Shown here: positions 1 to 64,000 of the stretch, piece by piece
Numbering within the stretch: the stretch's first letter is position 1
How the letters are laid out: every line of letters starts with the position of its first letter
DNA from: Cutaneotrichosporon cavernicola
Lineage: Eukaryota > Basidiomycota > Tremellomycetes > Trichosporonales > Trichosporonaceae
Assembly: GCF_030864355.1 (NCBI RefSeq)
Contig: NC_083399.1
Span: 62,001-126,000, forward strand
DNA: 64,000 nucleotides
Direction of reading: 5' to 3'
The notes under the pieces: model-generated
The model's database searches: none
The model's input: only the letters and a program-made list of their open reading frames with translations
Told to the model about the DNA's origin: nothing
Program-made: the position numbers and the translations under genes

Positions 1-157
1 CTCTTATCACATGCTTCCTACATTCTGCGTTCGACTCACGGCCAAGACGACCCGACTGGTCGCTTCGCTCCGTTACGTCCATGTCTATGTTTATCTATAC
101 TGTTACAAAACATAAGGAGATAATACGCTGTTGCTCACTCGCCAACAAACACTCTCC

Positions 158-1760
158 TCATCCTCCGCGCACCTTTGGGAAGCCAATACTTGTTACACCA
201 CCAACAAACGTAACTGCTCCGGTGAACATGAGCATGGCACCATAGTTGGTCTTGTATGCGCCCATGGCACCTTTTAGCGCTCCTTGGTTCATTAGAGCGG
301 TCGACAGCGGCCCAGAAACAAAGTTCCCGATGCCTCGGAGCATGATCATGAGGCTTGTGATTAAACCGGGGAGCATGTGGTCGTCCTTTGCGATGTGGTG
401 GATCATTCTCCCCCACACTGCGGCCGAGCAGAGTGCGGTAAGGCCCCAGATGATGCAGAACGTCACCAACAGGCCGTCGTTGGTTCCAAAGCCCCAGAGC
501 AGCCACGCGGCAAGGCCGGCCGTCCCGCATGCACACGAGACGACAATGCGCGGCTGGTATCTGTCGACGAGCCATCCCATCATGATGCTGCCGACAACGC
601 TGGCGGCGTACATGATGGCGACGAGGGAGGTGCCGTTCATGGCCCCGATGTCGGTTGCGAAGACGGGCATCCACAGAGAGGGGAGGAAGGACGCCATGGC
701 AGAGAGCAGCACCCATCCGCCCATGACATACACTGCCCGTTGGCGGAGGAAGCCGTAGTCGAGCTTCGGCCATGCTGCCGGCCTGGCACCGGTGCTGCGA
801 CGAGAGGGGAGGGGAATCCGACGCTTGACGAAGAACATGGCAATCACGTTCGCGCCACCAAATATCCCGCCCAGGGCGTACATTGTTCCCTTGTAACCGA
901 CGCCCTTCAACAGCGCCTCCCCCATGAGTGGGAACACAGTGCCGCCAATAGCGGCACCGGCGCACAGAATGCCGAAGGCGAGACCGCGGCGAGCATGGAA
1001 CCACTCGTACAGGTACGTTGCGCATGGGAGCCACATCACTGGGGGTGTCAGAAACGCTGTTGAATGACAACGGGCTGAGTTCGGTCGAGACGCTCTCAGT
1101 CTGTCAAAGAGAAAACTTACACATCGAGAGAGGATACAGGAACCCGAGCGTAATGATCAAGTGCCAAGCTCGCGTGACGAATGCGCTGCACACGAGCGAG
1201 GCGGTACCGCACACGAGGCCCACCAACTGAATGTACACGGTGTGGTAGCTGAAGAAGGCGAGGACGGGGGCGAAGAGGCCTGCCGCAACAAGGAGTAGTC
1301 CGTTCATGAGTGTCGCCGCAAGTGTGATGGTGCTCACGTTACCCGGAAACATCTCGTGTGCCCAGTATGCGTGCAGCACGCCCACGCTGTAGGGGAGGCC
1401 CCACACGATCGTCTCCATGACGGTCGCACCGACGAGGAACGTCCACGCGTGTCGTCCTCGATCTACCGGTGGGAGTGAGGCGAAGACATCTGCATTGGGG
1501 TCGGGAAGAGCTGGGAGAGCACCTCGTTCGTCGGCTTCGCACTTTTCGCTGAGGGGCGAGTCGAGGATGGGTTCGTGCTTGTGGGCCAGCTCCGGCTTTG
1601 GAAGGATGGTAAGTGCTTCGCTAATGGTGAGAGTGTCGCAATCTAGGTTGGTGCAGATGTGGCGCAGGTCGGCGACGTGGGCCGCTGCCGGCTCAGCGAT
1701 TGTGGACTCGGCGCACGAATCCGCACGTGAGGCCGTGCGGAGGTAGATGTCGGAGCTCAT
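158..1760 (-). CDS. MFS monocarboxylate-type permease
   Basis: Two exons (1760-1121 and 1038-158) encode about 506 residues. The 82-nt intron (1039-1120) has a GTAAGT donor and a CCCCAG acceptor, and the frame closes. The first ~120 residues are hydrophilic and look cytosolic. The rest is a run of hydrophobic helices consistent with the 12-segment major facilitator fold, with a central loop containing KRRIPLPSRRS. The pattern VDRGRHAWTFLVGATVMET at the first helix and WGLPYSVGVLHAYW resemble fungal monocarboxylate/MCH-type permeases, which move small organic acids across the plasma membrane. The substrate cannot be read from sequence. The start ATG at 1760 gives a full-length product for the family. 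Confident as MFS; the subfamily is an inference. Confidence 0.85.
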
Positions 1761-2308
1761 TATTTTCAGCGCAGAGAGGTGAATCGAGCGATGAGGTCAA
1801 GTCAAGAGTGAATAGAAGAGAGAATGACCACAGACCACAGGAGACAGTTACTGATAAGTATTAGTTGCCAGAGATCAAGGCGGGCGCTTCGAGAGGAATG
1901 CCTGCAAGGTGAGCGCTTCCAAGCAGCCGAACAGCTGGAAATCAATGCGGGCGAAAGATGCCGGCGTTTGCCGATCACCGACTCAGAGTAGACGAGTCAT
2001 CTTCCGGCGAGCTTCCGACCAGCTTCCGATCACCTTCCGCAACCTTCCGCGGCACTTCCGCTGGGCTGCCCCTGGAAGTGGTGTCTGGTGAAACTTGCAT
2101 GTCCTGCGTGCTACTCGTCTTGAATCCGAGACCGAGATACGGAGATGGGTACAGTGGTATTGTCAGCGACGAGTTGAGGGTGGGATGGAGGTGATGTGAG
2201 CAAGGGAGTAGGAGAGGGTGGAACGGGATCAATCTTATGTGTTCACTGACTCGGCCAAGTGAATGATGCCATCGCAAGGTGTATGGGTGTTGAACGCACA
2301 AGGCAGCA

Positions 2309-2514
2309 TTACACAACTACATATCTACTGTCACTCGCAGAAGCCCCGGACACGTTTCGCAGATTGTAAACATTGGGGCTCAGCGACGACATCTGGTAAC
2401 CTCCTCGCGTCAGCGCGATTGCTCGTGGAGATGGGGAGACTCACTTTCAGAGATCTGGTTGGAAGCAGTATCCGGGAGGGCGTCGTGGGCTGGCGAACTG
2501 AGGCAGCAGCCCAT
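2309..2514 (-). CDS. candidate small N-acylated protein (MGCC start)
   Basis: A short reading frame starts MGCCLSSPAH at 2514. Gly2 with Cys3/Cys4 is the classic signal for N-myristoylation plus palmitoylation. Exon 1 (2514-2445) ends at a GTGAGT donor. A CTGAC branch followed by GCGAG gives a 41-nt intron and a second exon 2403-2309, total 54 residues. A CAG acceptor 13 nt further on would give a different, shorter tail. No family is recognised. Proteins with such an N-terminus anchor to vacuole or plasma membranes (for example the EGO/Ragulator subunit class), but nothing beyond the first residues supports that assignment. It could be chance. Confidence 0.3.
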
Positions 2515-3676
2515 GTTGAGTTGGTCTGGTTGGGGATGGTTCAGCAAGAGAGTGGTAGCGCGAGTGTGGATAGTCAGGAGTGGAAGTAGCTCGCGGCCGA
2601 GGTGGTAGTAGTAGATGGAGAGTACGAGGTTTAAATGCTTGGCCAGAAACCAGTCAAGATGAGAGCAATCCTGCGTGGGGTTGAAGAGGGGATTGACAGT
2701 GTTACCACCCATGGAGTGGGATTGTCCGATATCGGTAGCAGTAGTCGTCGATTAGCAGGTCCTCGCTCTCTCTTTGCAGCGACAATGTGCGGCGCAAAGT
2801 TGCGGCGGTCAGCGATCCGAGCTTCCAATCAGTGTGGCTCACGAGACTGGGTAACATGCTGGCACCATCTTCTCCCAAATCAAGCAACGGATGATTGTTG
2901 GGTAAGGCGCGGCCTCTGACTTGCTAGGCAGTCGCAAAAGACACAGATATACGCCGAGCCATCACACCAGACGATCAACTTGTACTGTTCTGTCGTCAGC
3001 TCCATGGTGATGTCGCGGACTAAAGCTGTTCTTGTGGTTGTTGACCGGGTCACCTGAACAGATCCCGAAAAGGGAGAGGCGCCGCTGCTTGGCTGTTGTG
3101 TTTAGTGGTGGCGAGGTACCGGAATGCTTGAGAAGAGCAAGTTGATAAGGTTTCAGAGGACGTTTACATGAGCGGAAGGGACGGAGTGACAGAACCAAGA
3201 AGCATCGTTCGACCCCTTTGGCAAACAGAAGCTTCAGACTGCGAATCCACATCTCGTGGTGGGCACACTCTCAAAAACACCGGAAGCGTGCATCCGGCCG
3301 CTGGAATCTGCCAATATTCTACAGGTGGTCCTATCCTAGCACGGGTAGCTGTCGCAGCCTGAGACTGCAGCTTGAATTGTTGTAAGTACTCGGCATGATA
3401 AGCTTGAATTGTTATATTACTCGGCATGATAACCTGGTTCAAAAGGCGACAGGAGTCTCTCCACCTGTTTCCGTCTGTCGGACATCTGGCCATAGAGTGC
3501 GCATCATGATATACATTTTCTAGCGTTTCCTGGTAGACAAGGCCCGAGATCAACATTGTGGCTCGGTGCGAAGCGTGGTGGCGTAAGGTACTTATCACGC
3601 TCTACAATTGCTACGGATTTCTCGGCATTATCTACTCTGCCTTTTTTTCTGAACCACCCTTAGCGCCCTCCTCGCC
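2515..3676. other. intergenic, no gene supported
   Basis: No convincing coding region on either strand. The longest open frame, on the minus strand at 3164-3598, has no recognisable domain and no splice or start context. A 31-32 bp unit beginning AGCTTGAATTGTT is duplicated in tandem at 3369-3431. Confidence 0.5.
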
Positions 3677-3934
3677 TTACTCGTCTTCCTCATCGTCATC
3701 GTCGTCTCCACCATAGCTCACAACGTCGTCGTCGTGGCTGTATGATTCCTGGAACACGCAGCAGTAGTAGCAGATGTAGCGGTTCCACTCATCCTGGACC
3801 CAGAAGCATTCGTCTGGCGTCAGGTAGCCTTTGAAACACTCACAACCAGCATTCTCTCCGCCATCGTCACCATCGCAGCATCCACTGTTGTTGTAGATGC
3901 TGTCGTTACTACCATGGGTCACGGGATTGTACAT
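3677..3934 (-). CDS. tiny cysteine protein, family member 1
   Basis: Exon 1 is 3934-3844 and exon 2 is 3813-3677, joined across a 30-nt intron (3814-3843; GTGAGT donor, CTGAC branch, CCAG end). The product has 75 residues. It contains CCDGDDGG before the intron, then EC, eleven residues, and CYYCC, followed by an acidic tail ending DDDDDEEDE. The intron length is a multiple of three and free of stops, so the unspliced message would also read through. I favour splicing because all five relatives in the window have an intron at the same place and phase. There is no signal peptide or membrane segment. The four shared cysteines (CxGD, single Cys, CxxC) could hold one zinc ion; that is inference. 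Family unknown. Confidence 0.6.
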   Translation of the reverse strand: MYNPVTHGSNDSIYNNSGCCDGDDGGENAGCECFKGYLTPDECFWVQDEWNRYICYYCCVFQESYSHDDDVVSYGGDDDDDEEDE

Positions 3935-4211
3935 GCTTGCTTCTGAGGGAGGGACGATGGAGGAATGACAGGTCAAAAGAGATTTTCTCCAGGGGAATCT
4001 CTTCATGCTTCCCATCGTCAAGTGAACGCGGAGGATGTGATCCAGACCAGAGCTGGGTGTATGTGCTTGGGCATCGGTGAGAAGAATGGATGCCACTTTT
4101 CCGTCTCTCGCCAGCGACATCAGTCGTCCAAGCGACAATGAACTCTCCGCAACGAAATAATGACCATCACCTATCAAGCGGACCCTCAATGTCTAACCCT
4201 CCCAGTGCTCG

Positions 4212-4396
4212 CTACATCAGACACAAGCAGAAGTAGCACACGAGGTTGCCATCCTCATCCCAGGTTCCCTCACAATCGCCTGCGTGAGCAATGCCAGAAT
4301 GCCATTGTACTCACCAAAGCGGTTATTGCCGTCGTCGTCGCCTTCACACTCGCCGCTGAGGCTCAAGTTGCGCATGGTGTAGAGGTTGTCGAACAT
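4212..4396 (-). CDS. tiny cysteine protein, family member 2
   Basis: Exon 1 4396-4315, 35-nt intron 4280-4314 (GTGAGT donor, GCTCAC near the CGCAG end), exon 2 4279-4212; 49 residues. The product reads MFDNLYTMRN, then CEGDDDGNN, then after the phase-1 intron DC, eleven residues and CYFCLCLM at the C-terminus. The intron is not a multiple of three, so splicing is needed to join the two cysteine halves. Same strand and orientation as members 1 and 3-5. No targeting signal. Unknown function; a mini zinc-binding domain is a guess based only on Cys spacing. Confidence 0.65.
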
Positions 4397-5275
4397 TGTT
4401 CTGAATGGTTGAATGGAGAGATGATGAGCCCCAACCGTCTGAAATCGGTGCTTAAGTCTGCTTCGTCGGTAGTATCCTCATCGGCACTCAAGTTGTGTGC
4501 CAGATGATCCTCGCACCGCAGAACAACGGAATCGGCCGTCCCGCTCTCTCCTTGCCTCAATTTCGGCAGGCGATAACCGGTTAACAGGTGAGAAGTACTG
4601 TATCAAGTGACGACAAGAGGTTGTGCCCCGTCCTCGCTGACTTACTCAGGTGGAACCTAACCCCTTCTGTAGTTTACGGAATAATAGGTGTGCGATTTGA
4701 CAGTTCAGATGTAACGAGTCGCCCCTGCGTAGCACTAAAAGTAATGAGAGCGGCTGCTGCCGCCACATTGTACCGAGTCGCACGGCTCCACCTCTCGCAA
4801 CCTCCGGCTCTCAGTACTTCCCACTGCATATGGCTCGTCACCGCGACGGCCTACTCGCCACACCTGTGACTTCCCACCCAGTATTGGGTGAGTGGTGGCC
4901 AGGCTCGTATCCGTCTGTAAAAGGAATTGAAGAATGGGGCCGCTTCAGAATGCGCAGGGTGAGCATTCGGAAAATTCTTCTGGTGCGCAACCAAGGGCCT
5001 TGGTAGTGTGCCGACGAGTACATTGATTGTGCAGGCAGATCTGGGGTGTATGGAATGACCGCATGTGGGCGCGGTACATTGTCACCGCTGGGTCGGAAAG
5101 AGCGAGTAGCGGTGGCGCGCATAGACCTTGATCCCGTTGTCAGAGGTGGTTTGGACTGGAATACAGTTCAGATCACACTGGAATACAGCTCAAATCACAC
5201 TGGAATACAGTTCAGCCATGTCTTGATCAAGCCAGGCAGTCGGGTTCGGGTATTCCCCATGCATGTCGTATCAAA
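4397..5275. other. spacer between tiny cysteine genes
   Basis: No gene seen. A 22-bp unit beginning ACTGGAATACAGTTCA is repeated nearly three times at 5155-5214. Open frames here lack domains and splice context. Confidence 0.5.
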
Positions 5276-5467
5276 CTACGCCCAATCCTGTCCTCCCGAG
5301 TCATACCCGTGCGCGCAGTAGGCACAGACCTTCCACCCGCCGTACCAGATAAACATGCAGTGTTCTGAGTCAGCGCAGCTATCGGAAGGCTCACGGCCCT
5401 TGTTCCGCCCCGCGAGGTCGCCGCAGCAGATGACTTTGTGGCAGAGGACGTTCTCGCTGTCAGACAT
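5276..5467 (-). CDS. tiny cysteine protein, family member 3
   Basis: Exon 1 5467-5395, 30-nt intron 5365-5394 (GTGAGC donor, CTGAC branch, TCAG end), exon 2 5364-5276; 53 residues when spliced, 63 if the stop-free intron is kept. The N-terminal half is MSDSENVLCHKVICCGD followed by GRNKG. After the intron come HC, ten residues, then KVCAYCAHGY. It carries more cysteines in the first half than the other members. No signal peptide. The intron position and the terminal VCxYC motif tie it to the neighbours. Confidence 0.65.
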   Translation of the reverse strand: MSDSENVLCHKVICCGDLAGRNKGREPSDSCADSEHCMFIWYGGWKVCAYCAHGYDSGGQDWA

Positions 5468-5711
5468 TGTATTTGAAAGATGAGGTGGGAATGTATGGTC
5501 GATAAAGATGTTGGACGGGCATGCAGAATGCCTCTTATGCCAACCCCGCCTCCATCAGACTCGTTGCTTGTGTTGTATACTCGCTTTTCCATGCGTTTCG
5601 CTCTTCTTCGCACGCCTTCCCCATACTTTGTATCGTTTCAGACTGGATCACATCACACTTTCGCTACAGGAAGAGGAGGAGAATTCCTCCAGGAGGGGAT
5701 CACGCACTGTC

Positions 5712-5852
5712 CTAGCGCACGCGGCCGCAGTAGATGCAGACAAAGAGGTCGCCGAACGTGTTGTACACGCAGTTGTCTGGGGTTAGTACGTACTGTACTG
5801 AGGAAGACTCACTGCCGGTGTTGTTGCCGGTGCTGTCGCCAGAGCAGGCCAT
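5712..5852 (-). CDS. tiny cysteine protein, family member 4
   Basis: Exon 1 is 40 nt (5852-5813), the intron 36 nt (5777-5812; GTGAGT donor, TACTAAC branch, CCAG end) and exon 2 5776-5712; 34 residues. Exon 1 encodes MACSGDSTGNNTG. Exon 2 continues NNC, ten residues, then VCIYCGRVR. It is the smallest member and the closest relative of the copy at 40118-40323: both first exons are exactly 40 nt, 7 of 13 residues match, and both have C-[IV]-[YF]-CGRV. A perfect TACTAAC branch is strong support for splicing. Function unknown. Confidence 0.65.
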   Translation of the reverse strand: MACSGDSTGNNTGSESSSVQYVLTPDNCVYNTFGDLFVCIYCGRVR

Positions 5853-6255
5853 GGTTGTGTGAATCTGGTTGGTGAATGGAGATAATAGGAGGTTGGTGGG
5901 GAAAGAGATAAGCAGTATAGGTTAAAATATGGTTGCCGAGGTGGCGGACTGTGGAAACAATGGACAACGTCACATCGGCCTTGGTCATCACTCCCCCAAA
6001 ACCGTTAAACAACCCATGCGTGCGAAGTGAGATCGCTTCCGTTGTTCGCAACCCCACACCCTTGCATCCCCTGCAGCTGCTACTGCACTTGTTGAATTGC
6101 CGCTGTGCTGCTCCTCCGCATACTCCTCGCCATTCAGGATATTCGGAACATTGTGCCACTACTACACTGGGTCGCGACTTGAGCCCACACCCGTCCTGGC
6201 CCTCCGCGCAACCAGTATGATGAATAGATAGCTGAAACCTCACACATCTCCATAC
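5853..6255. other. spacer, nothing supported
   Basis: About 400 bases between members 4 and 5 without a supported gene or repeat. Confidence 0.5.
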
Positions 6256-6472
6256 CTAATCATCGGCGTACATCCCCCCGCAAACGCCACAGACCCACAC
6301 GTCCCCGTCCCAGGAGAGCTTGCACGGATCTGTCTCAGTGTTTTCAGAAACCACACTCACCGCCAAGATTGACCTCGTCCTCGTCGCCCTCGCAGATGGA
6401 AATGGCGTCCCCGTCTCCGCCGTAAGGATAGAGGTTGTCGTGATTCTTGGGGATGTGGTTGAGGCGGAGCAT
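6256..6472 (-). CDS. tiny cysteine protein, family member 5
   Basis: Exon 1 6472-6361, 31-nt intron 6330-6360 (GTGAGT donor, GACAG end), exon 2 6329-6256; 61 residues. The first exon has a longer leader and then CEGDEDEVNLG. The second gives DPC, ten residues ending DVWV, and CGVCGGMYADD. Reading through the intron hits a stop, so splicing is required. It is the first gene of the minus-strand array and lies 0.5 kb from the retrotransposon. No targeting signal. Unknown function. Confidence 0.65.
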
Positions 6473-6958
6473 GGTGAGGATGATGGGAAAGGCGGGCGAG
6501 AAGTGCACGTGTATTAGTGCGCAAGGTCGGGGTCGAGAAGTGCAAGTGTATTAGTGCGCAAGGTTGGGGTCGACTCGATATTTTCAACTACAGATTCCCT
6601 TGGCTGGAGCGGTAGAGATGTGTGCTGGATGGAGCGGTAGAGATGTGTGCTGGGAAGAGGTGTGTAAAGATGTGAACTGGGTGCGGAGCAAATTCCATTG
6701 CATTTCACGCTGGCACAAGATGCGTCACTTGACTCGCGACGGACTCGCAGGATTCGCGCGGTTCACGTCGCCGGGGCAAGTTTGTATCGTTTGAGATGAC
6801 TCGGGATCTCGTAACAAGCTTTGGTTGGGAGAGTGAGAGCGTGAGTGCCGCTTGTTGATTTGTGACATAGCCACTGCTGCGAGTCCTTTCCCACGGTGTG
6901 GCTGGTATTCAGCCGGGCCAGAGTGTCACCGACTTTCCGAGCCTGCGGTCAGCGGACT
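6473..6958. other. intergenic with two short tandem duplications
   Basis: Between the tiny-gene array and the retrotransposon. A 37-bp unit is duplicated at 6498-6571 and a 25-bp unit (TGGAGCGGTAGAGATGTGTG core) at 6605-6654. No coding region seen. Confidence 0.55.
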
Positions 6959-6963
6959 TGACC

Positions 6964-7188
6964 TGCAGCCCTCGGCCCGCAGACTGCCCTGTCACGTGAC
7001 ATCACCGAGTCACGTGATGCCATACAGTCCGCCACACTTCCGCGCACTGATCTATAGGACACGTCATTCCTCTGTATCATACGACACGTCGTTCCGTGGT
7101 CTGACATTTGCCTCCGCCTCGTGTTTGTATTTATCCCGCCACAGCCGTATTTGTATATGCATCCTTTCTCTCTAGGCCTAGGCTTACA
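6964..7188 (+). repeat. 5' LTR of the retrotransposon
   Basis: 225 bp, TGCAG at the left end and TTACA at the right end. It has two CACGTG hexamers and a TATTTAT stretch that may serve as the TATA element. Confidence 0.95.
6991..7018. promoter_or_regulatory. paired CACGTG E-boxes in the LTR
   Basis: GTCACGTGAC at 6991-7000 is a full palindrome and a second TCACGTGA follows at 7010-7017. The same pair recurs at 12924-12951 in the 3' LTR. CACGTG is the core site of bHLH regulators (Cbf1, Pho4 and SREBP-like classes). A role in element transcription is inference. Confidence 0.45.
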
Positions 7189-7731
7189 ACTGGTGGACGA
7201 GTCAGTCTTACCAACGCCGCCGCCGCCGCCGCTGAACGATCGCGAACGCCGACACCCGACGCTCCTCTACGCCGTCGCACGTCTTCGTGAGCACGTTCCA
7301 TTCTCTTCTTCCTTCACTCTACGGGCGGATTAGCTCCCTCCCGCAGGTGACATCTTCCTTCACCCTTTCCTTCCTTCCTTCCTTCCCCCATCAACAAAGC
7401 CACCATTCCATCCCCACCGCCTCCGCGCCATCCCTCGGCTCCGCGCTACAATACGCGCAGCAGGGGAGCCGCACACAACGCCGCCGCCGACGTCGCCGCC
7501 TTCTCCGCCGCCGATGCCGCCGCCGCCTTAATATTTCCCACGCCCCGTGCGTCAACTACGCCCCTGCCGGGAACCGAACCGATCGCCCCACCGATCGCGC
7601 CCGTCATCGACGTATCTGCTCCCCGATCGTCAGGCCGATCGACGCTCCTTCCCACACAGCCGCCCACACCACCTCCACGTCACTCGACATCTCTTCTCAC
7701 TACACCGTCTCTCATCGACAACACCAGCAAC

Positions 7732-10700
7732 ATGTCGGAACGCGACATGACCCCAGGCGACTCCGCCCGTCAGCGTCTCGTCGATCCCGACCCGCATACT
7801 CCCGCCGACGAGAACGTCCTTGTTCCTCGCTCGGAGCTTGACGACCTGAGGGCGCAGATCGCCGAGCTGAAGTCGCGCCGCGGTTCGAGAAACGGTTCCC
7901 GCCACCCTTCCTCGCGCCACGACTCCCGTCCACCTTCCTCTAGTCACGTTTCCCGTCCGCGTAGACCCGATATGGACGCCTGGCGACGTGAAGACGAGGA
8001 GCGCGCCCGCCGCCACCGTGAGGAGAACGAGCGCGTCGCCGAGAGCTGCCGCCAGTACGGCCGCACGGCCTCCCCTCGTCACCCTTCCCCCCGCCAGGCC
8101 CCGTACCTCACGCCCCCTCTGACGCCGCCAACTGACGATCCCTACAAACCCCGTCACCGCTTCACGCTGAAGCCCGGCGACTTCCCGAAGTTCAGCGCCA
8201 CTACCGACACGAACATCGACGACTGGATTACGACGGTCTCGATGATCCTCGACCAGACGGGCGTTGCCGACTTCGAAATTACGAGCCGTCTTCCCCTCGT
8301 CCTCACGGGCGCGGCGTCGAAGTGGTTCATCGGTCTGTCGCCAGAGGAACGCCGTAACCTCCGCACCTGGTCACAGTGGTGTGACCGTCTTCGTACCGCC
8401 TTCCGCCCCGCCGATTACGACCTTGTCCTCCGTGATCGCGCTCGTAACCGCGTGCTCCTGCCATCGGAGAACGTCTCGGATTACTTTTACGACAAAGTCC
8501 GTCTGCTACGCACGGCGTACCCGACCAACTCGGACCGCGAGCACGTCTATGACGTCCTTCTCGGTCTTCCTCAGCGCTTCCGCGCCCTTTGCCACATTGA
8601 CACGGACGTGCCCATCGACCAGCTCCACCGTAACCTTGTCGAGTACGCCGTTCTACTTCCCCGTGGGTACACTAACGGCGTCGCGCCGCCTGTCGCTGCT
8701 CACGCACGCACGTCGCATCACGTCGGCACAACCGTCGCCGCGACGAAACCTGCGCCCGCCTCCGGCGGCACGCCGGCGCTATCTGCGCCCCCTCCGGCAC
8801 CACCGGGAGCTCCGAAGCCGCCCGCCGCCCGTGCACCTCAACGCCCTTGTCGTTACTGCGGCGGATCTCACTGGGATCGTGAATGCCCGAACCCCAAGAA
8901 GGACGCCAACGTGAGCAGACCCGCCACTAACACGAACACGACGCCGCTCGGCCCTAGGCGCGAGGCCTTCTTCTCCGACGTCGCTACCGACGGCACCGTC
9001 GTCATCACAACTGAGGCTAGCGTCAACGCCGCCACTCCAAACCAGCGGTACAAGTACACGCCCTGTTACACCGCCATCTCCGTCAGTAACAAGCCCCACC
9101 GCGCCATCATCGATCCAGGCTCGGGCATTTCAATGGTCGCGAAAGAGTACGTCACATTCCACATGCCGTCGACACCGCTGCAGCCGTGCTCGTCGTTCCC
9201 AGTTCGTGGCGTCGGCTCCTCGGCGACAGTGTTCGGATTCGTCACCGTCCCTGTTACCTTCCCCGCCACCCCGCCATTCACAGTTAACGTCGATTTCTAC
9301 GCCACGACCGACGCTCCCGCCGGCCTCCTTCTCGGTAACGATTGTCTTGGGCGCCTCGGCGCCGTCGTCGATCTAGGACGGAGCCAGCTCACCGTCCATG
9401 GCAACGTCTTCCCCCTCTCGTATCTGGCTCCTGCCGCCCGCGCGCCGTTCTCCGCCGAACACGCCCAGGCGATTCGCACCCGTGAGTCGTTCAACGTCAC
9501 GGTCGAGGAAGACGTCGTCATCCGCCCCGGACACCGCGCCAGGGTCGCCATGAAAACAAGTGAGCACGCTGATTCACCGTTCCTCATCACTCCCGTTCCC
9601 ATGCACGGCAATGCCGGCCTTCCTTGCCAGACGCCGCATGCCGTCGCCGATTCCTCCTCGTTCACCGGCGAGCTCGTCAACCTTCACCACCAGCCCGTGC
9701 ATATCCGCCCTGGTGACGCCGTCGGTACCGCCTCCCTCATTCACACGCCGACCTCGACGTGCGTCGTGGAGACGTCTTCCCCCTCCGACCCGGATCAGAT
9801 CGACGTCAACCCAGATCTTACCGCCGAACAGCGTCACGCCGTCGACGACATGCTTCGCCACCGAATGCACGCGTTTTCCAGCAATAACTCCGTCGGCCGC
9901 ACCAACGTCGTCGAGTTCAACGTGGATACCGGTGAGCACCTCCCGATCAGCCAACCTCCCTATCACGCGTCTCCGCGTCAGCGCGTCGCGATCGACGCCG
10001 CTATTGACGGCCTCCTCGCCGCCGGCCACGCCTCTCCCTCCCATTCGCCGTGGGCCTCGCCTGTTCTCGTCGTCCAACAGCACGACAAGAAGCGCATGTG
10101 CGTGGACTACCGCCGGCTCAACAAGGTCACGAAGAGCGACCAGTATCCCCTCCCCCGTATCGACGACATTCTTTCTCAGTTCCAGGGCAAGATGTGGTTT
10201 TCAACGCTCGACGCCAACCGCGGGTACCACCAAGTGCCCGTCGCCGACGCCGACAAGAAGAAACTCGCCTTTCGCACCCACCGCGGCCTTTTTGAGCCCA
10301 CCGTCATGCCGTTCGGCGCCAAGGGGGTGCCCGCCACCTTCCAACGGATGATGGACGTTATCCTCGCCGCCGGCAAGTGGCAGTGGTGCCTCGCCTACCT
10401 TGATGACGTTATCATCTATTCCAAGACGTTCGAGCAGCACGTCGACAACGTCGCCTGGACACTCGACGCCATCGCCGCCGCCGGTCTTACTCTTGGTGCC
10501 GGTAAGTCGCATCTTTTCTACCAGTCGCTCGATTGCCTAGGTCACACCGTCTCCGCACTTGGTATCGGCATCATCGGCCGCAACGTCGACGCCATCCTCA
10601 AACAGGAGCCGCCCAAGACGCTCGCGGCACTCGAATGCTTCAGCGGTCTCGCGGGCCATTACCGTCGTTTCATTGAAAAGTTTTCCCTCGTCGCACGCCC

Positions 10701-12990
10701 CATCCACGACAAAATCAACACGTCGCGGAAGACGAAGGCGTATGACCTCGACGACGCCACTCTCACGGCCTTTCACGTCATCAAAAACCTCGTCGCCGAA
10801 CGTCCCCTCCTTGCCCACCCCGACTATTCCCTTGGTTTCCGCGTCGAGTCCGACGCCTGCCGCGACGGCTTTGGCGCCATCCTCTCACAGAAGGGCGCCG
10901 ATGGCATCGTACGTCCAATCGTGTTTCTATCCCGCGTCACCACCGCGCCGGAGAAAAACTATTCGGCGACGGAACTCGAATGCACGGCACTCACGTGGGC
11001 CCTTCGCCGCTTCCACCCGTACATTGACGGCGCCGAACTTGAGGCGATCACGGATCACGCCGCGCTTCAGTGGTTGCTGGATTATACCGGTCCTAACCAA
11101 CGTCTGGTACGTCAATCTCTCGCGCTACAGCCCTACCGCGACAAGCTCACGATCCGCCACCGCCCCGGCAAGAATCACGCGCACGTCGACCAGCTGTCGC
11201 GCGCCCCGCTTCCCATTACGACGTCTGACTTCGCCGTCGCTATGGCTGACGAGCCCGTCACGTCCTCCCCCGCCGACTCTGCCGCCGCCTTCCTCGCGTG
11301 GGCCGCGCCTGACGACCCTTCTCTCATCAAGGCGGTGAAGGAAGCGACGCCACAAGACGCCAAACTCGCGAAAATCATCGCCGAGTGCATCGCGCACGCC
11401 GCCAACAACGTCGCGACGGAACCCGCCGCCGTTCCCGACGCCACCACTCCCGTCGCGACGGAACCCGCCGCCGTTCCCGCCGCCACCACCCCCCTTCCTC
11501 ATCCACGTCTCCCCTTCACGACACAGGACGGTCTCGCATTCGTCCATCGTCCCTCCCTCGGTGCATACGCCCTATGCATTCCGACGGCATGCGACGAGAT
11601 CCGCGACAAGATTTTATTTGACTACCATGACACTCCCGTCTCGGGCCACCGCAGCGCCGACAAAACGTTCCTCGCGATCGCGCCGTACTACCACTGGCCG
11701 GGCATGAGGCGTTTCATTACAAAGTACGTCCAGACGTGTGACGCTTGCCAGAAACATAAGCCCGCCATCGCTACCACGTCGCCAATGCAGCCGCTGGCCA
11801 TTCCCACTACCCGTTGGCACACCGTTACCATGGACTTCGCCGTCGACCTCCCGGTTTCCAACGCCTTCAACGCCATCATGGTCGTCGTTGACAAATTCAC
11901 GAAACGTTGTCACCTCATCCCCACGCTTACCACGGCTACCGCGAAGGATACGGCCTTCCTCTTCCTCGCCAACATCGTCCGTCTGCACGGCATCCCCGTT
12001 CGCATTGTCTCGGACCGTGACCCGAAGTTCACGTCGGCCTTCTGGAAGGCAATCCACGCCGCCCTTGGAACGAAGCTTCTGCTTTCGACGGCCTTTCATC
12101 CACAGACCGATGGGCAGAGCGAACGGCAGGTGCGCACGCTGAAGGAAGCCCTCCGCCACTTCGTCAACGCCCGGCAGAACAACTGGTTCTATTTGCTGCT
12201 GCTTCTCGAGATCGCGTTCAACAGCAGCGTACACTCCTCCAGCAACGTCACGCCGTTCGAGCTTGACCTCGGCTTCCACCCGCGCTTCCTCAACCACCCG
12301 GCCTCCGTCGCGCATGACGACAAGGACGCCAGTGTGTTTATTGACGCCCTCAACGCCGCCACCGTCGACGCCGTCGAGTCGCTGCAACACGCGCAGGCCC
12401 GTCAAGCCGGTCAATACGACGCGCGCAACGTCAACCGCCGCCAAACCGAGTACAAGGTAGGCGACCAAGTTCTTCTCCGCTCCAGCCTCTTCAAGCCCGT
12501 CTTCTATCAAAAGTCGAAGAGCAAGCAGCTCGCCCCCACGTGGTTCGGTCCGTTTACCGTCACCTCCGTCGACGGCCCTACCGTCATCACAGTCGATCTA
12601 CCGCTGAACCTGAATATTCACAACCGCGTCAACACGATGAACGCGCGCAAGTATCTCGCCCGCGTCAAGGCCCACCCGTCGGCTGTGCGCGAGGTCGAGC
12701 AGATTCTTGGGCACCGCACAAGCATCCGCACGAACGCCTTCCCCGACGGCAAGCCGCAATGGTTGGTCCGCTTCAAGAACGCCCCGACCGGCGCCGAACA
12801 GTGGCTCGACCACGCTGAGCTCGTCTACTACGGAGGCGACGCCATCATCAATCCTTCTTCGGGCGAGGACGCCCTCAACCCGTCCGCGGGGGCACCTGCA
12901 GCCCTCGGCCCGCAGACTGCCCTGTCACGTGACATCACCGAGTCACGTGATGCCATACAGTCCGCCACACTTCCGCGCACTGATCTATAG
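7732..12990 (+). CDS. Gag-Pol polyprotein of chromovirus
   Basis: 1752 residues in a single frame with no frameshift between Gag and Pol. In order: Gag with an N-terminal helical region, a CCHC zinc knuckle (CRYCGGSHWDREC, about residues 373-385), aspartic protease with DPGS near 459 and LLLGND near 540, reverse transcriptase about 745-925 with the catalytic YLDD near 889, RNase H from about 1036, integrase with the HHCC region about 1297-1340 and the D, D, E core near 1366, 1426 and 1464, then a C-terminal chromodomain about 1654-1703 (VEQILGHR to WLDHAELVYY). The chromodomain places it among chromoviruses, which tend to insert at marked chromatin. The RT carries MPFGAKGVPATFQ where the family usually has MPFGLxNAPATFQ. 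All catalytic residues are present. Confidence 0.93.
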   Translation: MSERDMTPGDSARQRLVDPDPHTPADENVLVPRSELDDLRAQIAELKSRRGSRNGSRHPSSRHDSRPPSSSHVSRPRRPDMDAWRREDEERARRHREENERVAESCRQYGRTASPRHPSPRQAPYLTPPLTPPTDDPYKPRHRFTLKPGDFPKFSATTDTNIDDWITTVSMILDQTGVADFEITSRLPLVLTGAASKWFIGLSPEERRNLRTWSQWCDRLRTAFRPADYDLVLRDRARNRVLLPSENVSDYFYDKVRLLRTAYPTNSDREHVYDVLLGLPQRFRALCHIDTDVPIDQLHRNLVEYAVLLPRGYTNGVAPPVAAHARTSHHVGTTVAATKPAPASGGTPALSAPPPAPPGAPKPPAARAPQRPCRYCGGSHWDRECPNPKKDANVSRPATNTNTTPLGPRREAFFSDVATDGTVVITTEASVNAATPNQRYKYTPCYTAISVSNKPHRAIIDPGSGISMVAKEYVTFHMPSTPLQPCSSFPVRGVGSSATVFGFVTVPVTFPATPPFTVNVDFYATTDAPAGLLLGNDCLGRLGAVVDLGRSQLTVHGNVFPLSYLAPAARAPFSAEHAQAIRTRESFNVTVEEDVVIRPGHRARVAMKTSEHADSPFLITPVPMHGNAGLPCQTPHAVADSSSFTGELVNLHHQPVHIRPGDAVGTASLIHTPTSTCVVETSSPSDPDQIDVNPDLTAEQRHAVDDMLRHRMHAFSSNNSVGRTNVVEFNVDTGEHLPISQPPYHASPRQRVAIDAAIDGLLAAGHASPSHSPWASPVLVVQQHDKKRMCVDYRRLNKVTKSDQYPLPRIDDILSQFQGKMWFSTLDANRGYHQVPVADADKKKLAFRTHRGLFEPTVMPFGAKGVPATFQRMMDVILAAGKWQWCLAYLDDVIIYSKTFEQHVDNVAWTLDAIAAAGLTLGAGKSHLFYQSLDCLGHTVSALGIGIIGRNVDAILKQEPPKTLAALECFSGLAGHYRRFIEKFSLVARPIHDKINTSRKTKAYDLDDATLTAFHVIKNLVAERPLLAHPDYSLGFRVESDACRDGFGAILSQKGADGIVRPIVFLSRVTTAPEKNYSATELECTALTWALRRFHPYIDGAELEAITDHAALQWLLDYTGPNQRLVRQSLALQPYRDKLTIRHRPGKNHAHVDQLSRAPLPITTSDFAVAMADEPVTSSPADSAAAFLAWAAPDDPSLIKAVKEATPQDAKLAKIIAECIAHAANNVATEPAAVPDATTPVATEPAAVPAATTPLPHPRLPFTTQDGLAFVHRPSLGAYALCIPTACDEIRDKILFDYHDTPVSGHRSADKTFLAIAPYYHWPGMRRFITKYVQTCDACQKHKPAIATTSPMQPLAIPTTRWHTVTMDFAVDLPVSNAFNAIMVVVDKFTKRCHLIPTLTTATAKDTAFLFLANIVRLHGIPVRIVSDRDPKFTSAFWKAIHAALGTKLLLSTAFHPQTDGQSERQVRTLKEALRHFVNARQNNWFYLLLLLEIAFNSSVHSSSNVTPFELDLGFHPRFLNHPASVAHDDKDASVFIDALNAATVDAVESLQHAQARQAGQYDARNVNRRQTEYKVGDQVLLRSSLFKPVFYQKSKSKQLAPTWFGPFTVTSVDGPTVITVDLPLNLNIHNRVNTMNARKYLARVKAHPSAVREVEQILGHRTSIRTNAFPDGKPQWLVRFKNAPTGAEQWLDHAELVYYGGDAIINPSSGEDALNPSAGAPAALGPQTALSRDITESRDAIQSATLPRTDL

Positions 12991-13121
12991 GACACGTCAT
13001 TCCTCTGTATCATACGACACGTCGTTCCGTGGTCTGACATTTGCCTCCGCCTCGTGTTTGTATTTATCCCGCCACAGCCGTATTTGTATATGCATCCTTT
13101 CTCTCTAGGCCTAGGCTTACA
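12897..13121 (+). repeat. 3' LTR of the retrotransposon
   Basis: 225 bp, identical by eye to the 5' LTR. The Gag-Pol frame ends inside it (stop at 12988-12990). A short purine run (GCGGGGG) lies just before it and is the only candidate polypurine tract. Confidence 0.95.
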
Positions 13122-13126
13122 TGACC

Positions 13127-13447
13127 GAACCGTGATCAGTCCCCACACCCTACACCCTGATGCCTCGCCACCTAGCCCCACTCAGTTAACCATTGTGCAT
13201 CACAGACGGGCCGCGCCCTGCGTGGCCATTAATACATACTCTTATGTCTGGGCACATCTCGAACGACAGTAGGGAAGGGGCGTGATGGACCGAGATAGGC
13301 GGGTATCAATAGGGGGATAGCACGAGCCAAGGCATGGCGTGCCAACGCACGCGGGCGATGGTGCGTCACGCGTCGTGCATGATTCGTCGCAGTCCGACGG
13401 GCATCAACGGGTCGTAAGTGCCATGGGCTTTTCATCCGCGAGTCCAG
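13127..13447. other. intergenic, nothing supported
   Basis: About 320 bases between the retrotransposon and the 3' end of the MSB1 gene. No gene or clear repeat. Confidence 0.5.
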
Positions 13448-16400
13448 TTAAAGGTACTCGTCTTCCTCGTCTTCCTCGCCAACTGCTGTCAGCTCAGTGT
13501 ATGTGAAGCGGGGAGACTTACCGAAATGAAGCGGCTCGCCGTGCTTGTAGCGCGCGGGGCTGGGCTCGCGCCCCGGTGTCAGGTCGAAGATCGGGGGTGG
13601 TGGAAAAGTGTCATCAACCGAGTACGCCGAGTTGAGCCGCTCGGCGGCGTACTTCTCCTCGATGACAGAGTTGCGCTCTATGCCGTCGTACGCCGAGTTG
13701 ACGCGCTCAGAAGTGTACGTGTCCTCTATGACACTGTCCCGGTTGACTATGCCACCGTATACGTCTTCCGAGGAGGACGACTCGGTCCCATGCGACCCAG
13801 CCTGGTCGCCATAGTGGTCGACTATGGAGAAGATGGCGTCGCGGTCACCCGCCATGCGAGGCTTGGGCGAGACAATCTCGTCGTACGCCAGGTGGGCCGT
13901 GTTGCGGTTCGGGTCCCCCACGGTGAGCTCATCTTCAGGAGGTGGGCTTGACTCGCGCGCATGCCTGCGCATAGAAATCGAGTCAGAGGGCTGCACAGAG
14001 TTGTCGTCAGTGAGCACCGACGACCTGTGCGATTCGTCGTAAATCGACGACTGCGAGTTGGCGTCGATAGCAGTGTTACCTTCCGGGAATTCGACTCCAC
14101 GGTGGTCAGTAGAGCTCCCAGATCCCTGGTGGCTTCCTGATCCCGTGCGGGTAGAGAGCTGCATTGGTGAGCCGAGCACGGGATGCGCATGACCGTCGGC
14201 CACAATGTTCAGTCCGCCAAGTGCTGTGGCGGTCGGCGTGATGTCGTTGCTTGGTGTGAGCTGCCGCGAGCCAGCGGAAGGAGAGCGCTCCGGCTCGCGA
14301 GAGGTCGAGGGCTGGAGGTGAACCTCGCGGTTCATTGGCCGGGCACCGTTGGCGATTAAGATGTCCATCCACTTGTCCTTATCGTCGGCGCCACCGTGGA
14401 ACGAGTCTTGCGGCGAGTTTGCGCCGCTCGAGACACCGCTGGCTGTCTGGATCTCAAAGTCCATACACACCTCACGCTGCTTCTTAGCCTCCTTGCGCTG
14501 GTCCGTGCCACTCTTCACGCGTCTTATCGACTTCTTGAAGAGTCCCGAGCGGCCATTGGAAGGCTTTGCTTGATCCTCCTGGGGAGTCGGAGCAGACTTT
14601 GGCGGTGATCTCTGGCTTGCAGGAGTCATCCCTCTAGGTGTGGACGGCAAAGCCTTGCCTGTGGACTTGTTTCCCTGTAAGGACTTGGAGGGCTTGATTG
14701 TGGAGGTGGTCGAGGTGCTGGTCGTCATGCTCCCCGCCTTGCTGGTTCCGTCATTGATAGAGTGCCAGAGCGACGACGACACTGACTGGTCGTTTCGAGA
14801 GAGCGTGAGCTTGCGCTCCAGGCCGCGGTTGAGCATGCGGTCAAAGTCGTTGACACGGGAGTCGAATCCGCTGGGCGAGCCAGCCTTCTCCTTCTTGCGC
14901 TTGAAGATCGTGTGCAACGACTTCTTCCGCTTCGGGTCTGCGACAGCCATCTGGTAGTCGAGTGGCACGCGCTCCTCGAACAGGAAATAGACGTCAGTTG
15001 TTCGTGGGTCGATGGATGGGTGCGGGGCGTCGTCCTCGTCCGTGCGCTCAGGTCGACTTTTGTACTCGATCTGGAGTCAGTAGAATTCGATGCGACTATG
15101 CTCACCAGAGCCCAAGACGCCTCCTTGAACGTGAGCTCCTCGCGGTCGGTCCATGCGCCGCCCATCATAAAGTCCGCCCAGCAGTCAACAAACGCCTCCT
15201 CAACATAAATGCGGCCCTTGTTGTCCGCGCCTTCCATATTCGCTGCCCGACCGACGCGCGGCGTCGTGTCATGGTTGAACGGCGTGGCCTCCTTCTGGGT
15301 CTTCTGCAGGCGGCGGCGCAGCTCGTCTCGCTCCTTGGGCCACTCCGTGATAGAGCTCTGGACAGGTGCAGAGAAGGTGAGGCTGGCGGTCAGGTAGTTT
15401 TCAGTCCGCGTGAAGCCACCAGATGCGAATTCGCTCCAGTCCATGGTTTGGCGACGCTCAGTAACCGAGTGCTTAGCGCTCTCGTTCAGGTCGAACTGAA
15501 GGCGCTGCGAGATGTCACGCTCATCCTTCTGCTGCTCCCAGGACTTGGCCTGCTTTGGCATGTCAAAGCCCATATCCTCGAACGCGCTCCACTCCTGGCC
15601 GGCGAGAGAGGAGTATTTGCCGACATCGCCCTCGTCCTTGTCGGACGACCTAGGTTGACTTTGCTGGAGAGGCGCACCGTACGCGAGAGGTTGCTTGTTG
15701 CTAGAGTTGCTGGACGCAGGGAGAGGTAGAGTCTCCTTGACCATCATCTTGCGCCGCCAAGGGGTCGAAAACTTGGGTCGGCCGGCGTCCCCACGGCGCG
15801 ACTTGAGTAATACGAGGTCCCAGGTGTTCCAGCCAGTTGGCACGTCGTCGCGCCATGTCTCGGCCGATACGACGAGGTCGCGCGAGTACGCGCGAACGCT
15901 GCGGGTCGCAACGTGGCATCGTACAGCACGCGCGCCCTTGCGAGGCATTGCGCGCGCCAAGTCGGCGTCTGAGGCGACCATGGAAGGATAACCCTTAACC
16001 CATTCACGCAGGCGTGAGGGAAGCTCGCTAAGGCCGAGGTCGTCGCGCTTGCCAGTCGAACGGATGTAGGACAGCAACATGTGCTCTGTGGCAGATGCCG
16101 CACGGACGAACGTGGCATGCGCCACAAGGCAGGGTGAATTCGCGGGGATGTCAAAGAGCAAGGCCGCAAAGATCGAGGCTAATGCGTGTGGGGTGAGGCC
16201 CGAGTTGTGCGAGTGAGCAGTGAAGCGAGACAGCAAAGAGAAGAGCGGCTCGACAATGTGGTTGTACACATCTGGAGGAAGGATGCTTTGCAGCTGGTTG
16301 AAGGCATCGAGGGGATACTTGGCCGCCTTTTCGCGCCCTCGCCACTCTTCGTACATGTCCCACTCGAAGCAGCCGTGGCACACTTCGCGGGTGCCCTCGC

Positions 16401-17224
16401 GGATGCGGGTCAGGCGCGACAGAGCCCACCGAAGAAGCCACGCCAACTCGTGGTCGGATGCGAACCGTATGTCCTGGTCGAAGGTTGCGAGTGACGTCTT
16501 GGTCGGCACCCTGGGCCCGGACCTACACATGTCAGCTGAGACGCCCCCAACGCTCTCCTTACCTAATCGTTGCAAGGAACGCCTGGATGAGCATCCTCAT
16601 GCGGGTCTGCGAGAGCTCGAGGCTCTGGTTGGAGAAGAGCATTGGCGTGCCCAGTGCTTGGCGTTAGTAGATTGTACAGCGCAGAAGCGTACCTCGGCGT
16701 CCAAGCTCTGCGCCGACATCGCGAATAACACGCGCCACCTCGTTCAGCCCCAGTACGACAGTGCGCCCAACACCACCGAGGAAACCGTAATGCCTCGTGG
16801 TGTCGTCACCGTATGTCGACATCGAGTCGCCTGAGAGCTGCTGGATTGCGCCCTGAGGAATCTGCGTCGTGACGAAGGAATACTGCATTGGCAGCAGCGA
16901 AACGCTCGAGTCGGCCTGGCTCATGCCGTCAGGGCTGCGCGGGAGGGTTGCCCCATGGAGGTGGCCGGGAGAAAGGCTGCTGTGAGTTACTGCACTCTAC
17001 GTTGCCATCACGGCAGGGCGCGGGTGCCGCTTGCGGCCAGTCACGTACTGTTGTGGGACAGTGCCAAACTCGCTCACGCTGGAGCTGTTGGGTGCGGCGC
17101 TCGAGCCGTTCCAAGTTTTGGCGAGACCTAGGACCTTGCGGTCCTGGCCATTGTTGGCAACGAGGACTGGTGGGGCGCGATCCTTCTTCGGCGCGTGGTG
17201 GGAGCGGCTGAAGAGGGACGGCAT
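13448..17224 (-). CDS. MSB1: Msb1/Mug8 family morphogenesis protein
   Basis: Six exons: 17224-17049, 16979-16693, 16656-16563, 16522-15106, 15070-13522 and 13485-13448; 1186 residues, frame closed throughout. Introns are 69, 36, 40, 35 and 36 nt. The last one is a stop-free multiple of three with GTAAGT and CTGAC, so it is likely but not certain. The product starts MPSLFSRSHHAPKKD. The Msb1/Mug8 (RhoGAP-like) domain spans about residues 124-400: YGFL, VVLGLNEVARVIRDVGAELG, RMRMLIQAFL, HELAWLLRWALSRL and GLTPHALASIFAALLFD. The remaining ~750 residues are low-complexity Ser/Thr-rich and probably disordered. The family acts with Rho/Cdc42 GTPases and formins at sites of polar growth. The acceptor of intron 1 could lie three bases further on (CAGCAG). 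Confidence 0.88.
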
Positions 17225-20200
17225 GGTGGTAGGACAAGGACACGAGGGGCTCTGCCCTCAGTCGCTCAAGGAGAGGGAGAGGGAGATGGAAGGATGGGGA
17301 GAGGCGCGTAGACGGCCGAGTGCGCCTAGATGAGTGGCTGGCGGTTCGTGCCAAGGGGAGCAAGTCGGCAGGGTAAGGGATTTGCTGTTGACGACAGCAG
17401 GAGAGATGATAGGGGGAACCGAGAGAATGTAATGTCGAGATGTCGCCTGAGCTGTATGGTGTGAATGGGATGTACGTAGGCAGGTGTGGGCAAGTGGGAT
17501 GAGATGTGGGGAGAAGGGAAGGGGGGGGGGGGGGGGGGAGATTGGAGAGTCGTGTCCGGGGTGGAGGCGTTACAGGTTTGTTGTAGCTAGTCGTTTGAGA
17601 AGGAGTTGGATCAGATGATTTGGAAGACGGAAGACGGAAAACGGAAAACGGAAGACGGAGGACGGGATGAAGGAAGGAGAGTGTAGATGAAGAAGAGATG
17701 GAGATGGCGATGGCTGAGAGGAGAGGCAATGAGGGGAGAAGGATGGTTGATGGACGTGTTGTCAACTGACAACCGTGTAGCATGTAAAGAGAGGTAATAG
17801 AGGTCGATGCGGAGAGAGTGAGGGGAATGGTAAGGGGCAAGGTGCAAGGGAGGAAGAGAGCAAGGGATCAAGGGTAAAGGGAAATGTGAGAGGCAAGTTT
17901 GAGCGTGTTGAGCGTGACCAGACAAGAGGGCTCTGTAGTCATTCAAGTCAGTCGGATGGGATTCTATACTCCAAATGGTACAACGGTGGAGGTCGGGGCC
18001 ACCAACTAATCCAGGGTACAGAGGGGGACCTAGTACTAGGAACCACAACTGCCACAGGGTAACGCTCTCCAAGGTTGATATGCACGGGTAAAGAGAAAAC
18101 AACAATCCTCATCCTCTACACGCCCAGGGAGTCCTGCATAGCATAACGTAACTCTCCCTATTTCCCGGGCATTCGGGCGTCCCGCGCTACACATCCACTT
18201 CACTCTACAGGTAGATATGGAAAGAGGGATGTGAGGGATGGATGAAGCAAGAGGTCAAGATGTGCAAAGTAAGCGGCAAGCAAGCATGTTGGAAAAGTAG
18301 CAACCTAGTAGAATGTAAAATGAACAATTGAACAGTTGATCGACGGCCGCTGAAACACGACAACTCAATTCGCGGACAGTAGAGATGACGATGACTGACC
18401 TCTGATGTTGCGTGTCTACCACTCTTCTATGGCCCCAATTGCGGCCCACCACATCATCATTCCATCTGCTCATCTGCCAGCTTCCAAACTTGGTACTTTG
18501 AATGAGTACGCAGGCCTCTGTACTGGCTTTTGGTATTTACAATCGGCGTTGATATCAAGTCAAGATCGACTCGTGTTGCCTCAAAACACGCACATCTTCC
18601 TGATGGTCCTGACAGCCCTGATGCATCCAACTATAACAAATGCCCCTGTAGCGTTGCATCGTTAATGTTTGAATTGCTTCCGTTAATCCCTTACTTTTAT
18701 TCCACTTTCGACCTTTTGAAACACAACACATTTGACCATGAAACTGGCCATCCAGGCAAGCAGGGCCTTTTGGATGGTGGTAGCTGTAGAACGGAGGTTT
18801 GTGCGGGTCGGAATGGGCAATACAATCAAGCACTAATACAGCAGTCCCAGATTGCCGGATGCAATGTATAGGGCATATAGGATAGGGAACACCTCAATCC
18901 CCAAAGGAAGCATGATTGGCCAAAGCCTGAGGGGACAAGTGAACAAGTGAACAAGTGATGAAATGGTGCATGACATACAGATGGGATGGTGGCGGCAGTG
19001 GTGGGGCCTCGGGCACGGACAAGAGGCACAACTAGATCCATCTCATCTTTAAAGTATCACTCGACCATGTGGACCACGGACCAATGCAGAACAAGACTGC
19101 AAATTGGGAGGGGCATCTATGATGTGTATCAACATGAGCAATGAGCCATCAGGCCCAAGAGTCATCGAGTTGCTCCGAAAGTCTGGAAGCTCCCATCCGC
19201 ATCGATCGTACGTACAAACACTCCCCTGATCCCTATCCGGATCCCATACCATGGTCCCGTATCAGGTATTATCACCCGACGCGTCTCGGCGCGTTCCAAC
19301 CTAATCCCTTCTGGCAAGGTGCAAACTGTCAGTCGGATAGTCGGACAACCATGCCGCAAGCCCAAGGTTCAGTTGTCAACGCTGACATGTCGGATGGACA
19401 CCAACTTCCGGACCCGGTACGCGATGCCGGCACGACGCGACCACTCCTCCTGGAAGCTCATTCTCGTTAGTATTCAGCGCAAAACTAGGCGTGTGCTGCC
19501 GGCATCTAAAGTTGACTCGTATCGGTAACGTTCCTTGGAGGCGTATAAGCCATGTGGAACCGGTCAGCCTGGCAACAGGAGGCGACGCGTCGTGGCGTCG
19601 GTCGTGGCGTCGGTCATGGCGTTGGCAAGCCCTAAGATGCCAAGTGCTTCATGGAAGCAATTTCAAAAGCGAAAAGCAAAAAGATGAGGGTGGGGGAAGT
19701 GGGAGGCAGAGGTTGATTCCGTTGTTGGTTGGGTGAAGCAAGGTGGGAAGACGAACGAGTAATCATCCATCTTCGAGATGGATCGACAAGGAGATGGGTG
19801 GCTCGAATAAACTGGTGCCCACTGGGTCCATCTTGCAGCTGACATGCTATCGCCAGATCACTACTCGGTTGCATAGGCTGCTGTGAGACATGACATGTCA
19901 TGTGTGATGCTGAGGAAACGAATGCTGTGATTTTGGCGATATACTGTACAAACCCTTGCACTGCTATTCGTCCATCAGGCTAGAGGACCCCTTGGGAGAT
20001 GGACTGCTTAGGCAGTGCAGCTGGTGTAGTGCAGTGCAGTCAAAAGAATGGCGATGCGGAAATCCACTTTGGATCTATCTTGGCAATGTCAAGACACGTG
20101 CCTCGTCAATCGCAGGTGAAAGGCAGGCTAGGGAGGCTTGATGAGTCTCACACGATCACACATGGACAAGGCTGTGCCCAGCTGTGTGCTTGGCAACACA

Positions 20201-21075
20201 CATTGTCCGTTGTTGTTCGGTGATGAATATTATATACCTCGGCTTCGGAGTACCACCACCGGACTGTGCCTCTGCGGCCCGTTGCCGGCGGCCGTCGTAG
20301 AGCACAGCACATCTCCGGCGGACAGGATTGGTGTCGTTGTCAACCCACGTGGATTGGGGCTCGAACCTTTGTCCAGCTGGTGGGTGGTGTTTCCCATGAG
20401 TCAGCTTGAATATTTACGTAACAACGCAGAGGACCCCCGAAGGCCGAGGTGGGCCAGTGTCGATCATGGGTAACAGCTTTACAGCTCCAAGCTCCACACG
20501 ATCCGGCCACACTCGGCATCCTAATCCTGAACCATCCTCCGTACCTGCATGGGCCCCCATGAGACCAATAAGCCTTTTAGCAATTCTACACCATCGGGCA
20601 GTAGACAACGAAGAGGAACGGGTAAACGTTACTCGACCACACCACGCCAACATCCACAACACCTCGGCCGCGGCCACTTGTCCGTCCTTTGTCACTCTCC
20701 TTCTCAATCCTTCTCCACAAAAAACACAACCAGTACGCGCGGCCCCCGTTCAGCATCACGCGACACTCAGCTTGCAGTCATCCAGTGGCGACTTAAAAAG
20801 ACGACCTTGAATATTGGGGCTGAATCCTAATACAGAGTTTTGCTGGCGTCATATTTGTTATCGACCAACCACCTTGTATCCCTTCATCTCATCCATTTAC
20901 CCCTACCCTTCCTTCTCTATCAACTCTCCTAACTCTCTCCTACCATCAATCCGAGCACCCACCACCACCTTTTACACTCATCCTCCAATCACTCCTCCAC
21001 TCCTCCATTCACCTGACTTTATCAACCTTCACATCACCCTCGAGGAGCCGCGGCCCTCTTCCACGCTTGACAACC
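17225..21075. other. long gene-free divergent region
   Basis: About 3.85 kb between the divergently transcribed MSB1 and the FrnE-type gene. No open frame here shows a domain or a usable exon structure. It holds a run of 18 G at 17521-17538 and pyrimidine-rich stretches before 21076 that look like the 5' UTR and promoter of the right-hand gene. A long MSB1 leader or an unannotated RNA cannot be excluded. Confidence 0.5.
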
Positions 21076-22918
21076 ATGGCCGCCACTCGGACACTCAAGG
21101 TCGATGTGACCGTAAGTCAACATTGGCCGCTCGCGTGCCGAGCCAGCCAGCCACCCAGCCAGCCACCCAACCACCCAACCTCGCCGCTCACACCAGTCCG
21201 ACTTCCTGTGCCCATTCTGCCTGCTAGGCGTGCGGCAACTCGAGCTCGGTGAGTACCCTTTGTCTTTGGGGCGCCGCCAATCCGGCGGAGGGCGACCGTA
21301 TGACCCGGATATCTCCGTCCCTCGAGATTAAGAGTAATGAGGGCGCCAGCTCTGCAACAGATGGCCGGCAGAGAAGGAGTCGGTGATCCCTGGCTGTCGT
21401 TGGGGCGTCAACGACGGGAGTGACGCACACTCCATTCGCCGAGGGCTAGGACCGCTCTGTCCCTTACACCTCTCTCTGGTGACTGCTGGCATCGCCGCGG
21501 ACGCACACCGAACCGCACCAGCCCCGCTACCACCTGTCCCCTGCTAACTCCAGCCATTGAAAAATACCGCGAGCGAGAGCCAGAACCGTTCAACGTCGAG
21601 ATCTGCATGCGCCCGTTCCAGTTGAACGGGCTCATCTCCGAGGTGCCGATGCAGCGCTGCGAGTACGGCGAGAAGAAGTTTGGCGCAGAACGCTGGCAGT
21701 GCGTGTGCGACTCGCTCACAGCAAAGTTCAAGTCTGTCGGCGTCGACTAGTGAGTGTTCTTCTTTTTAGCTACGATCAAGGGAGGGCGGAGTAAACGTCA
21801 CCCTCACCCTGGCCGACGCAGTCCGACCGTGGACCAGGATGGACCAGCTGACAGCAGCAAAACCGACGGCTACATGTCACAGAGCCACCTCGCGCACCGC
21901 CTAACCGAGTACGCAGGGAAGATTAAGCCCGCCTCTCAGCTCGGCGTCGCCATGGACGTCTTCAACCTCTATCACGTCAAGGGCGTGCATCTCAGTGACC
22001 GCGACGGGCTCGCGGAGATCGGAGTTAAACACGGCCTTTTCTCGGACAAGGACGAGGGCCTCACATGGTTCGACGGCACGACCTGCGATCAAGAGGTTAA
22101 GAAGCAGTACCAGACGGCGCAGCGCATGGGCATCACGGGTGTGCCTTTCTTCGTGTTCCAGGACAAGTACGCGGCCTCTGGCGCCATGGGCGTCGACGAG
22201 TTTGTTGATGTGAGTTGCCGGCTGTGTCGAGGTAGGGCCTGGCGGGGGAGAGCGGGGCTGCCGATTGGGGGGGGGGGGGGTTGTACATGGCACGCCCCGA
22301 AGTCTCGGTTCCCAGTCACGACGAGTGACATACCGTGGCGTCAGTGAGGCTGCCATGACGGCAAGGCGTGGGACGCTGCTACAGCGTATCGCAGAATCGG
22401 AACCTCGTAACTCCGCCTATGCGTCGTGGGGCAATCATGAAAGGTGACATCTAGTGTCACGCCTCGGGCTCATTGCCCGAGGTGAGATCAACCAGAGCCC
22501 ATTCCAGCTGGCTTCCATTCCGCGCAACATTCATTCCACTGTTGCTACGGATCCGACGGGTCGGGTTATCTACTTTACCATCCCTGTGCCACAGTAGCTC
22601 TTGTGTGACTCTCTACCTCGCCTTACCTCGCTTCCACAACTTTGTCTTCTCCATCCTGCATATGCTTTGTGCTGACCTCAGATCCTCTCCGACATCAACA
22701 AGCGTGAAAAGGGCATCAAGCCGAGCCAACCCACCTTCCAGACTGGTGAGCAGTGCCTAATCCAGACGGGTGGAGGACACGCGCCGCCGACTCCGACCTC
22801 GAAACCGGGCGCATGTCAGGCGCCCGCGTGCCAAGTGGGCGAGCAGTGCCCCATCCAGTCGGGTGGCGGGCACTTACCGCCTACCCCACAGCCCGCGGCC
22901 GCGACTGCAGCGAGCTAG
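21076..22918 (+). CDS. FrnE/DsbA-like thiol oxidoreductase
   Basis: Five exons: 21076-21111, 21197-21248, 21554-21749, 21855-22209 and 22682-22918; 291 residues. Introns are 85, 305, 105 and 472 nt, each with a GT donor and CTGAC or CTAAC near the acceptor. The thioredoxin-fold active site is SDFLCPFC (Cys17 and Cys20), followed by RPFQLNG and the conserved GITGVPFFVFQDKYAASGA block that closes the DsbA/FrnE fold. The family catalyses disulfide or glutathione-linked redox reactions in the cytosol; the substrate is not known from sequence. The last exon adds about 50 residues with a duplicated motif GEQCxIQxGGGHxPPTP and two further cysteines (ACQAPACQ). Intron 3 could use an acceptor three bases downstream. 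No signal peptide. Confidence 0.85.
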
Positions 22919-23480
22919 GTTGTATATTCACGAGAGCTAGTGACGATGCGTGTGAATCGGCGTCCAGGCGGACGGTGTCTGTAGTTTGTAGGTCCTGTGC
23001 GATGTAGGCATGCGCTTGAGGGTGGCTCGACTGGTACGAGCGCAACGCGCGCCATGATCGAGGTGTGGCCATGAACCGGGGGCATACCATGATACAAAGT
23101 AGAGCGCACAGCGGCCAGACTCGGGGCTTCTTTGCCGAAGCCGGGTCATGGTCAATGGTCACGAGTGCTCGGCTTACCATCCTCCCCACATTAGTTCTCC
23201 AATTCTCGATACCCACGCCACATACAGGCGCCTTGATCCGCTCTCACCCACGCCGCCAGGATAAGGTGCTGCGCGTGTCCACGTGTTCATTTTGCTAATT
23301 CGCTTACCATCTTGATCACGCGCTCCATCTGATGAATCAGCCCTCCTTCCGCCGGACATGGCGACATGGCCGGCGGCCGGTCATCGGCGCCGAGGAGGCC
23401 AACGGCGTGGGGGAGCAGGGCGACGAAAACTTATGGGTACAGCATTGCTTGGTAACAATTAGACCGCGGGCGGTGGCTTG

Positions 23481-23639
23481 GGAAACGTCCATATCGTTCG
23501 GTTAGGGCGACTGGTGCTGGGAAACGTCCATATCGTTCGGTTAGGGCGACTGGTGCTGGGGAAACGTCCATAACGTTCGGTTAGGGCTACTGGTGCTGAG
23601 GAAACGTCCATAACGTTCGGTTAGGGCTACTGGTACTGG
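23481..23639. repeat. minisatellite, 39-40 bp x 4
   Basis: Four head-to-tail copies starting GGAAACGTCCATA. Each contains TTCGGTTAGGGC. Copies 1-2 share GGGCGACTGG and copies 3-4 share GGGCTACTGG. A broken fifth copy begins at 23640. Confidence 0.9.
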
Positions 23640-23677
23640 GGAAACGCCGGGAGCAGCGTACCTTGGATAATTCCTGA

Positions 23678-23785
23678 GTCGACATGATGGCTAGCTGGTT
23701 AGGAGTAAGTCAAGTCGACATGATGGCTGGCTGCTTAGGAGGAAGTCAAGTCGACATGATGGCTAGCTGGTTAGGGGGGAGTCAA
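23678..23785. repeat. minisatellite, 36 bp x 3
   Basis: Three copies of a 36-bp unit starting GTCGACATGATGGCTAGCTG, at 23678, 23714 and 23750. Because 36 is a multiple of three it stays open in frame, but nothing else suggests coding. Confidence 0.9.
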
Positions 23786-24217
23786 GTCGTCGTCAGCGAG
23801 ATTACGCGACCTAGCTATGATTCCTTTGATGCGGCTCAAGTCGTCAACGGTGAGTTCAAGACCTGTGCCACCTGCAGTGACCTGGAGCTGGGCTGGCGAC
23901 AGATTTCCCGAACAGGGCGGTGGTCGACCGAGTGACAGGCAGGGCATGAACATCTCCATCCCAACCAGGCACTTTACGTCCGTCGTCGACTGTACTCGTT
24001 TGTCGCTGTAGAGGTATTGACGTTTTCAGCGTTGCATTTATCCAAACTTGAGAGTGAGCACTGTCTCCTCCACCATACTGGGCTCGAGCGGCGCACAGCA
24101 TCCGTTACACACCCATCACACAACGTCCATCACCATTCCATCGTCCACTCTGACGTTCAAGATGACCAACCCTCAACATGCCCTCCCATCAAGGTACAAC
24201 AGCTGCATATCTCATCT

Positions 24218-25498
24218 CTAAACACGACGGTACACGCGCAGCCAGTACCGCGCATTCTCGAGCTTGCAGGGCCACCTCTCCCCATTAAGCCGGAACCAAC
24301 GTGAATCCTCCCTCCGCACCGTCTCCCAACCCCCCTCACCCTCGGCCTTGGAGATGGCCCCAACAATAGCGTCGAGCACCATATAGACAGGCCACGTGCG
24401 CCCATCCTTGCCCAGCGGAAACTCGGCGATATCGCTAGCGCTATCCGCTACCAAAAGCAAGCCACCCCGGGGGATGGCGGCAGTGATAGAGCGTAGGAGG
24501 GCGACGGTCCGCGCCCGGTTCTGCGACAACAGCTCGGTGAGCGTAAAGAAGATTGAGGTTATGTCGGGCGGAGGGAGGTGTTTGAGGGCCGGGATGGTCG
24601 AGAAGGCCGGCGACGCGGCTGGGTGGGTGGGGGTCAAGGGCGGCGAGGGGAGCGGATCCTCTTTAGATAGTGGGAACGTGTCCTCGGTGGGCGAGGTGTC
24701 GGGTGTCGGACCTCCAAGCGGGGTTGGAGCGGCAAGTAGGTCGCCCTCGATGAAGGCGATCTCGGCGTCAATGTTCCACCGGTCGCGCGCGGCTGCCTCG
24801 ATGCGCGAGATTACGCTTCCCCAAGCACCGACATCGACGCCGGTCCACCGAATGCGGCCGCCACGGGAGGCGAGAGCGGCGATGGCGAGGAGTTCGGAAC
24901 CGGCACCACCACCGAGGGAGAGGATGTGGGTACGTTGCGACGCGAGGTTGGGCGTCTCTGCGGCCACATCCTCGTCAGCCGGATCGTCCTCGTCATTGCT
25001 GTTCTCGATCGGCTCCTCGCTCTCCATCCCCTCACCCTCTACCTCTCCCTCACCCCTTCCTCCCTCCGCCGCAAACACCCTCCTCACATCCCGCACACCC
25101 GCCAGCAGGTCGCGGAAACACAGCGCGCGGCTCGGAACCCACCGCCCCGCATATGCGTCCAGCAGGCTCGGGTCGGTGAACAGCTCGAGCCATTGACGCT
25201 CAAACAGCAACGCCTTGGCGCGCTGTACAAGGACCGGGAAGTCGTCGCTGTTCAGCGTTTCGAGCAGCGCCCACCGGAGAACGGTAAGGACCTCGTCGTT
25301 GGTTGGGACGGCGAAGTATGACGCGGGTGGCACGCCTTCCTCCTCGGCCTCCTCGACCTCAGTCTCCTCCTTCTCATCCTCCTGGTCGCGGTCCTCGGGG
25401 ATAGGTGCGCGCGGCGGCGGGTGGTGTAGTTTCGACCCGCGCTTCTTGGGCTGCCTGTGCGTCTTGGAGGGTCCGCCTGATCGTGAGCGGTGCGTCAT
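24218..25498 (-). CDS. BMT6: 25S rRNA (uridine-N3)-methyltransferase, Bmt6 family
   Basis: A single exon of 426 residues. A basic and then acidic N-terminus (MTHRSRSGG to EEAEEEG) is followed by a conserved block with LFERQWLELFTDPSLLDAY and RWVPSRALCFRDL. The SAM-binding motif ILSLGGGAGSE is near residue 187, then GVDVGAW and FIEGDLL. An acidic and Pro-rich insert separates motifs, and the C-terminus ends KLENARYWLRVYRRV. This order matches the fungal enzyme that methylates one uridine of the large-subunit rRNA in the nucleolus (Bmt6 in yeast). It is somewhat longer than the yeast protein because of the inserts. No introns, unusual for this window. Family assignment is from memory of motif order. 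Confidence 0.75.
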   Translation of the reverse strand: MTHRSRSGGPSKTHRQPKKRGSKLHHPPPRAPIPEDRDQEDEKEETEVEEAEEEGVPPASYFAVPTNDEVLTVLRWALLETLNSDDFPVLVQRAKALLFERQWLELFTDPSLLDAYAGRWVPSRALCFRDLLAGVRDVRRVFAAEGGRGEGEVEGEGMESEEPIENSNDEDDPADEDVAAETPNLASQRTHILSLGGGAGSELLAIAALASRGGRIRWTGVDVGAWGSVISRIEAAARDRWNIDAEIAFIEGDLLAAPTPLGGPTPDTSPTEDTFPLSKEDPLPSPPLTPTHPAASPAFSTIPALKHLPPPDITSIFFTLTELLSQNRARTVALLRSITAAIPRGGLLLVADSASDIAEFPLGKDGRTWPVYMVLDAIVGAISKAEGEGGWETVRREDSRWFRLNGERWPCKLENARYWLRVYRRV

Positions 25499-26285
25499 GT
25501 CTTGTTCTCTGGTGTCTTGCGATGTCTCTCAGCACCTTGTCCCTCCGTACAAACATCCTCCTGTCCGAAATTCAGTTCGACCTCCACCGGGCGGGACCAA
25601 AATATACTCCCGCATCCTCTGGCCCTCGCCCCTGCCTCCACCTCCCGAAACACATAAAAAGGCTCGAGAGATGCAACTTGGTTTCTTCTTTAGATCAAAT
25701 TATGGGCCCGGCTCTGCCATAGGGTGGGGGTTCTCTCACTCCCCCGCACCGCCTCGCCGGAGCACACTAGACGAACGGATTAATGCCTCGACACCATATA
25801 GGAAACCCGCCCAGAGTGATTTATCGCTGGGGGGGTGCCAAAGAGTGTCGATACAGTCTTTCTTTTAGACGATGGATTTTTTGTGTACACCTGGCGCTTG
25901 TGTGAGGCGAGTGCGACATTGGAGAAGTGTTCATCTGCGTCTGCAGCTCTACTGCTCCAGCTCTCTATTCTGCTGGGTTCCTCACAGTTTGGAAGCTTGG
26001 AGTTTGGTGTTCGGTGTCAGCTTAAAATCGCCAGCGCGCGCAGAGTTCGTCACTTTCGACGCCACGTGACTCTGAATCCAGACAAAGGCACCTCCACTGT
26101 CCACGTCCCAACTCGTAACTGCGCATCTCACAAACACTCTTTGTCACTCCGCAGCGGCGTAGTATCCTCTCCCTCTTCTTACTCTCCCTCACCTCCCTAA
26201 TCTCAACCACTCCTTGCCGGACGCTTCGGACTGGACACCCGGACCACACTCGGTGCCAAGCCCCCGCGGAGTGAGAGTGACTACC
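25499..26285. promoter_or_regulatory. divergent promoter region of BMT6 and KEX1
   Basis: 787 bases between the two start codons. No gene. A hydrophobic reading frame without ATG runs at about 26161-26280 (see findings) and bears on where KEX1 really starts. Confidence 0.5.
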
Positions 26286-28863
26286 ATGTCCCTGCCTCTC
26301 CTCGACGCACGCTCGCGCGTCCACGGTCCTCGCAAGATCGCGAGGACCGACCCCGGCCCCGGAGACGCAGCCGAGGTTACGCGTCGCGCCGAAAATGATT
26401 CCGCACTGCCGACAGCTGCGGAACTATTCGTGCCGTCCCTCCCTGGCGTGCCGAATATGGCGGACCATCCGACGTGAGTAATTGGGAAGGTTGAGGCGAC
26501 GGGGAGGTGTTGTTTGTGGAAGCGCGGGCGGGCAGTAAGAGCTGTACCGAATAGCCAAGCCTACTCGACGTGCGACTTGGGTAACCTGAAAGGAGCAGCT
26601 ACCAGAGCAGCTACCGGATAAGCTACCAGAGCAGCTGCGTCGTTCGCCTTGTTCGACCCTTGCACAAATCTCGCCTCGGCTTCCTCATATCTATCCTTCC
26701 CCGCCCACCCACGCTGACCACAGACATCCACTCAACCTGTACGCGGGCGAGCTGCCGTCGTATCCTGGCGAGAACGCGGGCGGTGGCGAGGGGCCAACAG
26801 GCAAGGATGCGCGCATCTTCTTCATGATGGCCAAGGCGCGGCGGAACGCGGGCAAGCAGCGTGTCATCTTCTGGTTTAACGTGAGTGTGTGAGCGAGGTG
26901 GAGACGCCGCGCCGCCGTGTTGTTGGATCGCCTCTCCCGCATTCCGCTTCCCGCTACAACTGCAATTCAATACATTGAATTGGGCTTGTGCAGTTGCCAG
27001 CCAAACTCTTGCTGGCCTTGACCAACCCACCTCCTCTCACTCTCTCGTCAACGCTGACCCCAGGGCGGACCCGGCTGCTCCTCGTTCGACGGCTCGCTCA
27101 TGGAGGTCGGTCCGTTCCGTACCGTCCCTTCAACCCAAACCGAGAGCGGGCAGACCGAGATCAAGCTCGTCGAGGGCGGGTGGGAGGAGTATGCAACGAT
27201 GGTGTTCATCGACCAGCCGCCTGGGACTGGTTTCTCGTACGTGCCGACGGACGGGTACCTGCACGAGCTCGACGAGGCGAGCGCACACCTGGTCCACTTT
27301 ATGGGCAACTTTTACAAGGTCTTCCCCGAGCTCGCGGGGCAAGAGACGTACCTTGCCGGCGAGAGTTTCGCAGGGCAGTACATACCATATTTTGGTGAGT
27401 TGCGCGGGTGCGCATAGTGTTGGAACTCGGCGCAGCACCGGAAATCCAGCGAGGAGAGTTCCGACGAGAGGAGACACCGACCGGCGAATAACATGCATTG
27501 GCGACACACGCTGACAGCAGCCGATGCGCTCCTTAAAACGAAAGAGCTTCCTCAGCTCGACCTCAAGGGCATCGCGATCGGCAACGGCTGGATCGACCCA
27601 CTGCGACAGTACCCCGCGTACCAGGAGTTTGCGTACAAGAAAGAGCTCATCGTGAAGGGCTCAGCAGTGGGTTGAGAAGCGTTGGCTCAACTAACCACAG
27701 GCTGGTAAAGCGCTCGACGAGGCGATGGAGAAGTGTAACAAGACGCTGGCCGAGTTCACCGACCCACTCAAGACGCCAATCAACATTGCCGTGTGCGAAA
27801 AAGTCATGAACAAGGTCACAGATCCGTTCGTGAAGGAGTGAGTCGACTCAGTGCCTGGTACACCACGGAAGACCCAGCTGACCGCAGATTGAACGGCCAG
27901 AAGGTCTGCATGAACATTTACGATGTGCGCAAGACGGACGATTTCCCGCAGTGCGGGATGGGATGGCCACCTGACCTGTCGGACGTGTACAAGTTCTTGC
28001 GCCGCCCAGACGTCGTGACCGCATTGCACGCGACGATGCACGAGACCGCATGGGTCGAATGTGACGGACGCGTGGGCGGTGAGCTGCGCAACCACCGCAG
28101 CCCCGCATCAGTGCACCTTATTCCCGGTCTCCTAGAGGCGGGACTCAAGGTGCTGATGTTTGCTGGCGTCGAGGACCTGATCTGCAACAACGTTGGTATC
28201 GAGAACACGATCGACGCCATGACCTGGTCGGGTGGCACAGGGTTCGGGAACGCAACTGCTCTGCCATGGAGGGTGAACGGAACACATGCCGGCGAGTGGA
28301 CCGAGGTGCGCAACTTGACGTACGCTCGGGTGGCTGAGGCGAGCCACATGGTGGGCTTTGACGTGCCACACGTCACCAACGACATGATCATGCGCTTCAT
28401 GGACGTCGACATCAACCTCCTCCCGGGCATGACTGGAGGTTGGAGCTCCGAGGTGGGAGACCACGAGCGGCCAGCGGTCCGCTTCGGCGCGGTTAAAGAG
28501 GACTCTGGGTTGCCATTGCTCAAAGGCGGCACCGGCGACTGGGAGGCATGGTACAACGCCGTCTCAGCCGTCGTCATCCTGTGCATCCTCGGTGGTATCG
28601 TGGGCTGCTACCTCTACTTCCGCCGTCGCCGGCTACGCCGCCAAGGCCGTGTTGCGCTCGGTCTCCCGACACAGCGCGACTCGGAGGAGCGCGTACCACT
28701 CGCCGCTGCCGGGGATTACGAGATGCAGGACTCGTACCCGCCCCGCAGGGATAAGGGCAAGGGGCGAGCTATGATCCGGGACAGCGAGGAGAGTGAACGT
28801 GGGCAGAGCGTCTTTGCGCTTGGCGACGAGGACGAGGACAGCAAGGACCGATCGCACGCGTAG
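26286..28863 (+). CDS. KEX1: pheromone/prohormone-processing carboxypeptidase Kex1
   Basis: Six exons: 26286-26473, 26724-26880, 27064-27394, 27521-27666, 27701-27837 and 27888-28863; 644 residues. It is a serine carboxypeptidase (S10) that trims basic residues from the C-terminus of secreted propeptides in the late Golgi. Visible motifs: AAELFVPSLPGVP, HPLNLYAGELP, GGPGCSSFDGSLMEVGPF, catalytic Ser in GESFAGQY (near 216), Asp in EDLICN (near 417) and His in ASHMVG (near 472). One transmembrane helix (about 540-563) is followed by a basic stop and an acidic cytosolic tail, as in Kex1. The ATG at 26286 is the only one available, and no signal peptide follows it, which is odd for a secretory enzyme. 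The acceptor of exon 4 was chosen to give IPYFADALL as in the family. Confidence 0.9.
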
Positions 28864-30266
28864 GGCCACACAGAGCATAGAGTAGCATAGTGTAGAGATA
28901 TAGAGTTGTGCAACTGTTCAATGGCTGTGGGTTGACGTGTAGGCGAGATGTGGTGTGCTCCTTCCTGCGAGGACAAGGGAGAGAGAAAAGACATGTGTGT
29001 GTATGCGTAGCAGTCTTGTGATCGGTTATAGACGGAAAGAAATGATATCCCTCACGTCGCGTCCAAAGCGTACAGGAAAGGTATTGAATCCAATTTGTGA
29101 GTCTCAGTTGGCGGCGATAGGATGGTGGAGATGTGTCTCACATCCCGCCGGTAAGACCATCCGAGGGCGCGAGAGAGCTCACCTCGTAATGTGCTTTTGG
29201 CACAGAGCAAATATCTCTGTGCACGTGCCGGAGCACACGCCTTATCTAGCGACGATACGCTGCGCGAGATGGACGAATACGCTGAGCTTCGGGCGCGGGC
29301 GCCTTACCGCGGCCGAAGTGGGGCCGCAGTACCAGTGGTGTGCTTGCTCAATCCAAATTTCCACACGGATAGTATGCCCCGTCTGTCACAAACCCGCTTT
29401 CCGCCACAGGGCAAGCCCAGTAGACTGGACGATACGAGCAACGTGTGATCGCTATCGAACGCTCGGGGCGCTGGCAGATCTGTCTATCAAAGCATCTGGG
29501 CATCTAACGATCTCGTGAGACGTGAGACGTGAGACGTGAGACGAGGATTAGAACCACCCGCAGAAAGCACGCTTTACATGGAAAGGCCAAACGAGGCTCT
29601 AGGCGTTATGGGAATGTAACTTGTCGGAAGAATGTCGGTTGCGCGGTTGTGGAGGATTGTGGAAGACGCGTTGACGACCTTGACGAAGCAAGCTAAAAGC
29701 GAAGTGTAGTGTTGCACGCACGTGTGTGACTTGGTCGAATACCATCCTAATCGAAACAATGCCCTGATTCAAACGAGTTGGATCAAGCAGCAAGCAACCC
29801 CCTCCCCCCCCCCCTTACAACACGACCTCCACCAAAAGCCTACCTGACTGACTGACTGAACCTGTCCTTGCTTCCAACCAAGTCGGGAAGTGGGTAACAA
29901 GCAACGGGTAACTAGACTCTCAACTCGAAGATTATATATCTCATCCTTCCATCAACAGCTTTGTCACAACCCTCTCATCTTGATTCTGGCCGTCACTTCT
30001 CGCTGGTTCTACCGCTTCCCGCTAGCTGTCAACTGCCAGCTCCAACCCAACCCAGCCAGCCCGGTCACCCGCCGCCGTTTTGTTGACAGCACTGCTCCGC
30101 CCATCGCGATCTGCGACACCTCCTGCACCTCCTACATCGCCCCCATGCCCGACACCTAGATATCACATCTCACACACTGCACTAAAAGCGAGGTCACCTC
30201 GCTACCTGTCCTTCCTCCTTCCCCCTTCCTCCATCCTCCATCCTCCATCCTCCATCCCTTTGAGCT
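28864..30266. other. intergenic and PHO81 leader
   Basis: 1.4 kb with no supported gene. It includes a GTGAGAC microrepeat (four copies, 29513-29543), a C-rich run near 29800 and pyrimidine-rich sequence just before PHO81. Confidence 0.5.
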
Positions 30267-33200
30267 ATGAAGGTAGGCGGCATACCCGGCACAGCTCACC
30301 CCAGTTCGGTAAGAGCATTGTCGCATCCCAAGTCGCGGGCTGGTCCGAGTACTACCTCAACTACAAGGCGCTCAAGAAGATCATCAACAGCCTCGCGGCT
30401 GGCCGGCCAGCAAGCGAAGTCGCGATCCTGGCCACTGGCGGGCGCGTAAAGAAGCATAGCGCAGACTTTGCTTCTCCTGCCACGAGCGCGGTTGAGACGC
30501 CCACCTTCCCCGCCATCGATGCCACACTCTCCCTCGGTGCACCTGCCGAGCCGGAGGTCGAGACTGATGCCGCGCCTGATACTCCCTCCATCGCCATCAC
30601 TGCCGACAGCGTGGAAGACGGGTTCGACCTCGAGCCTCTGCCGGCCCAGGCATTGCCGCCCGCAGCAGGGGGATCCCACGCGATGATCAGCGCCAGTAAT
30701 CGCAACGGTAATGCACCTGGAGACAGCTTCAAGGCCCATCGCGACGCATTCTTCTTCCTTCTCCAACGCGAGCTCGAGAAGGTGAGTAGCACCTACATGT
30801 GGACCCTCGCGCTGACGCCAGATCAACCAGTTCTACCTCGTCAAGGAGCGCGAGCTCCGTCTGCGCTTACTGACACTCCTCAGCAACCGCAAGCGGTTGT
30901 TGCGCAGTCAGCGCGAGCTCAATGCGGACGGAGATGTCAGCGAAGGCGAGAAGCGCTCGGCAGAGTGGAGCTCGCTCGAGGAAGGCTGGCGCCTGTTTGA
31001 GCGTGACCTCGGCAAGCTCCAGGGCTTTATCGAGATCAACGCGACCGGCTTCCGCAAGATCCTCAAGAAGTGGGACAAGCGCTCCAAGTCCAATACCAAG
31101 GAACTCTACCTCGAGCGCCAGGTCGAGGTTCAGCCGTGCTTCAACCGCGAGTTTATCGCGCGCCTCTCGGACATTGTCGCGGCCAACCTCGTCGACATGG
31201 GTAACGGGATCGACCTCGTTTCCGCATCTTTACTAACGGCTGACCTTCCCAAGCCGGTTTCAGATGACGCCCTCACCTTTGACCGCGAGGACTACGAGTC
31301 GGATCCCGGGGAAGCGCTCGCTGCCGACGCCCTCCTCGACCTGGAGGTCAACCTTCCCAAGGTCATCGAGGGTGGGCGCGACTCGCTCGCCCACTGGCTC
31401 AAGCAGGCCAAGCGCCTGCTGGCAAGGGACAAGACAGGCAGCCGCGCCATGCGCATCGCCTGGCGCGCAGCTCTGACTGTCCCCGACGACTACCTCGATC
31501 TCGTGTTTGCCCTCCCTCTCGACTTCCACTATGTTGACAAAATCAACGACCGCGGGCCTCTCCACCTTGCGTGCATTAATGGATGTCTCAAGCTCGTGGA
31601 AACATGCATTGAGAAGGCACCAGAACTGATCGAGCGTGAGGACGCGTACGCCCGCCACCCCATCCACTATGCGGCCATGCACGGACATCCGTCCATCGTC
31701 TCGTTGTTACTCAACGCGCGTGCCAAGTGCAACCCGACTGACAAGGACGGGTACACACCGCTCATGCACGCCATCACCCAGGGCCACCTCGAGGTGGTGC
31801 GTATATTCGTTACGGGCGAGGCCGACGTGGAGCCGACCGCACTCTCGACCGACCTCATTCCCTTATCCCTGGCGTGCCAGTATGGGCATGTGGAGGTTGC
31901 CGAGCTGCTGCTCAAGCGCGGTGCCAAGATCCGTCCCAATTCTGAGGGATTGTATCCCATGCACGTCGCGGCCAAGGCTGGCCACGAGGCAATCTGTCGC
32001 CTGCTTGTTGACCAGGGCAAGGGCGGCGGAAAGGACAAGCCCGACAAGTACAACCTCTGGACACCGATGCACCACGCCGCTGTCGGCGGGCGGGCCGAGC
32101 ATCTCGCTTGTATCCGTGTGCTCGTGGAAGCTGGATGCGACGTGAACGCGCTGGACGAGTACGGCAAGTCGCCAGGGTGGTACGCGGCGTGGTTTGGCCA
32201 GGTGCTGATCCTCAACTTCCTCGTCGAGTCTGGTGCGCGCCTCAGCCCGAGGGAGACGGAGATCCGCGGGATGGAGAACCTTGGGCTGTCGGCCGACCCA
32301 CAGATGGATGGCATGTCGCCAGGGTCCGACGTTGAGCTCGAGCCGCCCATGGAGGAGTTTGAGCTCATTCCGTCGCTGTCGCTCCCGCCGCCCATGGTGC
32401 CGCTGCGTGTGTACGGCCACGAGTTCTTAGCCAAGCGCTGCCTCGTGCAGCTGTCTCTTGGCCACCCGTACTCTAAGGGCCACGAGAAGCTGCCGCCGGT
32501 CAAGATCTATTCGCGCTCTTCGGGCGCTGACACCCTGCACATGTGGTCGAGCCTCAAACTCGTGATGACGTCAAAGTCGGACACGACGATAAACCCGCAC
32601 TCGGTCATCCTCCCGCTCGCCGACCCGCGCGAGGTCTTCTCCTTCCAGGTTCAGTCGCTCGAGAAGTTTACGCTTGAGGTGTCGCTGTACCCGACGTTCG
32701 GGTCCAAAGTCATCGGCCGGGCGCTCATCCACCCGTCGACGTTTACCAACATCCAGGACCACAAGGGATTCACTGCGTTCCTCGTCGACCACCACCTCAA
32801 GACGATCGGCGAGGTCTCGTTCGAAGTCAGCTGTATCCAGCCGTTTGAGGGCGCGCAGCTCGAGATCGGCGGTCGCGTCGAGACGTACTGGAAGAGCACC
32901 GTTGCGCCGCCGAATACGGCGCAGGACCACGCACACAATGTCCAGTCCCACCGGCCCATCGGCGTGTCCTCCCTTCCGCCGTCCGCGCGCCCGGCTGTCG
33001 CCGCACCGACGCAGGTCGAGCCCGCCCTCGTGACGGCCTCGTCTCTGAGCGGCGACTACATGCGCCTTCAGGTGCAGGTGACGCGGGACGGCGTCCCCGT
33101 TGTCTACGCGGGCGCGAAGCTGCCTGTGCCTGGCTTGGACGTGGGCGTTTCGAACTTGACGTACGCACAGTTCGAGGCGTTGGCCGAAGCACACGGGCGC

Positions 33201-34389
33201 ACCCTTCCGAAGAGCGCAAGTGCCGACTCTTTTGCAGGATGGCACGCTCTCGTGGCAGGCCAGATGGCCAGCGTCAAGGACGTGCTCGACCTCGTGCCGC
33301 CAGACATTGGCGTCAACCTCTGCCTTAAGTACACCCGTGCATTTGACGCCGCCCGCCTCGGCATTGAGACCAGCATCGAGGTCAACGCGTTTGTAGACAC
33401 CGTCTTACAGGTCGTGTATGACGCTGGGAGGGATACCCCAGGGAGGCGCTTCCTCTTCTCCTCGTTTGACCCGACTGTGTGCACTGCGCTGAACTGGAAG
33501 CAGCCAAATTGTGAGCCCGTTGTCTCTAGCTGCCTGCTTCTTTCCCCTGTACGTGCTAACTCCAGACGCTGTCATGTTTGTGTCCTACTGTGGCCTTGAC
33601 AGACACCAGGACGGCGGGGCAAAACTTGTCCCTGTTCCTTTCGGCTCGGAGCCCGACAACCGGTGTCTTAGCGTACGCGAGGCGGTTAACTTTGCCAAGC
33701 AGACCAATCTCCTCGGTGTCATCCTCGAGGCAACGACTCTGGCTGCTGTCCCGAGCCTCGTCGCCAGTGTCAAGGACGCAGGGTTGCTTCTGGCGGCCTT
33801 TGGCAATGACCAGGTTGTCGCTGGCCTGAGGCAAGGGAGCGGGGACGGCAGGACAGTGGACGCGTATTGTACGAATGGGTGAGTCACGGAGTGTGGCGGG
33901 GCTGTGGCATCGGACGGAGTGTGGCGGGACAGTGGCGTGCATCTCTGGTCGTGCATGGTCCAGAACAACGTCGCGTGGGAAGCCAACGCGCGCAAGAAGA
34001 CGGCAGTGCCGCCGAGGCAGTGCCGCCAAGGCATCTATTAGCGATTCGGAGCGGGTTCTTCTGCCTTGTGCGGTCGAGCCTTCAGCCACCGAGTTTATCG
34101 AGCGCGGTGTGAACGTTCGCGGTGACACGGCGCGCAGATTGTGGCGCCGTGGCGCCGAATGACGTTGCGGTGACCAGATCTGGGCCGGTACTGTGATCGT
34201 GGTTGTCGCACTACGCCGAGGCGCCCTCCGAGATGCGTCCGAGGATTGCGTGCCGCGAGATCGTGCCTCGCCTGCTCCACACACTACACGGCGCAGCGCA
34301 CGTTCCCACTTCCCACCGTCCCCACTTCCCACCGTCTTTACCAATGCCAGATCATCGCTGACAGCAGAATCATGACCCTCGTGATATAG
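30267..34389 (+). CDS. PHO81: Pho81-type SPX-ankyrin protein with inactive GDPD domain
   Basis: Exons 30267-30272 (only ATG AAG), 30305-30781, 30822-33510, 33566-33878 and 34368-34389; 1168 residues. The SPX domain starts KFGKSIVASQVAGWSEYYLN and includes the lysine-rich helix GFRKILKKWDKRSKS, which in this family binds inositol pyrophosphates. Ankyrin repeats cover about 405-630 (RGPLHLACINGCLKLVE to GWYAAWFGQVLILNFL). From about 900 on there is a glycerophosphodiesterase-like fold, but the catalytic HRG is absent and the metal/acid residues around the PVVYHD position read PVVYAG, so it should be dead. That favours Pho81, the CDK inhibitor that signals phosphate starvation, over the enzyme Gde1. 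The final 22-nt exon after a 489-nt intron is the least certain part. A further in-frame intron (31201-31263) is possible. Confidence 0.85.
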
Positions 34390-35080
34390 TTAGATTGAGA
34401 TGCATTGGTGATATGTACGTAGTGCGCTGACGTGAGGGTGTGACGAGCAAGGCAATTTGGTGGGACTGGGTGGTGGACTGGCATGTGGAGTGTTAATTGG
34501 AACCGGGAAAGTGCAGAACGTGGGGGGGAGAGAACAGCCGAGTTGTGGCGGGAAGCCTCCGCTGTCGGCGGGGCTTACGCCGTACGCCTATCGGCTTTGA
34601 GTTCTTGGCGTGCGGGGTGTTGTTTGCAAAGATCGGGAAGTAAAAGGCAATGGGGAATGTGGGCCAGATCTCGGCGTCGTTTGGCCTACAGCACAGCGGC
34701 TACAAGGTGGGTAATAAGATGAAGCGGGGTCAAATGTGTTCGGGTTCGGCGTTGTGCGGTGCGGTTGGTCATGTGGTCACGTCGTCATGACAGCTTGTTA
34801 GTTTGCACAGTTTGATGTTGCTGTACGCGTTTTGCCAACCCATTCCACGCTTTTGAATTCAGCTCCACTCGTCGGCAGGTCGACAGCACTATCCCCCTCA
34901 AGGCCCCCAACAAGCACGACAGTGTGATTGACTGTGCATTCCATTGTGAGTTAAAGAGAGAGTTAGGCCAGCGGCACCATTCTTATGTGCTCTGGGACTA
35001 TATCCCTTGACGCCCGTGACTCCTCCCACCCACCCACCCACCCACCCACCCAATCACTCTTCTATCCATCTAACATTTAG
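34390..35080. other. intergenic, nothing supported
   Basis: About 690 bases. No gene seen. CCCACCCA repeats at about 35027-35052 precede the next gene. Confidence 0.5.
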
Positions 35081-35548
35081 ATGGCAACCCACACCCAGAC
35101 CCACACCCACACCCACGACCAACTGCACCCGCACAACGCCGCGCATCCACCGCACCACCACGCCCCAAACGACCACGACCACGCCCACGCTCCAACCCAC
35201 CCCCAACCACCGATGGACGCTTCCAAGCTCAACCACACTCCCGCCCCCCTCCTCACTGAGACGCCGAGCTCTCCTCCCCTCCGCGACGCCAACGCAATGT
35301 TCTCCAACCCCTTTTCCGGCGAGAGCGCATATCTCGACAACGAGCCGCAGCACCCCACCGTCGCCGAGACGGGTAGTCTGAGTCGGCCGGGCCCGGGTCC
35401 GAGAGCGGGACAGCTCAAGAGGCGCGAGAGCGAGCCCATGCCCCAGAGGAGGATTATTCGGTTGGCCAGTTTCGGAGGAGAGGGGTTGGTGGCAAAGCCG
35501 GCGGGACCGTGTCCGGGCGAGATTGGGGAGGAGGAGGCTGTTGTGTAG
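35081..35548 (+). CDS. His-rich hypothetical protein
   Basis: One exon, 155 residues. The first 45 residues are extremely rich in His, Thr and Pro (MATHTQTHTHTHDQLHPHN), then SNPFSGESAYLDN, and a basic C-terminal part RRIIRLASFGGEGL. Codon choice is GC3-rich like the neighbouring genes and the start follows a pyrimidine-rich leader, which argues for a real gene. No domain, signal peptide or membrane segment. A His-rich stretch can bind transition metals, but that is only a suggestion. No family recognised; the opposite strand is also open over most of this length. Confidence 0.55.
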   Translation: MATHTQTHTHTHDQLHPHNAAHPPHHHAPNDHDHAHAPTHPQPPMDASKLNHTPAPLLTETPSSPPLRDANAMFSNPFSGESAYLDNEPQHPTVAETGSLSRPGPGPRAGQLKRRESEPMPQRRIIRLASFGGEGLVAKPAGPCPGEIGEEEAVV

Positions 35549-37369
35549 GAGAAGCACACGCCGACGCCGAAACCGCGCGAAATTCCGCTGCGGACTGTAG
35601 AGGACCAGACGACCGAGGACCGAGGACCAAGTTTATGAGCCTATGCACCGTGTATTTTGTTGCTTTAGTCTCTGAGTCTCTGAATGGGCTTGGGGGGAAG
35701 CGAGTAGTGGACGCTCGGACCGCCTAGATGGTCCGACGGCGTCGCTCAAGGCTCAAGACCTGTTCATCTGCCAGTTCAGCCGCTCTACGCTGCGGCACTG
35801 ATGCTGCAAGTACTAGTGGAGAGGTCATCCGCATGTGCCCGCTTGGTACCGTTCCGCAGACGCTAGAGCTTGCTCACTCATCACCTGGCGAGACATGGCG
35901 CGACAATCACGCCGTTTGCTTACACACCGGAAATATCCAGCCGCGGCAGTGTATTATTGGCCTAGATCAGCCTGGCCCATTCATGGATGGCTCCGATCAG
36001 ACTAGCAACACAACACTCGCCGTAAGAACCGCCGTAAGAACCGCAACGAACCAACTTGGCACACCCCGCGACCAGCCGGCCGAGCAAGACCGGCCGTCTG
36101 CGGGGCAGTGTAACAGTGTCGGCAGTGTAACAGTGTCCGGGCAGTGTAACAGTGGAACCCGTGATCTAGCTCATGTGGAGGCATTCCATGTTTGGCCGCT
36201 GGCCGCTAATCTTGGCCATCCGAGGCATCCTGGATGCCTCACAGTCATTTTGAGCAGCCTCGTTGCAAGGCGCAAGCGTCGCTTCTCCTCGGCAGCTCGG
36301 CCACTTGCGGGCTATGCCAAGGTGCATGTGGTACGAGGGGAGGCGTTTCAAGATGGCCAATGGCTGTGGCTGTGGGGAACTGGACAGTGTCGTCATGTAG
36401 CTGTGCCTGGATTCCAAGACGTAGCTGAGCCACGTAATCTTGTGGTAATAAGCTGTAATGGATCACGTGATCAAGCTGGGAAACAGAGGAAAGAGAGAGA
36501 GAGCGGGATCATATGAGATGGGGATGCCAAGAATGCAGCTGATGCAGGAAACCCGAGGTTCATCGTACAAAGGGCAAAATGATCGCTAGATTGAGCCTTG
36601 TTATATCCTGAACTCTGTTCATGCTCTGCTCTATTACTTTCTTCTTTTCTGTTACCCCGTTCCTATTTCTAACTAGTGGGCAAGCGGGGCCATACACACC
36701 AACCTCATCACAGCCCAATCCCCCCACCCACATGCACACTCATCCTGACAGTTAAGCTCTAGTTAAGCTCTACTTGCGCAATTCAGTGGGAACCCTTGCC
36801 AAGGTCGACGCCACTTGAGGAACTGAGGGGCGACCATTATCTCGAGTATGATGCACAGACGAAATGGCCCGGGATTAATAACAAGTAGTGATGGCAGGTC
36901 ATGAAATAGGTAATTAGGTGAGGTGGTAGAGAAGTTGTAATACCCTTTTTGGCTGTCCTCGCACCCTTTCCTTCATTTATGACCCTGATCTATCACTCTT
37001 GAGCCGCACCACCCGCTTTTACCCTCGGCGCCATAATTTACCTTGGTTGCCTGCCTTCCCCCCCCCCTCCCCCTTTCTCGGTTCCTCCCCTCTTTGCCTC
37101 GTTGCTACCTCGTTTGGTCTCTCATCCCCCTCGTTCCCCATCCATCTCCTCCCTCTCATCATTGCCGCCAACATCTAGACCAACTGTACATTATACTCTT
37201 TACACTTCAATCAACGTATCTTGCTCAATCCTCAATCTAGATCACATACACCTCCTCAAACACACAAATCAACTCCTCACTCCTCCCAAAACACATACAA
37301 CTCCCCCCACACAACCCTTCCCTCCCCTCCCCCACCCTCCGCCGACGCCCTTCCCCCGGCATCTTCGCC
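35549..37369. other. intergenic, 1.8 kb
   Basis: No supported gene. A 262-codon open frame (35728-36516) has no domain or biased codon use. From 36960 the sequence becomes strongly pyrimidine-rich, as expected for the promoter and 5' UTR of the next gene. Confidence 0.5.
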
Positions 37370-39227
37370 ATGTCGGCTGGCAACTCCGGCCTCCGTCGGC
37401 GCAAGCCCGCCGTCCGTGCCAAACCCTACGGTGTCCTTCACCCTCGTCAGAGCCCTGGCGCCAGTGAATCGGGCGGCGGCGGCGGAACGACTGAAGCTCC
37501 ACCGCCGACATCAGAGGCGCCACCACCGGCAACGTCCGAACCCCCTCGTAAGTCGCATCCCCAGTCTTGTAGCCGCAGCGCGCGGAAAGATTCCCACTTA
37601 CGCATCTCTTTCTTTGCGTGGTCCTGACAGCCGCCTCAACCCCACCGCCATCCACTCCTACCACTACTCCGGACCCTCCCCCTTCCTCCAACCCTCCTCC
37701 CGCGACTTCGAACCCCCCAGCCTCCACCACCGCCGAACCGCCCACTACCGAGCAGCCGCCGCCCACGACTGTCCAGCCCCCGACGTCCGACCCCCCTCCC
37801 CCTACCTCCCAGGCCCCGCCTACTACTCAAGCTCCTCCCACCACCGCCGCTCCGCCTACGAATCCTGCCCCTGGCACCACGGCCAACCCCGACCCTACCC
37901 AGAACCCTGGGTCCTCTAATAATGGTGGTACTACCGTCCAGTCTACACTTGTTGTGACGGTTGACCCGACCCCGTCGGCGGTCCTGCCTGGTGAAACCGT
38001 CACCAACGCTCCGTGAGTACACTGCATATCCTTGGCCTGGCAACGTCAATTTTCAAATCTCCCTTGGCGGAGTTGCAATCCCGCTGTCACGCCCCTCAGC
38101 TAAATTGGCACCTGCCGAGGCACACTCCTTGATTTCCTCCCTGCCCTGTATATGGCTGGTTTGCTAACGCGCTCCTCAGTCCGCCGCAGCAGTCCACGTC
38201 CACGGTCATTGTTCCTGGGCCCGATCAGACGCAGCCGCAGCAGTCGACGCGCATAACCTGGGTATCAGACCCGAACCCTCCGGGCTTGCTTACGAGCGCA
38301 CCCGAAACGACTGCGACATCGGCAGTGAAGATTACCACCACAGATTCCAAGGGCAACGTCTACACGACAATCCCCGCGTCCTTCACCTCGACAGGTGTTG
38401 TCACTTCGGGCGGCGCCGTGTTCACGGTCACACGTGTTGTACACAACCCGTCAGGCGCCCTAGATGCTGGTTCGTTGTCAGGCGGGTCGTCTTCCTTCTT
38501 CAACAACAAGGGCGCGGTTGCGGGCGTGTTCGTCATTGTTGGTCTTGCGGTCGTAACTATCCTTGCGGCACTCGGATTCATCTTCTTCCGGAAACGCCGT
38601 CGTCAGCGTCTCGACCGCGAGGTAACCGCTGCTGCTGTCGCTGCTTCGGCCGCGGCGGGTCGCTCCCCGCTGGACGAGGAAGGTGACATTGCGTCGTCCC
38701 ACCCGACGTCCGAGTCGTACCCCTCGACCATGTCTGCGCCAATGCAGCAGTACAACACGTACGCGACCACCTACGGCAACGGTGGCGGTTATGACCCATT
38801 CGCGCTCCAGAGCGACGGTGGTGCCCATGCGACTGGAGCCGTGGGCGGTGCTGCCGGTGCTGCTGCCGGTGCTGCTGCGTACGGCGCGTATGCGACCGAC
38901 TTCTCGGATGGCCGTTACCACGACGCTCCAGACGGCCGGTACGGCGATGACGGACCGTTCCACGACGCAAACGAGTATGTCAGCGACGGCCAACACCATG
39001 GCTACGACGGCATGGAACAGGGCGCCCAGGGCTATTACTACGACCCTTACTATGACGAGGACGTTACAGGCGGCCATGGCAATCAGCCGTACCCACAGCA
39101 CAACTACAACGAGGACCTGTACGGCACGTACTCTGGCGGCGAAGAGAGCATCGGCACTCCGACCCACGAACGTACCGACCCTTTACACGTTGCGAACCCG
39201 ACCCACCCTCCGCCGCCGAGGCAGTGA
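37370..39227 (+). CDS. single-pass Pro/Thr-rich membrane protein
   Basis: Exons 37370-37547, 37631-38012 and 38180-39227; 535 residues, introns 83 and 167 nt. Residues ~40-190 are Pro/Thr/Ser-rich with repeated PPTT and TTxAPP motifs and are likely O-glycosylated. A Thr-rich domain follows (TTTDSKGNVYTTIPASFTST). One transmembrane helix, about 297-318 (GVFVIVGLAVVTILAALGFI), leads to the basic anchor FFRKRRRQR and a ~210-residue cytosolic tail rich in Gly, Tyr, Asp and Ala. There is no obvious N-terminal signal peptide; the protein begins MSAGNSGLRRRKP. The layout is like fungal cell-wall stress sensors or Mid2-type proteins but without a recognisable sensor domain. Function unknown. Confidence 0.8.
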
Positions 39228-40117
39228 GCGAGCTGCGCTCTCTCGCGGCCAGAATGAACCGTAACGGCAGCGGCCAGACCCGATGTCACTAATTCGCACG
39301 CACGGACACTGTTCTAAAGCCAAAACATAGCGCACCCTTGGCGCCTGATCTCCCTCCCTCCCCACCCCCGGTCTGCTGGCGCCGGCACCAACCAAAGACT
39401 CTCAGCCTCGGATTCCAAACACGCCGGACGCTGCTGTTCACACTCGGTCTCGCCTCGCTCTTCCTCATTCTGTATAGACACACTCATTCATTCACTCATT
39501 CGTACTCGTCGGCATGCAATTGCGATAGCGATTGTGAAACAGGGGCGGGGGTTGCCGGTGTGGTATGGTTGGCATACCAAGCAGTCAACTTGTGTGCGCA
39601 GGCAGTTTGAACTGTGACTCTAATCCTCGTTGAGCCCAAACCCACCAACAGCCATCTTGCCATGTCGCAAGTTTGGACTAGATCTGACCAGTACGGCCCC
39701 AACTCGGGTCAATCTGCGGGCATGCGCCTTGACCATGGGCGAGACTTGTGACTGACAGGCAAGTCGCCGCGCGCCATCTCGTCGCGAACATTGACCCTCG
39801 GACAACGCCGTCAACCGTCAATCGATGCCAAATTCCTATTCACGTCTATCCAAGACACCCCACGCCACCATTGACTTTGTGCGAGATCTAATCGGCCATC
39901 CCCAACGCGACTCGAACCAAGGCCTTCATAACCCCCTCGTTTGTCCTTTCCCCGTCAACAACGACTACTGCTGCCACCTCCTCCCACCTACCACTACCAC
40001 CTACCCCCTCCCACCAGCCACCTACCACCTACCACCTACCTCCTCCCACTACCACCTACCTCTGCCACCTACCACCACCTACCCCCTCCCACACCACCTC
40101 CCCCTCCCACACCCAAG
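39228..40117. other. intergenic with CCACCTA-type repeats
   Basis: No gene supported. From about 39975 to 40110 the sequence is an imperfect array of CCACCTA/CTACCAC units, which directly precedes the tiny-cysteine gene at 40118. Confidence 0.6.
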
Positions 40118-40323
40118 ATGCCCTGTACTGGCGACGAGCACGGTTCCAACGCTGGCAGTGAGGGTCCCCATCCCCCTTCCTACATAGCGCGCTAACAGAG
40201 ACTCCCCCATCCCCCTTCCTACATAGCGCACTGACACCAGGCTTCTGCCTCTGGAGATTTACGAGGGTTTGGACGTGCGTATTCTGTGGTCGCGTGCCGC
40301 CGGACAAGTGGAACGAGGCCTGA
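40118..40323 (+). CDS. tiny cysteine protein, family member 6 (distal copy)
   Basis: Exon 1 40118-40157 (40 nt), intron 40158-40240 (83 nt, GTGAGG donor, CTGAC branch, CCAG end), exon 2 40241-40323; 40 residues. Exon 1 gives MPCTGDEHGSNAG. Exon 2 gives SFC, nine residues ending VWT, then CVFCGRVPPDKWNEA. It has the same phase-1 intron position and the same C-x-G-D ... C ... CxxC pattern as the minus-strand array 34 kb away, and is closest to member 4. The intron contains a direct duplication of about 40 nt. No targeting signal. Function unknown. Confidence 0.65.
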
Positions 40324-40352
40324 TGGAGGGCCGAAGGGAGAGGGGGGTCGCT

Positions 40353-40421
40353 ATTAGACGGAGGTGCTGTATGAACAAGTGAGATATTAGACGGAGGTGC
40401 AGTTGTATGAACAAGTGAGAT
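40353..40421. repeat. tandem duplication, 33/36 bp
   Basis: Two copies of a unit starting ATTAGACGGAGGTGC and ending GTATGAACAAGTGAGAT, just after the tiny-cysteine gene. Confidence 0.85.
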
Positions 40422-40748
40422 ACGGTTGGGACAATATACTGACCTTTGGCAACGCGTCGAACCGGGCGGTATGGAATGGATGGCTGGCACGGACTCGTCA
40501 GTGAAGAGTGAAAACAAACATGTCCTGCAGCCATGTGTTGTACATGTGCTTTCCAAATCCGTTCGGTCCACGTCCAACACCATACCGATTCCCACCGCGA
40601 GGCTTCCCAGGCCGCCCCCAGTCCGCTCCCATTCAACCCCTCCAGCCCATATTCTGTAATGTAGCATAGCGCCGGTACCTCCCGAACGGAACGGCCTCTC
40701 TGTCCTCAGGTACTGTCACCCGTGTTTCCCATCCCCTCTTGACGAGCT

Positions 40749-40895
40749 GGTGACGACGACGGCAAGAACTACGACCGTAAGTACACGCTTGGATGCTCAT
40801 AGTAGAATAGCTTGGCGTGGGATAAGGATGACTGCACCCACTACTGTGTTTTCTGCCAGGAGACATATGTTGTAAGTGACCTAGCGGGAATGTGA
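40749..40895 (+). pseudogene. decayed tiny cysteine gene, member 7
   Basis: GDDDGKNYD followed by a GTAAGT donor, then about 40 bases on WDKDDCTHYCVFCQETYV and a stop. This looks like the two halves of a family member. However, the frame of the first half has a TGA just upstream and no ATG. The cysteine expected after the intron reads AGC (Ser). The available acceptors do not restore the phase-1 join. A second possible donor (GTAAGT at 40872) could extend it. I read it as a relic, but an unrecognised exon arrangement is possible. Confidence 0.35.
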
Positions 40896-41855
40896 GAATT
40901 GTGCTTTTTCCGTGGTCTTAGGGGTTACCTTCCGTCCCATCGAAGCGTGGAGCGCTACTCCACCGCCACCTGGGACGCCTTAAGTCTCCGAGATCATGGA
41001 CGAGATGATAATCCTCCGGATCGTCCTTCAGTCTAGCAAGAGCAACATCGCCGCGCTCTCGCGGCTTCCCAGCGGTAGGCTGGACCGACTGGACAGAGAG
41101 ATCTAAGCCACCGCCGACGTGGTGCGCTACAGCCACGACGATGACGCCGTCAGCGACACGGACAAGTCGAGCGCAACTTGCATCTTCTCTCACTCGGGAT
41201 CGGTGTATCCACTTTGTTTTGTGCCTCTGTCCACCTCCACTTTCGGTTGTTTTCAGTAGTTTTGAATGATGCGACACGCCCGATAGCCAACTGTAATCCT
41301 CGGCCATCCGATGTAGACGCCAGACTTCCAGATGCCGTGTAATAGAAGATAGTAATGTATTGAGATCATGCATTTGAGGTGCATAAATGTGAAATGTCTG
41401 CGTCTATGCGTCTGATGCGTTCCCTTTGTCCGGATGTTTGGAGTGGGTGGCGTGGATGGAGGGCCCCCGAAGGAAGGTGACAACCCTTCAGACTTCCATG
41501 GTCTCGTAAGCTATCTCTCTTTCCTTCTTCTCTTCTTCTTCTTCATCATCACCTCTTGTCCTCATCCTCCCTCGTGCTTGAAACCGATCATCCCTCTCGA
41601 GCCCTCTACAGTCTCTACCGAAACCTGCAGCAGCAAACAGCCATCCACTTCCACACCGGAAGCAAGGACCTCGTTGCCGCCTTACTCCCTTCTTTCAACT
41701 CCACCTTCCCATTTTCCAGTTACCTTCCTCTGGGTGAGTCATCACACCTTCCTACAACTCCTCCATCACTACAAGTGCTGACTGCAGTCCCCTCCTTCTT
41801 CTTATTTCCCTTTCACCCTACTCATTCAGCACCATATACACCTCTGTTCCAGGTG
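40896..41855. other. intergenic and leader of the zinc-finger gene
   Basis: No supported gene in about 960 bases. A strong intron (41734-41787: GTGAGT donor, GCTGAC branch, GCAG end) lies upstream of the next start and may be a 5' UTR intron. Confidence 0.5.
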
Positions 41856-42950
41856 ATGTTGTCCTCCTCCCCGTCGGCACCTCCCCCCATCACCGACTCT
41901 GAACCGGACTATAGCCCTGACACACCATCCCTGGCCAAGCGAACGGGCAGCAACCTGAAGCAAGCTACCGGGACCAAGACCACCACCGAACCCTCCGGCG
42001 CTTCCGGCTCTGGCACCGCCTCAAGCCCAGGATTGCTCTCCCGTCCAGCCAAACGCCCACGTCCCGACGCGAAGCAAGAGAAAAGGCGGGCCCGGAAGAA
42101 GAAGCTCCTTCCCAGACCTTGCAAGACGTGCGACAAAAAGGAGGATGTCAATTGGTCCGTTAGCGGACCAGGCGGTTGTGTCCTGTGCCACAACTGCGTA
42201 CGTACTTGCTTCAAGGAGTTGAGAGGAGCTGACGATGAGCGGATGAGCTGGCATGCCGCAAAGCTACGGGGTTGTAGCGAGGCGATTTGGTTGCGACTTC
42301 GCACTGAGCGGATGAGCCTTGGTAGACCCACTTCCCAGTCACGATACAGGGCCGAACGACAGAAGCCTAAGCCTACACCTTCACCTTCATCTTTACCTTC
42401 CCGCCGTTATTTGCAGGTGAACAACAGAACCGATGAGACGGAGGAAGAGGCAGAAGAAGAGGAGGAAGAGAAGGAGGAGGCTGAAGCCGACGTACCCGAC
42501 GTCCAGTCCGACATCAAGCCAACGGCCGCGCAGCTAGCTGGAGCTACCCATTCTCGGCCACGGCACAAGACGGTAACCTCTACAAGAGCACGTGGGCCCA
42601 GCACTTGCCCCGTCGACACCTGCCCTTCAACTTGCGTGTTTGCTAGATGGCACGCAGGTTGGACCACAACAATGCGGCTTCTTCCTCACATGGCAGCCCA
42701 TCCCGCCCGGGAGGTACGTCATGAACTGCACGACCACCTGATGCAGCACTGGAACAGTCTCCGTGCACTTCCCTGTTCGTGCAGTGCTGCCCTGGAGCGA
42801 CCCCGCCTCAAGCTCGATACCGTCCTCGGGTTCTCTACCGCGATTCTGGCCATACCTGCTCCGATTCCACACCTCACAGACGCCCTCATCTTTCAAATGA
42901 CCCAGGCGAGCGACATGATTAAGACCACCTTTTCCACCCTACACGCCTAA
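41856..42950 (+). CDS. GATA-like zinc-finger protein
   Basis: From the ATG at 41856 the open frame has 364 residues. The finger is CKTC, then W, then GPGGCVLCHNC, which matches the outline of a GATA finger (C-x2-C ... W ... GPxGxxLCxxC) but with an altered loop. Upstream is a basic stretch (KRPRPDAKQEKRRARKKK), and downstream an acidic run of Glu followed by a Cys-containing C-terminal part. Two stop-free in-frame introns are likely: 42198-42239 (GTACGT, CTGAC, GAG), right after the last zinc cysteine, and possibly one of 33 nt starting GTACGTCATG near 42716. With both removed it would be about 339 residues. Probably a nuclear regulator; target unknown. 5' exons may exist. Confidence 0.65.
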   Translation: MLSSSPSAPPPITDSEPDYSPDTPSLAKRTGSNLKQATGTKTTTEPSGASGSGTASSPGLLSRPAKRPRPDAKQEKRRARKKKLLPRPCKTCDKKEDVNWSVSGPGGCVLCHNCVRTCFKELRGADDERMSWHAAKLRGCSEAIWLRLRTERMSLGRPTSQSRYRAERQKPKPTPSPSSLPSRRYLQVNNRTDETEEEAEEEEEEKEEAEADVPDVQSDIKPTAAQLAGATHSRPRHKTVTSTRARGPSTCPVDTCPSTCVFARWHAGWTTTMRLLPHMAAHPAREVRHELHDHLMQHWNSLRALPCSCSAALERPRLKLDTVLGFSTAILAIPAPIPHLTDALIFQMTQASDMIKTTFSTLHA

Positions 42951-43974
42951 CTGTTATTCTAGGTTATATTTGTAGTGTTTGGCGCACTTGTAATTCGTTC
43001 GGTGCTGTTGCTGCCATGAGTCGACAGTCATTAACTTTCCTCACTCGCCACTCTAAAACACGTTTACTTAACTCACGCACTCTAAAAAACGTTTACTTAA
43101 CTCCTACGACGAGCGGGGTATGGGTGTGCGCCAGATCAGTCTGCGAAGCCTACAGTCGAGGGATCAGAGGTGATGAGAGGCGTGGCGTGCATGTGTCAGC
43201 CGTGGAAAGCAAGGAAGGTGGCGTAGTTGTGACAGGAAGTATGCACGCGCATACAAAAAGTATCGGCCTTTTTCATCCCATCCTTCATCTCACCACTTTC
43301 TTCATATTCTTTTGCTTCACGATATTTCAGTCATCAACCTCACCTCATCCCTTCCTCTCATTTCCTCCTGACTACCGCCGTACAACCCCCTCCTTTCCCG
43401 TTCGCATTCACCCTTCCCCACCGCGCACAGACGACCGCTTAGCATAACTAAACCCTTCTTCGAGGTCAGTGCTCACTCGTTCAAGTACAGTAGACGAGTT
43501 AGGGGTTAGGGGGTCTGTATGGTGCCTGCACGACTTCTGTAATGGCAGTCGCGGTTATGTTAGATGTTGAATCTATGTATCCGTGTACGATGTCCACTTT
43601 GCCAGGACATGCCATCTAGCACAGCTAACCATGTAGTCGAGTTGCATGGTACTCATCTCAAGGAGTAACCGAAGCTCTCCTCATGGTCTTGGTGGTGACC
43701 TTGGCATATTTAGAGTTGTTTATAATCATGATTCTAATCCCACCACAAGGCCACTGCGTATCGCAGCAAAGAAATTGCGCTCGACTTTGAGAGCGCCACA
43801 CGAATCCTACGTCAGACCCGTCAGACGGTGGAGGCCACGCGGTTTTGGTTCCGTTTTGAACAGGCATCGAAAAGTTGTCCATTGGAATCCTGGATGGTAA
43901 TCCACCTCGGGGCAGCCAACATTTGGTCGACATCCTTCAAGCCTCGTCCGCCAGCACCCATCCCATTCGACACG
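42951..43974. other. intergenic, with short repeats
   Basis: No gene supported. A 28-bp unit (CACTCTAAAA..CGTTTACTTAACTC) is duplicated at 43049-43105, and TTAGGGGTTAGGGGG occurs at 43499-43513. Confidence 0.55.
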
Positions 43975-45513
43975 ATGGCGTCCCTCAGTGACATCCAGAA
44001 GAGCCAAGACTTTGCCATCAAGAGCGAGTCTGTCGCGCCCCAGCTCGACACGTCGCAGTGGCCGCTCCTCCTCAAGAACTATGACAAGCTCATCGTTCGT
44101 TCCAACCACTTTACGCCCATCCCATGCGGTGTCTCGCCGCTCAAGCGCGAGCTCAAGACGTACGTCCAGTCGGGTGTGATCAACCTCGACAAGCCCTCGA
44201 ACCCGTCGTCGCACGAGGTCGTCGCGTGGCTCAAGCGCATCCTGCGCGTCGAGAAGACTGGCCACTCGGGCACCCTCGACCCCAAGGTCACGGGTTGCCT
44301 GATTGTGTGCATCGACCGTGCGACTCGCCTCGTCAAGAGCCAGCAGGGCGCCGGTAAGGAGTACGTCTGTATCGCGCGCCTTCACGACACGGTCGACCAG
44401 AAGGACGTTGAGCGGGCCCTCGAGACTCTTACCGGCGCGCTGTTCCAGCGCCCGCCTCTCATCTCAGCTGTCAAGCGCCAGCTGCGTGTCCGCACCATCT
44501 ACGAGTCCAAGCTCATCGAGTACGACCAGGAGCGCAACCTCGTCGTGTTCTGGGCCTCGTGCGAGGCTGGTACCTACATGCGTACCCTGTGTGTTCACCT
44601 GGGCCTCATTCTTGGCGTTGGAGCGCATATGCAGGAGCTGCGCCGTGTGCGCTCGGGCATTACTGGCGAGAACGACGACATTGTTACCATGCACGACGTC
44701 CTCGACGCCCAGTGGTTGTTCGACAATACTCGCGATGGTGAGTTTCTTCGGGCCAGCCAAGATGGTGGTAGTCGCCGGTAGTCACGCGGCCGTGCACACA
44801 GTTTGTCAGTTTGCTAACACTGAACAGAGACGTACCTCCGTCGCGTCATTCGTCCCCTCGAGTCTCTCCTCACCAACTTTAAGCGTGTCGTCGTCAAGGA
44901 TTCGGCGGTCAACGCCGTCTGCTACGGTGCCAAGCTCATGATCCCCGGCCTGCTGCGGTACGAGCAGGGCATTGAGGTTGGCGAGGAGGTTGTTCTCATG
45001 ACGACCAAGGGTGAGGCAATCGCCATTGGTATTGCGCAGATGAGCACGGCCGACCTGGCGTCGTGTGACCATGGCGTCGTCGCAAAGGTCAAGCGCTGCA
45101 TCATGAACCGCGACCTGTATCCCCGCCGCTGGGGCTTGGGCCCCAAGGCTCAGGAGAAGAAGAAGATGATCAAGGCCGGCGAGCTTGACAAGTACGGCAA
45201 GAAGATTGACGGCGTCACTCCCCAGAACTGGAACAAGAGCTACATCGACTACAACGAGGCTGCGCCCGAGGCCAAGATCCTCCCGACCCAGCCCGAGGCT
45301 TCTGCGTCTGCCTCAATCGCCGAGATCCCTGCTACCCCCGCGTCCGACGACAAGAAGCGCAAGCGCGACGACGCCGATGTTTCCATGTCCACACCGGCCG
45401 ACGGCAAGAAGAAGAAGGCCAAGATGGTCAAGAACGCCGACGGGACCGAGCGCGAGGAGACCGCCGACGAGCGGGCAGCGCGCAAGGCGCGCAAGGCCTC
45501 CAAGAAGGCCTAA
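43975..45513 (+). CDS. CBF5: H/ACA snoRNP pseudouridine synthase Cbf5/dyskerin
   Basis: Two exons, 43975-44737 and 44828-45513, with a 90-nt intron; 482 residues, normal for the family. The N-terminal dyskerin-like segment is followed by the TruB catalytic domain with [20 protein letters not shown] and [11 protein letters not shown], whose Asp (about residue 102) is the catalytic nucleophile. Then come [19 protein letters not shown] and the PUA RNA-binding domain ([22 protein letters not shown]). The C-terminus is a Lys-rich KKKRK/KKKKAK tail that directs the protein to the nucleolus. It modifies rRNA and snRNA uridines guided by H/ACA RNAs. The start ATG at 43975 gives [13 protein letters not shown] as in relatives. 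Confidence 0.97.
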
Positions 45514-45809
45514 GCGACTGCTCTTGTGGTCTTGTTGATACCTAGTGGCGTGGGTGTGGCGCAGCAACCGTCGGCGAACGGCGCTGCGCTCACCCGGTAG
45601 ACTATTCCATCTACGCTATGTACTTGTATGATTCTCGCGGGAACACGGGCGGCAAGCGAGTGTTGTGGGCTGACGAGATCACCATAGTATTCGCCTCTTG
45701 TGTGTGCGGATCCGATTGTTTGTCCCAGCTCCGTCCGACTTGTCCATGAGTGGCTTCTTACCGTATGCATTCGTCTATCACCCATGATTCGTCTACCTGC
45801 TTGCACGCC

Positions 45810-47411
45810 CTACGCCTCATCCACGGTCAAGACCTTCTCGACCTTGCTGTATTCCTCGTAGAACGTCTTGAAGAGCTGGATGTAGTACTTGATGTCACCC
45901 GACCCGCTCGTCTCCTGGATCGAGTGCATACTCAAGCTCGCGAGGCCAATGTCAACGGTGCGCACGTGGGTCGAGAGGTGGGGTCCGACAGTCGAGCCAC
46001 ACGTCGAGTCGTTGCGGATCTCAAACTCCTGCACTGGCACTCCCGCGCGCTTGGCGATCTGGCGGAGGAGGAAGGTGGTCTGGGCGTTGGAAGTGTAGCG
46101 CTGGTTGGCATTGGTCTTGATGACAATCCCCTGGTTCATCTTGGGAGCATTGTTGGTCTCGTACCGACCCTCGTAGTTGGGGTGGAGGGCGTGGCCCATA
46201 TCCGCCGAGATGAGGTACGAGTTGGCGAGGATCTGGTAGTATCCGCGCTCGGCGTTCGGGAGGCCGGCGAGCATCTCAATGAAAGACGGGAGAATGTTCG
46301 ACTCGGCACCGTGGTTGCTGACACTGCCGACCTCCTCGTTGTCGTAGATCAGCGCGCAGCGCACATTGGTCTCCTTGCTCGGCTGGCCGGCCGCCGCCTC
46401 AGCCTCGACAGCCTGGCACAAGCCCTCGATCGCGCACCATGACGTGGTGAGGTTGTCGAGGCGCGGCGAGAAGATGAACTCGTTGTTCAGGCCGCCCACC
46501 GTCGACGGCTGCGTGTCGAACAGGCACAGCTCAAAGTCGTGGATGTCCGACACAGCACACCCGAGCTCGTCGGCAATGACCGCAAGCAACAGCGGGTGGT
46601 GCTTGTCCTCCATCGACGTTCCGTCGCCCTTGCCATCCTTGGCGTCCTCCTTCTTACCAGGGACAGGTGTGCCCACACGGCTAGGTACCGCACTCCCACC
46701 GTTGTTCAGCTGCTCGTTGACGAGGCCCAGAATCGGGAGGAACTCGGTCTCCTTGTTGAACTTGAGCTGCTCGTTAACCCCCCGGTCGAGATGGATAGCC
46801 AACGTGGGGATGTGCAAGATCGGGCGGTTAATCTTAACGAGCTTGCTCGTGAACTCGGTGCGCGCACCCGGTGTGCTGAGAATCACGCGACCCGCAACGG
46901 AGAGGTTCCGGTCAAACCACGTGTGCCACAGGCCACCACCGTACAGCTCGGTCCCGACCTGGAGGTACCCCGCCTTCTGGCGCTTGCTCACGGGACGGAC
47001 CTGGCGTCAGCTCTACCACTGTATAGAGAGCTTGCCTTGAGACACGGCGAGTCGCAGTGTCCCGCGACGAGGCTCGCGGCATTGGCTGGGCCGTGGGGGA
47101 GAGTGAAGGCGACGAGCGCGCTCTGGTTGCGAGTGTAGAAGTACTTGCCACCGGGAGTGAGCTTGTTGGTCGGCTCACGCTCCGAGACGCGCTCAAACCC
47201 AGCTTTCTTGAGGCGCTGCGAGAGGTTGGCCACCGCGTGGAACGGCGACGGCGACGCAGTCACGAACTCGCAGAACCTGGTGTGAGCGTGTGAGCGGGAT
47301 CATGCGGGATCATGCGGGTGCAGACCACCTCCACCCAGCCTCGTTGCCTAACATTGGGACTCACTTGACTGCGTCGAGGGGAGCGGCTGCGGGGAACTTC
47401 ATGGACGGCAT
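45810..47411 (-). CDS. aspartyl aminopeptidase, M18 family
   Basis: Three exons, 47411-47365, 47276-47036 and 47000-45810; 492 residues. M18 metallopeptidases remove N-terminal Asp/Glu in the cytosol or vacuole (yeast Ape4/Yhr113w, mammalian DNPEP). Visible: SPSPFHAV, the first metal site AGHCDSPCLK, GYLQVGTELYGGGLWHTWFDR, the catalytic and metal residues YDNEEVGSVSNHGAESN, and DMGHALHPNY and GSTVGPHLSTHVRTVDIG near the end. Length is typical. Intron 2 begins GC rather than GT (AAG|GCAAGC) with CTGACGCCAG at its end; only this join restores SPCLKVRPVSKRQKAGYLQ. An alternative in-frame ATG lies at 47402. There is no vacuolar propeptide, which favours the Ape4 type. Confidence 0.93.
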
Positions 47412-47751
47412 AAGGGGTTATGGTGTGTAGAGAGGTGTGAGGATGTGGTATCGATGACACGGCCGGGGGTTGGGGAATGGGATGCGGGGAGTGACGGCTC
47501 AGGTACCGATCCTCGTGATCCTCGTGAGCAATCGGCGCTATCCGACGGAATCAATTTCTGTACACGTGGTTTATATCGCAACTATGAAACTCTGGTTGAA
47601 CCCTTCGCTGTTAACAAAATTTAGCGCCGATATTGTGCGGACGTTGATTCCATCTCCGTGTCTACCCTTGGACTGCTTGCTGAGGCAGGACGGTGAGCTC
47701 GTCGACTTCGCGTGCCCGCTCCTCCTCCTTACTCCTCAAGAATCATCCAAA
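47412..47751. promoter_or_regulatory. divergent promoter of aminopeptidase and eS17
   Basis: 340 bases between two start codons on opposite strands. Pyrimidine-rich just before the eS17 ATG. No named site recognised. Confidence 0.5.
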
Positions 47752-48749
47752 ATGGTGCGTTCGCCAGCACCACCGACGAGCGAGATGCTGACTGTGTGCC
47801 TCCCCGCGACTACCGCTTCCGAACGATACGCGCGATACCGTCCTCGTCGTCCCCATTTCTTCCCATGCGACCTTCCCTCCCGAACAACAAACCCACGTTC
47901 AAAACCTGCCCCCTGTCTGCCGCAAACGTTTAATTGCTGCGCGCGCTGGCGTCTCGATAACAGGGTCGCGTTAGGACCAAGACTGTGAAGCGTGCTTCTC
48001 GCGTTCTCATCGAGAAGTACTACCCCCGCCTCACTCTCGACTTCCAGTGAGTCTCGCCGCGGCCGAGACGGGGCGGGATGGAATGAGATGGAAAGGATGA
48101 GGAATCGCGCGTGATCAGCTGGGCGGTCGGGGCGAGTCGGATGGCGGTGGAAGTGGGTGGGACTGGTTGGGCATCGGGTGGCAAGGTGTGATTCCGCGCC
48201 AGAGTCTGCACGCCTGCAAACCCGGCCCGATGTCCACATCCATTATTCTTCCGCTCCGTCGCTCCCACGCCCACTGTTACTCTGCGCGCAGAATCTCCCA
48301 TTCCATCTCAACATCCCGCACGCACATGGGCATTTTTTGGGCCAACTAACACGCAGCACCAACAAGCGTCTCCTCGATGAGGTCGCTCAGGTCCCCTCGA
48401 AGCGTCTCCGCAACAAGATCTCGGGCTGTGAGTTGGCTCTTTCTAACACCAATACGGAAAACAGCTGACAGCAGTCACCACCCACCTGATGAAGCGTATC
48501 CAGAAGGGTCCCGTGCGCGGCATCTCGTTCCGTCTCCAGGAGGAGGAGCGTGAGCGCAAGGACCAGTACGTCCCCGACGTCTCGGCCCTCGCTGTCCCCG
48601 AGGAGTCGCCCCTCGAGGTCGACGGCGAGACCAAGGACCTCCTCCGCTCGCTTGGCCTCGACTCGCTCCCGGTCACCGTTGTCAACGTCTCGGCGTACCA
48701 GCCCCGCGAGCGCAAGGCCCGCTTCGTCCCCGGCGCCGGCAAGCCCTAA
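47752..48749 (+). CDS. RPS17: 40S ribosomal protein eS17
   Basis: Four exons: 47752-47754 (the ATG alone), 47964-48046, 48357-48427 and 48475-48749; 143 residues. The spliced start reads MGRVRTKTVKRASRVLIEKYY, the hallmark of eS17. It continues [25 protein letters not shown], then FTTHLMKRIQKGPVRGIS and a C-terminal extension ending VPGAGKP. Introns are 209, 310 and 47 nt. The first two are long for this window, a common feature of ribosomal protein genes, and could host a snoRNA, though I saw no clear C/D pair. The acceptor of exon 4 (GCTGACAGCAG) was fixed by the family sequence GFTTHLMKR. Confidence 0.97.
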
Positions 48750-51694
48750 GCCGACCCGCGTCTTGTACATTGAGATGGATGACTATCACTGGAGTGTGCG
48801 GGGGTGATGTGTGGGTAGGCCCGGATGCAGCTGGGCAAGGCGTCTCAGAGGGTGAGAGACGTGGATGCGCACTTGAACTGGGAGGCGAGTGAACGAGGCC
48901 GCTTTTCATTCTGAAGCACGGTGAACGCATGCTCTTGGGTCCAACTTGAACCAGTTATTCTAGTGCGCGCAGCATGACCTGGCCCCGGATATCGAGCCGA
49001 CATGACACGCGTATGGTATGGTGCCACCCACAGTAAGCCACGTTGTGCTGTGCTGAGAAGAACGTGGGAAGCTCGGTGAACACACACCTTCCAACTTACG
49101 CAGTCCTCCAACAGGCTTGCACTCCACCACTGCTCTCACCATCCCATGTCGTCATCTACAACAGCGACGATCGCAATCAAAGCAGAGCGGAGCTAGCGGA
49201 TGGCCCTCGGAACCTCATCATGGTCTAGAAAACCGATTACCTTTTCCTAATACTACAATCCTAATGCCATAGCTTGTGCCTCGGGACCAAAATCTTCGGC
49301 TTGAGGTTGAGGCACAAGTCTTTTGCTTGTTGCTGCCTGAGACTCGAACCCCCGTCAAGAACCGCCAGATCTCCTCATTCTTATACTGGAAACTTGAACC
49401 GCGCTTATTGGGCTAATGTGGCGCGCGCTTGTCCTTGCTCCTTTGCTAAATCCATAAATAACCTACCGATAGGCTCCAGGAGTTGTTCGCAACAGGAAAC
49501 TGTTGGTGCCGAGTAACTCTTAATGTTGTAGTTGAATGGAGATGGATTCACCCGCCACCACGTCGGTGCTACATGGACATGCTTCTGTGCAAGAGGTGTA
49601 GGTGTAGCCTCGGCACCTCGCCTTTTCGGACAGCCGACTGACTCCTCGCAACTCGCAACTCGGGGCCCACTCTCACAAACTCCCAAGCCACCTGTGCATT
49701 CACCAGCCACCTGCGCATTCACAAGCCACCTGTGCACCTGTTCACAAGCCACCTGGGCCCCGGAAGTTGTGTGCGCCACGACGATACGACATCAAATGAT
49801 GTGCGCTCCGGTTTTGTGCGCTCCGGTTACCGGTTAGCGGTTGGACTATGGTACTATGGGAAAGGCGTGATGGAGTTGGGAACAGGCCTTGTTCGATGGC
49901 CGTAGCGAGAATTGACAGGGGAAGTGTGCCAACGTTGAGGACGGAAGCGAAGCGATTTGGCGCGTGGCGTCTCGTCTCGTCGCGTTGGACAAGTCGAGGT
50001 CCATGTCGATGAGCCGCGAGCAATGAGTGAGACGCAAGGGCGCGGCCGTGAACGGGACCGAAGCGAAAACGCGGTCGATTACCACGATCTGTCCACGCAT
50101 ACCTTGCCGATCAATGACCCACGATACATACGGAGAGGTACATTGCCACGGCGCGGCTTTGTCTTGTCCAAGTCGTGGCTGTCCCACCACAGTCAGAGGT
50201 CCCAGCGTTTTATCCAATTATCCGCTTGACAAAGCGGGGCGATGCATAACCTGCGAATCGACCAGCGAGGCCCCAGTTGAGGCGGGGCGCAGGGGTTGGT
50301 CGATCACGGTGACTCACCGCGCCCCGGCCCCGACCCGAGACAGTATTGGATCATGTACTGGACACAGTCAGTGGCTCGCCCGCGCACGTGTCGGGCCCCA
50401 CGCGTCGGGGTAATGGGTCTCAGCATACTCCCGCCGCCTGTGATTCAGTTTACGGCGTCTGATACCCGTTTGTACCTCTCGGGATGCGTCGCCAGGCAGC
50501 GCCGAGACGATGACACGGATCTCAAGCGAGTTGGTGACAATAGCAAACGATCGATTTCGGATGCTGTGACCGATGCGACCGATGGAGAAAATGCAAGTTG
50601 GCCAGGCTGATAGAGTTGAGCAAGGGCGACCCACCCCGCAAGCCCTGACGCGGGGCATCGGGATTTGGCCGTGTGGGGTGATGGGAGGGGAGAGCAAGAT
50701 CACGCCGACTCCGAACAACTCGGACTCATTGTAGTGCTCTGGGAGCGGGGCGCCTGCTTCTAAAATATTTCTGTCGGGGTCATCGAACCCATCATGTCAG
50801 TGCCTCGGTGCCTCTTGATTTCAACCCAGTAACGTCGTGGGATTGAAAGTTTAATGGTTTCCCGGATTTGCTGTGGACCATTACTTCGGACCGACATACC
50901 CGATCGGCCAAGTCGGGGCGGGGGTTACCAGATTTACCGTCTACACTTGTTTTGTAGAATCTAGAGTCTAGAATCTAGAGTAGATGCAAAGCCGTGTTCG
51001 CGCCGTGTCAACTTTTCCAAGCCAAGAAGTGTTGAGCCCTGGCTTACACATGGCGCGTAGCCGGCGGCAATTTATCAGTCCAGGGTTTTCAGAGTGACTG
51101 GGTGACTGGGTGACTGGGTGACTGGGTGACAAGGGTCAGAGGGTGGACGGGTTTACCAAGAGATTTCTTACAAAGATTTCTAATGGATTAAGAATAATGA
51201 CGAGTGGCGTAATACAAAGTGAGAAACGTGCAACTTTGTTGCAAAGTACTTGCCGCACACGTCCGGGTTACCGGTCGGATTGACCCGGAGGCGGAGGCGG
51301 AGGCGGAGGTTGGGGGTTAGAAAGGGTCAGATATGCAACTCGACTACCGGTTTGCTATTGAATTCTTTTGCCACCACACAAATCAACCTCACTATCATCA
51401 CAACATCCCATTTCTTTGTCTCTATCCTCACTCTCTCACTCTCTCCTTCCTTCTCATCATCGTAAACTCTCCCATCCACTTGACCGTCTTCACTCTCAAC
51501 CCCAGTGACAACATCCGTTCTCACATTCATCCCATCCCGCACCCTATCTTCCCCGCAACCCCTTGCTTCACAGCTAGCCGACCACTGCCCCTGGTCACTA
51601 CGCATCCTCACTCATAACGAGTCACGCCCTCCTCGCGCCCCCATCCCCCTTTCACGCACGGTCACTAGCTCACCACCTTTTGTCACCAACCACC
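48750..51694. other. gene-free 2.9 kb
   Basis: No gene supported. Contents: an inverted repeat with 10-bp arms CTTGTGCCTC/GAGGCACAAG (49273-49282 and 49309-49318), a tandem repeat of CAAGCCACCTGTGCATTCAC (49684-49755), an octamer array GTGACTGG (51094-51130), and pyrimidine-rich leader from 51400. A GGTTCGAGTC-like stretch near 49345 on the minus strand recalls a tRNA T-arm but does not fold. Confidence 0.55.
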
Positions 51695-52210
51695 ATGGCC
51701 GCCTCTATGGATGACCTGGTCTCGACGCTCAACGGCAGTATGCACGTCGGGCAGCAGGCCGCCGACCTCAAGGAACTTCACGCAGCCCTCGCGCAGACGC
51801 TCCAGCAGCCGCGCGTCGCGCAGACCCAGCGCCCCATTCCACCGACGACCAAGCTTGGTCCGCACAGTGACGGTCCCGTCCCTCCTCCAGCGCCAGTGTC
51901 ATCGTGGAACGACGCCGTGAGCCCCCAACCCATCCACCTGTTGAGCGGCAATAACTGGACTGGCGGAATGGGCAATTCGCCCCGTCAGGTAACCACCGCC
52001 ATACAGCAGGCGCCTATCAACAACGTGCAGTTCACCGGCAAGCGCACGACAGGCTTTACGCCGCCCCCTCCTTCCGAGAAGCGTCCTCACCATGACGACG
52101 TGCTCCCCAACAACGCAAGCCCACGCGAGACGACAGGTTTTGCCCAGGACGCCTTCCGGCCTCTATGGGACAAGCAGCCTCAGTCGCCATACCATGGCTT
52201 TGCGCGATAG
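51695..52210 (+). CDS. small Gln/Pro-rich hypothetical protein
   Basis: Single exon, 171 residues, with an ideal start context (CACCATGGCC) after a pyrimidine-rich leader. The first 40 residues form a likely amphipathic helix (MDDLVSTLNGSMHVGQQAADL, then KELHAALAQTLQQ). The remainder is polar, Pro-rich and probably disordered (GFTPPPPSEKRPHH, SPRETTGFAQDAFRPLWDK). Codon use is like the neighbours. No signal, membrane segment or known domain. The ordered N-terminal helix could bind a partner. Function unknown. Confidence 0.7.
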   Translation: MAASMDDLVSTLNGSMHVGQQAADLKELHAALAQTLQQPRVAQTQRPIPPTTKLGPHSDGPVPPPAPVSSWNDAVSPQPIHLLSGNNWTGGMGNSPRQVTTAIQQAPINNVQFTGKRTTGFTPPPPSEKRPHHDDVLPNNASPRETTGFAQDAFRPLWDKQPQSPYHGFAR

Positions 52211-53556
52211 TCTGCTCCAAAGGCAGCTACGATCCAATGGCGCGCATATCGCTGCCCGAGCCCTGAACCCCACTCTCCACGACAGACACTGTTCGCATAC
52301 CCGCCCCGATGTACCTAGAACTCATTCGCTGTACCACCACGCACCGAACCCCAACCCCAGTCCGCCTGTATACTCTCTTTGATTCTCGCGCCAGCGCGCG
52401 CTGTCATACCACTAATACTGTTATAGAGCCGCGTGACGAAGAATGCAAGACGCCCGATGGCGTGTAAAATGCATGGTGATAACAGCTGTATCGGTATCGG
52501 CCGTGTGTGTACTTTGTGTTGTCAATGGCCCAATACAGTGGCTGGTTGCTGACTAACACCTCACTGGGGTTCCAACTACCCCATCCGCTTGGCTTATCGC
52601 GTCTGCGGCATCCGCCGCTGCGCTCAGACACCCTCATCCCACCCGGCCCGTCCGCAGCACTTGTCGCGTCAACGTCCCACGCCACGATGGCGCCACCACC
52701 CCATCTAGGTCTGGGCTTGCGTAGCGCGTCCATGCCTCCATGCCTGCAATAGCCGGGCCCGGATGATATGCTATTGTGAGCTTTGTCTCATGTCTCACCA
52801 TGTCAGTGTCATTTCTGACAACAGTCATGAAACACAATCTAAATAAAGCCAGTGCCGTCTCTGCTTCTTTCCCTCCACGCTTCACTTCTCAGATCGCCAA
52901 CGCGCGTGCACCTTTTCTTCCCTTCTCTCTTAACCATCCGCTTCAACCTCCCCACACCAAGGCCCCCGAGCATCCAAGACCGCGGCGATCCGAGGCCTCG
53001 TCCTGATGGATTAACCGTATCTTGGCGTGTTGTTTGCGTCGATTGATGACGTCGTTGACGCTGTCTTGACAAGACAACTCTAATCGTGCTTGATGGCTTG
53101 GGCCCCGACGGCTCACAGGGCTCGACACATGGAGATGGAGATACTGGAGCCCGTTGCGTGATGGCTGGCGTTCAGCCGGAGGAGACTTCTTCCGTGTCAG
53201 TGTCAGTGCATCAGCTAGTGAGTCGTCTGGCTGGCTCTTGCCCTCTGCTGGTACGTGTCGTGAGCGGCTTTGTGTGTTGCGACGACCTCCACGTCGCGTG
53301 TTGCCCCGCCAAGTCTATTGCCGTGATGAAAGTCATCGAGATGACTCAACGCTGGCTAGCACCGCCACTCTCCGCTCGCACAGCCATCTCCACGCACGCG
53401 CACCGCATCCGTCGGTCCTTCGCAGCAACCCTCAACAACACCTCCTCCTCAACCACCATATTTCCGTTCTCGTCAGCAATGTCGTCAGCACCTCGCCCCT
53501 CACTCCCGCTAGCCACAAGCAGCATGCATCCATGTGCACGCCCCAGCGCTCTAACT
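52211..53556. other. convergent intergenic region
   Basis: About 1.35 kb between two convergent genes. Open frames here are antisense to or outside the GOT1 exons and carry no domain. Nothing else seen. Confidence 0.5.
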
Positions 53557-54306
53557 CTAAACGGCGCTCTGTCTCACGCCCGCGAGCCTGTCCGCAGCCT
53601 GCCATCAGCCCCACTCAACCAAAAACTTACCCCGCGTACATATGGAAGTGAGAGGAAGGTGCCGATAACGGGCATCTGCCGAAGTGCCTGCAGCACGACG
53701 GGGAAGAATGATCTGTTGTCAGCTAACCCAAAGATGAGAGGTCACCCGAACAGCCCGATGAACCCAACGAGCTCGATCGCAATCCCGACGACTGGCCACT
53801 TGATGAACACGAGCACGCTTGGGTTAGGTCCGTTAATATAGAAACATACATGCCGAGGAAGAAGCAGATGGTTCCGCGCCATTTCTCCTTGCGCGAGAAG
53901 AAGTAGAATGTGCGCGTGGGTCCGATGATGAGTGGCAATCCTGTCAGGAATAGGATGTTGCCGAGCGCGAGCAGCGGGCCATCAAAGAAAAGGACGATGC
54001 CTGTAGTCAGTGAGATCAGCTAGCCGAGAGCCGAGCCGAGCGCTGAGCTCGGGTGCTCGAGTGGTGTAGTAAAGGCAAACACCAGTAACTTGAGCCCAGC
54101 AGTAACACTGCGCTGCCTTGGATTCTGGAATCCATCAAGACTGCGGTCCCGACCTGCCTCGACGCGACGTGACGTACCCAGTAACATGAAGAAGACGCCA
54201 AACGCGGCGAGCGCGACGCCGATTTCTGCTATCAGCTATCTGTACCTGATGGCTGAGACAGTGCCATAAAGCTGAGGGACCCACTTTGCCTGTCGCTGAG
54301 CCACAT
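53557..54306 (-). CDS. GOT1: Golgi transport protein Got1
   Basis: Six small exons: 54306-54285, 54225-54178, 54000-53850, 53817-53746, 53712-53631 and 53598-53557; 138 residues, exactly the usual Got1 length. Introns are 59, 177, 32, 33 and 32 nt. Spliced sequence shows MWLSDRQKIGVALAAFGVFF, DGPLLALGNILFLTGL, the family core LIIGPTRTFYFFSRKEKWRG, VFIKWPVVGIAIELVGF, LRQMPVIGTFLSLPYV and the C-terminus DRLAGVRQSAV. Four short membrane helices are expected. The protein sits in ER/Golgi membranes and aids vesicle traffic at the early Golgi. No single long ORF reveals the gene; it appears only after joining the exons. Confidence 0.93.
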
Positions 54307-55342
54307 TGTCTTCCGAATGTCGCTAGTCACGTCGAGTTGGAGAGATGCGGAAGGGTAACGACGCTGATCAGCGAGTGCTCGGGTCAACACCGAGCGGAGA
54401 CCATGGCGTGGAGGTACACGTGGTGGCGCGCCTACATGACTGCCACGTGTACACGAATATTTTGAAAGGGACAAAACGCGCCTTCGACCGTGTTTCATAG
54501 GCGCGTGAGTGTTGCATCTGTGCAATATATATGATATGCACAGCAGTAATTGAACGCGATATCGCGGCTCGCGGCGAACCGATACAAGACCGTGCTGATG
54601 AAGATAGAGTGGTGTGAGCATTCCAGAACTGCGGAGGTGTAACGGAGCTCGTTCCCATCGGCGGAATCCAACCTCTAGTATGTCTTGGGATACCCCCTGT
54701 GTGGGTGTAATGCCCTTCACAAGATGACGCCCCCCTCCTAGGAGATCCTGAGTCTAGTGGTGTGCTCGCGTCATCCATCTTGTCGTGCTGTATCAACCTC
54801 TCGATTTGGGGTGTTCCAATCCAACGCGATAAGCATCCGTCATCGTCCGTCAACCCCCCGATCGCACCTCCCACCCACGGCCCACGGCCCACGGCCGCGC
54901 AGTCGCGCGCATCTCATCTGCGTGCTGCATTGCTGTGCAATTGAGCCTGGATTCAGCTTGGCTTGTGAGAGTCTCGGTGTTCGGGCCGCAATCTACATTC
55001 TGGATTCTAGGGCTCAGCACGTGCCGCCGGCAGTTGGAAGGACTGGGCGGCTTTGACCTCCGATCCGATAATGAACCGATTTGAGGGCTCGGTTGCATGT
55101 TGTCATCGACCCAGCACTAACAAAACGTTTCGAGGGGGCTCGCAACGCAAGCTAAGCCAGGATGCAGAATACGGGGTACTACATGACATGACGCCATGTA
55201 GGACGTATGCTCTCCCCCAATACATATCCAACAGAGGTCGAGTTGATCCCAGTGACCCAGGCTGAGCCGTACCGCTTCTTCATTCATCGTAACCCACCCG
55301 ATATCGTGATATCTTGTCACACTCTCTGCACAGTCTTCCAAC
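54307..55342. other. divergent intergenic region, nothing supported
   Basis: About 1 kb between GOT1 and the PRM10-type gene. A 174-codon minus-strand frame has no domain. Otherwise nothing seen. Confidence 0.5.
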
Positions 55343-58193
55343 ATGGTCGCGGACGACCCGTTCCATGAGCCTTCGAGTGAGGCCGAGCGCAAAATCGCCA
55401 CCCCCATCTTGCGGATCACAAGCGAGGCCGACCTGGACGGACCCACACCTCCTCCAGCTGCTGTGGTGGCTGATACGTCCGGCCCTAGAACCCCGCGAAG
55501 AGTACAATGGTCTTCGGATCACATTGTCAATCTCCCTCTGGAACCGCTGGAAGCAACGTCCACCCACGAGTCACTCAGCCACTCCAACCTGAGCGAGGTG
55601 AATGATGCGCTGGAGCGATTCCGCCACCGCCGCGACATGAGCGCATCTAGCGCCCCCTCCTCGTCTAGCGATCACCAGCGACATATACACCACGACGAGG
55701 ACTATGATTACCGCCTCGACCGGCCAGACGAGGACGGCGATGAGGAACGGCGGTACGAGGACAAGTTGCTCGGTGAGGGCATCAACGACCATATTGGGCA
55801 GTACGTCGCGCCTGGCGAGACGGACGGACTACCCTCTCCTCCACAGAAGATGGAGGGCGAACCTCGTCATACGAATACGTGGAGTGTGCTCAGGCGGCGC
55901 GTTCTGCGGGGTAGCGTTCGACAAACGGAGGGTAGGCACGGGATGATGGGACGGAACTCCCGCGGCGAGGGAGAGGCCCAACGCGAGAGCGGACGCTCGA
56001 GTGATGAGGAGACCGATATTACACCGTTGAATGACCGGAGTAAGCAGGGGAATGACAAGGTCCCGATCCCAGGATCAGTCCTGTCGTCCCTCCTCGCACT
56101 TTATGGGCGACACACCGATTCGGGCCTGTCAAGCCACGCCACGACCGACGATAACACCCCGATCCCGAGCGATGACAGTGACCCCGAATCCAGAGCCCCC
56201 TCGCGGAGATCTCACGAGGGGAACGGCTCGACCCGCTCACCAACAAGCCGGGGATTCAAGGGCAAATTTCAGCGCACAGCGCACACGTTGATGAGTGACC
56301 GACCCAAGGCTGCGCGCTCTGATGCGGGGGTGTTTGGCGCGCTTGTCGGTGCGACTGGCGGTTTGGCGGCCAGCGCGGCGCCCAACTCGACCACCCTGGT
56401 TCCGGCTGCCAAACGCTCCGGATACCATGTCACGCGATACAGTTTACCTGGTACTCCGCATCATTTGAGCCCGCCACGCACGCCAAGTGGGTCGCGCCCA
56501 TCAAGTCTGTTCTCGAATACGGTGGTCATGGACGACAGGCCAGAGCTTTCATCGAGGAGCACGGACAACTTGGTCATGATGGAGAAGAGCAAGAGCAGCC
56601 AGTCGCTCAAGGACGGAATGCTGAATGCGGCCCACAAGTGGATCAAGACGCCGGCTGGGTTACGCACACCCACCGAGGAGGAGCGCAGACGCAAGGAGTG
56701 GGAGGGGGAGAAGCGGCGGCGAAAAAAGGCCAAAGAACGGCGCAGGAAACAGGAAGTGTTTATCGTTCAGCACGTGGCTGAGATATTGGCACGGCAACAG
56801 TTCCTCCTCAAGCTCGCTCGCGCGCTCATGATGTTTGGCAGCCCAACCCACCGCCTCGAAACGCAGATCCAGGCGACGGCACGCGTGTTGGAGATGAACG
56901 TCCAGGTCGTGTATTTGCCCGGCACGATGCTGGTCTCGTTTGGCGACGACGCAACGCATACCTCGGAAACCAAGTTTTTGAAACAAACAACCGGCCTCGA
57001 CTTGGGCAAGTTACACGTCGTCCACGGGGTATACTGGAACGTCGTGCACGATCGCTGTAATGTCGAGGACGCAAGTCGTGACCTCGACGCACTCATGCTC
57101 AGCAAGCCCCAGTATTCGGGATGGCAGATTGTCATCATCTCGATGATGTGTTCGGCGTTTATCGCCGTGCCGGCATTCAACGCCAGTTTTATCGATGCGC
57201 TCATCTGCGCTGCGCTCGGTGGAATTCTTGCCCTCGTCCAAATGCTCGCGGCCATGAACGACATGTTCAGCAACGTCTTTGAGATTGTCATTGCCACGCT
57301 GATTAGTTTTGTGGCTGCAGTGCTTTCCGACACGAACAAGTTTTGCTATACTGCCCTCGTGTCTGGTGGTGTCGTCCTCATTTTACCGGGTTTCATTGTC
57401 CTCACCGGCGCGCTCGAGCTCGCGTCCCGCAACATGACGGCGGGATCGGTCCGCATCGGTTACGCAGTCATATACTCGCTCTTCCTTGGATTCGGTATCT
57501 CGATGGGCGGCGAGATCTACTTTCGGATCAGGCATAGGGGGATCAAGAACGCCGCCGACTATACGTGCGAGGCGACCCATGTTGCCGGTGCACCATGGTA
57601 CATGTCCACGCCGAGTGGATATTGGCGTAAGATTACTTTGTTAACAACAGCTGACGACAGAATTCCTCTGCGTTCCAATGTACGCTCTCTGTCTGTCGCT
57701 GCGTAATGGTCAACCGCTATTGCGCAAGGAGACGCTCGTGATGATGGTGGTGGCCAGTGCCGGGTGGAGTGCAAACCGGTTCACCATGCCCGTGTTCGAG
57801 AATCGCGCAGACATTACGTCGGCCATAGGCTCGTTCTGTGTCGGCATCATCGGTAACGTGTACGGCCGGTTCAACCACGGCTCAAGTTTCCCCGTCATGG
57901 TCACGGGCATCCTCATGCAGCTGCCCTCTGGGTGAGTTGAGGTGGGGTGTGAAGTTGCTGACCCCAGTTTATCGCAGGGCGGCCTGTTCTCGTTTGCGGC
58001 GGCCGGTCAGGCAATCAGTGAGAGTAATGGCACGACGGGGACCACGACGGCTCAGTACTCCCAAGGCTTCCAAGTCGCTGAGCAGCTCGTATCCGTCTCA
58101 ATCGGCCTCACTGTCGGTCTATTCGTCGCAGCGGTCGTGACGCACCCTCTCGGCGGCAGTCGGCGCCGCGGCGGGGGCATCTTCTCCTTCTAA
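55343..58193 (+). CDS. ThrE-family membrane protein, Prm10-like
   Basis: Exons 55343-57626, 57661-57931 and 57968-58193, introns of 34 and 36 nt; 926 residues. The first ~450 residues are hydrophilic, acidic and Ser-rich with a basic region (RRRKKAKERRRKQ). From about 470 the conserved ThrE/DUF1212 domain begins: FLLKLARALMMFGSPTHRLE, VYLPGTMLVSFGD. About ten hydrophobic segments follow from residue ~590 (GWQIVIISMMCSAFIAVPAF, then GGVVLILPGFIVLTGALELAS) and a second half in exons 2-3 (NRADITSAIGSFCVGIIGN). Bacterial ThrE exports threonine; the yeast relatives, such as Prm10 (pheromone-regulated membrane protein 10), have no proven substrate. The C-terminus ends RRRGGGIFSF. Confidence 0.88.
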
Positions 58194-59005
58194 GCGCTGT
58201 GGGAGGAACGGATGGAGGTTGGCATTAAAGAGGACTGGCGAGGTCCACGTGGACGTCGGTTCCGGACAATAGACGTACCATAGATTCATCGAAACGAGCC
58301 GGTTGCGTAGGATCCACTGTAGCCAGGACATGTATCATATATGCACAAGAGGGGTCGGAATGAGATCTCGCCTCGCGTTCGCGATTGAAACGCACGCGCG
58401 CGCGTCACCTCGATGGACCCCAACTCTCGATCAGGTCCACTGCCCGCTGTGCGGCCACGCGCGCGGATTAGGTTTGGGAAAGGTCGCGCCGACTTGCGGG
58501 ACACGGGTTAGAACCCGAGAACAGAAACGGAAGAAAACAACGCGCGTGTCACGATGTGACCAAGCTTCACCCGTGCTGTTCCGGGAGCCAGTATCCTCAA
58601 CACATTCCCGGACGCGTCAGGCTGAACGCACGCAAAGCAAAGCACAAAGCAAGGGATGAGTAAGGTCCTATGGGACCCAGCCAGACCCCCGTTTTTGTCT
58701 CGCCTTCCATCAGTTGGATGCGTGACACTTGCTGTTGACGACGCCTGTTTCAACTTCTTTGCCCCTGATGTCGCGTGGTGTGGCGGCAGTTGCCAAAGCT
58801 ACGACGCACAAATGCATCATACCAAAAAAGACCCTTCAGGAAGGAATTACGATGGCCAGCCATGCAGTGAAGTAAAACAATGAATCGCGCCTGCCTACGC
58901 GATATGAGAGGAGGGGGGCTGTGGGTATGAGAAGTAGGAGATGTATGGTTCGCGCAAATAGTGTCCGTCGTGAAGGCGAGGCCTCGCCTTCTAGCCAAGT
59001 ATCGC
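58194..59005. other. convergent 3' region, nothing supported
   Basis: About 800 bases between convergent 3' ends. A short perfect palindrome CGGGTTAGAACCCG occurs near 58504, possibly part of a transcription end signal. No gene. Confidence 0.45.
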
Positions 59006-62000
59006 CTAGTGGTACTCGTTGAACTCAAGCGAATTGCCCTGTAACGTCGGTTGGGAGATCATTGTCTTCTGCACCGAGCGACGCTGGGGCCGCTGCGACA
59101 TGCGAGGAGACGATGGCCCAGACCGAGCGTACATGTCGTCGAAGGGGTTCTGGCTCGAGCGCTGAGCACCCTGCGAGGTCGACCCGTGGCCGCCCTGTCC
59201 GCCAAAGCCAGTCGTCTGGAACCAAGAGGTGCCAAAGACAGAGTTGACGTACGAGGTTGGCGATTGGTCTCCGGCGCCAGCCTGGTCGGTATAGAACGAG
59301 TCGACCTGGCGGCGGCGCATGGCCGGGTAGTTGTCAAGAGGCGAGGCGTAGAACGAGCTGGGGCGGTCGTCGATCTCGGACGCCGCGATCGAGGGCGTCG
59401 TTGAGTGGCGTCGCCCGTCATCGCTGAACGGGTTCTCGTTGCTGCGACCAGAGAACATGGACATATGCTCCGACAGACGCTTGTTGACAGCCCGCTCATT
59501 GGCGCGCTTCACGCGACGGTAGATCCAGTAGACGAGAAGGATCCAAAGCACACCACCGACGCCAACGCAGACACCGATGATGATGTTGCGCTTGCGGGCA
59601 CTCTCCTCATTAGACTTGGAGCTCGTGCTACCACGAACGGGCGAACCAGCGCCAGCGGCAGCGATGGGGTAAGAGGGATCGATCTGGGCCGCCAGCGCAC
59701 CAGCAATGCCGGGCTGGTTATAGAGCGGCGAGTTGCCTGTCGACACATAGGTCTCGAGGGTCGCAAACTGGTCCGTGGGAACCCAACCCATCCACTGAGT
59801 CCCCAGGGTCGGGTCGACGTTCGCCGGTTGGTAAGCGCGGAGCACGTACGTGACGACCTCTGACTGGGGAATATTGAGCGCATCCGCAATCAGCTTGGGG
59901 AAGAGGTTGAAGAGCTGGATCTGCGCGTCGTCGTTCTGGACAGTGAAGAGCCATGGGTAACCTTGGAGAGACAGAAGAATCGAGACCTGCGTCTTGCCCT
60001 TGACAGGGTCTCGGTCGTTTCCGGTCCCAACGTTCGGGTCGTTCGTAAGGTCACCCTGAGGGGGGATGATGTAGCTGGGAACATCGGTAGGAAGAGGCGC
60101 AGCCGTCGGAGTGTATGGCGTCGAGGGGTCGAGGGTGCGAGAGGGCTTGTCCTCCTCTTGAGTCGAGGAAGCGATAACCAGAGACGTCGCAGTGGGGGTG
60201 TAAGGGATATCCGGCTCAGAGGTCGAGGTCGTTGGTGAGGACCCGGCAGCAGACGTCGACTGCGCCGCCTCGTCACTCGAAGAAGTAGAAGCAGTCCCTT
60301 CGGTTGCGGAAGCCGCCTCTGTGGCCGGAGCCGATCCCGAGGGCACTGGCTGCTCAGAGATCGCAGGCTGTGACGGGCCGACATCCGTGCTTGAGGGACC
60401 CAGCTGCGAAGAGTCCGAGACTGGAGGCCCTGTCGGAACACCCGAGGGACTGGGAAGAACCTCTGTGCCGGATGGAGGAACACTCGTGCTGGGCTCAGGC
60501 GTCCCGTCGGTGCTTGTCGATGGGGCTACCGACGTCTCGGTGGCGGGGTCGGATGGTGCCGTAACTGACGCCGAAGGAGCCAACGTAACACCAGAGCTAA
60601 CCGGCGGCATGGCTTCGGTGGGGTTGGACGGCGCGGCCGATGGTTCAGTGGCAGGCTCGGTCGTTGGCAGCGTAACCGACGCCGGGGGAACCTCAGTGGT
60701 CGCGACAGGCGGTGCCGATGACTCGGTGGCAGACTCAGTCGGTTGGGTAACCACCGGGGGAGCCTCAGTAGTCGTGACAGGCGGTGCCACTGACTCGGTT
60801 GCAGACTCAGTCGGTTCGGTAACCACCGGGGGAGCCTCAGTGGTCGTGACAGGCGGTGCCACTGACTCGGTTGCAGACTCAGTCGGTTCGGTAACCACCG
60901 GGGGAGCCTCAGTGGTCGTGACAGGCGGTGCCAATGACTCGGTCGCAGACTCAGTCGGTTCGGTAACCACCGGGGGAGCCTCAGTAGTCGTGACAGGCGG
61001 TGCCAATGACTCGGTCGCAGACTCAGTCGGTTGGGTAATCACCGGGGGAGCCTCAGTGGTCGCGGCAGGCGGTGCCGATGACTCGGTCACAGACTCGGCC
61101 GGTGTGGTAACCGACGCCGGGGGAGCCTCAGTGGTCGCGGCAGGCGGTGCCGATGACTCGGTCACAGACTCGGTCGGTGTGGTAACCGAAGGTGGCGCCT
61201 GCGAGGTAACAGAGCTGACATCAGGCGGCGTCACAACGGTCGTCGACGGCTCAGTCGGCGACGGAGAAGGCGTAGAGATTGGTGGCGAGACAGTCGCAGC
61301 TGGGGTTTCGGCCGATGACTCGGGAGGGGGAGGAGTCGTGGTCTCTGGACCTTGCGACGGGGCAGGAGGTACAGCAGTCGGAGATTGGGACGAAGCCGGA
61401 GGTGCGACACTTGGAGACTCGGAAGAGGACTCGGAAGTAGGAGTCGCCGTCGCCGTGTCCTGCGACGAGGCTGGGGGGACGACGGTGGTAGACCCGGTCG
61501 ACGACTCAGATGGGGGAGTCGCGGTGACTGTGTCCTGCGATGAGGTAGGCTGCGAGCTTGGCAACTGCGACGAGGCCGGAGGTGTAGCAGTCAACGACTC
61601 GGTTGATGACTCGGAAGGAGTTGCGGTCGTTGAATTCTGCGACAAGGTCTGCTGGGAGTTAGACGACTGCGATGACGCCAGCGGTGTAGCCGGCGATGAC
61701 TCAGTGGACGACTCGGAAGGAGTCGCCGTGGCCTCCGATGAGGTGGGCTGGGAGCTGGGCGACTGAGACGACGCGGGGGTTGTGGCGGTCGACGACTCGG
61801 TCGATGAATCGGAAGGAGGAGGAGTCGAGGACTGCGAGCCCGATGACGAGGCTGGAGTCTGCGAACTAGAAGACTGCGAAGAGGGGGGTGGCAGCACGGA
61901 AGTCGTCGCCGAAGTGGGGGGCGCGACAGCCGAAGTCGTCGGGGCTTTCTCCGAAACAGAGGCTGAGGGCGATGGGCTCACCGGCTCGCTCGAGCTAGAA

Positions 62001-63440
62001 GTCGCAGGAGCGGACGAACTCGAAGTACCGGACACAGAGACAGAACTCGAAGGGCCTGCCGACGAGTCCGAAGGAGAAGCTGAGCCCGAGTCGGTCGATC
62101 TCTCAGTGAAGGTAGATGAGCCCAAAACCGTGGGAGGCGGGCTTGCAGGAGGTGCTGACGACGACTGCTCAGTCGACTGCGACTCTGATACCTGCGATTG
62201 AGGCGGAGACGGAACAGACTGATCCGTTGTGGCGGAGGACGACTGCTGGCTGGAAGACTGGACAGGAACAGACGCCGACTGTTCAGTCGTGGATGACCCA
62301 GTCGAGCTCGACTCCTGCGACGATGTCAGGGGAGGAGTGGAGGTTCCCTGCTCAGTGGTGGCCGAGGACGACTCAGTCGAAGAAGACTGCTGGCTGGACG
62401 GCTGGGAGCCGGGTGTCTGCCCAGTGGAAGACGCCCCCGTCACAGTGGAGCGTTCAGTCGACTGCTGAGGAGGGACCGAGGGTGACATCGACGTCTCCGT
62501 CGTAGCAGACTGCTGGGGACTGGTGGGCGCAGACTCAGAGGTGGCGGGAATGGACTCCTGAGGCGTGGACGACGACTGGCCCTGACCGGGGTTCGACTGC
62601 TCGGTGCTAGATGCCGGAGAAGACTCGGCGATGGTCGAGGAAGTGGACTGCTCCTGGGACGTCGGCTGCTCAGACGGTTGCACCGGCTGCTCTGGAGTGG
62701 TTGGCCTCTGTTCCACGGTCGAACTAGCGGACTGCTGAGGAGTGGTCGACGACTGCTCCGACGTGGACGATGACTGCTCCGACGTGGACGACGGCTGCTC
62801 CGGAGCAGTGGATGACTGCTCAGGTGCGGTGGAGGACTGCTCTGGGGACGTCGAGGACTGCTCAGGAGTGGTCGAGGACTGCTCAGGAGTGGTCGAGGTC
62901 TGCTCCTGCACAGTCGAGGTTGTGGACTGCTCAGGCGTGGCCGAGGGCTGTTGCTCCGGAGACGACGTCGACGGAGGTTGTTGCTCCTCGGTGGACGAAG
63001 AAGAAGTCTGCTCCTCCTTGGTGGGAGACGCCTCCTGCTTCTCTGTCGTCGACGACTGCACTGGAGCCTCCTCCGGCGTTGAGGAAGGTGTGGGAGGTTG
63101 GTTGTCCGCAGTAGAGGGTTCAGGGGTGGTTGCTGGCTCCTGAGAAGGGGTGGGGACCTCGGCCACGACCGATGGACTACCGTCTTCTGTCCAAGTCAGC
63201 ATCACGCAGCACGCGTAGAGTAGCCAGATGAATGATACAAGACAAGGCCAGGAACTTACGGTTTTGACGGGCGTACTTCTGGAGGAGGGAGCGGGATCGG
63301 CGGGGGTCCGGGAGCGCGCGGGCGTTTCGGACCTGTAGGTCCGCCAGAGCCACTTGCGAGAGCATCATGACAACGAGGAGGAGGACGGCCAGCAAGCGGC
63401 GGCTACCGCCCTCCTGGCGGTGACCGCGGCCAGGCGACAT
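59006..63440 (-). CDS. Msb2-like signalling mucin
   Basis: Two exons, 63440-63260 and 63186-59006 (intron 73 nt, CTGAC branch); 1453 residues. A signal peptide is clear (RRLLAVLLLVVMMLSQVALA). Residues ~62-1100 are almost pure Ser/Thr/Pro/Gln/Glu: first QSST-type repeats, later a 24-residue repeat (ESATES.APPVTTTEAPP). Next comes a folded extracellular region of about 110 residues (TQVSILLSLQGYPWLFTVQ to AAQIDPSYPIAAAG), then one membrane helix (about 1253-1276) and a 177-residue cytosolic tail with SNENPFSDDGRRHS. This is the plan of Msb2/Hkr1 mucins, which sense osmotic or surface cues upstream of MAP kinase pathways. The membrane-proximal domain resembles that of basidiomycete Msb2 proteins as I remember them; this is not proven by alignment. 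Confidence 0.75.
60670..61200 (-). repeat. 72-bp coding repeat in the mucin
   Basis: About seven copies of a 72-bp (24-codon) unit encoding ESATES[LVS]APPVTTTEAPP-type sequence. The middle four (about 60790-61040) are nearly identical at DNA level and the outer ones diverge. Such arrays change copy number between strains. Confidence 0.9.
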
Positions 63441-64000
63441 GTTCTGTTTGGGTTCTATAACTGACAGAGCTAGAGGAAGGGATCAACAAGCTCGCGCTGT
63501 GATCTACAAGAACATGCGCGCGTCGGGGGGAGAGGAGGGGGGTCGACGGGTACGAAAGCCTTTGATGCGAGTGCAAGCAAACACAAACGAGGCGGAGTGA
63601 GTGTCGATGGAGAAGGGAGGAGCGCGACGCGATCGACGTGTGTGTTTGAATGTGTATGTGGGTCGAGCGTCGGGTGTCGAGAGGATGAGGAAGGGAGAAG
63701 ACGGGATAGACGGCAAGGCGGTGGTGTGACGAGAGTCAAAGAAACAGGAATCTAAAGCCAAAGGGCAACGGGTCGAGAAGGGCAGACGAGGGTGCGCGCG
63801 CGTGAATGAACCGAGAGGAGAGGGGACGTGCCGAGCGTCGACGAATCAGTCGAGTGAACTGACGACGACTAGCGGAATGAGCGTGGGGGTTGCAGCACGG
63901 CGCGCACTCGAGGAAGATGGTATCAAGATGAAGTCGGCGGTCGAAGGAGGGGCGAGAGGGAGGGGGAGAACGGGCGGAGGATATCGGTCGATGAAAAGAG
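63441..64000. promoter_or_regulatory. upstream region of the mucin gene
   Basis: 560 bases up to the window edge. Purine-rich on the plus strand, so pyrimidine-rich in the sense of the mucin gene, as seen before other starts here. No gene. Confidence 0.45.

Follow-up and report, generated by a model that had tools for sequence, protein, structure and literature searches.

The window, a 64,000-nucleotide stretch of Cutaneotrichosporon cavernicola DNA, holds at 3677–6472 a run of very short, intron-split reading frames with a few regularly placed cysteines. Are these frames a true gene family and, if so, what kind of protein would they encode? The original prediction described five minus-strand genes of 34–75 residues at this place, and re-splicing gave the same coordinates, strand, and sizes (genes A–E). 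The family extends beyond this array, with two further members, F and G, lying outside. There are at least seven intact members (A–G), which span about 41 kb of contig C7. In the following list, which includes two possible decayed copies (H and I), positions are those of the window unless given on C7.

Gene A, 3677..3934 (−): exon 1 3844–3934, intron 3814–3843 (30 nt), exon 2 3677–3813; 75 residues, 6 Cys, acidic tail; held-out profile E 7.1e-5
Gene B, 4212..4396 (−): exon 1 4315–4396, intron 4280–4314 (35 nt), exon 2 4212–4279; 49 residues, 5 Cys; held-out profile E 1.4e-3
Gene C, 5276..5467 (−): exon 1 5395–5467, intron 5365–5394 (30 nt), exon 2 5276–5364; 53 residues, 6 Cys; held-out profile E 2.3e-6
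Gene D, 5712..5852 (−): exon 1 5813–5852, intron 5777–5812 (36 nt, containing TACTAAC), exon 2 5712–5776; 34 residues, 4 Cys; held-out profile E 1.1e-9
Gene E, 6256..6472 (−): exon 1 6361–6472, intron 6330–6360 (31 nt), exon 2 6256–6329; 61 residues, 4 Cys; held-out profile E 5.7e-5
Gene F, 40118..40323 (+): exon 1 40118–40157, intron 40158–40240 (83 nt), exon 2 40241–40323; 40 residues, 4 Cys; A–E profile E 1.2e-8
Gene G, C7:61485–61654 (+), about 0.35–0.5 kb left of the window: donor GTATGT; A–E profile E 3.1e-6
Possible decayed copy H, 2880..3060 (−): exon-1-like CSGDPVNNHKN (found by eye) and exon-2-like WCDGSAYICVFC
Possible decayed copy I, 40743..40892 (+): exon-1-like GDDDGKN, then exon-2-like WDKDDCTHYCVFC

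The start codon of gene A is uncertain because its frame is open upstream. The array has as neighbors an MFS transporter gene and, directly beside it, a retrotransposon-like uninterrupted frame of 1,752 codons at 7732–12990 (+), which has the look of a gag-pol retrotransposon.

A shared cysteine core and the evidence for a family

The members share the core C-x-G-D-x4-N-x4-C-x(9-12)-C-x2-C, with a phase-1 intron between the Asn and the second Cys. The spacing of C-x-G-D-x4-N-x4-C is identical in seven of seven members, and the gap between the second and third Cys is 9–12 residues. In the array, exon 1 stops just past the C-x-G-D-x4-N block, and exon 2 supplies one Cys, 10 or 11 residues, and C-x2-C; all five introns are of phase 1, as had been predicted. 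Two details of the predicted design needed amendment. The gap of 10–11 residues is right for A–E but too narrow for the seven members together, and the ending C-x-[YV]-C fits the other array genes but not B (CYFC), so that it reads C-x-[YFV]-C. The core starts early in D and F, with its first Cys at residue 3, and in G, where this Cys is residue 8; the N-termini of A, B, C, and E are longer. The total number of Cys is four in four members, six in A and C, and five in B, and the net charge ranges from 0 to −20 (A −20, E −10, and B −9, with C, D, F, and G near neutral).

The proposal that the family is old and diversifying agreed with the nucleotide comparisons, since blastn between members gave only a weak 36-nt match between D and G (E about 0.02). 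Within the core block, base identity was 38% in the non-invariant codons and 65% at the third bases of the invariant codons. This low identity around a kept core suggests that the duplications are old and that the protein core has been under selection. The frames also carry a coding signature, with a GC content of 0.68–0.94 at third codon positions (GC3) versus 0.43–0.54 at positions 1 and 2. As for shared upstream words, the best (three of seven genes, p about 3e-5 to 4e-5) failed against the 1,427–1,903 words tested per length.

Motif scans and profile searches were carried out on up to 286 kb of DNA (C7:1–276000 and C7:572501–582500, window included), about 1.4% of 20.2 Mb. In the 64 kb, the two-exon motif, for which introns of at most 75 nt were allowed so that F with its 83-nt intron is missed, matched five times, always in the A–E cluster, compared with 0–2 matches in each of ten first-order Markov shuffles. 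In 264 kb (the window and 200 kb of flanks), the exon-1 motif alone (C-x-G-[DE] near a phase-1 donor, with an in-frame Met) gave six matches, all in the family, and the exon-2 motif alone gave six, five of them in the family and one other at position 239. The exon-2 scan misses F by its spacing, and the exon-1 scan of three further stretches misses G by its donor rule. The loose pattern C-x-G-[DEN]-x4-N, without a splice rule, matched nine times in 286 kb, and seven of these are the family.

A profile of A–E was then searched against 1,679 spliced mini-ORFs with at least four Cys from the 286 kb, a set that includes alternative splicings of one locus and hence non-independent candidates. It recovered F and G at the E values listed above, the best unrelated candidate reaching 0.53; F and G had first been spotted through motifs taken from A–E, before the profile test. 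When each member was held out in turn, all seven were recognized (E 1.1e-9 to 1.4e-3), and among the best 25 matches of each run none outside the family loci fell below E 0.085. On these sequence comparisons, the microprotein family is very probably genuine. That short frames, chance or non-coding, merely imitate a family would suit genes of such small size, but it is extremely unlikely given the recognition of every held-out member, the excess of motif matches over the shuffles, and the GC3 signature.

In each of H and I, an exon-1-like and an exon-2-like piece stand in the right order, with profile scores below the threshold. The exon 2 of H scores E 0.15, and this copy has no nearby start, a poor donor, and a displaced second Cys. 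Copy I scores E 0.25 and 1.7; its first Cys and start are missing, and its frames do not join. Both are possible decayed copies of the family, on evidence that is weak. Together with the local clustering, they suggest gene birth and death. A stretch after G that resembles another copy was not convincingly matched to G by blastn and is not claimed, and a 24-nt match of D at 38851–38874 was dropped because it sits in an Ala/Gly-rich stretch.

Very short predicted introns and the published annotation

The array introns begin with GTGAGT or GTGAGC and measure 30–36 nt, and introns with a mode of 33–36 nt are short for a fungus. We considered how frequent intron-like signals (donor, CTRAY, and acceptor) of each length are in the 286 kb. 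The excess over the Markov expectation was greatest at 29–40 nt with a mode of 33–36 nt: 23 signals versus 4.8 expected at 29–32 nt, 40 versus 6.7 at 33–36 nt, and 23 versus 6.8 at 37–40 nt. Smaller excesses were found at 41–44 nt (14 versus 6.8), 49–56 nt (25 versus 11.1), and 91–110 nt (39 versus 25.2). This peak makes introns of about 30 nt credible in the C. cavernicola genome. The NDUFS6 gene of the same genome has a 35-nt intron, GTGAG...CTGAC...CAG, near its C-terminus (L031 1575–1609, contig C4, match 2472610–2472681). With this intron removed the protein ends in ...RTCGYCGARYEQEHHH, which we take to be the usual kind of NDUFS6 ending.

The family introns differ in how readily they can be read. 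The scan saw no CTRAY branch site in the introns of B and E. In A, C, and D the intron has a length divisible by three and no stop, which leaves the unspliced forms open as well; the case for splicing in these three thus comes from their homology to the introns of the other four members (B, E, F, and G). The F intron consists of two similar halves, as if a 41-nt intron had been duplicated in tandem, and splicing at the inner acceptor, at 41 nt, would keep the frame too, giving two in-frame acceptors.

Among 5.8 billion proteins, the only relative was P0001 (CcaverHIS002_0700280), a hypothetical protein from C. cavernicola HIS002 that has 72 residues and occurs on three contigs, and none was found outside C. 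cavernicola. P0001 equals exon 1 of B followed by exon 2 of A, letter for letter, with a 501-nt intron at 3814–4314 by coordinates. Its gene model is probably a false chimera of two neighboring genes. The prediction that these genes are too short and too split for gene finders was partly right: a model does exist here but joins exons of two genes. Augustus has an intron-length floor near 39 nt. The C. cavernicola assemblies are described as having 7 or 8 nuclear contigs that make up 20.2 Mb, with genes predicted by BRAKER using GeneMark, Augustus, and RNA-seq hints, and the sequencing reads of that project carry the accessions DRA016334 to DRA016337 (PMC10568926).

The protein search detects only annotated proteins that have five-letter words in common with the query, and its outcome is thus no proof of absence elsewhere. 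Used as protein queries against the genome, B, E, C, F, D, and G each returned the query gene only, and a made-up consensus recovered the second exons of E and D. Since no member retrieved another, the outcome is a poor guide to the remaining genome. In agreement with the claim that no described family has this layout, Pfam, NCBIfam, and PADLOC gave no convincing match, and titles and abstract openings in the literature yielded nothing on this four-Cys microprotein family.

An intron mode this short means that public annotation may miss many introns. The gene class seems to be badly handled by annotation, with intron-like signals that peak near 34 nt and two microprotein genes databased as one, probably false, chimera; if the same were true in related yeasts, many small intron-split genes would be missing from public proteomes.

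A putative zinc site and the competing explanations

The explanation to which we give an even chance is that of an intracellular microprotein family in which one zinc-type four-Cys site makes the fold, multiplied by local duplication and loss. The open spliced frames, the shared core, the family membership, the clustering, and the frequency of intron-like signals of such size are observed, and we infer that the genes are expressed and spliced and that their products bind zinc, lie inside the cell, and bind partners. In the proposed mechanism, the four Cys would hold one Zn2+: C-x2-C would act as a knuckle, a Gly/Asp/Asn turn would carry the first Cys, and the stretch from the second Cys to the third would form a short hairpin. 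The zinc site would give the fold and the variable residues would form binding surfaces. Paralogues built in this way could serve inside the cell as binding or regulatory modules, each with partners of its own, and diversify fast, and the array would have grown by local duplication, divergence, and probably decay.

As judged from the sequences, a single zinc site is plausible. The C-x2-C is usually preceded by a hydrophobic or aromatic residue and resembles a rubredoxin knuckle. An AlphaFold model of the chimeric P0001 (seven rows) was of low confidence (mean pLDDT 52, pTM 0.31), and its strands at 32–34 and 40–42, which span the second to the third Cys, are a weak hint in favor of the proposal. 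As a counterpoint, the first and second Cys lie 12 residues apart and are not a knuckle, and the six Cys of A and C and the five of B would allow other pairings. The absence of signal peptides that had been claimed was consistent with Kyte–Doolittle hydropathy, the sole measure here, and for gene A it is subject to the uncertain start; the most hydrophobic 11-residue window was N-terminal in C alone and modest there (mean 1.2). The net charges and the lack of a strongly hydrophobic N-terminus favor an intracellular place without proving it.

The proteins might instead be exported by a route that needs no classical signal peptide, with two or three disulfides to stabilize them as in other small secreted cysteine proteins, in which fast divergence around fixed Cys is typical. 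Such divergence is seen in this family, and the four members with four Cys and the two with six have numbers that allow full pairing. This is nevertheless unlikely, because the hydropathy plots give no strongly hydrophobic N-terminus, B has an odd five Cys, and the CxxC resembles a metal knuckle.

Alternatively, the products could be metal-buffering or redox peptides, whose Cys exchange metal or electrons and hold no static fold. A CxxC pair, often in acidic surroundings, and the negative charges of A, E, and B would suit such a role. Each protein has only four to six Cys, however, and C, D, F, and G are near neutral; furthermore, a buffer would presumably have no need of the conserved G, D, and N or of exact spacing, and we regard the role as improbable.

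A further reading, which we consider very improbable, takes the array as combinatorial. Because a phase-1 intron occupies one and the same position in every gene, splicing an exon 1 to the exon 2 of any gene farther downstream in the array keeps the reading frame. Transcripts that run through several genes would in this way yield chimeric microproteins, P0001 would be a real product, and the array would generate a variety of zinc modules, whose targets might be intracellular elements, for instance the adjoining retrotransposon-like frame.

In the favored explanation, by which each gene encodes its own zinc-type microprotein, seven natural variants on one four-Cys frame offer a compact system for studying microprotein diversification around a probable metal site.

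Comparison with known proteins

The top solved match of the family profile was the knuckle of rubredoxin (E 0.0022 and 0.0042), of the type seen in PDB 2pvx and 1bq8, which shares wVC-x2-CG followed by an aromatic residue. These matches cover only 12–17 positions (about profile positions 21 to 33 of 34), and longer alignments to other rubredoxins had E values of 1.3 or worse. Rubredoxin has two C-x2-C knuckles that form one M(Cys)4 site, whereas the family has one core C-x2-C and two Cys 12 residues apart (C-x12-C-x(9-12)-C-x2-C in seven of seven). With one knuckle and no whole-domain similarity, membership in rubredoxins or rubredoxin-like zinc ribbons was rejected; the knuckle alone is in common.

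The zf-CHCC domain of NDUFS6 (PF10276) ends in CxYCG like the family, and a five-member profile gave weak PDB matches to it (E 0.34–1.2). This domain starts with C-D-G-G, has an overall spacing similar to that of the family, and uses Cys-His-Cys-Cys as ligands, but the second ligand position is Cys, not His, in seven of seven members. No Pfam match to PF10276 appeared at E values up to 10, either with five members or with seven, some trimmed to the core. Kinship was rejected because the PDB matches vanish with the core profile and the NDUFS6 fragment of C. cavernicola itself aligns over 13 columns around CxYC only.

Other weak matches were set aside: the disulfide domain of MIC2 (8j64_B, E 0.34 and 0.017) as noise, and PtuB (one member, E 0.021), as well as the Sec23/24 zinc finger, DUF7815, and CEL_III_C (one member each, E 0.055–0.25), as noise or generic knuckles. 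Fungal metallothioneins are high in Cys and carry repeated CxC/CxxC clusters, and the family, with four to six Cys in 34–75 residues and one core CxxC, does not belong with them.

By published description, a parallel to the proposed mode of action is offered by the zinc-finger micro-proteins of Haloferax volcanii (PMC11241148, PMC10716476), which have fewer than 70 residues and consist of little more than a single predicted four-Cys zinc site. They are compared here as analogues in how the family may work; they are archaeal and built on two C(P)XCG knuckles, and several of them do not bind zinc, according to the title of one report (PMC11241148). Absent from curated libraries, the present family appears ordinary in kind, as one of small lineage-restricted cysteine proteins, and unusual in the size of its genes and in its fixed spacing.
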